A DNA stretch of 38,578 nucleotides. Origin: Saprospiraceae bacterium. Its GTDB lineage: Bacteria > Bacteroidota > Bacteroidia > Chitinophagales > Saprospiraceae. Every line of letters starts with the position of its first letter. The stretch's first letter is position 1. The stretch spans positions 1-38,578 of the forward strand of contig JAJTFM010000030.1 of NCBI GenBank assembly GCA_021298575.1, read 5' to 3'. The translations under genes and the position numbers were made by a program. Under the pieces are notes generated by a model, which worked only from the letters and a program-made list of their open reading frames with translations, was not told the DNA's origin and searched no databases. Shown here piece by piece: positions 1 to 38,578 of this stretch.

Positions 1-211
1 TTTTGTCCATGATCCAGCCTCCCGGGGCGTGAAGCCTGATTTCTGTAATTTTTTCCTGTACGGAGGTGCCGTTGTCCTGCAGTTTGAGGAGTAACTCTAC
101 TTCCACTGGCCGTTTAAAAAACCTCGAAAGGCGGCTGAGCTTCTCTTCAATAAACGTGATCAATTTCACATCTGCCTGAAAGTGAATGGCTTTCACATTA
201 ATTTTCATCAT
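1..211 (-). CDS. hpf: Ribosome hibernation promoting factor (HPF/RaiA family), 5' part, runs off window
   Basis: The reverse strand from 211 down to the window edge reads a protein starting MMKINVKAIHFQADVKL and continuing through a segment containing LLKLQDNG and EKITEIRLHAPG. This is the N-terminal half of the Bacteroidota-type HPF/RaiA (sigma-54 modulation) family, which binds the 30S A/P-site region and silences or dimerises ribosomes in stationary phase. About 70 residues are visible; the C-terminal third lies outside the window. Two consecutive ATG codons (211 and 208) can start it and I cannot choose between them. A weak -7-like TATACTTG lies at 287..280 with a TTG 21 bp further up. 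The family assignment rests on overall pattern rather than a catalytic motif. Confidence 0.82.
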   Translation of the reverse strand, partial: MMKINVKAIHFQADVKLITFIEEKLSRLSRFFKRPVEVELLLKLQDNGTSVQEKITEIRLHAPGGWIMDK

Positions 212-537
212 ACTAATCTGATTTTTAATGGTGAAGGAATTGGTTTGGAGCGATTTTCAGAGGTCGCTGTTTGTTACTGCAAGTATAAGTACCTGCGAAT
301 GAAAAGTGCAAGGGGTAAAAATGTCGTTCGTCGTCAAAATAACACTGTTCGTCAAGTGCCGCGTCAGACTGGAAGGTCCGGGTTAGTGCCGGAAATTTGA
401 GGAATATGCCCTGGTTTAATATTGTAATCCCTCAAAATACCGCAAATTATGGCCGTAACTTGTCAGATTAAGTGTTCTTATATATTGTGTTTAAGGTTTA
501 TTTCTATTTTTACGGTTGAATCAACTAATATCGGGAT
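212..537. other. Divergent intergenic region between hpf and the oxidoreductase
   Basis: About 326 bp without a convincing gene. It should hold both divergent promoters. On the minus strand TATACTTG (287..280) is a weak -7 candidate for hpf. On the plus strand TTG (485-487), 17 bp, TATTTTTA (505-512) is a weak candidate for the oxidoreductase. A perfect 11-bp dyad GTTGAATCAAC sits at 515-525, between that element and the ATG at 538, and could be an operator. TTTGAGG (396-402) and CCTCAAA (430-436) form a small inverted repeat. Short reading frames here have no recognisable content. Confidence 0.4.
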
Positions 538-1935
538 ATGTCCAACAGAAGACAGTTTATCAGAAGAATTGGCGGACTTGCGGCTGCCATCACCACCTCA
601 TCGCTTGCCGATCTGGCGGCGAGGGAGCGCTATGAAATGCTCGAACTACAACGCGGCAAGGCTTATTCGGCCAACGACAAAATAAGAGTAGGGGTCGTGG
701 GAATGGGAATCATAGGTGTCCGAAATACCCGTACTTTTCTGGAGCTGCCCGGTTTGGAGCTGGCGGCCGTCTGCGATTTGTACACAGGCCGGCTCGAGCG
801 GGCAAAGGAACTGTACGGCAAGCAGTTGTTTACCACAAAGGATTATCGCGAACTGCTCGTCCGGCCAGATATAGATGCCATTATAGTATGTACTTCCGAC
901 AACTGGCACGACCGCATCTCCATAGATGCCATGCGCGCGGGCAAGGCGGTTTACTGTGAAAAGCCGCTGGTGCACCAGTTGTCGCAGGGAAGCGAACTGA
1001 TGCGGGTGCAGAAGGAGACGGGTGCCCTGCTTCAGGTGGGCAGCCAGCGGGTGAGCAGTATCGTGTATGCCAAAGCCAAAGAATTGTACAAAGCCGGCGA
1101 AATCGGACAACTGAACTCGGTGGAGGCAGCCTTCGACCGGCAGAGTGTACTTGGCGCCTGGAAATACACCATGCCACCCGATGCTTCGCCTGATACGGTT
1201 GACTGGCAGCGGTTCGTCCGCGGGAAGGACAAATCTTCATTTGATCCCAAAAAGTTCTTCTGGTGGCGCAACTACAGGGAATATGGCACAGGCGTTGCCG
1301 GCGACCTGTTTGTGCACCTGTTATCGGGACTGCATTTCCTCACCGATTCACTGGGGCCATCCAGGATTTTTGCCACCGGCGATTTGTGTTACTGGAAAGA
1401 CGGGCGCAACGTGCCGGATGTGATGACCGCCGTACTGGAATATCCGGAATCGCCGCAGCACAAGGCATTTCAGGTGACGCTGAGGGTGAATCTGATGAGC
1501 GGGATGGGCGACACGGCCACCACCCGTTTCGTGGGAACAGAGGGTGTGATTGACTTTGGCTGGACCGACTTTACCATCAAGCGCAGCAAGATACCCGTTG
1601 CACCGGGTTATGGTGGCTGGGACAGTTTCGAAACCTATCCGCTGAGTATGCAGGAGCGTATCAGGAAACAATACGACGCCACTTATTCGCAGGCCGACCG
1701 ACAGGCACCGGCACTTTCCGATCTGCGATATGCCGCTCCGGATGGATACAGTGACTCGAAAGATCACTTTGCCAGCTTCTTCGCTGCGGTCAGGAAAGAG
1801 ATGCCTGTGGTGGAAGATGCGGCCTTCGGGTTCAGGGCGGCAGCGCCGTGTCTTGCCTGCAACGAAAGCTATTTCAGAGGGAAAGTGATCCACTGGGATC
1901 CCGTTCAGATGAGAGAGAAAAATGGCCGTGGTTGA
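538..1935 (+). CDS. Gfo/Idh/MocA family oxidoreductase with Tat-like signal
   Basis: NAD(P)-dependent sugar or cyclitol dehydrogenase-like protein of 465 residues. The N-terminus NRRQFIRRIGG resembles a twin-arginine signal (RR at 4-5), usual for Bacteroidota members of this family that act in the periplasm. The Rossmann motif GVVGMGIIG lies at 52-60 and the family's EKP cofactor/catalytic motif at 141-143. The C-terminal half, with WRNYREYGTG and GDLFVHLLSG, is typical of the secreted 'oxidoreductase domain' group. The ATG at 538 directly precedes the Tat motif. The gene stands alone, 58 bp before the aldehyde dehydrogenase, which has its own promoter. The substrate cannot be read from the sequence. 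A cytoplasmic location is possible if the RR motif is not functional. Confidence 0.88.
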   Translation: MSNRRQFIRRIGGLAAAITTSSLADLAARERYEMLELQRGKAYSANDKIRVGVVGMGIIGVRNTRTFLELPGLELAAVCDLYTGRLERAKELYGKQLFTTKDYRELLVRPDIDAIIVCTSDNWHDRISIDAMRAGKAVYCEKPLVHQLSQGSELMRVQKETGALLQVGSQRVSSIVYAKAKELYKAGEIGQLNSVEAAFDRQSVLGAWKYTMPPDASPDTVDWQRFVRGKDKSSFDPKKFFWWRNYREYGTGVAGDLFVHLLSGLHFLTDSLGPSRIFATGDLCYWKDGRNVPDVMTAVLEYPESPQHKAFQVTLRVNLMSGMGDTATTRFVGTEGVIDFGWTDFTIKRSKIPVAPGYGGWDSFETYPLSMQERIRKQYDATYSQADRQAPALSDLRYAAPDGYSDSKDHFASFFAAVRKEMPVVEDAAFGFRAAAPCLACNESYFRGKVIHWDPVQMREKNGRG

Positions 1936-1941
1936 GAAGTC

Positions 1942-1972
1942 TTGGCCGTTTCATCGGATTCCGGTAATTTCG
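1942..1972 (+). promoter_or_regulatory. Promoter of the aldehyde dehydrogenase gene
   Basis: TTG (1942-1944), 20 bp, TAATTTCG (1965-1972) resembles the Bacteroidota promoter (TTG at -33, TAnnTTTG at -7) with a C in place of the second-last T. It lies between the stop codon at 1935 and the ATG at 1994, leaving a leader of about 15 nt. Confidence 0.45.
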
Positions 1973-1993
1973 CACCATAAAATTTAAAAAAGC

Positions 1994-3430
1994 ATGTCTG
2001 ACGCACAGCACAATTACTCTACTGCCGCTATTCAGGCGGTTTTTGAACTCCAGCAGAAGCACCAGTGGGAGGTTGCCCGCTCGGGTGCCCGCGAGCGCAT
2101 AGCCCGGCTCAGGCGGCTTCATGATGCTGTGATTCGCTACAGGGATGATATTGAGGCGGCTGCGCGCGCCGATTTCGGGAAGCCGGGTATAGAAACGGTA
2201 CTCTCCGAGATTGGCCCGGTAACTACGGAAATCAGGCATGCCATCAGGCATTTGCGCTCATGGATGAAGCCCAAAAGGGTGTCAACACCCATGTTTCTGA
2301 CAGGTACCTGGTCAAAAATTCTTTACGAACCCAAGGGTGTCTGTCTGATTATATCTCCCTGGAATTTCCCCTTCAACCTCACTTTTGTGCCGCTGGTTTC
2401 GGCGATTGCAGCTGGTAACTGTGTCATTCTGAAGCCTTCAGAGTTCACGCCACACAGTTCGGCGCTGATGCGAAAAATCGTTGCCGAGTGTTTTCCGCCG
2501 GAAGAAGTAGCCCTGTTCGAAGGAGATGTCGAGGTTTCACAGGAACTTCTCAAACTGCCCTTCAATCATATATTTTTCACTGGCAGCCCGGCAGTAGGCA
2601 AAATCGTCATGCGTGCGGCGGCAGACAACCTCACGTCAGTTACACTCGAGCTGGGTGGGAAAAGTCCGGTTTTTGTGGATGAAAACACAGATATTGATCA
2701 TGCTGCTGCCAAAGTGGCCTGGCTGAAGTGCATGAATGCCGGACAAATATGTATTGCTCCGGATTATGTGCTCGTGCACGAGCGCGTACACGACGCGTTT
2801 GTAGAGGCACTCGTTAAAAAAATTCACACTTTTTACGGAGAAACAGAGGAAGCCCGGCGTCAGTCGCCCGACTATTGCCGGCTTGTGAGTCAGAAACACC
2901 AGGCCCGCGTTGCTTCTCTTTTCAGGGATGCGGTGGAACGCGGTGCTAAAGTGCACACCGGTGGCGGCGAAAATATATCCGAGCGATTCCTCGATCCTGC
3001 GGTCATTACCGATGTTCCGGATGGAGCAGCTATCTGGGAGGAAGAGATTTTTGGTCCGGTGCTGCCAGTAAGACCCTATAAAACGCTGGATGAGGCCCTT
3101 GCCTTCGTCAATGCCCGCCCGCGCCCGCTGGCAATCTATATTTTCAGCAACGACAAGCGCTACACCGACAAAATACATTCCGGTACAAGAGCCGGAGGCG
3201 GTACCGTCAACGATTGTGGTATTCACTTCTATCAGCCCAACATGCCGTTCGGAGGTGTTAACAACAGCGGTATTGGCGGATGCCATGGCGAGGCCGGTTT
3301 TCTGGAATTTTCCAACCAGCGCGGAGTAACCTGGCAAAACCGGATTTTCCCGCATAGCAATATGATTTTGCCCCCGTACGGCTCAAAAATTTCCCGTCTT
3401 CTCGGTGAAGCCGTTGTGAAATGGCTCTAA
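1994..3430 (+). CDS. NAD(P)-dependent aldehyde dehydrogenase (ALDH3-like)
   Basis: Aldehyde dehydrogenase superfamily protein of 478 residues that oxidises aldehydes to carboxylates. Visible landmarks in order: SPWNFPFNLT (oxyanion Asn124), LKPSE (Lys147, cofactor), FTGSPAVGK (about 195-203), ELGGKSP with general base Glu219, GQICIAPDY with nucleophile Cys253, and EIFGPVLPV. The C-terminal motif MPFGGVNNSGIGG and the compact length match the class 3 (ALDH3, fatty-aldehyde) branch rather than the roughly 500-residue class 1/2 enzymes. All catalytic residues are present, so it should be active. The next gene follows after 25 bp and probably shares the transcript. The physiological substrate is unknown. 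Confidence 0.9.
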   Translation: MSDAQHNYSTAAIQAVFELQQKHQWEVARSGARERIARLRRLHDAVIRYRDDIEAAARADFGKPGIETVLSEIGPVTTEIRHAIRHLRSWMKPKRVSTPMFLTGTWSKILYEPKGVCLIISPWNFPFNLTFVPLVSAIAAGNCVILKPSEFTPHSSALMRKIVAECFPPEEVALFEGDVEVSQELLKLPFNHIFFTGSPAVGKIVMRAAADNLTSVTLELGGKSPVFVDENTDIDHAAAKVAWLKCMNAGQICIAPDYVLVHERVHDAFVEALVKKIHTFYGETEEARRQSPDYCRLVSQKHQARVASLFRDAVERGAKVHTGGGENISERFLDPAVITDVPDGAAIWEEEIFGPVLPVRPYKTLDEALAFVNARPRPLAIYIFSNDKRYTDKIHSGTRAGGGTVNDCGIHFYQPNMPFGGVNNSGIGGCHGEAGFLEFSNQRGVTWQNRIFPHSNMILPPYGSKISRLLGEAVVKWL

Positions 3431-3455
3431 AACTACTCAATTTTCAAACCCGATT

Positions 3456-4469
3456 ATGAAAAGAACCCTGCTACTGGCAGCAACCTTCGCTGTGCTGGCC
3501 GCAGCCGCATGGTATGCTGCCACACAGATAAATACCAAAAGCTCAAATGTTTCCTGGGATATGGACTTCGCTGTCCGAAACACTGACGATATCGGCAAGA
3601 TATTCATCGCCGACCGTGAAAATCGGACAGCCACCCTTGAACGCAAGGATGGCACATGGATTTACAATGGAAAATATCCGGCACGTCAGACGGCCGTAAA
3701 TACACTTCTGGAAACTATCAGCCGCATCAATGTGCAGTATATTCCGCCCGAGGTATCAAAAAATACGATGATCAGGGAACTGGCTGCCGATGGAATCAAG
3801 GTCGAGATTTACGACAGGAACAACAAGCCAATAAAGGTGTATTATGTGGGTGGTATCACTGCCGACGAAAAAGGTACAATCATGCTCATGGAGGGCTCCG
3901 AAAAGCCTTATGTGGTACATATTCCTTCTTTTGTCGGACAGGTCAGGGTTCGGTACCTGCTTGGCGACGATAACTGGCGCGACAGGGCTGTTTTTGCTGA
4001 GAAGCCCGAAAAAATCACAGAAATAAGCGTGGAGTACCCACAGCGAAAGAGTGAATCCTTCATTATGGAGAAAAAGGGAGATCTGGATTATGCAGTCAGG
4101 CCGTATTTCTCAACTACATCGGTCAGCAAGCTCCCGCAGCGCAAGGGTGTAGCCGAAGGATACCTGCTTCAGTTTGAGAACCTGGGCGCAGAGGCTTATG
4201 AAACAACCAATCCGTTCCGGGATTCTGTAACGGCACTGGTGCCGTTTGCCATTGTAACAGTCAGGCGCGAGGATGGAGGTACGAGGCAGGCGCGGTTCTG
4301 GCCAACAGCTGTTCAGTATGAGCCGGCTACGGGCAAACCGTTCGTACACCGCTATTTTGCAGAGGTTGACAAATCCGACTTTATGCTGATACAGGACCGC
4401 GTATTCGGCCCGGTGTTCAGAGGCTACTCCTTCTTTTTTACACCCAATGACGGAGAGATCCGGCGATAA
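3456..4469 (+). CDS. DUF4340 domain-containing protein
   Basis: 337 residues. Residues 5-22 form a hydrophobic signal anchor (LLLAATFAVLAAAAWYAA), followed by a beta-rich body containing DIGKIFIADRENRTATLERK and RQTAVNTLLETISRI, the pattern of the DUF4340 family. Proteins with this domain often accompany gliding or ABC-type loci, but nothing like that is adjacent here and the biochemical role is unknown. It lies 25 bp behind the aldehyde dehydrogenase. Its TAA (4467-4469) directly abuts the stop codon of the convergent gene that ends at 4470, with no base between and no terminator hairpin visible. Confidence 0.8.
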   Translation: MKRTLLLAATFAVLAAAAWYAATQINTKSSNVSWDMDFAVRNTDDIGKIFIADRENRTATLERKDGTWIYNGKYPARQTAVNTLLETISRINVQYIPPEVSKNTMIRELAADGIKVEIYDRNNKPIKVYYVGGITADEKGTIMLMEGSEKPYVVHIPSFVGQVRVRYLLGDDNWRDRAVFAEKPEKITEISVEYPQRKSESFIMEKKGDLDYAVRPYFSTTSVSKLPQRKGVAEGYLLQFENLGAEAYETTNPFRDSVTALVPFAIVTVRREDGGTRQARFWPTAVQYEPATGKPFVHRYFAEVDKSDFMLIQDRVFGPVFRGYSFFFTPNDGEIRR

Positions 4470-6827
4470 TCAGAACGGATAGCCTACCGCAAGGTTGGGA
4501 TTGAAGTCTCTGATCTGTAATTTTGACACAAGATCCGGAATCCAGTATTTCCCGGTAACCGGATCCGGATACGGGTTTCTCAGCGGCAGTCCGAAGTCGA
4601 ACCTGATAACAAAATAGTCGAAGTCGCCGCGGATACCAAATCCTGTACCCAGGGCTATATTCTTGTAGGAGTCCAGATTGAGCTGAGATCCGGGCCTGTC
4701 GGTATCCTCCCGGATAGTCCAGATATTTCCGGCATCGAGGAAAACAGCGCCTCTGAAATAAGGAAACAGGGGAAACCTGAGCTCGGCATTCATTTCAAAA
4801 CGGAAGTCGCCGGCCTGATAGTAGGGTTGAATATCTCTTTTAAGGCCTGTTTCCGGGTTGATATCCACGTATCCGCCGGGGCCGAGTTCCCGGATCCTCC
4901 ACGCGCGCACGCTCGACGGGCCGCCGACAAAGTATTGTTTGACGTAGGGAACCGTGCGGCTGTCGCCGAAATTACTGGCAATACCCATTCCGGCGCGGAG
5001 AGCAAGTACAGTGTTTTCTGAAAAATTGCGCATGTAGGTCAGGTCCTGATCGAGCCGGATGTATTCGGAAAATTTCAGAGAACCTACCTGCCATTCCTTT
5101 CTTCCGGCAATGGCGCCCCACACTCTGTTGGCGGCCAGAACTTCCAGTCCCGACATCTCAAAACCGAGTCGGAAATTCCACCGGCTACCCTTTGGAGTAG
5201 TACGGCTCGAGTGTGAGTAGTTGAAAGAACGCAGTAAAAACCCTGTGAAGAGCTGGTTGTCAAAACTCAGTTCAAGAAATTTGCTTGGTGTCAGACTGGA
5301 GGCAAATTGTGGCCGCAGCAAATCTACTCCAATATGATTCCAGTTGAACTGATTATGGTTGTCAATTCGCAAATTGTATCCGAAGGAAGCATTGAGCAGA
5401 TGAAACTGATAAAAATTGGTTACCCTCAGATAGTCGTAATTCGCTGAAATGCGGGCACTTCCTTCCGTCTGCAGTTTCAAATAAAAGAGGGAAGAAGTTA
5501 GCCCCCGCCGGTAGAGCGCCTTCCACATCCCGAGATAGTCGAAATGTCGGGGAATAGTAAGCTCATTCTGTATTTTGAACTCACGCGCATAAATCAGGTT
5601 ACCCGCAGAAATATCGAACTCGGTATTGTAGTTGGCGGTTGTTCGCCAGTGCTCGGCACCGCTGAAAATATTTCTGTTGGTGAAGTAAAAAGAGGGAGAG
5701 ATACCAATCAGACCACCGTTCAGGGTGCTGTAACTGAGATCAATATCGCCGCCCGGCGTAAATCGCTTATTGGGGGACACATTGATTACCACATCAATCA
5801 CCCCCGGCTGAAGGCTGTCCTGACTGGGTCTCATGGACACAAAGCGATACACCCCCAGAGCGTTCAGGTTTTCCAGTGTTTTATCGAACTTGCTCTGATC
5901 ATATATATCGCCCGGCCTGAATCTGATTTTTTGTACAATACGGTCGGGCCTGACAAAAAACAGCGGTTCCACGGCAGCGAAATAAACACTGTCAATGAAA
6001 GTATCCCGCCGGAGTGCTGTTACCTCGGGAACCACCCCTGAATATACCTCTACCTTTCCAATCCGGTAGGTCTGGTGCATGACTGAGTCGCTGAAGGGCA
6101 GTATGTTCACCCGTACTTTTGCGGTAGTTCCGGTACTGTCACCTGTAAACTGGACGAACTGGGGGACAAAATAGGCGTATCCCTGATTTTTCAGCACGGC
6201 TGTTATGCGCAATCGTTCAGACTCAAAAAGCCGGGCATCGAGCGGGGCGTCTTTCTGGATGAGAGATTCGCCCGCGAACATATTCACCAGATCGTGTACA
6301 AGGGAATCTTTACTGGTGAATTCCACGTTGCTGACCTTATAGAGAGGCCCAAGTGCCAGATTGTATCTGACGGAAGCCTTGTATTTGCCGACTAACTGGG
6401 GCTTTGCATTACAGGATGCCTTGAAATAACCGCGTTGCCTCATTTGGTTTTGAAAGTTGATGGATGTCCGTCTGGCCAGTGCGGTATCGAGCACTACCGG
6501 TGCATCTATCTTCTTTGAGATCCACTTGATGAAACTTACTTTACTGTCCTTTTGCCCGTAATGCAGCCACATACTCAACGGGAATGTAATTACTGACCCG
6601 GAGCCAGGCTTTTGCCGGTACTGGGGTTCCAGTTCTGCGTTAATAACCGACTTGTCGTAGGAGCTTAGTGGCGTATCAGATTTAATGACCACCTTGTTGG
6701 ATACGAGAAATTTGCCGTCCCAGTCGGCCCCCAGATATTTGGAGGGGCTGCAAGATGAAAGCACCAGCGTGGCACTCAGAGCGATGCCGCGTAAAAGAAG
6801 TCCGGTATGGCAATTTGAAAGGCGCAA
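4470..6827 (-). CDS. TamA/BamA-family outer membrane protein (lipoprotein)
   Basis: An Omp85-type protein: N-terminal POTRA-like modules over roughly the first 330 residues, then a 16-stranded surface-antigen barrel ending in NPNLAVGYPF with a terminal Phe. In the barrel, YVKQYFVGGPSSVRAW matches the conserved (V/I)RG(F/Y)-type loop segment and DAGNIW is typical of late strands. The N-terminus carries a lipobox, LVLSSCSPSKY, so it is probably lipidated, as are Bacteroidota TamA-like proteins. No ATG is available. The frame opens with TTG at 6932, but a -7 promoter element (6873..6866) lies downstream of that, so I prefer TTG at 6827, which gives 785 residues and a normal 26-residue lipoprotein signal. 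It probably inserts or exports outer-membrane or surface proteins; partners are unknown. Confidence 0.85.
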   Translation of the reverse strand: MRLSNCHTGLLLRGIALSATLVLSSCSPSKYLGADWDGKFLVSNKVVIKSDTPLSSYDKSVINAELEPQYRQKPGSGSVITFPLSMWLHYGQKDSKVSFIKWISKKIDAPVVLDTALARRTSINFQNQMRQRGYFKASCNAKPQLVGKYKASVRYNLALGPLYKVSNVEFTSKDSLVHDLVNMFAGESLIQKDAPLDARLFESERLRITAVLKNQGYAYFVPQFVQFTGDSTGTTAKVRVNILPFSDSVMHQTYRIGKVEVYSGVVPEVTALRRDTFIDSVYFAAVEPLFFVRPDRIVQKIRFRPGDIYDQSKFDKTLENLNALGVYRFVSMRPSQDSLQPGVIDVVINVSPNKRFTPGGDIDLSYSTLNGGLIGISPSFYFTNRNIFSGAEHWRTTANYNTEFDISAGNLIYAREFKIQNELTIPRHFDYLGMWKALYRRGLTSSLFYLKLQTEGSARISANYDYLRVTNFYQFHLLNASFGYNLRIDNHNQFNWNHIGVDLLRPQFASSLTPSKFLELSFDNQLFTGFLLRSFNYSHSSRTTPKGSRWNFRLGFEMSGLEVLAANRVWGAIAGRKEWQVGSLKFSEYIRLDQDLTYMRNFSENTVLALRAGMGIASNFGDSRTVPYVKQYFVGGPSSVRAWRIRELGPGGYVDINPETGLKRDIQPYYQAGDFRFEMNAELRFPLFPYFRGAVFLDAGNIWTIREDTDRPGSQLNLDSYKNIALGTGFGIRGDFDYFVIRFDFGLPLRNPYPDPVTGKYWIPDLVSKLQIRDFNPNLAVGYPF

Positions 6828-6865
6828 AACACAACTTTTAATCGGGTTGGGTACCGAATTTATTG

Positions 6866-6873
6866 CAAAGATA
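6866..6873 (-). promoter_or_regulatory. -7 element of the TamA-like gene
   Basis: On the minus strand TATCTTTG followed by CA matches TAnnTTTG. Transcription would start near 6859, about 30 nt before the TTG at 6827. No clear -33 TTG is seen. The element lies inside the longest possible reading frame and therefore argues for the shorter start. Confidence 0.55.
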
Positions 6874-6936
6874 AGTATTGACAGTGAGGCTACCGTTCTT
6901 AACGCGCTATCTGAACGGAAAATTCCCGGCAAGCAC

Positions 6937-6944
6937 TATTTTCG
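6937..6944 (+). promoter_or_regulatory. -7 element of the RNA methyltransferase gene
   Basis: TATTTTCG followed by CACC, 21 bp before the ATG at 6966. It is the C-variant of TAnnTTTG also seen upstream of the aldehyde dehydrogenase. No -33 TTG is obvious. Confidence 0.35.
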
Positions 6945-6965
6945 CACCGAAAAATAACATTCCGG

Positions 6966-7724
6966 ATGCTCACTCAGAATCAGATCAGGCTAATCAATTC
7001 GCTGGAAGTCAAGAAATACCGGCAGGCAAACGGTCTGTTCGTTGTGGAGGGCGAGAAGATGGTGGCCGAGTTACTGCGCCAGAATCGCATAACTGTTACT
7101 GCCGTGTGGGGAACCGAAGTGTGGGCAGTGCGCCACCCGGATCTTCGACTGCTTGCCGGCGAAAAGTATCAGGAGGTGAATGAATCCGGACTGAAAAAAA
7201 TCTCGGCACTCACTACACCGAATGCCGTGCTGGCCCTTGCTGAAATACCGGGAGAGTTGCCCGACTGCACACTGCCCCGCAATCACCTTTGTTTTTACCT
7301 CGACGGGATACAGGATCCGGGCAATATGGGAGCCATATTGCGTATTGCCGACTGGTTCGGGTTCCCTGCCGTTTACTGTTCTCCGGAGAGTGTGGATATA
7401 TACAATTCAAAAGTGGTTCATGCGAGCATGGGGGCTGTACTCAGGGTCAGGTCATGGGAGTTGCCCCTGGATCAGCTGCTTGCCTCGACGGGAGAAATAC
7501 CTGTTGCCGGAGCTGTGCTCAATGGTGAAAACGCCCTTGACGTTGATTTGCCGGTCAACGGACTGCTGGTAATAGGTAATGAAGGCAGGGGTATTTCTGA
7601 AAAAACAGGAGGTATGCTGACCCGTCGCCTGACCATTCCCAGGCATCCGGATGGTGGAGCCGAGTCGCTGAACGCTTCGGTGGCAGCCGGCATACTTGCC
7701 GCGCTGAGCTTCCGTGGTCGTTGA
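6966..7724 (+). CDS. SpoU/TrmH-family RNA 2'-O-methyltransferase
   Basis: 252 residues with the full SPOUT signature. An N-terminal substrate-binding domain (about 1-100, with NGLFVVEGEKMVAELL) precedes motif 1, LDGIQDPGNMGAILRIAD (112-129, catalytic Arg126), motif 2, LVIGNEGRGIS (201-211), and motif 3, around ESLNASVAAGILAALS (233-248, Asn236). These form the trefoil knot that binds AdoMet. The family methylates ribose 2'-OH in 23S rRNA or tRNA; which nucleotide is modified here cannot be told. It is transcribed divergently from the TamA-like gene. The annotated ATG overlaps nothing and fits the family N-terminus. Confidence 0.88.
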   Translation: MLTQNQIRLINSLEVKKYRQANGLFVVEGEKMVAELLRQNRITVTAVWGTEVWAVRHPDLRLLAGEKYQEVNESGLKKISALTTPNAVLALAEIPGELPDCTLPRNHLCFYLDGIQDPGNMGAILRIADWFGFPAVYCSPESVDIYNSKVVHASMGAVLRVRSWELPLDQLLASTGEIPVAGAVLNGENALDVDLPVNGLLVIGNEGRGISEKTGGMLTRRLTIPRHPDGGAESLNASVAAGILAALSFRGR

Positions 7725-7774
7725 TTTCTGTGCGTTCGCCGATGAATGTACCACCATATTCATCAGATATACTG

Positions 7775-7782
7775 TACATTCG
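7775..7782 (+). promoter_or_regulatory. Possible -7 element of the LemA operon
   Basis: TACATTCG, the C-variant of TAnnTTTG, 29 bp before the ATG at 7812. It lies inside the longer reading frame that opens at 7746, which supports the internal start. No -33 element is seen. Confidence 0.3.
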
Positions 7783-7811
7783 TGCTGTCAAATCAAAAGA
7801 ACAAACAAGCC

Positions 7812-8405
7812 ATGATTGATTTTCGCAAGTATCTTCCCCTTATTTTCATAGCCCTTGGTGCTATGCTGGTTTTCAGCATGTGCGGGTCCTACAATAACGC
7901 CGTCAGTAAGGATGAAGGCGTTAAATCTGCCTGGTCGCAGGTAGAAAATCAGTACCAGCGCCGTGCCGACCTCATCCCTAATCTGGTTAATACCGTGAAA
8001 GGGTACGCCGACTTTGAAAAATCAACCCTCGAGGCGGTTATTCAGGCGCGCGCCTCCGCGACGCAGGTAAAGGTGGATCCCAACCAGCTCACGCCGGAGA
8101 ATATTCAGCGTTTTGAACAGGCTCAGCAGGGTCTGTCGGGTGCACTGGGCCGCCTGCTGGTGGTATCGGAAAACTATCCCGACCTGAAGGCCAACCAGAA
8201 CTTCATGGACCTGCAAAAACAGCTGGAGGGCACGGAAAACCGAATTTCAGTGGAAAGAAAGAACTTTAATACGGCTGTACAGGATTATAACTCCTATATA
8301 CGTCGTTTCCCTACCAATCTGCTGGTGGGTATGTTCGGATTCTCTCCCAAAGGCTATTTCCAGTCTCAGGCCGGTGCTGAACGCGCTCCCGAGGTGAAAT
8401 TCTGA
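7812..8405 (+). CDS. lemA: LemA family protein
   Basis: 197 residues from the ATG at 7812. I chose this start rather than the longer frame from 7746 because a promoter-like element lies at 7775 and LemA proteins begin with a short cytoplasmic end and one membrane segment. Residues 8-24 (LPLIFIALGAMLVFSMC) form that segment. The helical body contains GVKSAWSQVENQYQRRADLI and NLVNTVKGYADFE, the strongest LemA signature, and ends FGFSPKGYFQ. LemA-TPM-TPM operons are common in Bacteroidota. Their function is uncertain; envelope or membrane-protein homeostasis has been suggested. The next gene starts 4 bp after the stop. Confidence 0.92.
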   Translation: MIDFRKYLPLIFIALGAMLVFSMCGSYNNAVSKDEGVKSAWSQVENQYQRRADLIPNLVNTVKGYADFEKSTLEAVIQARASATQVKVDPNQLTPENIQRFEQAQQGLSGALGRLLVVSENYPDLKANQNFMDLQKQLEGTENRISVERKNFNTAVQDYNSYIRRFPTNLLVGMFGFSPKGYFQSQAGAERAPEVKF

Positions 8406-8409
8406 TAAA

Positions 8410-8838
8410 ATGCTTTTTAACCAGGATGAAGAGGCCCGTATTGCCGATGCAATACGGGCCGCAGAACGCGGTACAAGTGGCGAAATCCGCCTGTACGTGG
8501 AAGATTATTGCCAAAGGGATCACCCGGCAGAACGGGCGCAGGAGTTGTTTCAACTGTTTGGTATGTACAATACGCAGAATCGCAACGCCGTGCTGATTTA
8601 TCTGGCTGAAAAAAGCCGGCAGTTCGCTCTGTGGGGTGATGCCGGTATTCACGAAAAAGTCGGAAACCAGTTCTGGGAGGACGAAAAAAAGTTGCTTCGC
8701 GAATACCTGCAGCGCGATGAGGCGGCCGAGGGCGTAAGCAAGGTCATTCTGATGGTGGGCGACCGCCTCCGGCAATACTTCCCCAATGATGAAAAAACCG
8801 ATATCAATGAACTGCCGGATGAAATCATTTATGGGTAA
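8410..8838 (+). CDS. TPM domain protein, soluble
   Basis: 142 residues with no signal peptide. The motif RIADAIRAAERGTSGEIRLY opens the TPM fold, NAVLIYLAEKSRQFALWGDA gives its core strands, and the C-terminal part is a helix-rich end. TPM domains (named for TLP18.3, Psb32 and MOLO-1) have been reported to have phosphatase-like activity in plants and are linked to membrane-protein quality control; the bacterial role is unclear. It is the middle gene of the LemA operon and overlaps the next gene by 8 bp (8831-8838), consistent with translational coupling. Confidence 0.85.
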   Translation: MLFNQDEEARIADAIRAAERGTSGEIRLYVEDYCQRDHPAERAQELFQLFGMYNTQNRNAVLIYLAEKSRQFALWGDAGIHEKVGNQFWEDEKKLLREYLQRDEAAEGVSKVILMVGDRLRQYFPNDEKTDINELPDEIIYG

Positions 8839-9640
8839 GCGATTTTTACTCCTGATACTGCTCTCTGTGGCGGTTTCTGTCTCCGGCCTTTGGGCGCAGG
8901 ACGACCTCTTCCCGCCGAAGCCTGAACCTGCTGTTTATGTACATGATTACGCAGGATGGCTCGAACCCGGTCAAAAAGCGCAACTGGAACAAAGGCTCCG
9001 CGCTTACCGGGATTCTACTTCAACTCAGATAGTGGTCATGATTCGACCCGATATCGGCGACTATGACAAGGCCTCTTATGCCTTTGAACTTGGCAACCGG
9101 TGGGGGATTGGCCGGGCCGACAAGAATAACGGGGTGGTGGTGCTCGTGAAAACGGAAGCGCCGGAAAGAGGAATTTTTATCGCCACAGGTTATGGTACAG
9201 AGGGTGCTCTGCCGGATATTACTGCCGGACGGATCATCCGCAATACCATGGCTCCGTTTTTCAGAGAAAGCAGGTATTACGAAGGTATTGACGCCGGTGT
9301 GACCGATATTGTCCAGGCTCTTTCGGGGGAGTTTGTCCGTGAACCTGAAAATGATCAGGTGGACAAAGTGATGACTGCTATCATTATCGCACTGGCTATC
9401 CTTTTCATTATCGGATTCATCTTCTACCAGACCCGCGGCCGTACAATGATAGATCACCGCGGTTCGCGCAGCATGCGCCCCCGACAATCCGACTGGTGGA
9501 TCGGCGGTGGCGGCTTCGGTGGTTTCGGCGGTGGTTTTGGCGGCGGATCGGGCGGTGGCGGCTTTGATGGCGGCTCCTTCGGTGGCGGCTCCTTCGGTGG
9601 CGGCTCGTTTGGCGGTGGCGGAGCCGGAGGTGACTGGTAG
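8831..9640 (+). CDS. TPM domain protein, exported/membrane, Gly-rich C-terminus (YgcG-like)
   Basis: 269 residues from the ATG at 8831, which starts a clean signal peptide (KRFLLLILLSVAVSVSGLWAQ). The longer frame from 8786 would place charged residues before it. The TPM domain (about 35-165) begins VYVHDYAGWLEPGQKAQLE and includes IATGYGTEGALPD. A membrane segment follows (about 180-198, MTAIIIALAILFIIGFIF). The last 45 residues are almost only Gly, Ser and Phe, ending GGGGAGGDW, as in YgcG relatives. It lies at the end of the LemA operon. Confidence 0.87.
   Translation: MGKRFLLLILLSVAVSVSGLWAQDDLFPPKPEPAVYVHDYAGWLEPGQKAQLEQRLRAYRDSTSTQIVVMIRPDIGDYDKASYAFELGNRWGIGRADKNNGVVVLVKTEAPERGIFIATGYGTEGALPDITAGRIIRNTMAPFFRESRYYEGIDAGVTDIVQALSGEFVREPENDQVDKVMTAIIIALAILFIIGFIFYQTRGRTMIDHRGSRSMRPRQSDWWIGGGGFGGFGGGFGGGSGGGGFDGGSFGGGSFGGGSFGGGGAGGDW
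9572..9616 (+). repeat. Tandem 15-bp repeats in the Gly-rich tail
   Basis: Three units of the pattern GGCTCCTTCGGTGGC (9572-9586, 9587-9601, and a diverged unit 9602-9616), encoding GSFGG. The first two units are identical, so slippage-driven length variation of the tail is plausible. Confidence 0.75.
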
Positions 9641-9703
9641 TTTTTATCGCAGTATGTTTTCAGTGAGTTTTCCTCCTGTGAAGCAAATTATACCTCATAT
9701 TCA

Positions 9704-11131
9704 ATGAAAAACAAAAAAAGTCTGTTAACAGGGCTGTTCCTCTGCACTTTCTGGGTGCTTCATGCCCAACTGCTGATCAAGGTAACGGCGGTGCCGGCCA
9801 ACACGCCTGCGGGCGCGGATATATATGTGGCAGGCACTTTCAATAACTGGAATCCGGGAAATCCCGCATTCAAGCTCACGGCACTCGGGGGCGGGCAGTA
9901 TCAGATTTCCATCAATCCGCCGGTCGGACAAATCAAGTTCAAATTTACACGAGGCAGCTGGGCCACGGTGGAAGGGAATGCCAGCGGTGGGTTTTTGCCC
10001 GATCGGACACTCAGCTACAACGGTAGTCCTGCAACAGCAGAACTGTCCATACTCAGCTGGGAGGATCTGGGCGGCGGCGGGAACGGCGGCGGAACGGCGG
10101 CATCCAATGTGTCGGTACTCGACAACGCATTTTTTATGCCCGAGCTGGGCCGGAATCGCCGGATATGGCTTTATCTGCCTCCGGACTACAACACGACCGC
10201 CAAAAAATATCCGGTGTTGTACATGCACGACGGGCAGAACCTGTTTGATGCCACGACCTCTTTTTCAGGCGAGTGGCAGGTGGATGAATCGCTGAACGAA
10301 CTCCACGCCCAGGGTGACTATGGGTGTATCGTGGTGGGTATTGACAATGGCGGACAGTACAGACTGGATGAATACTCTCCGTGGGTGAACACGCAGTACA
10401 ATGCAGGCGGTCAGGGTGATGAATACGTTGACTTCATAGTAAATACCCTGAAACCGTTTATTGATGCGCATTACAGAACCCTGCCGGGTCGTGAGACGAC
10501 CGGCATTGCGGGCAGCAGTATGGGCGGACTGATATCCATGTATGCTCTTTCCGAGCGGCAGGATATATTTTCGAAAGCCGGAATATTCAGTCCGGCCTTC
10601 TGGTTTGGAGGTGACCAGCCCGGGCAACATGTTGCATCACATCCCAAAGCGGGGCCAGCCCGGGTATATTTCCTGGCTGGTGCCGATGAGGAACAGGACG
10701 GGAACCAGAGCAATTACGTGGTAAACGACATGGCAGAAGTATCGAATGCCATGCTTGCCGCCGGCTTCAGTGCCCCGGAGATTCAGTTTCAGACCTTCGC
10801 CGACGGTGCCCATTCCGAGTGGTTCTGGGCCAGAGAATTTCCGCAGGTATATCAGTGGTTGTTTGCGGGTACCGTCAGTGCAACTACAGATAATACGCCT
10901 TCAAAACTTGAGAGTTTTCCCAATCCGGCCGGAGCCTGGGTTCGGGTCAGCGGAGTGGAAGAGATGGATGCAGTGCGTTTCAGGATATACAATTCAGGCG
11001 GCACGCTGGTCCGCGATACCGTTCTGGCAGGGAACAGTCCGCTCTACACCGGCGACCTTCCGTCGGGTTTATATATTGTAAAAGCGAGAAAAAAAGGCGG
11101 AAAATGGATGACCGGCCGCCTGGTCAGGTAA
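9704..11131 (+). CDS. Secreted esterase with N-terminal starch-binding-like domain and T9SS sorting domain
   Basis: 475 residues. A signal peptide (1-22) is followed by a CBM20/E-set-like beta domain (about 25-115) with IYVAGTFNNWNPGNP. A Gly-rich linker (123-130) leads into a putative-esterase (Esterase D, PF00756-type) alpha/beta hydrolase: VLYMHDGQNLFD at 171-182, nucleophile Ser272 in GSSMGG, an acid near Asp328 (GADEE) and His370 (DGAHSEWFW). From about 404 a T9SS type A sorting domain runs to the end (SFPNPAG, GLYIVKARKKGGKW), so it should be exported by the type IX system and cleaved or anchored. The natural ester is unknown; feruloyl, acetyl-xylan or siderophore esters are handled by relatives. 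Confidence 0.85.
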   Translation: MKNKKSLLTGLFLCTFWVLHAQLLIKVTAVPANTPAGADIYVAGTFNNWNPGNPAFKLTALGGGQYQISINPPVGQIKFKFTRGSWATVEGNASGGFLPDRTLSYNGSPATAELSILSWEDLGGGGNGGGTAASNVSVLDNAFFMPELGRNRRIWLYLPPDYNTTAKKYPVLYMHDGQNLFDATTSFSGEWQVDESLNELHAQGDYGCIVVGIDNGGQYRLDEYSPWVNTQYNAGGQGDEYVDFIVNTLKPFIDAHYRTLPGRETTGIAGSSMGGLISMYALSERQDIFSKAGIFSPAFWFGGDQPGQHVASHPKAGPARVYFLAGADEEQDGNQSNYVVNDMAEVSNAMLAAGFSAPEIQFQTFADGAHSEWFWAREFPQVYQWLFAGTVSATTDNTPSKLESFPNPAGAWVRVSGVEEMDAVRFRIYNSGGTLVRDTVLAGNSPLYTGDLPSGLYIVKARKKGGKWMTGRLVR

Positions 11132-11237
11132 AAAATCGGCCTGTTTGCCAGTTTTTAACACGTTTCTAACAACCTGCGGATACCCTTTTTACGTCTGAAG
11201 TGTTTAGAGTATGTAACTTGTGTAAAATTCTGACACT

Positions 11238-14165
11238 ATGAGACCGGTGATTTTTTATTCTTTGCTACTGCTGCTTTTTTCCGGAAGCGCACATGCACAG
11301 TATTTCGGCAGAAACAAGCCGAGGTATAATAAAGAGGAGTTCAAGGTAACACAGACTCCACATTTCGAGATTTATGAACATCTTGAAAATCCGGACAAAC
11401 TGCGGGAGCTCTCTGCTGCCGCGGAGGTATGGTACCAGATGCACCAGTCTGTGCTCAGAGATACACTGCCTGGCCGCAATCCGCTGATTATTTACGATGA
11501 TCATGCCGGCTTTCAGCAATCCAATGTGATTCAGGGCGACATCAGCGTTGGTACGGGTGGCGTCACGGAGGGTTTGCGCAACCGGGTGGTTTTTCCGGTG
11601 GCTGTCACCAACCAGCAAACACACCACGTGCTCGGTCACGAACTCGTACACGCTTTCCAGTATAACATGGTACTGAATGGCGATTCTACCAGTATGCAGA
11701 ACCTCGGTAATCTGCCACTCTGGATGATCGAAGGACTGGCGGAATACCTGAGTATAGGAAGAATTGATCCCCACACAGCTTTATGGATGCGCGATGCCGT
11801 ACAGAGCGGGGATATTCCGGAAATAAAAGATCTCAACAACCAGAAATACTTTCCATACAGGTGGGGACAATCATTCTGGGCCTACGTAACCGGCGTTTAC
11901 GGCGATGAGGCTATCAAACCACTGTTCATGAACACCGCGAAGTACGGGCTGTTCGTGTCAGTTCCGATGACTTTGGGTACTTCGGTGGATTCACTGTCGT
12001 CTGCCTGGCAGGAAACTCTGAAGAATCACTACGGCAGGTGGGTAACCAAAAAGAAAGAAGATCTTCCCGGCAGAAAATTGCTGGATGAAAGCAATGCCGG
12101 AACCATGAATGTTTGTCCGGTGCTGAGTCCCAACGGAAAATATGTGATCTTTCTCTCGGAGAAAAATTTGTTCACAACAGATTTGTTTCTGGCTGATGCC
12201 AAAACCGGAAAGATACTCAGAAAGGTATCCAGTACACTCGGCGACAGTCACATAGACCAGTTCAACTCCATTGAAAGCGCAGGCACCTGGAGTCCGGACA
12301 GCAAGCGTTATGCCTTCGATGTTTATGAGAAGGGTAAAAGCATACTGATTGTAAAGAGCATAGACAAAAAAGGGAAAACAGAAAGAATCAGATTTCCCGG
12401 TCTGACAGCTTTTAACAATCCTGCGTGGAGTCCTGATGGCAAAAGTATTGTGGTAACGGGTCAGAAAAATGGTCAGACAGACCTGTGGCAGTACGATTTC
12501 AAGACAAAGAAAATCAAGAGACTGACCAACAACCGATATGCCGAGGTACTGCCTGCGTGGAGTTCGGACGGAAGCATGCTTGCATTCAGCACCGATGAAC
12601 TGGCCCTTGAGCGGGGTCGCAATAACGGTGCCTGGCAGATGAACCTCGCCGTGATGGATGTTGTGAGCGGCTCGGTGGACAACATAGACGTGTTTCCGGG
12701 GGCGGATAACATGAATCCGCAGTTCGACAAGGACGGGAACCTGTATTTTCTGAGCAACCGCGACGGTTTCCGTAACCTGTACAAGTACGATCTGAGGAGT
12801 AAAAAGGTATGGCAGCTGACCAATATTACTACCGGAATAACCGGCATTACGCCTTATTCACCGGCACTCACCATTTCGGAGGACAAGGACAAAATCCTGT
12901 ACACACACTATTCCAATCATGAGTACGTGATTTATCAGGCCAAGGCGGAGGATTTCACCGCTGTTGAAACAGATCCGACCGCAGTGGATATGGTACCGGC
13001 CAGTTTACCGCCGTTCGATCCGCGCAGGCGTGATCTGGTGAACACAGGTCTGAGGCTTTCTGACGTCAACGAGAAAAATACGTCAGACACGCTGATTACC
13101 CAAAAACAGCCTTTCAAACCAAAATTTGAACTGGCCTATCTGGGTGGCAGCACCGGTATGGGTGTATATACCGGAAACAGCAGTTTTGGTACACAGACGG
13201 GGCTGGCGGGCGGTATGGACATGCTGTTCAATGATATTCTGGGCAACCACCAGCTTTATACCGGTCTGGCACTGAACGGACAGGTGATAGATGCTGCGGG
13301 GCAGGTTTCATACATTAACAGCAAGAACCGGATAACCTGGGGAGCCAACCTGTCGCACATACCCTTCCTTTCTGGCGGGTATTACCGGCGCGACCCGAAC
13401 TACTATCTTGGAGTCATCGAGACAAAGTACTTCAAGGATGGTACACCATTTTTGGGATGGCAGGACGAGCAGATACTTGAGCGCACATTCCAGCAGCGGG
13501 TCGGAGTATTTGCGGCGTATCCGCTTTCGGTTACCAGGAGGTTTGAAGTGGGGTCCGCTATGGAATTCTACAAGCAGCGTTACGACCGCTACACCTATAA
13601 CTATGTTTTCAATAATGCCGGCCAGTATCTTGGCAGGTATGATGAACGGGAAAAGTTGAAGGGTGGGGGAGCGTTGCAACTCAGCAATATCAATGCTGCC
13701 TTTGTGGGCGACAACTCCTATTTTGGCATGACAGCTCCGCTGCAGGGATATCGTTACAGGATAGGTGTGGAACAGTATTTCGGGGGGTATAATTTCACTA
13801 CCCTGTTACTCGATGGTCGCAAGTACTTTTACATGAAGCCATTTACACTGGCCTTCAGGGGTATGGGTTACGGGCGATTTGGCGGAAACTCTGACGAGGT
13901 TTATCCGTTATTTGCGGGCAGTCCGTATTTTGTAAGAGGATATACCCGTCAGATATTCGACGGCGATACCACCGGCCTGATTACCCGGATGGCCGGCAGC
14001 AAAATAGTGGTGGCAAATGCGGAATTGCGTATTCCGTTTACGGGGCCACGGCGCCTTTCCCTTATAAAGGCCGGTTTTCTGATAACCGATCTGAATCTGT
14101 TTTTTGACGCCGGGCTGGCTTTTCGTCAGTGGGTATGGGGATTGAACTTCATTCCCGGATGGTAG
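11238..14165 (+). CDS. HExxH metallopeptidase / TolB-like propeller / surface-antigen barrel fusion, barrel end probably shortened
   Basis: 975 residues with a signal peptide (1-20). Three parts follow. First, a peptidase-MA-like domain (about 35-270) with zinc motif HELVH (134-138) and downstream Glu in MIEGLAEYLS (Glu165 or Glu169). Second, WD40-like/PD40 repeats (about 290-590) with repeated SPDGK and SSDGS turns. Third, a BamA-like surface-antigen barrel (about 650-975) with GYTRQIF and NLFFDAGLAF. The end is odd: DAGLAF runs almost directly into WGLNFIPGW, whereas relatives, as I recall them, have about 45-55 residues (two strands) between them, which suggests an in-frame deletion near 14115-14135. 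The architecture implies an outer-membrane protein with its protease and propeller on one side. Its function is unknown. Confidence 0.82.
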   Translation: MRPVIFYSLLLLLFSGSAHAQYFGRNKPRYNKEEFKVTQTPHFEIYEHLENPDKLRELSAAAEVWYQMHQSVLRDTLPGRNPLIIYDDHAGFQQSNVIQGDISVGTGGVTEGLRNRVVFPVAVTNQQTHHVLGHELVHAFQYNMVLNGDSTSMQNLGNLPLWMIEGLAEYLSIGRIDPHTALWMRDAVQSGDIPEIKDLNNQKYFPYRWGQSFWAYVTGVYGDEAIKPLFMNTAKYGLFVSVPMTLGTSVDSLSSAWQETLKNHYGRWVTKKKEDLPGRKLLDESNAGTMNVCPVLSPNGKYVIFLSEKNLFTTDLFLADAKTGKILRKVSSTLGDSHIDQFNSIESAGTWSPDSKRYAFDVYEKGKSILIVKSIDKKGKTERIRFPGLTAFNNPAWSPDGKSIVVTGQKNGQTDLWQYDFKTKKIKRLTNNRYAEVLPAWSSDGSMLAFSTDELALERGRNNGAWQMNLAVMDVVSGSVDNIDVFPGADNMNPQFDKDGNLYFLSNRDGFRNLYKYDLRSKKVWQLTNITTGITGITPYSPALTISEDKDKILYTHYSNHEYVIYQAKAEDFTAVETDPTAVDMVPASLPPFDPRRRDLVNTGLRLSDVNEKNTSDTLITQKQPFKPKFELAYLGGSTGMGVYTGNSSFGTQTGLAGGMDMLFNDILGNHQLYTGLALNGQVIDAAGQVSYINSKNRITWGANLSHIPFLSGGYYRRDPNYYLGVIETKYFKDGTPFLGWQDEQILERTFQQRVGVFAAYPLSVTRRFEVGSAMEFYKQRYDRYTYNYVFNNAGQYLGRYDEREKLKGGGALQLSNINAAFVGDNSYFGMTAPLQGYRYRIGVEQYFGGYNFTTLLLDGRKYFYMKPFTLAFRGMGYGRFGGNSDEVYPLFAGSPYFVRGYTRQIFDGDTTGLITRMAGSKIVVANAELRIPFTGPRRLSLIKAGFLITDLNLFFDAGLAFRQWVWGLNFIPGW

Positions 14166-14242
14166 AAAATTATTTCCTGACCAGGTTCCGGTTCGACAGT
14201 CATTGATACAATACCAAAGCCGGTACCACAAATAATTGAAAC

Positions 14243-14686
14243 ATGAATATCGTGAAAAATTCATCGGGGTGGTTGTTGCTGACGGTCATGTTACTGACCG
14301 GTACCACCCTTAACGCACAGATTGCTGGTGCGAAGACCAGCACAGTCAAGGTGTATGGTAACTGCGGGATGTGTGAAAAGACCATCGAAAAAGCTGCATG
14401 GGAAAAGGGTGTATCGCAGGCCGACTGGAATAAAGACACCAAAATGGCCGTGCTTACCTTTGATCCTGCCAAAACAAGCGAAGAGGCTCTTCTGAAGAAG
14501 ATCGCTGCAGTCGGTTACGACAGTGACAATTTCAGGGCGTCAAACGAGGTTTACGATAACCTGCATGCCTGCTGTCATTATGATCGGCCGGCTCCGTTGA
14601 AGTCGTCACAGGGTCAGATGACCAAAAAGCGTACAGGCGTAAAAAAAGCGGAAGAGTGCAAGCCTGCCGGAGAGGGAGGCAAGTGA
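14243..14686 (+). CDS. Periplasmic heavy-metal-associated (HMA-like) domain protein
   Basis: 147 residues. A signal peptide (to about residue 26, LNAQ) is followed by an HMA ferredoxin-like fold with CGMC (Cys41, Cys44) in VKVYGNCGMCEKTIEKAA and the usual end LLKKIAAVGYDSD. After the fold, NLHACCHYDRP carries two adjacent cysteines and a His (110-112), a second possible metal site common to Bacteroidota members. The tail is Lys-rich. It probably binds Cu, Zn or a similar ion in the periplasm; the metal is not determinable. No efflux pump is adjacent. Confidence 0.8.
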   Translation: MNIVKNSSGWLLLTVMLLTGTTLNAQIAGAKTSTVKVYGNCGMCEKTIEKAAWEKGVSQADWNKDTKMAVLTFDPAKTSEEALLKKIAAVGYDSDNFRASNEVYDNLHACCHYDRPAPLKSSQGQMTKKRTGVKKAEECKPAGEGGK

Positions 14687-14698
14687 CAGTATTGTCGG

Positions 14699-14732
14699 GG
14701 TTGCGGATCCGAACAAACCCGGATCCGCAACC
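14699..14732. terminator. Bidirectional hairpin between convergent genes
   Basis: A perfect 13-bp stem, GGTTGCGGATCCG (14699-14711) and CGGATCCGCAACC (14720-14732), with an 8-nt loop. It lies between the HMA-protein stop (14686) and the GNAT stop (14746). The T-run after it is poor, but the stem is strong and well placed to stop both transcripts. Confidence 0.75.
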
Positions 14733-14745
14733 ACTTTGTATGAAA

Positions 14746-15927
14746 TCAGGCTGGTTGCTGATCTCTTGACTTCAGTACCGGATGCCTTTCGAAGGGTTTA
14801 TTCGGGTCGAACAGCAGTCGGTAGGTGATGAGCATGCGGCTGTGTTTATTTCCGAGGGCGCGTCCTATACGTACCATGCGCGGGTTGAAATCGCCCTGCC
14901 ACTGCATTTCGTACTCGTCGTAGCGGTTGCTGGCTTTCATCACTTTTGATCCCTCCACGATCAGGTATCCTACCACACCAGTGCCCTGATGTTCGGGCAC
15001 CACTCCGAAAACGAATCCGTTGAAGCGTTTAAAGTTGCTGAATCTGATTTTGGCTACAACGCGCAGCTTCTCCCACCAGCCGAACTTCCCTTTAAAATCC
15101 CTGATTGCTTCATTCAGATCTGGCAGGCTCACCCAGAAAGCCACGGGTTGGTTGTTATGGTATGCAAACCAGATCAGTTCTTCGTCAATGAGCGGTTTCA
15201 TGGTGCTGAACATCCTTCTGACAGCCTCTTTTTCCAGCGAGCGGCCCTCGTTGTGTCCTTCCCAGGCCTTGTTAAAAATCGTGCAGAAATCGTCGGCGTA
15301 CTTGTTCAGATTATTCTTCCTCACATGTTCGGCCCGATAGGCCGTGTCGTGAGCTATCATGTCGTGCTGTCGGTGAAAGACGGGGTTCGCATCATCTTTC
15401 AGGCGCATAGTGAAGCAGTATTGTCTGAAATAATCTTTAAAACCGTAAGATTCGAAAAAGTCTCTGTAGTAAGGCGGGTTATAGTTCATTTTATAGGGTA
15501 CGGGTCTGAAGCCTTCGACCAGGAGGCCCCACCAGGCGTCCCTTTCACCGAAATTCACGGGCCCGTCCATAGCTTCCATTCCGCGTTCCTGCAGCCATGC
15601 TTTGGCGGTGTCGAATAGCAGGAATGCCGCATCTTTGTTTTCAATACACTCGAAAAAACCTGTGCCTCCTGTCGGTTGCGGGTTCGCGTAAGCCGTGTTA
15701 TTATTTATAAAAGCGGCTATTCGGCCTATTGTCTGGTTATTGTCGTTGTAGAGTACCCAACGTGTACACTGCCCGTATTTGAAGGTCGGGTTTAAGGCAG
15801 GGTTGAAAACCTCCGATATGTCCTTGTTCAACGGACATATCCATGCGGCATCATTGGCATAGATATTGAATGGAACCCGGAGAAAATCGCGGGCGGCTGT
15901 GGTGTTGCCAACTTCACGTATAATCAT
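14746..15927 (-). CDS. GNAT-fold (acyl-CoA N-acyltransferase-like) protein, function unknown
   Basis: 393 residues from the ATG at 15927; the frame can be extended two codons to a TTG, but the ATG is better. It begins IIREVGNTTAARDFLRVPF and contains DGPVNFGERDAWWGLLVEGF, a phrase shared by a widespread family of uncharacterised GNAT-fold proteins. The C-terminal GNAT-like core has FVFGVVPEHQGTGVVGYLIV, resembling the acyl-CoA-binding loop. It is followed by the 13-bp terminator and driven by a TAACTTTG element at 15972..15965. Substrate unknown. Confidence 0.75.
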   Translation of the reverse strand: MIIREVGNTTAARDFLRVPFNIYANDAAWICPLNKDISEVFNPALNPTFKYGQCTRWVLYNDNNQTIGRIAAFINNNTAYANPQPTGGTGFFECIENKDAAFLLFDTAKAWLQERGMEAMDGPVNFGERDAWWGLLVEGFRPVPYKMNYNPPYYRDFFESYGFKDYFRQYCFTMRLKDDANPVFHRQHDMIAHDTAYRAEHVRKNNLNKYADDFCTIFNKAWEGHNEGRSLEKEAVRRMFSTMKPLIDEELIWFAYHNNQPVAFWVSLPDLNEAIRDFKGKFGWWEKLRVVAKIRFSNFKRFNGFVFGVVPEHQGTGVVGYLIVEGSKVMKASNRYDEYEMQWQGDFNPRMVRIGRALGNKHSRMLITYRLLFDPNKPFERHPVLKSRDQQPA

Positions 15928-15964
15928 AGTCAAAAGGTTACTATTGAAGTTAATTGTATTGATG

Positions 15965-15972
15965 CAAAGTTA
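15965..15972 (-). promoter_or_regulatory. -7 element of the GNAT-fold gene
   Basis: Reverse-strand TAACTTTG followed by C, about 37 bp before the ATG at 15927. It is half of a divergent promoter region shared with the SDR gene. Between them TTATA...TATAA flanks CACCGG near 16035-16050, a possible but weak operator. Confidence 0.55.
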
Positions 15973-16087
15973 CGATTCGTGGTTCAGATTGTAAAGAGGC
16001 TTAAAACCTCGTTAACATGTTGAAAATCAGAATTTATATCACCGGTATAACATGATTTGAGTCAGTGTATTTATGTGTGACAGATGG

Positions 16088-16095
16088 TACCTTTG
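16088..16095 (+). promoter_or_regulatory. -7 element of the SDR gene
   Basis: TACCTTTG followed by CA, 19 bp before the ATG at 16115, implying a very short leader. It lies within the longer frame that opens at 16073, so the gene must start downstream at 16115. Confidence 0.6.
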
Positions 16096-16114
16096 CAGGA
16101 AAAAATTTATCGCC

Positions 16115-16882
16115 ATGAAAAAGTTGGAAAACAAAGTATCCGTTGTGACAGGTGCCGGTGCCGGTATGGGCCGGGCCATTGCACTGTTATTTGTAGCAGA
16201 GGGCAGTAAGGTTGTAGCTACAGACATCAACCAGAGCAGGCTTGATACCCTCAGAGAGGAGATAGAGGCTGCTGGTGGAGAAGTTACCACAGTTCTGGCG
16301 GATATGGCCAAAGCAGAAGATATTGACAACATGATCAGGACGGCTGTTGAAAAGTACGGAGCACTGGATGTTTTGGTAAACAATGCCGGGGTTATGGACA
16401 ATTTTGCACCAGTGGGGGAAGTTGACGATGCGACCTGGGATCGGGTCATGAAAATCAATGTTGACGGTCCGTTCAGGGCCATGCGGGCTGCTGTGAATAT
16501 TTTTCTTGCCAAAGGTGGCGGCGTTATAGTCAATATTATTTCTGTTGGGGGGCTTCATGCAGCTCGTGCGGGTGTGGCGTACACAACCAGCAAGCACGCC
16601 CTGGTGGGGCTAACTCAAAATACGGGTTATATGTACGCCAAGTCTGGTATCCGTTGTAACGGAATTGCTCCGGGTGCGGTAGATACCAGTATTGCCGAAA
16701 CGATTGATTTTACGAAAATCACTCCTTTGGTAAACGACAGAATTATGTCTGGTATGGTACTGAACCCCCGAACCGGTGCGCCTTCCGAGATTGCAAAGGC
16801 TGCATTGTTCCTTGCCAGCGACGACTCCAGTTTCGTTAATGCCGAGGTACTTGTGGTTGACGGTGGCTGGAGTGCCTACTGA
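16115..16882 (+). CDS. Short-chain dehydrogenase/reductase (SDR)
   Basis: 255 residues, a complete classical SDR. Cofactor motif TGAGAGMG (12-19), NNAG (89-92), and catalytic Ser143 (NIISVGG), Tyr156 and Lys160 (AYTTSKHA). Asp37 in VVATDIN after the second beta-strand suggests NAD(H) rather than NADP(H). The end EVLVVDGGWSAY is typical of SDRs that act on small alcohols, sugars or ketoacyl groups. The start at 16115 is set by the promoter element at 16088. Its TGA (16880-16882) directly abuts the stop of the convergent peroxiredoxin gene. Substrate unknown. Confidence 0.88.
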   Translation: MKKLENKVSVVTGAGAGMGRAIALLFVAEGSKVVATDINQSRLDTLREEIEAAGGEVTTVLADMAKAEDIDNMIRTAVEKYGALDVLVNNAGVMDNFAPVGEVDDATWDRVMKINVDGPFRAMRAAVNIFLAKGGGVIVNIISVGGLHAARAGVAYTTSKHALVGLTQNTGYMYAKSGIRCNGIAPGAVDTSIAETIDFTKITPLVNDRIMSGMVLNPRTGAPSEIAKAALFLASDDSSFVNAEVLVVDGGWSAY

Positions 16883-17335
16883 TTATCCCAGTAACTGTTC
16901 GGTGTGCTGGTCGGTTTTTACGTCCTTGATAATACGTTCGATGAGTCCGTTTTCATTGATGACGAATGTGGTCCGGGTGACGCCCATGTAGGTACGCCCC
17001 ATGAACTTTTTCTCGCCCCATACGCCATAGGCTTCGGAAACGGCGTGGTCTTCGTCTGCGATCAGTGAGAAGGGCAGGTTGTATTTGTCCCGGAATTTGA
17101 CGTGTTTTTTTACAGAGTCGGGGCTCACACCGAGTACTTCATAGCCTTTTCCGATGAAGGAACTGTAGCCATCGCGGAGACTGCAAGCCTGAGCGGTGCA
17201 TCCCGGGGTATCATCTTTAGGATAAAAGTACAGAACCAGTTTTTTCCCCTTGTAGTCGCTGAGGTTAACGGTTGATCCGTTTTCTATAGTTGCGGTGAAA
17301 GCAGGGGCGGCATCGCCTTCTTTGAGATGGGACAT
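16883..17335 (-). CDS. bcp: Thioredoxin-dependent thiol peroxidase (BCP/PrxQ peroxiredoxin)
   Basis: 150 residues from the ATG at 17335 (MSHLKEGDAAPAF); the longer frame from 17401 adds residues unlike the family. Peroxidatic Cys46 in DDTPGCTAQACSLRD and resolving Cys51 five residues later define atypical 2-Cys PrxQ/BCP. FYPKDDTPGC and GVTRTTFVI are conserved. It reduces hydroperoxides using thioredoxin in the cytoplasm. It is the last gene of the minus-strand run dapD-RDD-bcp, but a 108-bp gap precedes it. Its stop abuts that of the SDR gene with no spacer. Confidence 0.93.
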   Translation of the reverse strand: MSHLKEGDAAPAFTATIENGSTVNLSDYKGKKLVLYFYPKDDTPGCTAQACSLRDGYSSFIGKGYEVLGVSPDSVKKHVKFRDKYNLPFSLIADEDHAVSEAYGVWGEKKFMGRTYMGVTRTTFVINENGLIERIIKDVKTDQHTEQLLG

Positions 17336-17443
17336 ATTTTCAGTACTTAAGAGTGAGTGATACTGCAAAAAACGTCTTTCGGGGTGCTTTTGTTCAATCA
17401 CAGCTACTTAATCTGGTATGGCTGTGGCTTTCTGATTTTGACG

Positions 17444-18181
17444 TCAGCGAGTGAGTACTATGTAGTCTTTGAGCAATGTCTTGAGAAACTCAACCCGGTT
17501 CATGGGTCGGCGCTCGATTCCGAGTATAGGCATCAGGTGTGTTACCAGATCCTCAATGGCGTATTCATGCGCTGTATTGGCGTATTTTTGATAGTTTATG
17601 ATAGCCTGCTTGATGAACATCATATCACTTTCCGACAGTTTGCGTACTTGTGGATAAAATGGCTTGCTGTTTTCCAGTGTTGAAATATTGAGAATTTCTT
17701 CCAGGCTGTATCGCCAGCCTGGAAGACTTGTTTTCACCACGGTGGTATTGGCTGCCATATCGCCCAGTCGTTGCGCTCTGCGGGTTGTAAGAATCATAAA
17801 AAATGCCAGTGTGCCCGCGGATAGCAGAGAGTCAATCAGGTGGAGTGAGGAGCGCAGAATGGCATCGCTCCATCCGGGTTCTTTCCCGTCGAGCCTGATT
17901 ACCCTTAATTTTAGTGCCTTTTTACCCGGGGTTTGGCCGTTGTTCATGACTTCGAACAGCAGATGGTACAGAAAAAAGAGCAGTATTACAACCATTAAAA
18001 AGAAAAGCGACCAGCTGTTGTCTGTTTCCATCAATGGGCGGGCGAGTTGCAGCAACAGTACAGCGCCAATGACAATAATTGCGGAGTCCAGAAAGAATGC
18101 CAGAATCCTGTCGCCGGCAGTAGCCAGCTGGTATTCTATGGTTACATTCTGAACCGTGGTGATGTCTGTCGTTCTGGCCAT
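17444..18181 (-). CDS. RDD family membrane protein
   Basis: 245 residues. The RDD signature is clear: ATAGDRILAFFLDSAIIVIG (R...D...D helix 1), a second helix FFLMVVILLFFLYHLLFEVM, then NNGQTPGKKALKLRVIRLDG and RRAQRLGDMAANTTVV. After the membrane domain, about 85 residues form a soluble C-terminal tail (LEEILNISTLEN to the end). RDD proteins are poorly understood; some are ion exchangers or regulators. It starts 9 bp after dapD and is probably co-transcribed with it. Confidence 0.85.
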   Translation of the reverse strand: MARTTDITTVQNVTIEYQLATAGDRILAFFLDSAIIVIGAVLLLQLARPLMETDNSWSLFFLMVVILLFFLYHLLFEVMNNGQTPGKKALKLRVIRLDGKEPGWSDAILRSSLHLIDSLLSAGTLAFFMILTTRRAQRLGDMAANTTVVKTSLPGWRYSLEEILNISTLENSKPFYPQVRKLSESDMMFIKQAIINYQKYANTAHEYAIEDLVTHLMPILGIERRPMNRVEFLKTLLKDYIVLTR

Positions 18182-18190
18182 GTTATGTTG

Positions 18191-18853
18191 TTACACTGAA
18201 ACGGCGTAATCGCGCAGGGCATCGTTGAGAGAAACCTTTTTATCGGTACTTTCTTTTCTTTCGCCGATGATGAGTGCGCATGATACCTGATAGGTGCCTG
18301 CCGGGAACTGTTTGGTATATGTGCCGGGGATAACTACCGATCTGGGGGGCACGAAACCTTTGAGCGTGACTGGTTCAGGTCCTGTTACGTCAATGATATG
18401 CGTACTTTGTGTGAGCACCACATTAGCGCCGAGCACGGCCTCCCGGCCAATCCTTACGCCTTCTACCACGATACAGCGGGAGCCTATAAAGATATTTACA
18501 TAGGAAGGCATTAGGATAGCACCTTTTTCGATGAAGGCTCCGTATCTGGCCAGTGCCTGGGGAACCACCCTCACACCCTTTTCTGCGTAGCCGCTTTTGA
18601 GTGGTATTTTATCGTGGAATTCGAACGGGCCTACTTCTATGGTCTGCATTTCCTGAATAGGGAAATAAAGTACGATAGCCTTTTTGAGCCATTCGTGAGT
18701 AATCCAGTTGCCGTCGGGGGCCTGTTCGGCTACTCGGTATTCACCCGCGTCGAGCCGGGAAATAATTTCCCTGATGGCGGCCTGTGTTTCGGAGCTTTTG
18801 AGGAGTGTGCGGTCGTTCCAGGCCGCTTCTATGGTTGATTGCAGAGATGACAT
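18191..18853 (-). CDS. dapD: Tetrahydrodipicolinate N-succinyltransferase (DapD) with a large internal deletion
   Basis: DapD makes N-succinyl-amino-ketopimelate in lysine/diaminopimelate synthesis. The ATG at 18853 gives MSSLQSTIEAAW, the family start, downstream of a -7 element. N-terminal (ITHEWLKKAIVLYF, LMPSYVNI) and C-terminal parts (FIGSRCIVVEGV, VVLTQSTHIIDVTG, ALIIGERKESTDKK) match Bacteroidota DapD closely. However, the protein is 220 residues instead of about 272: MPSYVNI (ending at residue 121) joins FIGSRC directly. E. coli DapD has about 52 residues there, including catalytic Asp141 and several left-handed beta-helix coils. The deletion is in frame (junction near 18490). As written the enzyme should be inactive; an assembly loss is equally possible. 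Confidence 0.85.
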   Translation of the reverse strand: MSSLQSTIEAAWNDRTLLKSSETQAAIREIISRLDAGEYRVAEQAPDGNWITHEWLKKAIVLYFPIQEMQTIEVGPFEFHDKIPLKSGYAEKGVRVVPQALARYGAFIEKGAILMPSYVNIFIGSRCIVVEGVRIGREAVLGANVVLTQSTHIIDVTGPEPVTLKGFVPPRSVVIPGTYTKQFPAGTYQVSCALIIGERKESTDKKVSLNDALRDYAVSV

Positions 18854-18923
18854 TGTTACAATTAATTTGGCAGATAAACCGGATGTACTGCGACTTGACG
18901 GTGATAGCAGTAAAATGATATTG

Positions 18924-18931
18924 CAAAGGTA
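18924..18931 (-). promoter_or_regulatory. -7 element of dapD
   Basis: Reverse-strand TACCTTTG followed by CA, about 70 bp before the ATG at 18853. It lies inside the longer open frame that starts at 18988 and so supports the internal dapD start. Confidence 0.55.
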
Positions 18932-19015
18932 ACATTTAGGTAATCCTGTAAAGCGTGGCAGGGGTATTGATTTTTCCGTTGATCCCATATTGCCTGTGTT
19001 TCACTTCAATCCTCG

Positions 19016-19023
19016 TATCTTTG
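19016..19023 (+). promoter_or_regulatory. -7 element of lysS
   Basis: TATCTTTG followed by CGCC, 20 bp before the ATG at 19044. It overlaps the longer frame from 18990 and fixes the start downstream. A TTG lies 23 bp upstream (18990-18992), a little far for the -33 box. Confidence 0.55.
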
Positions 19024-19043
19024 CGCCTCAATTCAAGATAAAA

Positions 19044-20573
19044 ATGACAGAACAGGAGATTCTCCGGCGCGAATCGCTCGCCAAACTGAGGGAAATGGGG
19101 ATTGAACCATATCCCGCCGAAATGTATGAAGTGACCGCTTATGCGGCTGACATTACACAAAACTACAAGGAAGAAGTTCTTGAAGACGGCACCAAAAACC
19201 GGCTGAACTTTCAGGAGGTATCGCTGGCAGGCCGGGTAATGGCCAGTCGCGAGGCCGGAAAGGCCATGTTTATGAACCTGCAGGATTCAACTGGCAGGAT
19301 TCAGCTTTATCTGCGTCGCGACGATTTCATGACGGGTGACGAGGCTCCGATGTTCGATACTGTGGTGAAGAAACTGCTCGATCTGGGGGATTATGTGGGA
19401 GTGAAGGGATTTGCCTTCAAGACCAAGACGGGGGAGGTGAGTATTCATGTGCAGCAGCTTGCATATCTTTCAAAAGCACTCCGCCCTCTGCCGGTAGTGA
19501 AGAAGGATGCAGACGGAAATATATTCGACGCATTTACCGATCCTGAACAGCGCTACAGGATGAGATACGTTGATTTGACAGTGAATACACAGTTCAGGGA
19601 GATTTTCCTGAAGAGGTCAAAAATGATCAAAACCATGCGGAGTTACCTCGATGAACTTGGATTGCTGGAGGTAGAAACGCCTATTTTGCAGCCCATTCAC
19701 GGCGGAGCTGCCGCTCGACCATTCAAGACGCACCACAATACGCTGGATATGGAGTTATATCTGCGTATTGCGAATGAGTTGTATCTCAAGCGGCTTATTG
19801 TAGCGGGCTTTGACGGGGTATACGAGTTCGGAAAGATGTTTCGGAACGAGGGGATGGATCGTACACACAACCCCGAGTTCACAGCGCTTGAATTTTATGT
19901 GGCATACAAGGATTACGTCTGGATGATGCACGTAACCGAGCAGATGCTCGAGCGCGTGGCGCGGGCGCTCAGTCCCGACGGAAGCAGCCGGGCGGTAGTG
20001 GGAGAAAATGAAATTGAGTTTGCCGGTCCGTACAGGCGTCTCACCATGTACGAGGCTATCCGGGAGTACACAGGTATTGACGTGGAATCGGCCGATGAGG
20101 CTGCTCTTCGCAGCTATTGTCGTCAGGAGCACATCGAGATAGATGCCACCATGGGCAAGGCAAAACTGATCGATGAAATATTTGGCGAGAAAGTGGAGGG
20201 TCACCTTATCCAGCCTACATTTCTGATTGACTATCCGGTGGAGATGTCGCCGCTGACAAAAAAACACCGCTCTTCACCCGGTTTGGTGGAGCGTTTCGAG
20301 TTATTCGTCAATGGCAAGGAGGTGGCGAATGCCTACACGGAGCTGAACGACCCCATTGATCAGCGCGAGCGTTTTGAGGATCAACTCAGGCTGGCTGCCC
20401 GTGGCGACGAGGAGGCCATGGCAATGGATGAAGATTTTCTGCGGGCGCTGGAATACGGCATGCCTCCAACAGCTGGCATTGGTTTCGGAATTGATCGCCT
20501 GACGATGTTATTCACCGGACAGGCATCCATACAGGAAGTGCTTTTCTTCCCGCAGATGAGGCCGGAGAAATAG
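19044..20573 (+). CDS. lysS: Lysyl-tRNA synthetase, class II
   Basis: 509 residues. The N-terminal OB-fold anticodon-binding domain (about 50-150) includes AGRVMASREAGKAMFMNLQD. The class II core carries motif 1 near LGLLEVETPILQPIHGGAAA, motif 2 FRNEGMDRTHNPEFTALEFY and motif 3 GIGFGIDRLTMLF. NELYLKRLIVAGFDGVYE is the LysRS-specific stretch. It charges tRNA-Lys in the cytoplasm. Length and motifs are normal. It is divergently transcribed from dapD, so lysine synthesis and lysine charging share a promoter region. A strong hairpin follows the stop. Confidence 0.97.
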   Translation: MTEQEILRRESLAKLREMGIEPYPAEMYEVTAYAADITQNYKEEVLEDGTKNRLNFQEVSLAGRVMASREAGKAMFMNLQDSTGRIQLYLRRDDFMTGDEAPMFDTVVKKLLDLGDYVGVKGFAFKTKTGEVSIHVQQLAYLSKALRPLPVVKKDADGNIFDAFTDPEQRYRMRYVDLTVNTQFREIFLKRSKMIKTMRSYLDELGLLEVETPILQPIHGGAAARPFKTHHNTLDMELYLRIANELYLKRLIVAGFDGVYEFGKMFRNEGMDRTHNPEFTALEFYVAYKDYVWMMHVTEQMLERVARALSPDGSSRAVVGENEIEFAGPYRRLTMYEAIREYTGIDVESADEAALRSYCRQEHIEIDATMGKAKLIDEIFGEKVEGHLIQPTFLIDYPVEMSPLTKKHRSSPGLVERFELFVNGKEVANAYTELNDPIDQRERFEDQLRLAARGDEEAMAMDEDFLRALEYGMPPTAGIGFGIDRLTMLFTGQASIQEVLFFPQMRPEK

Positions 20574-20582
20574 GATTTGGTG

Positions 20583-20639
20583 ACTTTGCCGGGTTTGGAG
20601 TTCGGAACTTGTTCTGTCTGGCTCCCAACCCGGCAAAGT
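20583..20639 (+). terminator. Terminator hairpin of lysS
   Basis: An 18-bp stem with one mismatch: ACTTTGCCGGGTTTGGAG (20583-20600) and CTCCCAACCCGGCAAAGT (20622-20639), with a 21-nt loop. It begins 10 bp after the lysS stop. There is no long T-run. Confidence 0.7.
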
Positions 20640-20651
20640 TCCGGATTAATT

Positions 20652-20814
20652 AGAGCTTGTTCAGGATTCTCTCACCGAGTCAAAAACGGCTCATTTTTCG
20701 CCATTTTTCACCTTTTTTCAGTTACGTAGCTCCGGCTATGCACCTTCAAAAATGCAAAAACTGACAAAAAATCTGCCTGTTTTTGCCACCGGCAGAGAAT
20801 CCTGAACAAGCTCT
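20652..20814 (+). mobile_element. MITE-like element, copy 1 (163 bp)
   Basis: Perfect 21-bp terminal inverted repeats begin AGAGCTTGTTCA (20652-20672) and end TGAACAAGCTCT (20794-20814). There is no coding capacity. Internal features: an AT-rich arm and a central hairpin ACGTAGCtccgGCTATGC. A second copy of identical length lies at 30722-30884 in the same orientation with six differences. It sits between lysS and the convergent trans-sulfuration pseudogene; its last T is the first base (minus strand: last) of that gene's TAA. No clear target duplication is visible. It was probably mobilised by a transposase encoded elsewhere; family not assigned. Confidence 0.85.
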
Positions 20815-21888
20815 TATGCATACTCCCGGAGGGCATTTGCGAGATCTGCGATGAGATCATCGGCGTCTTCCACGCCGACGCTGAGCCTGATGAGCGAGTC
20901 GGTGAGGCCCACTTTAAGGCGTTCTTCGCGGGGGATGCTGGCGTGTGTCATGCTGGCCGGGTGTCCGATAAGGGATTCGACGCCGCCGAGCGATTCGGCC
21001 AGAGAGAACAGGTGTGTGCCGCTCAGAATCCGTACCGCATTTTCCATGGTATTATCCTTCAGATCGAATGAGACCATGGCGCCGAACATGCGCATCTGGC
21101 GTTTGGCTACTTCGTGGTTAGGGTGATCTTCAAAGCCGGGCCAATATACTTTTGACACTTTTGGGTGAGACACCAGGAAGTTGGCTACAGCTTCGGCGTT
21201 CTCGCATGCGCGCTGCACACGCAGGTGGAGAGTTTTTATACCGCGCAGCACCGTCTTTGACGATCAGGCATCCGTGAACCACATCAGAGTGGCCACCTAT
21301 ATATTTGGTAGCAGAGTGCAGCACGATATCCGCTCCCAGGTCGAGCGGGTTTTGCAGGTATGGTGAGGCAAAGGTATTGTCAACACACACCATGATGCCG
21401 TGTTTTTGGGCAATTCTGCAAACCGCAGCTATATCCACAATATTAAGCATCGGGTTGGTGGGCGTTTCCACCCATATCAGTTTGGTATCGGGGTCAATTT
21501 CACGTTCCAGGTTTTCCGGGTTATACATATCAATAAAACGGCTTTTCAGTCCCCACTGTCCCCATACCCGCACCATTTGCCGGTAGGAGCCGCCGTAGAG
21601 GTCATTAACGGCCAGAATTTCATCGCCTGAGGCAAACAGTTTTATGACTGCGTCCTGTGCTGCGAGGCCCGAGCCGAAACAGATGGCATCACATCCGTTT
21701 TCAAGTGCTGCGAGATTTTTTTCCAGCGCACTGCGCGTGGGATTCTGAGTGCGCGCATACTCGAACCCTTTGTGTTTACCGGGAGCTTCCTGTACATAGG
21801 TACTTGTCTGGAAGATAGGAGTCATGACTGCGCCGGTGGACGGGTCGGGCTCTACGCCGGCGTGAATTGCTTTGGTTGCGAATTTCAT
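20814..21888 (-). pseudogene. Trans-sulfuration PLP enzyme (cystathionine gamma-synthase-like), broken by internal deletion and frameshift
   Basis: The frame from ATG 21888 (MKFATKAIHAGVEPDPSTGA; an ATG at 21906 is also possible) is intact through the PLP lysine, Lys195 in HSATKYIGGHSD, and HGCLIVKDG. It then leaves the family. The rest of the protein, VLRGIKTLHLRVQRAC to ALREYA, continues in another frame from 21251 to the TAA at 20816-20814. About 25 residues expected between KD and VLRG are missing, and one extra base remains at the junction (near 21252), so the lesion is a deletion of about 74 bp. Intact relatives are cystathionine gamma-synthases/lyases and homoserine sulfhydrylases. The stop codon uses the last base of the MITE. 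Confidence 0.85.
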
Positions 21889-21940
21889 TGAAAAATGGTT
21901 TGTCATTGAAAAGGTATGTATTTCGGATCGGAGGCAGGTG

Positions 21941-21948
21941 CAAAGTTA
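21941..21948 (-). promoter_or_regulatory. -7 element of the trans-sulfuration gene
   Basis: Reverse-strand TAACTTTG followed by CACC, 34 bp before the ATG at 21906 and 52 bp before 21888. The promoter appears intact although the gene is broken. Confidence 0.5.
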
Positions 21949-21998
21949 TGCCCTGTGCGGTGAGATTTGAGAAGTTTTAGCCAGTGAAAATTGCGGGT

Positions 21999-22035
21999 AG
22001 AGGCCCCGGTAACAGTTGCTGTTGCCGGGGCCTCT
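21999..22035. repeat. Strong GC-rich hairpin in intergenic region
   Basis: A 17-bp stem with one G-T pair: AGAGGCCCCGGTAACAG (21999-22015) and CTGTTGCCGGGGCCTCT (22019-22035), with a 3-nt loop. It lies between divergent genes, so it is not an obvious terminator of either. It may be the relic of a lost gene or the leader structure of the small lipoprotein frame at 22054. Confidence 0.65.
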
Positions 22036-22053
22036 GCATTTGTGCCCCGCCGG

Positions 22054-22149
22054 ATGAAAAAAAATCGCTTCCGGGTACTTCTCCGGGCGCTTCCGATGAC
22101 CTGCCTGATGGCGTTTGGAGGCTGTAAAAGCGGTGAAAAATGCCTGTAA
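22054..22149 (+). CDS. Possible 31-residue small lipoprotein
   Basis: A short frame starts ATG-AAA-AAA (MKKNRFRVLL), has a modest hydrophobic stretch (LPMTCLMAFGG) and a lipobox-like FGGC followed by KSGEKCL and TAA. The layout resembles entericidin-type mini-lipoproteins. There is no promoter match and no homologue that I recognise; it could be chance. It follows the strong hairpin at 21999-22035. The rest of the 419-bp gap (21907-22325) holds the -7 element at 21948..21941, a 13-bp dyad ACTCATAATGAGT at 22176-22188, and nothing else convincing. Confidence 0.25.
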   Translation: MKKNRFRVLLRALPMTCLMAFGGCKSGEKCL

Positions 22150-22175
22150 AATGGCCTTGAAAAATTTTATAAGTA

Positions 22176-22188
22176 ACTCATAATGAGT
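22176..22188. promoter_or_regulatory. Dyad, possible operator upstream of the repeat-protein cluster
   Basis: A perfect dyad ACTCAT-A-ATGAGT in an AT-rich stretch about 140 bp before the first gene of the 22326-30165 cluster. It is the only sizeable palindrome in that promoter region. Binding protein unknown. Confidence 0.25.
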
Positions 22189-22325
22189 ATTTTATGAAAA
22201 AAAATGAATGAAACTGTGAAAAATTGGGCGGGTGATTAACCCTGTTTTCGTGTCCTGTTCTACCCCCCCTCGCGGGAAGACCTTTGCTGCTGTCAATTGT
22301 GAACGAAAACAAAAAATAATCACTG

Positions 22326-22508
22326 ATGAAAAGCGCACTTACTCTCCCGACCACCACCAAGAATACCACTACCAACCTGTCAGAGAATATCACCGGCCTT
22401 GATTTGATCGGAGCGCGTATTACCGGGCTCGACTTGATCGGAGCGCGTATTACGGGTCTTGACCTGATTGGAGCGCGTATTACGGGTCTTGACCTGATCG
22501 GAGTGTAA
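22326..22508 (+). CDS. 60-residue tandem decapeptide (pentapeptide-repeat-like) protein
   Basis: I do not recognise this gene. The first 21 residues are polar and Thr-rich (LPTTTKNTTTN). Residues 22-60 are four tandem copies of ITGLDLIGAR, the last shortened to ITGLDLIGV before TAA. In another register it reads LDLIG-ARITG-LDLIG-ARITG, matching the pentapeptide-repeat consensus (small residue, D/N, L/F, S/T/R, G), so it could make about two square beta-helix coils. The four 30-bp DNA units differ only at synonymous positions, which is strong evidence that it is translated and selected. There is no signal peptide and no cysteine. The next gene starts 76 bp later, after a small hairpin. A multi-core precursor peptide is the main alternative. 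Confidence 0.75.
   Translation: MKSALTLPTTTKNTTTNLSENITGLDLIGARITGLDLIGARITGLDLIGARITGLDLIGV
22389..22508 (+). repeat. Four tandem 30-bp coding repeats
   Basis: Units at 22389-22418, 22419-22448, 22449-22478 and 22479-22508. Differences between units are ATC/ATT, ACC/ACG, GGC/GGG/GGT, CTT/CTC, GAT/GAC and TTG/CTG, all silent. Only the last two codons of unit 4 change the product (GCG CGT to GTG TAA). Confidence 0.95.
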
Positions 22509-22531
22509 GTGTTTTGTCATAAAAATTCCTG

Positions 22532-22551
22532 AGGCCTGGTTAAAGCGGCCT
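22532..22551 (+). terminator. Weak hairpin with T-run between repeat protein and next gene
   Basis: AGGCC (22532-22536), a 10-nt loop, GGCCT (22547-22551), then TTT. Too short to stop all transcripts, but it could act as an attenuator so that the repeat protein is made in excess over the downstream genes. Confidence 0.35.
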
Positions 22552-22584
22552 TTTCAGAAACGCTAATCATTAAAAAAAAACAAC

Positions 22585-23052
22585 ATGAGTAATCTTTCAA
22601 CACCTGCATACCTGCCTGGAGCCTTTGGCAGAGCTGCCTTTTTGAAAGAGGCATTCGGCCCGGGTGTATCATCATCTGCACGCAAGTACCAGGCATCCTG
22701 CGAAGTTGTGTTTGGCGCTCCCAGTGCCAACTGCGTGGGTACGGGAGTTTGTAAGATTATCGCAAAGTCCGACACAGCAGCGATTGCCTCATTGAAAAAA
22801 GACTGCAAGCGTGTCAGTGCTCTTCTGATGCCGTACGAGAATGGTCACGGGGTATCACTGATCATTGCCAGAGAGATGATGTGCATTCATCTTCTGCGCA
22901 CACAGTTCAGGAACAGCCAGTTATCTCTGTCGGAGAGCTGTGGATTACCTGGAGACATTGTTAATCAGCTGGATTTGAAAATCAGCAAGATACGTCCGGG
23001 GGCATACACCATAGACGAGGTAAACGGATTTTTCCGGATCAATTTCAGATGA
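22585..23052 (+). CDS. Orphan cytosolic protein with six cysteines
   Basis: 155 residues; not recognised. There is no signal peptide or membrane segment, so it is probably cytoplasmic. A disordered-looking, Pro/Gly/Ala-rich start (TPAYLPGAFGRAAFL) precedes a core with Cys39, Cys50, Cys56, Cys74, Cys100 and Cys119. SCEVVFGAPSANCVGTGVCK gives C-x10-C-x5-C, which could bind metal or an Fe-S centre. Helical stretches (SLIIAREMMCIHLLRTQF) follow, and the end, IRPGAYTIDEVNGFFRINF, looks like a small beta domain. The ATG at 22585 has an A-rich leader typical of the phylum. It is the second gene of the repeat-protein/HYR cluster, 82 bp before the next gene. Confidence 0.7.
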   Translation: MSNLSTPAYLPGAFGRAAFLKEAFGPGVSSSARKYQASCEVVFGAPSANCVGTGVCKIIAKSDTAAIASLKKDCKRVSALLMPYENGHGVSLIIAREMMCIHLLRTQFRNSQLSLSESCGLPGDIVNQLDLKISKIRPGAYTIDEVNGFFRINFR

Positions 23053-23134
23053 ATTGGATGGTAGCAGTCAGAACTGCGGCCTGATAATCATAAAAGTATT
23101 TTTCTCAAATTTTTCATCATTAAATCTTGTCATC

Positions 23135-23563
23135 ATGAGTACAATGAAATCAAGAGTAGTTCCGAGGGGAAAGCTGCTCGCATTCATTTGCTTCCTGACA
23201 TTATTGTTCTTCAGTAATAGTCAGGTGATGGGGCAGACGCTCCAACCCAAGCCCAACGAGGTAGCATACAACTGGAAAACTCCTGCGGATGTATCCTCAT
23301 TATTAACAAATCAAATCAACATTTTGAATCAGCAGATGCCTGGTTTGGCGGAAGGCACATCTCTCTACGACAATACAGTCAGGAGGATAGCCTACTTCAA
23401 AGCCATCGTCTCCGAGATCAAAAATGGCAGTTCAGTTTCCAACTCACTGGAGTTGGCGCTGCCTGCAGCTGCTACGCTCGGTTTCATGAAGGAAGCTTCC
23501 TATACACCGAGAATAACGTTGAAAGCACTGCAGACCGAAACACGCATCATGTTGACTAATTGA
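23135..23563 (+). CDS. Orphan small exported protein
   Basis: 142 residues from the ATG at 23135; the longer frame from 23054 reads non-coding sequence in front. Residues about 14-34 form a signal peptide (LLAFICFLTLLFF then SQVMGQ). The mature part, about 108 residues, is mainly helical: DVSSLLTNQINILNQQM, RRIAYFKAIVSEI, SLELALPAAATLGFM. No cysteines remain in the mature part, and there is no sorting domain, so it should stay in the periplasm unless exported by another route. Not recognised. Located 101 bp before the giant surface protein, which suggests a helper role (inference only). Confidence 0.7.
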   Translation: MSTMKSRVVPRGKLLAFICFLTLLFFSNSQVMGQTLQPKPNEVAYNWKTPADVSSLLTNQINILNQQMPGLAEGTSLYDNTVRRIAYFKAIVSEIKNGSSVSNSLELALPAAATLGFMKEASYTPRITLKALQTETRIMLTN

Positions 23564-23619
23564 TTTAATCCCGGGGTACCAAGTTGAGCATACTTGGCTC
23601 ATTTTTGAAGCATAAGCGT

Positions 23620-23640
23620 TGACGAACATTCTGTTCATCA
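23620..23640 (+). promoter_or_regulatory. Inverted repeat in leader of the giant gene
   Basis: TGACGAACA (23620-23628), TTC, TGTTCATCA (23632-23640) pair over nine positions with one mismatch, 24 bp before the ATG at 23665. A smaller hairpin with a T-run (TGAGC...GCTCA then TTTTTG) lies just upstream near 23585-23607. Together they may attenuate read-through or regulate translation. Confidence 0.3.
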
Positions 23641-23664
23641 GGGTAAATTCTTAAATCCTCACAC

Positions 23665-26600
23665 ATGAAAAAGAGCAATTTAAAGATATTCCTCATTGGT
23701 TTGGTGGCTTTAGCCAGCGGCATGCTGCAAGCGCAGACCAGTGTTAACATGGCCTTGAACGGAGCGACCGGTACATTTTCCATCGCACCTTCTACAACAT
23801 GCGCCATCAACTTTTATGACAGCGGCGGTCCTTCAAACAACTATCAAAACGGTTCGGATGCCTATGTCACATTTCTTCCATCAAACAGTGCGACACACCG
23901 GATACAGGCACAGTTCCTGTCCATGGGTCTGGAGCCTGATCGCGACGCGTTCTACATCTACAACAGCAACACTTTGGGTGTCAACCAGGTTGTAGGTCCT
24001 CAGGGCGCAACTTCCTCGGGTTTTCCCGCGGGCAACTGGCAGAATATCAACCCTGGCACGGTAACGGCCAATACGGGTATAGCTGCTGTTGGTCCCAATG
24101 CGGCAGAGGCCCTTACGTTTCAATTCAGATCTGACGCGTCTGTAGCGGCTGCCGGCTGGCAAGCTGTTGTTCGTCAGATTCCTATCATAAGCTGCAGCAT
24201 GACAGCTCCGATGCCACAAACGGCATTCACCGGTTTGGGCTCCTCATCCTGCACAGCCATGGTCACAACAGCGATTCCAACGTTTTCGCCGGGTGGCTGT
24301 CAGGTTGGCTATCAGTTGCAATACCGCATTAATGGCGGTTCTCCTGTTACTGTTGCCGACCCTGTGACTACCAATATCACACTTCCGGTTGGTATTAATA
24401 TCGTAACGTGGGAGTTGACTGATCCATGCGGAGGCGGTGTGATTACATCTGCCAATCAGACTATTACAGTTACAGACAACTCTTTCCCGCAGATTACCTG
24501 CCCGGGTAACACCACTATTAATCTGGGTCCCGGTGAGTGCGAGCGCACTTTCGATTACAACATCTCCTGTGCCGACAACTGCGGATTTCTCTCCAATCGT
24601 CAGGTTATCACTCCTTTCGACTTCAACGACGGTCAGGCAGGCGTTATGTTCGATTTGGTGAATCTGGGTAGTACCCCAATCACTGTTACGCAGTTTGGTC
24701 CATCTCTGGATCCGGGTACATGGCCGATTGAGGTTTATGTCACAACTGCGGCTACTACCTGGCAGGGCAATCAAAATAATGCCAGCGCCTGGACGATTGC
24801 CGGTGCAATCAACGTTACTTCAACCACACCAAGTTCAGGTACTGCCATACCCGGTTTTGGCATTACGATTCCTGCGGGACAATCCAGGGGTATCTATATC
24901 ACAAGTTCAACGGGAGTTCCTATCAATTATACGACGGGAACACGTTCGAACGATGATACCATTCTCAGAATTGCGTCTGCACCTGGTGTTGGAGTAGGTT
25001 ATCCTTTTGGCGCTACATCGACGTCCCGCGCCTATAATGGTTATGTACGCTACTCTGCCAATCTGACACAGGCCCCCGTACAACTCAATGGTCTGCCTTC
25101 CGGCCAGGTTTATCCCATTGGTACAACTACAAACGTATTCCGTTGTACTGATGCTAGTGGCAACACATCTACCTGTTCTTTCACGGTTACCGTTCTGGAG
25201 TATCCAACTCCAACCTGGGCGCTGAACTGCAACGATCTGGTATCTGTTTCCATTGGCGATGACTGCCACCTTACACTCACTCCCGATGATATCCTGGAAG
25301 GAGGCCCTTACCGCTGTTTTGATAATTATGATATCAGGATTGACAAAATTGCACCTTTTGGCAATGGTCCGTGGGTTCTCCCTGAATTGACAGCCTCGGA
25401 TATCGGTAAAACCTACACGGTACGTATCACAGAGCCACTTACCGGAAACTCTTGCTCCGGCAATGTAAAAGTACTCGATGGCCGTCCGCCAGAGCTTGTT
25501 TGCCCGGCTCCTGTGACAATTCCGTGCAATCTTTCAGAGTCACCCTCTGATACCCGTGCATCAACACTTCGCCTGAGCTACGCTGTTCCGCTTGCGAATC
25601 TGCCAGTTGTAGTTCGCGATAATGAATCAAGAACTTTTGACATTCCTGTGCTGAGTTCTCCGGGTGTCAGGGTCAGAGACCTTGATCTCAGAACTATTAT
25701 CGGGGGGGATGCATTCAACAACAACCTGCGTATTGAGATCAAGAGCCCTGCAGGCACAACCATCAGAGTATTTGATCAGCAGGGCGGTTGTGGCCCGTCG
25801 GACCTGAATGTGCGCTTTGATGATGAAGGCTCAACTGTACTGTCTTGTGTAAACTTCACCACGGGTGCAAATGTCAAAATGCCGGGTGTGAATCTTGGAG
25901 CATTTGATAATGAACTCGCCTATGGTATATGGAAAGTAATTGTTTCCGATGTGAATGGCGGAGCAGATGTAATGAACGTCAAAGAAGTGGAACTCTTCAT
26001 GAGCCTGAACGGAGTGTTCGGTGCCGGATTCCCCAACAACGTTCAGCCTAATCAGGCTACATCTACCGGCCTCAATACATACTCTGTTCCTGCCGGACTG
26101 ATTGATGCCTGTACGAAGGTGACTCTTTCCTACTTCGATACAAGGGTCAACCAGAACTGCGGATCTCCTTATACAGCTATTATTACCCGTGTATGGACAG
26201 CCGTTGATGAAAGTGGCAACTCAAGCACTTGTGCCCAGACGATCAATCTGCTTCGTCCGACACACAGCGATGTTCAGTTTCCGCCTAACTACGACGATTT
26301 CGACCAGCCGCACATCATGTGCGAATTCGATGAGTATCCAAGTCCCGACTGGCTCGAGGGTGTAGGTCTGCAGGGCTGGCCGACAACATTCAGTCTGCCC
26401 GACAATTGCCAGATTAACTGGACTTATGAAGATCAGGTGGTTCCAATTTGTGATGGTTCTTATGATGTACTGAGAACCTGGACGGTTTCTGATCCGTGTA
26501 ATGCCATGAAGTTATCAAAGCACCTTCAGATCATACACATCCGTGATGAAGATGGTCCGAAGTTCCTGGAATGTCCTTCCAACATCATTGAGTCAACAGA

Positions 26601-29600
26601 TCCGTTCAAGTGCTGCGCCACTGTCAATCTGCCCGATGTACTGGTTGAGGACAATTGCTCCAGAGTTGATGGCATGACTGCACAGATTCACACACTGGAT
26701 CCATACACAGGGGATACTATCAAGACATACTCCATCATCGGAGGTCTGACAACATTCCCCGGAAACAACCCGAGTGACCCGGACACACTTGCTACCTTTG
26801 GCAACACGCCATGCCTGCCGGTTGGTGATCATATCGTGGTATATTTCTCTCAGGACAACTGCGGCAATACAAGTACATGCAGCTTCAGACTGACTGTACG
26901 AGATTATGCACCGCCGCAGCCTTCCTGCGATGAGGAAACAGTGGTTGCAATTGGAATTGACAATCCCCTTGATTGCTATTATCCAAGTGCAAATGGTTGC
27001 GAATTCCCCGGTGTAACCTGGGTACAGGCAACTACATTCGATGACGGTTCATACGACGAGTGCAGCCCGATCAAGTTCACTATTCGCCGTCAGGCGCCAT
27101 ATAGCGACTGTATCGAAGGGCTCGACAAGTTCCCATGCACGTCCAATGGTGTAACCGGACAGAGTGAGTACGATCTGGCAATCGCAGAAAGTGACTCCAT
27201 CAAGTTTTACTGCTGCGAGGTAGGAACAACTCAGGATGTGATTCTGCGTGTTTATCAACTGAACTTTGACGGAACTATCGCAACATATCTGGATGGAACG
27301 CCGATTTTTAACGAGTGTAACGTCAAAGTGACCGTTCAGGATCGTCTGAAACCGGTTTGTGTGCCTCCGCCGAACTATACAGTTACCTGCGAAAGCTTCG
27401 ACCCGACGTTCTGGGCTTATGGAATTCCACAGGTTTATGACAACTGCTGCCTGGATGACGCTCGTATTTATCAGAACCAGAAGGGTCTGACACACTCGGT
27501 AAACTACAGCCAGTTCGACTCTGTCTGCAACAAGGGTACAATCGTTCGCACATTCCGCGTATCGGATTGCCACAACCAGACAAGCCAGTGCACCCAGCGT
27601 ATCGTAGTGAATTACGAACAGGATTACTTTGTGAAGTTCCCCGACGACAAGATCATTACTGTTTGCGACGGAACCGGTTTGTATGGTGAGCCTACTTTCT
27701 TCGGTGAAGATTGTGAATTGATTGGTGTTTCTTACGAAGATCAGATCTTCACTGTTGTACCCGATGCCTGCTTCAAGATTGAACGAACCTGGAAGATTAT
27801 CAACTGGTGTACCTACGATCCTCAGCAGACTTGCACAGTAGTTCCGAATCCGAATCCGAACTCAATCACCAACCACAGCACCAACCTGCCTGGTCCGATT
27901 GTGTCCGCTCCGGGAACGGTAGGTATCTGGGCACCCACAACCGTAGCGGTTACTCCGGGTGCATCAGCTACCAACTTCAGCCAGTTCTGGAGTCCGACGA
28001 ACAACTGTTACACATACAAGCAGATCATCAAGGTGATTGACCTGAAGGCACCAATTATAGAGTGCCCTGCCAGCCCGGTTGAATACTGCGACATCACTTC
28101 CAACAATCCACAGTTGTGGAATGAGCAGTACTGGTACGAGCCATCTATCGGCACACATGACATGGCAGATGCACCAACTGATATCTCGGTAACAGCTACG
28201 GATCTTTGTTCCGGTGCCAACCTGAGTGTTCGCTACCTGCTGCTGCTCGATCTCGACAGCGATGGTACGATGGAGACAGTCATCAACAGTGTGAATCCAC
28301 CAGCTGCCGGTACAGTGAATTACGACAACGTGGGCACATCGAACTACACGGGTGGCGTTGTGCGCAACTTTGACCAGCGTCCGGTTAATGCCAACCAGAA
28401 GTATCGCTTTGGTCTGAGAACTACCACATCCGGCAATACTCTGACGGCTTCTGTCCGCTGGAATACCCTGGCCGCCCAAAACACACATGTTGTTCCTGAA
28501 CTGCCTTACGGCATGCACAAGATCAAGTGGTTCATCGGTGATGGCTGTGGCAATGAAGCTGTTTGCGAATATGCTATCATAGTGAAAGACTGTGAAGCGC
28601 CAACGGTTACCTGCAGAAACGGTTTGTCAGTAAACATCGCACCGGGTGGTACCATCCACATCTTTGCCAGCGATTTCCTGCTGGATGCGTATGATAACTA
28701 CACACCGGATGACCAGCTTGAGTTCGCTATCCGCAAGTCTGGAATTGGAACCGGCTTCCCGCTCACTTCCGGTAACCAGCCGGTTGTCAGTCTCTCGTTC
28801 GACTGCAGTGAATTGGGTACGCAGCCAATCGAACTGTGGGGTAAAGACAAAGCAGGTCGCGCCGATTACTGTGAAACATACCTGATTGTTCAGGATAATG
28901 TTGCCAACTGTGATAACGATATGATATCTGTTTCAGGTGCACTGAAAACAGAAGGTGGAAACGGTCTTGAAGAGAGTGATGTGGAAATTTCCGGTCACAA
29001 TCCCGCAGGCCCGGCATTCAACTACTTCGACATGACGGATCACAACGGTACTTACGACTTTACCGATGCTGTGCCGGTCTTCTCGAACTACGAGGTGACA
29101 CCCACCAAGGATGACAACCCGCTGAATGGTATCACTACGTTCGACCTGGTACTGATCAGCAAGCATATCCTCGGTATCGAGCCTCTCGGCTCTCCGTACA
29201 AGATGATCGCAGCAGACGCCAACAGGTCCAACTCAATCACTACCATGGATATCGTTGAGTTGCGCAAACTGATCCTCGGAGTTTACACTGAACTGCCCAA
29301 CAATAACAGCTGGAGGTTCGTTGACAAGTCTTATGTATTCCCCAATTCTGACAATCCTTTCACGGCAGCAATTCCTGAAAGCAAGTCGGTGGCAAGTATA
29401 CAGGGATCTTCTGCAGGTGACGACTTCGTAGCAATCAAGGTAGGTGATATCAACGGAAGTGCAGTAGCCAACTCCATGATGTTTGCCGACGACCGTACAG
29501 CAGGCACACTGATCTTTGATGTAAATGATCGCGAAGTGAAAGCTGGTGAGGTGTTCGATGTAACTTTCAAAGCTACAGAGCACGTTACCGGATACCAGTT

Positions 29601-30165
29601 CACACTCGGATACGGTGATATGGAACTCGTGGATATCGTAACTCCGGACAATATGAGCGACGACAACTTCGCTGTGTTCCCGGACAATCACACACTGACC
29701 ACTTCCTGGAACGGCAACGGACAATCAGAGTTCACACTCAAGCTCCGCGCCAACCGTACCGGTCAGATCAGCAAAATGCTGAACCTGTCGAGCAGCGTGA
29801 CCAAAGCTGAAGCATATCGCCTTGGAAACGACAACGTAACTGCCGAGCAGCTGGGTATCGCCCTGCGCTTCAATGGCAAGGAAGGTTCCGTACTCACTGG
29901 CGTAGGCTTCGAACTATACCAGAATCAACCTAACCCGTTTGTGAACCGTACCACCATCGGATTCCACCTGCCGGAAGATGCTTCTGCACGCCTCACAGTT
30001 TACGATGAAACCGGTCGCCTGGTTTATTCTCAGAGAGGTGAGTACACGAAGGGTTACAACTACTTCGTACTCGATCGCGCCATGCTGAATTCTACAGGAA
30101 CGCTTTTCTACACTGTAGAAACCGACAACGACGCGGCTACCCGCAAAATGATTCAATCGAAGTAA
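23665..30165 (+). CDS. Giant HYR-domain surface protein with T9SS sorting domain
   Basis: 2166 residues. A signal peptide (1-23) is followed by: a CUB-like domain (about 45-176, NFYDSGGPSNNYQNG, DAFYIYNS); an HYR module (about 271-512) split by a roughly 160-residue insert between SCADNCG and GTTTNVFRCTDASGN; a P-domain-like region (about 634-780, IGGDAFNNNLRIEIKSP, GIWKVIVSDVNGG); a long Cys-rich series of HYR/Ig-like modules (about 820-1750, for example CSFRLTVRDYAPP); a pre-dockerin region plus two degenerate dockerin helices (1817-1838, 1851-1872, each ending in a leucine/isoleucine-rich helix and LG); a cohesin-like beta domain (about 1946-2045, VKAGEVFDVTFKAT); and a T9SS CTD (2085-2166, NQPNPFVNRTTIGF). 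It is probably an exported adhesin or matrix protein. A strong terminator follows. Confidence 0.9.
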   Translation: MKKSNLKIFLIGLVALASGMLQAQTSVNMALNGATGTFSIAPSTTCAINFYDSGGPSNNYQNGSDAYVTFLPSNSATHRIQAQFLSMGLEPDRDAFYIYNSNTLGVNQVVGPQGATSSGFPAGNWQNINPGTVTANTGIAAVGPNAAEALTFQFRSDASVAAAGWQAVVRQIPIISCSMTAPMPQTAFTGLGSSSCTAMVTTAIPTFSPGGCQVGYQLQYRINGGSPVTVADPVTTNITLPVGINIVTWELTDPCGGGVITSANQTITVTDNSFPQITCPGNTTINLGPGECERTFDYNISCADNCGFLSNRQVITPFDFNDGQAGVMFDLVNLGSTPITVTQFGPSLDPGTWPIEVYVTTAATTWQGNQNNASAWTIAGAINVTSTTPSSGTAIPGFGITIPAGQSRGIYITSSTGVPINYTTGTRSNDDTILRIASAPGVGVGYPFGATSTSRAYNGYVRYSANLTQAPVQLNGLPSGQVYPIGTTTNVFRCTDASGNTSTCSFTVTVLEYPTPTWALNCNDLVSVSIGDDCHLTLTPDDILEGGPYRCFDNYDIRIDKIAPFGNGPWVLPELTASDIGKTYTVRITEPLTGNSCSGNVKVLDGRPPELVCPAPVTIPCNLSESPSDTRASTLRLSYAVPLANLPVVVRDNESRTFDIPVLSSPGVRVRDLDLRTIIGGDAFNNNLRIEIKSPAGTTIRVFDQQGGCGPSDLNVRFDDEGSTVLSCVNFTTGANVKMPGVNLGAFDNELAYGIWKVIVSDVNGGADVMNVKEVELFMSLNGVFGAGFPNNVQPNQATSTGLNTYSVPAGLIDACTKVTLSYFDTRVNQNCGSPYTAIITRVWTAVDESGNSSTCAQTINLLRPTHSDVQFPPNYDDFDQPHIMCEFDEYPSPDWLEGVGLQGWPTTFSLPDNCQINWTYEDQVVPICDGSYDVLRTWTVSDPCNAMKLSKHLQIIHIRDEDGPKFLECPSNIIESTDPFKCCATVNLPDVLVEDNCSRVDGMTAQIHTLDPYTGDTIKTYSIIGGLTTFPGNNPSDPDTLATFGNTPCLPVGDHIVVYFSQDNCGNTSTCSFRLTVRDYAPPQPSCDEETVVAIGIDNPLDCYYPSANGCEFPGVTWVQATTFDDGSYDECSPIKFTIRRQAPYSDCIEGLDKFPCTSNGVTGQSEYDLAIAESDSIKFYCCEVGTTQDVILRVYQLNFDGTIATYLDGTPIFNECNVKVTVQDRLKPVCVPPPNYTVTCESFDPTFWAYGIPQVYDNCCLDDARIYQNQKGLTHSVNYSQFDSVCNKGTIVRTFRVSDCHNQTSQCTQRIVVNYEQDYFVKFPDDKIITVCDGTGLYGEPTFFGEDCELIGVSYEDQIFTVVPDACFKIERTWKIINWCTYDPQQTCTVVPNPNPNSITNHSTNLPGPIVSAPGTVGIWAPTTVAVTPGASATNFSQFWSPTNNCYTYKQIIKVIDLKAPIIECPASPVEYCDITSNNPQLWNEQYWYEPSIGTHDMADAPTDISVTATDLCSGANLSVRYLLLLDLDSDGTMETVINSVNPPAAGTVNYDNVGTSNYTGGVVRNFDQRPVNANQKYRFGLRTTTSGNTLTASVRWNTLAAQNTHVVPELPYGMHKIKWFIGDGCGNEAVCEYAIIVKDCEAPTVTCRNGLSVNIAPGGTIHIFASDFLLDAYDNYTPDDQLEFAIRKSGIGTGFPLTSGNQPVVSLSFDCSELGTQPIELWGKDKAGRADYCETYLIVQDNVANCDNDMISVSGALKTEGGNGLEESDVEISGHNPAGPAFNYFDMTDHNGTYDFTDAVPVFSNYEVTPTKDDNPLNGITTFDLVLISKHILGIEPLGSPYKMIAADANRSNSITTMDIVELRKLILGVYTELPNNNSWRFVDKSYVFPNSDNPFTAAIPESKSVASIQGSSAGDDFVAIKVGDINGSAVANSMMFADDRTAGTLIFDVNDREVKAGEVFDVTFKATEHVTGYQFTLGYGDMELVDIVTPDNMSDDNFAVFPDNHTLTTSWNGNGQSEFTLKLRANRTGQISKMLNLSSSVTKAEAYRLGNDNVTAEQLGIALRFNGKEGSVLTGVGFELYQNQPNPFVNRTTIGFHLPEDASARLTVYDETGRLVYSQRGEYTKGYNYFVLDRAMLNSTGTLFYTVETDNDAATRKMIQSK

Positions 30166-30180
30166 CAATTGACAACGACA

Positions 30181-30228
30181 CTGCCGGCTGCTCAGAACTG
30201 TAACAGTCAGAAAACTGACAGCCGGCAG
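30181..30228 (+). repeat. Hairpin just after the giant gene
   Basis: CTGCCGGCTG (30181-30190) pairs perfectly with CAGCCGGCAG (30219-30228). The loop contains its own ACTGT/ACAGT stem. No T-run follows; it may protect the mRNA 3' end. Confidence 0.5.
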
Positions 30229-30234
30229 ACTTCG

Positions 30235-30307
30235 AACCACAGTCGCAGAGAAAAGCGTTTGGTCGCTTCATCTAATCCCCGCTTTTCTCTGCGAATACTG
30301 TGGTTTT
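30235..30307 (+). terminator. Terminator of the giant gene
   Basis: A long stem, AACCACAGTCGCAGAGAAAA plus GCG (30235-30257) with its complement at 30280-30305 (a 2-nt bulge AT on the right arm), followed by TTTT. It is the strongest terminator in the window. Confidence 0.8.
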
Positions 30308-30680
30308 AAAAAACTCCCGGCCACCGAATAAAACACTCCGGATACCCGGATGAAAACAACTCCACAATCAAATGCCTCCCCCGAAAAACAGCAAAATAAC
30401 CTCCAAAATAAAGAAATAGTTGCTCTTTTCAATCACATGGGCTGCGAGCGCCCCTAAAAGTTGGGGCGCTCGTTCAACCCTGCCCGAAAGAGTATAAGAA
30501 ATCCCCCCTGAGTTGATTTTAATCAATTAATCCTGTCTGGCGTGGCGTTGAACTATAGGACGCGAAGCATAAGACATCACACCCGGTCCGAAAGTGGCAC
30601 GCCAATTTTTCGGTTAATCTCCTGAAAGGGTTGGTCAGACGAGAGAAATCTGTCTGGCCAACTTCCTTTTTATACCTGCA
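30308..30680. other. Gene-free region rich in hairpins, possible small RNA
   Basis: No plausible gene. Visible structures: a perfect 10-bp stem CGAGCGCCCC/GGGGCGCTCG (30445-30454/30463-30472); a palindrome TTGATTTTAATCAA (30513-30526); an outer stem TGGCGTG (30538-30544) with CACGCCA (30598-30604) enclosing an inner GCGT/ACGC stem and followed by TTTTT (30606-30610); and an 11-bp stem GTTGGTCAGAC/GTCTGGCCAAC (30630-30640/30652-30662) followed by TTCCTTTTT. The last two look like intrinsic terminators without an upstream gene, so a small RNA or the relic of a gene is possible. Confidence 0.35.
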
Positions 30681-30710
30681 TTGTTTTAGTCATGCTAATC
30701 ACTACTTTTG
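30681..30710 (+). promoter_or_regulatory. Promoter for the LysM gene, upstream of the MITE
   Basis: TTG (30681-30683), 19 bp, TACTTTTG (30703-30710) is the best full match in the window to the Bacteroidota promoter. The start point would fall near 30717, only about 5 bp before the MITE, so the transcript would carry the entire element in its 5' leader. Confidence 0.6.
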
Positions 30711-30721
30711 CCCTGTTCTTA

Positions 30722-30884
30722 AGAGCTTGTTCAGGATTCTCTCACCGAGTCAAAAACGTCTCGTTTTTCGCCATTTTTCACCTTTTTTCAGTTGCGTAGC
30801 TCCGGCTATGCGCCTTCAAAAATGCAAAAACTGACAAAAAATCAGCCTGTTTTTGCCACCGACAGAGAATCCTGAACAAGCTCT
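30722..30884 (+). mobile_element. MITE-like element, copy 2 (163 bp)
   Basis: Same length, orientation and 21-bp terminal inverted repeats (30722-30742, 30864-30884) as the copy at 20652-20814, with six base differences, none in the terminal repeats. Internal hairpins: AAAAACG-TCT-CGTTTTT (30752-30768), perfect here but mismatched in copy 1, and GCGTAGC-TCCG-GCTATGC (30794-30811) with one G-T pair. It lies between a promoter (30681-30710) and the ATG at 30911. Confidence 0.85.
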
Positions 30885-30910
30885 AATTCTTCATTTTAAA
30901 CATTATTCAA

Positions 30911-31294
30911 ATGGCACTGAAAGAAAAGTATGCGAGTGCACTCGCGGTATGTGGAAAACTCGGTATGCGTGACAGCCGAATCGAAGAAGGGGCCGACGGG
31001 ATTCTCAGAATCTGGGGTTATGTATCCTTCGGCTACGACAAAGATCAGATATGGGACGCTATCAAGGCAGCAGGTGGCGCATCTCCGGCTGACATAGCGG
31101 CCGATGTTCAGGTGGACAACCCGACAATCTACGCAAAACACATGGTGGAAAAAGGTGAAAGCCTGAGCAAAATCGCCAAGCATTACTACGACGATATGAT
31201 GAAGTACAAACAGATCTTCGATGCCAACAGAGATCAGCTTGACGATCCCGATGAAATCAAGGTGGGGCAGGTGCTGGTTATTCCAAATCCGTAA
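30911..31294 (+). CDS. LysM domain protein, KBP/YgaU-like
   Basis: 127 residues with no signal peptide. The N-terminal half (about 20-65, ADGILRIWGYVSFGYDKDQI) resembles the BON-like domain of E. coli KBP (YgaU). The C-terminal LysM domain (about 76-126) reads MVEKGESLSKIAKHYYDD to EIKVGQVLVIP. KBP is a cytoplasmic potassium-binding protein; a role in ion sensing or peptidoglycan binding is possible here but not shown by the sequence. The leader contains the second MITE. A clear terminator follows. Confidence 0.82.
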   Translation: MALKEKYASALAVCGKLGMRDSRIEEGADGILRIWGYVSFGYDKDQIWDAIKAAGGASPADIAADVQVDNPTIYAKHMVEKGESLSKIAKHYYDDMMKYKQIFDANRDQLDDPDEIKVGQVLVIPNP

Positions 31295-31322
31295 TGGCCT
31301 GTGTCTGGTTTGTGATTTTTTT

Positions 31323-31356
31323 GATATGGGCACCTCTTTACAGGGGTGCCCATATC
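31323..31356 (+). terminator. Terminator of the LysM gene
   Basis: A 15-bp stem with one mismatch: GATATGGGCACCTCT (31323-31337) and AGGGGTGCCCATATC (31342-31356), loop TTAC, then ATTTC. It lies 28 bp after the stop codon. Confidence 0.75.
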
Positions 31357-31386
31357 ATTTCAGGCTAGCACTTGTACATACTTTAC

Positions 31387-31394
31387 TACCTTTG
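31387..31394 (+). promoter_or_regulatory. -7 element of the transketolase operon
   Basis: TACCTTTG, 37 bp before the ATG at 31432. A TTG lies 12 bp upstream, too close for a normal -33 box. Confidence 0.5.
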
Positions 31395-31431
31395 ACCCGC
31401 CAACAGGCACTTTCACATTGAAACATATATA

Positions 31432-32283
31432 ATGGCAGAATTTGACCAACTCAAGGAACAGGCTGCACAAGTGCGTCGCGACATAGTGCGGCTTGTTTAC
31501 AATTGCCAGAGCGGCCACCCCGGCGGCTCTCTGGGCTGCGTGGAATACTTCGTGGCCCTCTATGGCAAGATAATGAAACACAAGGCCAAACCATTTAAAA
31601 TGGACGGTAAAGGCCAGGATTTGTTCTTTCTTTCGAACGGGCATATCTCCCCGGTATGGTACTCTGTGCTGGCACGAAATGGTTACTTCGATGTTCAGGA
31701 GCTGAATACATTCCGCAAGCTTAACTCCCGGCTGCAGGGCCATCCCGCTACCCACGAAGGCCTGCCCGGTATCCGGATTGCCAGCGGATCGCTCGGTCAG
31801 GGTATGTCGGCTGCCATAGGTGCCGCCCTCGGCAAACGTCTCGACGGCGATAAAAGACGGGTGTTCTGCCTCTGCGGCGACGGAGAACTCCAGGAAGGAC
31901 AATGCTGGGAGGCCATGATGTTCGCCGCTCACCATAAAGTGGATAACCTGATTGTTACTGTTGACTGGAATGGCCAGCAGATTGACGGCTCCAACGACGA
32001 TGTTATATCGCTCGGTAACCTCCCAGCCAAATGGAAAGCATTCGGATGGGATGTACTTGTTCTGGAACAGGGCAATAACCTGGAAGCTGTGGCAGCCATG
32101 CTCCAGCGCGCCAGACGTCGTACCGGAAAAGGCAAGCCAGTTGTAATTCTGATGAAAACGGAAATGGGACATGGCGTGGATTTCATGGCAGGCACTCACA
32201 AATGGCACGGAAAAGCCCCCAATCAGGAGCAGTACGAAAGTGCCATGAACCAGCTGCCCGTCACGTCTCTGGGCGATTTCTGA
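31432..32283 (+). CDS. Transketolase, N-terminal subunit
   Basis: 283 residues, the thiamine-diphosphate (TPP) pyrophosphate-binding half of a split transketolase. SGHPGGSLG (27-35, His29), LSNGHISPVWYSVLA, ASGSLGQGMSAAIGAALGKR, and the TPP motif GDGELQEGQ (149-157) ending at Asn180 (VDWNGQQ). It works with the next gene's product in the non-oxidative pentose phosphate pathway, transferring two-carbon units. The two genes are 61 bp apart under one promoter. The split form is common in Bacteroidota, archaea and some other bacteria; single-chain versions are about 660 residues. Confidence 0.93.
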   Translation: MAEFDQLKEQAAQVRRDIVRLVYNCQSGHPGGSLGCVEYFVALYGKIMKHKAKPFKMDGKGQDLFFLSNGHISPVWYSVLARNGYFDVQELNTFRKLNSRLQGHPATHEGLPGIRIASGSLGQGMSAAIGAALGKRLDGDKRRVFCLCGDGELQEGQCWEAMMFAAHHKVDNLIVTVDWNGQQIDGSNDDVISLGNLPAKWKAFGWDVLVLEQGNNLEAVAAMLQRARRRTGKGKPVVILMKTEMGHGVDFMAGTHKWHGKAPNQEQYESAMNQLPVTSLGDF

Positions 32284-32344
32284 TCCGAAAACTATCACTC
32301 TCTGACGCAGGGTAACAATCGTCCCTGCAACTAATATCAGAAAA

Positions 32345-33310
32345 ATGAATATCAACGATATCACTTCCTCCGGATCTCGCGCAACACGCGAAGGATTCGG
32401 TCAGGGCCTCCTCGAAGCCGGTGGTCAGAACCCCAAAGTAGTTGGCCTGACTGCTGATTTGCTGGAATCGCTTCAGATGCAGCACTTTAAAAAAGAGTTC
32501 CCCGAACGCTTTTTTCAGGTGGGTATCGCCGAAGCCAACATGATTGGTATTGCTGCCGGACTGGCAACCGCCGGGAAAATCCCGTTCACCGGCACTTTCG
32601 CCAATTTCTCTACCGGCAGGGTGTACGACCAGATTCGCCAGAGTGTGGCCTATTCCCATAAAAATGTCAAAATATGCGCCTCGCACGCGGGTCTGACCCT
32701 CGGAGAGGATGGTGCCACACACCAGATTCTCGAAGATATCGGTATGATGCGCATGCTGCCAGGCATGGTAGTGATCAATCCGTGCGATTACAACCAGACT
32801 AAAGCTGCCACACTGGCTATTGCTGAATACTACGGACCAGTTTACCTGCGATTCGGACGACCAGCCTGGCCAATATTCACGCCCGAAAATCAGAAGTTTA
32901 AAATCGGGAAGGCACTGCAGCTCTCGACTGGCAAGGATGTCACAATTTTCGCTACAGGACACCTCGTCTGGACTTCCGTTGAGGCTGCCAAACAACTCGC
33001 GACACAGGGTGTATCCTGCGAAGTAATCAATATCCATACCATCAAACCGCTCGACAATGAAGCTATACTTGACTCCGTAAGCAAAACCCGTGCGGTAGTC
33101 GTGGCTGAGGAACATCAGCGGAACGGTGGTCTCGGCGAGTCTATCGCTAATCTGCTGGCTCACAAACTGCCTGTACCGGTCGAGTTTGTAGCTGTGAATG
33201 ACTCGTTCGGGGAAAGTGGCAAGCCACTCGAACTGCTCGAAAAGTATGGCCTTTCGTCAAATGATGTGGCCAACGCAGCCCGCAGGGTACTGGAAAGAAA
33301 GAAAGTCTGA
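32345..33310 (+). CDS. Transketolase, C-terminal subunit
   Basis: 321 residues, the pyrimidine-binding and C-terminal domains of the split transketolase. Glu63 in FFQVGIAEANMIGIA is the TPP-activating glutamate. ASHAGLTLGEDGATHQ is the substrate-binding segment, and AVVVAEEHQRNGGLGESIA marks the C-terminal domain. The pair is complete. DXS and pyruvate dehydrogenase beta share the fold, but length and motifs favour transketolase. The terminator after it lies within the 3' end of the convergent AraC gene. Confidence 0.93.
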   Translation: MNINDITSSGSRATREGFGQGLLEAGGQNPKVVGLTADLLESLQMQHFKKEFPERFFQVGIAEANMIGIAAGLATAGKIPFTGTFANFSTGRVYDQIRQSVAYSHKNVKICASHAGLTLGEDGATHQILEDIGMMRMLPGMVVINPCDYNQTKAATLAIAEYYGPVYLRFGRPAWPIFTPENQKFKIGKALQLSTGKDVTIFATGHLVWTSVEAAKQLATQGVSCEVINIHTIKPLDNEAILDSVSKTRAVVVAEEHQRNGGLGESIANLLAHKLPVPVEFVAVNDSFGESGKPLELLEKYGLSSNDVANAARRVLERKKV

Positions 33311-33314
33311 ATGA

Positions 33315-34187
33315 TCAAACGGAGCCTGAAATTGATCTTCCGGCTCCGTTTGTTTGCCTGAATTCCAGCGGATTCTGCCCGGTATGCTTTTTGAATGTCT
33401 TGCTGAAATGTGAAAGATTACCAAATCCGCTGGAGTAACAGGCATCCGTAACCGAGGCACCTTGCAGGAGAGCCTGCTGTGCCCGTACGACTCGGTATCT
33501 GTTTACATATTCCGTGAAGGTAACTCCGTTTGTTTTCTTAAACCAGCGGCAAAATGCGGCCTCCGACAGGTTGACGCTGCCCAGTACCTCTGACATGGCA
33601 AATGGCTCATGGAAGTGCATTGACATGAACTCTTCAATACGTTTCATACGTGCCTGCCCGCGAAATTCCTGCTCACCAGTAATCTGCACCTGGTTCAAAA
33701 ACCTTGCTTCCGTGCTTTCAGCCAGCAGTTGCAGCGTATCCAGCAATTGTATCAGTTGCCTGAAGGGAGGCATTTCCGGTATCATTTTCAGCATTTCCCC
33801 CGCTTTTTTCAGCGTCTCACCGTGAAATGAGGCAGCGCCTGCGGCTTGATCCAGCAATTGTCTGATAGCGCTCATCTCGGGTCTCGTCATAAAGTCGGCA
33901 CCCAGAAAATCCACCCTGAACTGCACAACTACCTTGGTATGTTCTCGCCGTGCACCATAATCGAAATTCAGGTGCGGTACGAAGGGACCTATGAGCGCAA
34001 GATCACTGCCCTCATATCTTTCGAGATGCTCACCGATATGGCGATTGCCATCAGTGCCTTCGATATAGACTATCTCATATTCCGGATGATAATGCCAGAG
34101 GAATACATCCTCCAGGTGTGGGGTGAGCAGCAGCCTGAACGAGCGGCTCGGATCGGGCGAGATGAATTCCCTGCGAAGACGTGCCAT
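33315..34187 (-). CDS. AraC family transcriptional regulator
   Basis: 290 residues. The N-terminal cupin-like sensor (about 10-110) contains HYHPEYEIVYIEGTDGNRHIG and IGPFVPHLNF. The C-terminal pair of helix-turn-helix motifs (about 190-285) reads MHFHEPFAMSEVLGSVNLSE, FCRWFKKTNGVTFTEYVNRY and GFGNLSHFSKTFKKHTGQNP. It follows the GH3 gene by 6 bp and so is co-transcribed with it. The ligand is unknown; the HxHxxxE-like cupin suggests a small carbohydrate or acid. Its stop is 4 bp from that of the convergent transketolase subunit. Confidence 0.9.
   Translation of the reverse strand: MARLRREFISPDPSRSFRLLLTPHLEDVFLWHYHPEYEIVYIEGTDGNRHIGEHLERYEGSDLALIGPFVPHLNFDYGARREHTKVVVQFRVDFLGADFMTRPEMSAIRQLLDQAAGAASFHGETLKKAGEMLKMIPEMPPFRQLIQLLDTLQLLAESTEARFLNQVQITGEQEFRGQARMKRIEEFMSMHFHEPFAMSEVLGSVNLSEAAFCRWFKKTNGVTFTEYVNRYRVVRAQQALLQGASVTDACYSSGFGNLSHFSKTFKKHTGQNPLEFRQTNGAGRSISGSV
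33316..33352. terminator. Terminator of the transketolase operon inside araC-like 3' end
   Basis: A perfect 11-bp stem, CAAACGGAGCC (33316-33326) and GGCTCCGTTTG (33342-33352), followed on the plus strand by TTTGCC. It starts 6 bp after the transketolase stop and encodes the last dozen codons of the convergent regulator gene. Confidence 0.65.
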
Positions 34188-34193
34188 CGGACA

Positions 34194-35690
34194 TTAACCC
34201 AGGGAATCCGCAATTTTCCTGTCATTCGACAACCTCGGTACTTTGTTCTGTCCTCCAAGTTTGCCCTGCGATTTCATATACTCGCGGAAGGCATTTCTCG
34301 GGAGCGTGGTCATTTTCAGCGGGCGGAGAATATTTCCGGTAATCAGATCGTCATAATAGATGTTTTGCGCCCGCATACGCGCATCTACGTCGAGTGCGAA
34401 TGCCTGCATGTCTGCGGGAGGCGTATCAAATTCGACCAGCCACTCGTGATAGGGCAGACCACCCTCTGGCGGATTTACCTGTGGTGCCACAGTGAATTCC
34501 ACGATACGCACACCAAGTGCATTGGCTACCGGCATAATGCTGTCTTCCACTTCCTTGCCGATTACGTGTTCGCCAAAGGCAGAGATGAAATGTTTGACAC
34601 GGCCACTCACAATGATGCGGTACGGATTTTTGCTCACGAACTGAACAGTATCGCCTATGTTATAGCCCCAAAGCCCGGCATTGGTATTCAGGATAATGGC
34701 ATAATTGACACCAACTTCAACGTCCTTCAGCCATATCCGCGTCGGATTATCACTGAAAATTTCATCAGCCGGGATGAACTCGAAGAACATGCCGGCGTCT
34801 GCATTTAGCAACAATTCGGCTTTTCCGTCCCGGTTGAATACATCCTGAAAGGCGATGAAACCCTCGGAAGCGGGATATGTTTCAACAGTATCTATTCTTT
34901 TACCCACCAGTTCCTCGAGTTTGGCCCGGTAAGGTTCAAAGTTGACGCCTCCATAGACGAATACAGACAGATTCGGAAAAACTTCCATAATGGTCTTCTT
35001 TCCGGTTCGTTCCAGCAGGCGTTCGTAATACATCTGTACCCAGGGTGGGATACCCGAAATCAGGCGCATATCGGCGTTCGCAGTTTCGTCAACAATCCGG
35101 TCGAGTTTTTCTTCCCAATCTTCGATGCAGTTGGTTCTCCACGACGGAAGCTGGTTGGTTCTGAGCCAGGCGGGCACCAGGTGATTGGAGATTCCGCTCA
35201 GCCTGCCGGTCGGTATTCCGCTCACTTCATCGAGTTCGGGACTGCCGGACAGGAAGATCATTTTCCCGTCGAGCCATTTCCCGTTGCCTGTGCGTGCGAA
35301 GTAATTGAAAGCGGCATTCCGGGCGGTTCCAAAGTGAGGGGGGGTGCTCTCCACGCTCATCGGAATATACTTCACTCCCGAGGTAGTACCGCTAGTTTTG
35401 GCGAAATAGGCGGGTTTTCCGGGCCAGAGTACATCCTTTTCTCCGTTTTTGATACGTTCCACGTAGTGTTTCAGTTCCTCATAGTCGCGTACGGGAACCG
35501 ATTTTTTGAAATCTTCGTAGGATTTAATCGCTGAAAAAGCGTGGTCGCGCCCGAATGCCGTGCCGGAGGCACTTTTTACCAGCTGATACATGGTTTCTTC
35601 CTGATGCGCCACAGCATCGGCAGACCAGCGGTCAATACTTCGGGCAATGTAGTTGGCGAAGGGGCGGATGATAGCGGAGCGAAAACCCAT
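34194..35690 (-). CDS. GH3 auxin-responsive promoter family protein (acyl-acid-amido synthetase-like)
   Basis: 498 residues, a member of the adenylate-forming GH3 superfamily. The ATP-binding motif is AKTSGTTSGVKYIPMS (about 112-127). YGGVNFEPYRAKLEELVG and VETYPASEGFIAFQD correspond to the second adenylation motif, and GYNIGDTVQF to the third. Plant GH3 proteins conjugate amino acids to jasmonate or auxin; bacterial members are mostly uncharacterised, with a few making amide-linked products. Length and all motifs are normal. It is transcribed with an AraC regulator, which may control it. The acid and amine substrates cannot be inferred. Confidence 0.9.
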   Translation of the reverse strand: MGFRSAIIRPFANYIARSIDRWSADAVAHQEETMYQLVKSASGTAFGRDHAFSAIKSYEDFKKSVPVRDYEELKHYVERIKNGEKDVLWPGKPAYFAKTSGTTSGVKYIPMSVESTPPHFGTARNAAFNYFARTGNGKWLDGKMIFLSGSPELDEVSGIPTGRLSGISNHLVPAWLRTNQLPSWRTNCIEDWEEKLDRIVDETANADMRLISGIPPWVQMYYERLLERTGKKTIMEVFPNLSVFVYGGVNFEPYRAKLEELVGKRIDTVETYPASEGFIAFQDVFNRDGKAELLLNADAGMFFEFIPADEIFSDNPTRIWLKDVEVGVNYAIILNTNAGLWGYNIGDTVQFVSKNPYRIIVSGRVKHFISAFGEHVIGKEVEDSIMPVANALGVRIVEFTVAPQVNPPEGGLPYHEWLVEFDTPPADMQAFALDVDARMRAQNIYYDDLITGNILRPLKMTTLPRNAFREYMKSQGKLGGQNKVPRLSNDRKIADSLG

Positions 35691-35713
35691 TTCTTTTTTT
35701 ATTTAGCACTGAA

Positions 35714-35742
35714 CAAAGGTACGGTCAGTTGTCTGAAGGCAA
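35714..35742 (-). promoter_or_regulatory. Promoter of the GH3-araC operon
   Basis: On the minus strand TTG (35742..35740), 18 bp, TACCTTTG (35721..35714), then 23 bp to the ATG at 35690. The -33 box lies within the last codons of the upstream gene, which ends at 35725. Confidence 0.6.
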
Positions 35743-36693
35743 CAGCTCGATGGCAGTTATTTCAACTTGCCGCATATCGGTCGTTCTGATTTTCAGATTC
35801 GTCTCCCTGACTGTCTCGATATAATCGGGTATTCCGGGATAATAGTAGTATTCAAACACATTGTGATCGCTGATATCGAAAACAGCATTGTTCAGCTCTT
35901 CCTCAAAGGAGGCCAGGTCAAGACCACTCCTTCTCAAGAATTCCAGGACGAGTAGTTTGGTATCTTCATGATTCAGTTTCATATCCTGAATCATGATACA
36001 GAACTCATTTTCGGGGTCGTATGAACTCTGGTCAATATAGAGGCTTGCATCGCCCCGGATAGGATCTCCACCCAGCATGTTGGTAAGTTTTTCCTCCCAG
36101 TATAGTGTGTCGCGCAGTGCGTACTGGCTTCCCAGTGGTGAATGAAAATACTGGAGTTCCTTGAAGAGCAGTTCCTCAATACCATGCCTTGAAGAGTAGA
36201 TATCCCCGAATGGTTTCATTATTCTGGCAATTTCTCCCTTTTTATCGGGTTTGTCAGCCGATAAAAAATCAACGACGTCATTGATGAGTTCCGTCATCAT
36301 GACTGAAATTTCCTCCCAGTTATCTACTCCCCGAAATTCTCCCAGTTCATTGGTGGTGTAAACGGCACGAGTAAATTCATATTTGGAAAAACTGTCGAGC
36401 AGGGCAGGAGGAATATTGTAATCCTGTTCCAGATTGGTTCGGTATGTCCACGCCAGCTTGTAACTGCTTTCTGTTGAGTCTAGTACTTCAAATCGGGCAA
36501 TATACCCGATGGTGTCATTTTTCGTCAGCGAGCCGTTATCCCACTTTTTCTTGATCTTTCTTACGGCAAACTCGTACGAATCGCCTTTTGACCAGTATGC
36601 AACGAACGGGATATATATCGTGTCTGTCTGGGATATTCCCTGGCAGGATAGTGTCAGAAAAAGGAGTGCGAGTGCTAATTGTCTGTTCTTCAT
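35725..36693 (-). CDS. Exported protein of unknown function
   Basis: 322 residues from the ATG at 36693, which starts a signal peptide (KNRQLALALLFLTLSCQGISQ); the longer frame upstream overlaps the preceding gene's end. LTLSC is an imperfect lipobox, so type I cleavage after ISQ is more likely. The mature part is mixed alpha/beta: FVAYWSKGDSYEFAVRKIKK near the start, RFEVLDSTESSYKLAWTYRT, then a helical middle and YPGIPDYIETVRETNLKIR at the end. I do not recognise the family. It begins 4 bp after fadH and is probably co-transcribed with it, although the functions have no obvious link. Confidence 0.75.
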   Translation of the reverse strand: MKNRQLALALLFLTLSCQGISQTDTIYIPFVAYWSKGDSYEFAVRKIKKKWDNGSLTKNDTIGYIARFEVLDSTESSYKLAWTYRTNLEQDYNIPPALLDSFSKYEFTRAVYTTNELGEFRGVDNWEEISVMMTELINDVVDFLSADKPDKKGEIARIMKPFGDIYSSRHGIEELLFKELQYFHSPLGSQYALRDTLYWEEKLTNMLGGDPIRGDASLYIDQSSYDPENEFCIMIQDMKLNHEDTKLLVLEFLRRSGLDLASFEEELNNAVFDISDHNVFEYYYYPGIPDYIETVRETNLKIRTTDMRQVEITAIELLPSDN

Positions 36694-36697
36694 AGGA

Positions 36698-38578
36698 TTA
36701 TTTTGCCGCCATGAAGCCCTCTTCAATAGCTCTTTTGGCATCCAGTTCTCCAGCTTCCCGGGCGCCACCAATCAGTGTTACCTGCATACCTGCGCGCGTG
36801 AGCGGGGCATACAAGTCCTGAACTGGCAGCTGTCCGGCGCAAATTACAATATGGTCTGCCGGTATGAGCACGGCTTCTCCCTTGATGGTGGCGTGCAGGC
36901 CTTCATCCGTTATTTTATCATACCGGACATCAGTTGTCATTTTCACGCCCCGGTTTTTGAGTGTAATACGGTGAGCCCAGCCGGTGGTTTTACCCAGTTT
37001 GTCGCCCATCTTGCCCTTTGAACGCTGGAGGAGCCACACTTGCCGGGGCGATTCATCCCGGCGCGGTGTGGTTATGCCGCCCCTGTTTCTGTAGGAGGGA
37101 TCAATACCCCATTCTGCCATATAGTGTTCCAGCGCACTCTCATCTCCGGATTCTGGCCGGGTGAGAAACATGGCCACATCGAATCCTATTCCGCCGGCAC
37201 CAATGATGGCGACCGTTTTTCCGGGAGTAACCTTTCCTGTGAGCACATCTGTGTAAGAAACCACTTTCGGATGATCAATACCTTCTATAGCCGGGTTTCT
37301 GGGAGTCACACCGGTGGCTACGATGATGCTGGAGAAATTGCCCTGCAGCAGTATTTCGGTACTGGCTGTGGTATTCAGGTGAACATGCACGCGGTATTTC
37401 GCCAGCATATTGCTGTAATACCGGATAGTTTCATTGAATTCTTCCTTGCCCGGAATCCTTTTAGCCAGATTGAACTGTCCACCTATTTCACCGGAGGCTT
37501 CAAACAGGTGAACTTCATGGCCCTGCGCACCGAGTTCGGTGGCGGCAGAGAGCCCGGCTGGACCAGCTCCGACCACAGCCACCCTGAGCGGGGTGGGGGA
37601 GGGAGTACTGGCCGGAAACGACAGTTCGCTGCATGCTCTCGGGTTAACGAGGCAACTGGCTGTTTTGCCGCTGAAAATATGATCCAGACAGGCCTGGTTG
37701 CAGGCAATACATGTATTGATTTCGTCGGCTTTGCCTGCCAGTGCTTTTGACATGAAACCGGGGTCGGCGAGGAAAGGCCGTGCCATGGAAACCATGTCGG
37801 CATACCCGTCGCGGAGCAATTCCTCGGCTTTTTCGGGGGTATTAATCCTGTTGGTAGTGATAAGCGGAATATTCAGTTTGCCTTTCAGCTGGCGGGTAAC
37901 CCACGCGTATGCGCCCCTTGGCACCATGGTCGCGATGGTCGGGATACGCGCTTCATGCCACCCGATTCCGGTATTGATCATAGTGGCACCTGCGGCTTCT
38001 ATGGCCAGGGCAAGCTGTTCTACCTCGTCAAATGTGGAGCCTTCTTCCACGAGGTCGATCATACTGACGCGAAAGATGACAATGAAATCATTGCCGGTCT
38101 TTTCGCGCACTTTCTGCATGATTTCGAGCGGGAAGCGGATGCGGTTGTGGAAAGAGCCTCCCCATTCGTCGGTGCGCCGGTTGGACCTTGGTGCAATGAA
38201 CTGGTTAATCAGGTACCCTTCACTGCCCATGATTTCAACACCATCGTAGCCGGCCTCGCGCGCGAGTGCGGCTGTGTTTGCGAAGTCTTCGATGGTGGAT
38301 CGAATCAGGCGCTCGCTCATTTCCCAGGGCTTGAAGGGAGATATCTGACTTCTGACCGCAGAGGGAGCTACCAGAAAGGGGTGCATGGAATATCGACCTG
38401 CGTGGAGTATCTGCAGGCAGATTTTACCATCTTCGGCGTGAACAGCCGAGGTAACATTCCGGTGGCGCGATACTTCCGTGTGGCCGGATAGTTTGGCGCC
38501 GAACGGAGCGAGCCATCCTTGCCGGTTGGGCGAGACGCCACCTGTGACCATTAGTCCGGCTCCACGACGTGCCCTTTC
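36698..38578 (-). CDS. fadH: NADPH-dependent 2,4-dienoyl-CoA reductase, 5' end outside window
   Basis: The reading frame is open to the window edge and already starts inside the protein (ERARRGAGLMVTGG, matching the E. coli FadH region about 50 residues in); the ATG at 38551 is internal. An Old Yellow Enzyme TIM barrel includes LQILHAGRYSMHPFLVAPSA and EAGYDGVEIMGSEGYLIN. The 4Fe-4S cluster Cys are in CIACNQAC and SCLVNPRAC. FAD/NAD(P) domains follow with VVGAGPAGLSAA and AIIGAGGIGFDVA. It reduces 2,4-dienoyl-CoA during beta-oxidation of unsaturated fatty acids; close relatives act on other enals, so substrate is moderately sure. Confidence 0.92.
   Translation of the reverse strand, partial: ERARRGAGLMVTGGVSPNRQGWLAPFGAKLSGHTEVSRHRNVTSAVHAEDGKICLQILHAGRYSMHPFLVAPSAVRSQISPFKPWEMSERLIRSTIEDFANTAALAREAGYDGVEIMGSEGYLINQFIAPRSNRRTDEWGGSFHNRIRFPLEIMQKVREKTGNDFIVIFRVSMIDLVEEGSTFDEVEQLALAIEAAGATMINTGIGWHEARIPTIATMVPRGAYAWVTRQLKGKLNIPLITTNRINTPEKAEELLRDGYADMVSMARPFLADPGFMSKALAGKADEINTCIACNQACLDHIFSGKTASCLVNPRACSELSFPASTPSPTPLRVAVVGAGPAGLSAATELGAQGHEVHLFEASGEIGGQFNLAKRIPGKEEFNETIRYYSNMLAKYRVHVHLNTTASTEILLQGNFSSIIVATGVTPRNPAIEGIDHPKVVSYTDVLTGKVTPGKTVAIIGAGGIGFDVAMFLTRPESGDESALEHYMAEWGIDPSYRNRGGITTPRRDESPRQVWLLQRSKGKMGDKLGKTTGWAHRITLKNRGVKMTTDVRYDKITDEGLHATIKGEAVLIPADHIVICAGQLPVQDLYAPLTRAGMQVTLIGGAREAGELDAKRAIEEGFMAAK

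Follow-up and report, generated by a model that had tools for sequence, protein, structure and literature searches.

Regulatory leader peptides are encoded by small ORFs that lie before an operon and are accompanied by a conserved 5' region, and a beta-helix takes up about 20 residues for each of its coils. Streptococcal SHP precursors hold their activity in the last 8-9 residues (DIIIIVGG; PMC3150281), and fungal Kex2-processed repeat proteins contain repeated short units within one precursor (PMC7329392). Here we characterize a bacterial peptide gene from the Saprospiraceae that heads a conserved gene set and encodes a nonapeptide unit, ITGLDLIGA, which is held at the amino-acid level and is present in 1 to 4 copies.

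The window, that is, the whole stretch of DNA that was analysed (38,578 nucleotides), is an entire single contig from a genome of 3.57 Mb in 250 contigs. The features that concern us are as follows.

22226 to 22286, forward strand: conserved element upstream of the peptide gene, GGGCGGGTGAT ... TGTCCT-N22-GACCTTTG; the alignment covers 22 of 23 type-1 loci.
22326 to 22508, forward strand: peptide gene, 60 residues, of which residues 1-21 form a short N-terminal part that is followed by four ITGLDLIGA-type units.
22389 to 22505, forward strand: four tandem units, three of ITGLDLIGAR and one of ITGLDLIGV (Tandem Repeats Finder and comparison of the units).
22585 to 23052, forward strand: cysteine-motif protein, 155 residues, with C-x-V-x-F-G-x-P-x-x-x-C-x-G-T-G-x-C; signal peptide absent by eye.
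23135 to 23563, forward strand: exported protein of about 142 residues, with a hydrophobic N-terminus by eye; aligned in 11 loci.
23665 to 30165, forward strand: giant surface protein, 2166 residues, with HYR domains and a type IX C-terminal sorting tail (Pfam and NCBIfam matches).

The repeat begins at residue 22, with units starting at 22389, 22419, 22449 and 22479, and the stop codon directly follows the final ITGLDLIGV. Tandem Repeats Finder reported 3.9 copies of 30 bases with a score of 162, the top of three arrays in the window. Elsewhere in the window, a 15-base tandem repeat encodes a glycine/serine-rich stretch close to the end of a 284-residue ORF (9553-9606, forward strand). The initial annotation, made from the letters of the window, had described four perfect ITGLDLIGAR decapeptides. 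Three units do read this way, but the four are not all perfect because the last reads ITGLDLIGV before the stop. Its claim that the frame is real was borne out; the ORF at 22326-22508 (forward strand) is present, and orthologues with conserved units were found.

A search for homologues, suggested in the initial annotation as a check, returned relatives with conserved repeats: of 42 genomes sampled from the genus, 23 carry the peptide gene in this form, which we call type 1, with one unit in 10, two in 7, three in 2 and four in 4. All type-1 forms end at the stop codon with the unit, and the shortest has 19 residues. Multi-unit peptides (2, 3 or 4 units) were found by protein search in 13 of the 42 genomes, the window's included. 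The single-unit form (e.g. MKQQYEITANITGLDLIGA) was found, starting from the cysteine-motif protein, in nine genomes that lack a multi-unit match, and G014 is the tenth single-unit genome. In a collection of 84,980 species, the DNA pattern ITG[LF]D[LF]IG[AV] matched 51 stretches, of which 22 are peptide genes (10 single-unit, 12 multi-unit) and 29 are not. The 22 all lie in Bacteroidota records, named as Saprospiraceae, Lewinellaceae, Saprospirales, Chitinophagales or just Bacteroidota/Bacteroidetes. One of the 29 other stretches (L121, a Bacteroidetes record) holds a 17-codon frame without an ATG. A two-unit query against 398 drawn genomes of the family matched 8, every one of this genus. Copy number is clustered by clade on a tree of the neighbouring cysteine protein (21 rows), with 5 label changes against a mean of 9.8 on shuffling (0 of 200 shuffles as low), on a tree with just 4 of 18 inner branches well supported and two long-branched rows.

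The initial annotation also held that the units had diverged only by synonymous changes. Within the window, this is correct for seven codons, while an eighth carries a replacement (Ala to Val, last copy). The crude probability of at least 7 silent codons among 8 varying ones is 9e-4 at a neutral silent fraction of 0.285. Compared copy by copy with the nearest relative found (G001), over nine codons each, the window shows 15 silent changes and 0 replacements, with a probability of about 7e-9 at the same neutral fraction. This comparison and the invariance of seven of the nine unit positions uphold the earlier view that the peptide is under strong selection. Across the 46 units of the 23 type-1 loci, positions 1-5, 7 and 8 are invariant, position 6 is L in 45 and M in 1, and position 9 is A in 41, V in 4 and D in 1, whilst the codons vary freely; for one unit in each gene this invariance is to some extent built in, because the DNA pattern ITG[LF]D[LF]IG[AV], used for part of the locus finding, fixes the residues searched for, and further units in each gene were free to differ. 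Units compared within the same gene differ by 192 silent bases versus 12 replacement codons. Internal copies are almost as constrained as the last copy, four-copy genes included, and the least conserved unit is the middle one of G013. Successive units are set apart by one residue, which is R for the window and G001, K for G005 and G044, and C for the two-copy forms and one three-copy form; G013 has C and then G. A role of the repeat as a DNA-level element was rejected because the codons vary freely under a fixed peptide.

The register L-D-L-I-G / A-R-I-T-G had been said to fit the pentapeptide-repeat consensus, and the window protein indeed scores 21.1 bits against Pfam PF00805, above the cut-off of 20.2. 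Only 5 of 19 scanned type-1 peptides match PF00805 at E 0.1 or better and 14 do not; the scan took 19 of the 23 peptides, four of 19 residues being too short for the tool. AlphaFold2 modelling of the four-copy form gave low confidence (pLDDT 59.5, pTM 0.38, five models at 43-60). The suggestion that the protein is a minimal beta-helix or a capping piece did not survive the comparison with orthologues, which carry one unit (10 of 23) or two (7 of 23) and thus fall below one coil. A beta-helix or filament built by the repeat was rejected because these make up 17 of the 23 orthologous loci. The third option of the initial annotation, a multi-core precursor peptide, may still hold: the internal copies are conserved and have single-residue separators (R, K, C and once G), although the gene set showed no recognisable processing or modifying enzyme.

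The gene set downstream of the peptide is conserved. The cysteine-motif protein is encoded by the next gene in 21 of 23 type-1 loci, the contig ending first in L087 and L119. In 20 of these 21 loci it is followed by a small protein and then a long protein, and the remaining one (L106) ends after the cysteine gene. The small protein is exported and has about 142 residues, with a different one of 162 in L079, and 312 to 2175 residues of the long protein are visible, several being cut by the end of the stretch. An additional cysteine-protein copy, also exported, is present in L097, L109 and L112. In L012, L013 and L035 (G017, G020 and G049), a second, exported cysteine-motif protein was observed between the first copy and the 142-residue gene. 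The giant surface protein of the window matches PF02494 HYR (E 9.9e-14) and TIGR04183 (27 bits, cut-off 23), and its match to the Pfam tail model (19.4) is under the cut-off of 27. By eye, the neighbours of the gene set differ between species, being metC- and lysS-like genes in some and an mfd-like gene in others. In the window, a gene that we take to be metC-like (20814-21906, reverse strand) is split into two overlapping ORFs in different frames, of 258 and 145 residues. It is one 384-residue ORF in G001, and the split could be an assembly error or a broken gene.

The cysteine-motif protein is widespread, being found in 40 of 42 genomes of the genus, in 76 of 298 genomes of the family (41 of 112 genera, including this one) and in 12 of 149 genomes drawn from the order, family members included. 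Distantly related small proteins, which have hydrophobic N-termini and an F-G ... C-x-G-x-x-I-C motif, are encoded at two loci from another family of the same order (L264, L266). Of 298 family genomes, 7 have a match to the exported protein of about 142 residues, and the matches beyond the genus are weak. Neither this protein nor the cysteine-motif protein of the window has a Pfam or NCBIfam family, and 26 members of the cysteine-protein family gave one weak Pfam match (E 0.012) and zero NCBIfam matches. The predicted structure of the L112 member (pLDDT 73, pTM 0.65) is confident in its C-terminal part. Fold searches took this member rather than the window's own: Foldseek against the PDB gave a best E of 0.27 and none at 0.001, VIA-align gave a best Z of 4.2, to kinases, which we do not trust, and the best E of a PDB sequence profile was 0.033. 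Defence families gave no match; among phage families, the repeat peptide matches two of unknown function (best E 3.4e-4).

Ahead of the type-1 peptide lies a CCGGG-type block followed by TGTCCT-N22-GACCTTTG, aligned in all loci but L118, which has too little DNA. ACCTTTG is present in 23 of 23 loci, as is TGTCC-N20-26-[CG]ACCTTTG, and the exact TGTCCT-N22-GACCTTTG in 20 of 23. Across the genus, TGTCCT-N20-25-GACCTTTG has 42 matches in 27 of 42 genomes against 31 in a backwards-read control, and so is not rare by itself; 26 of the 42 matches fall at type 1 or type 4 peptide loci. A reading of the element as a structured RNA was rejected: single-sequence folding gave no consistent fold across loci, Rfam at gathering score had 0 matches in the window, and a permissive Rfam search gave one match (20.5 versus a gathering score of 155), which we take as chance.

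Further peptide types were found in the genus, where searches of all 42 genomes cover types 1, 2 and 4. Type 2 (e.g. MATWTLPLGWILLFLTGEMATCQDGNGNIIVIDVMGV) lies ahead of another cysteine-protein subfamily in 5 of 42 genomes, and in G021 and G051 the type 2 locus is not directly followed by a long protein on the same strand. Type 3 (e.g. MKSLTAIGTTPESANSIEFQFVQKSDDVIIIDIAGV; 5 loci) lies ahead of a third subfamily. Three of these loci continue with proteins of at least 2297, 3336 and 3441 residues and a fourth (G010) with one of at least 1499, and the long protein of G006 has SdrD_B domains. Type 5 (MKS...IIVDTT[MV]V; 8 loci) and type 6 (MKS...DIVTIDVIGF; 2 loci) also precede cysteine proteins, and these ten plausible peptides lack the CCTTTG element. 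Type 4 (e.g. MNLVLFLLSFLFASYAPATQTTDGDCNSGTVNNPGPGKGKGGKFGDGDYIIAMDINP) combines the 5' element with a hydrophobic N-terminus, and no cysteine-protein gene was found in the five loci examined. Its relatives occur in 8 of 42 genomes, and 6 of these were confirmed to carry both the tail and the element; a ninth match is weak and falls within a long frame. In G010 (L163, 1576-2169), the type-4 peptide and the secreted FN3-like protein of the next gene both end in DYIIAMDINP. This shared tail may be just a strand motif of that fold, since the FN3-like protein has relatives in G019, G021 and G044 with similar strands at their ends; the FN3 match itself (18.7) is below the Pfam cut-off of 25. Six other peptides gave no Pfam or NCBIfam match.

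In ten other genera as well as in this one, cysteine-protein genes have small peptides with a strand-like, Asp-containing C-terminus ahead of them clearly more often than controls do. In the genus loci, a small ORF with the motif lies upstream of 23 of 59 cysteine-protein genes, two of them spurious by eye (L140, L216), compared to 3 of 59 on the opposite strand and a Markov mean of 1.85 (maximum 5). The other 36 have no recognised peptide. In other genera, 73 cysteine-protein genes had sufficient DNA ahead of them for the test, and a motif ORF precedes 22 of these (opposite strand 3 of 73; Markov mean 2.55, maximum 6), the motif having been defined after seeing seven of the 73 loci; the other 51 have no recognised peptide. 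Loci fetched after the motif was noticed gave 14 of 40 (opposite strand 2 of 40; Markov mean 1.1, maximum 3). These tests measure the motif plus an ORF, not function, and the motif includes Asp. One other-genus case (L263) is spurious by eye, and the remaining 21 fall in 10 genera, four of which have in common the sub-type MKAxGIQLNGTxMxxxKGIINVDIIGP and its variants. In 13 of the 21 loci, an ORF of 430 residues or more follows on the same strand, and in two more there is one of 305 residues that runs off the stretch; the other six have no such long ORF or end too soon. The ORF in L305 does not resemble a surface protein. The distance from motif to stop varies in other genera because 0-3 residues follow the motif. 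The C-termini of the compared peptides are strand-like with an Asp, which is invariant by construction since it was part of the search pattern, and ITGLDLIGA is the least typical among them.

Two side observations were made at these loci. At about 1501 of L339 (reverse strand; G180), a second peptide gene, MNAHSLQLSGRAMLSNKGITNVDVIGPK, is paired with a cysteine-protein gene of its own and lies about 2.8 kb away from the first peptide gene of that genome. A TTGGAA-N6-8-TTG site, which we take to be sigma-54-like, was found upstream of 14 of the 59 genus-locus cysteine-protein ORFs (L129, L131, L132, L135-L140, L142, L144-L146 and L215). A recount with slightly different starts gave 15 ORFs, just one of which (L140, spurious by eye) has the motif ORF.

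From these sequence comparisons, we tentatively favour a reading in which ITGLDLIGA is the working part of the peptide. The unit would be a linear, strand-like recognition element for a partner. The co-encoded cysteine protein, which accompanies the peptides most often, is the likeliest candidate, and the two together would control the making or assembling of the surface protein. Since the unit stands alone or repeated, we favour such a linear element over a fold made by the repeat. Tandem copies would then raise dose or valency, the precursor being either cut at its one-residue linkers into several ligands or used whole as one multivalent ligand. Several observations speak against this reading: 36 of 59 cysteine-protein genes in the genus loci and 51 of 73 elsewhere lack a recognised peptide, the five type 4 loci examined combine the 5' element with no cysteine-protein gene, the type 2 loci of G021 and G051 have no long protein directly after them on the same strand, the motif was chosen with Asp in it and after seven of the counted loci had been seen, and ITGLDLIGA is the least typical of the C-termini compared. 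On a bolder version, which we regard as speculative and improbable, the Saprospiraceae would possess parallel peptide-partner channels with recognition ends of about nine residues and their own cysteine-motif receptors, gating giant surface proteins, and the tandem units in the window's lineage would be a multi-copy peptide signal precursor in a Gram-negative bacterium.

The strongest rival is regulation by a cis-acting leader, in which the ORF would act through ribosome pausing on its C-terminal motif, or through coupling, and the free peptide would have no role. The arrangement of the locus suits this explanation: the peptide comes first in the set, 31-151 nt before the next start in 21 loci, a conserved 5' element lies upstream, and many forms have just 19-40 residues with the conserved part at the end. 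Within the 21 gaps between the peptide and the next gene, 2 fold better than shuffles at z below -2 (L116, L120) and 8 contain a run of five T. We nevertheless consider it rather unlikely, as the spacing varies, internal copies far from the stop are also conserved, the distance to the stop varies in other genera and the codons vary freely. Folded singly rather than from an alignment, the 21 gaps share no structure (mean z -0.36), and an attenuator was rejected on this ground. If instead the peptide were a pheromone, exported, cut and sensed by other cells, each type would form its own channel and the copies would raise the yield as in fungal alpha-factor precursors. The resemblance to SHP precursors (PMC3150281), the hydrophobic N-termini of types 2 and 4 and the basic residue (R or K) that splits the units in four-copy forms are all consistent with this. 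Types 1 and 3, on the other hand, have no signal sequence by eye, the linker of the two-copy forms is C, and no helix-turn-helix/TPR receptor was recognised, the partner having no convincing Pfam family; Pfam and NCBIfam revealed no Rgg/RRNPP receptor domain in the window's three downstream set proteins. A pheromone appears unlikely.

The unit could also serve as a structural strand, docking as a beta-strand in an Ig-like/FN3-like fold or stacking into a fibre for surface-protein assembly. The strand-like C-termini, the DYIIAMDINP tail common to the G010 type-4 peptide and FN3-like protein, the similar ends of that protein's relatives in G019, G021 and G044, and the scoring of the 60-residue form as a Pfam pentapeptide all point in this direction. 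Against them, the identical tail is a single case with a sub-cut-off FN3 match, the one- and two-copy forms have too few residues to make a beta-helix and the four-copy model is weak, so that we judge this explanation to be quite improbable. Least probable is a multi-core precursor of a modified natural product (RiPP). The N-terminus does resemble a leader, and the repeated cores after it share a conserved Asp and in some cases contain a Cys, but Pfam and NCBIfam scans of the window's three downstream set proteins recognised neither a modifying enzyme nor a protease nor a transporter.

The gene family and its module are apparently undescribed: the peptide and partner families are unnamed in Pfam/NCBIfam scans, and in open-licence papers nothing was recognised as these peptides and the string ITGLDLIGA was absent. 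The families are present in at least 11 genera of one bacterial family, where a giant surface protein often follows, and the natural series of 1, 2, 3 and 4 units provides a ready experiment on the effect of repeating a short peptide unit.

Compared with described systems, the window protein shares the register of PF00805 pentapeptide repeat proteins but differs from them in that its type-1 orthologues have 1-2 units and no confident fold was obtained here. Like regulatory leader peptides, it is encoded by a small ORF that is first in its set and has a conserved 5' region, whereas its gaps have no shared structure, its codons vary freely and its internal copies are conserved. Fungal multi-copy precursors likewise repeat short units in one chain (PMC7329392), although the present peptide is bacterial, type 1 has no secretion signal by eye, the two-copy forms have a Cys linker and no protease was identified. 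By analogy only, the nearest known thing in kind is the SHP pheromone. The system described here differs from SHP/Rgg in belonging to Bacteroidota, in a partner that is no recognised HTH/TPR regulator, in its tandem copies and in the giant surface protein of the set, while both (PMC3150281 for SHP) have tiny precursors, 8-9 C-terminal residues with an acidic residue and a conserved partner encoded next to them.
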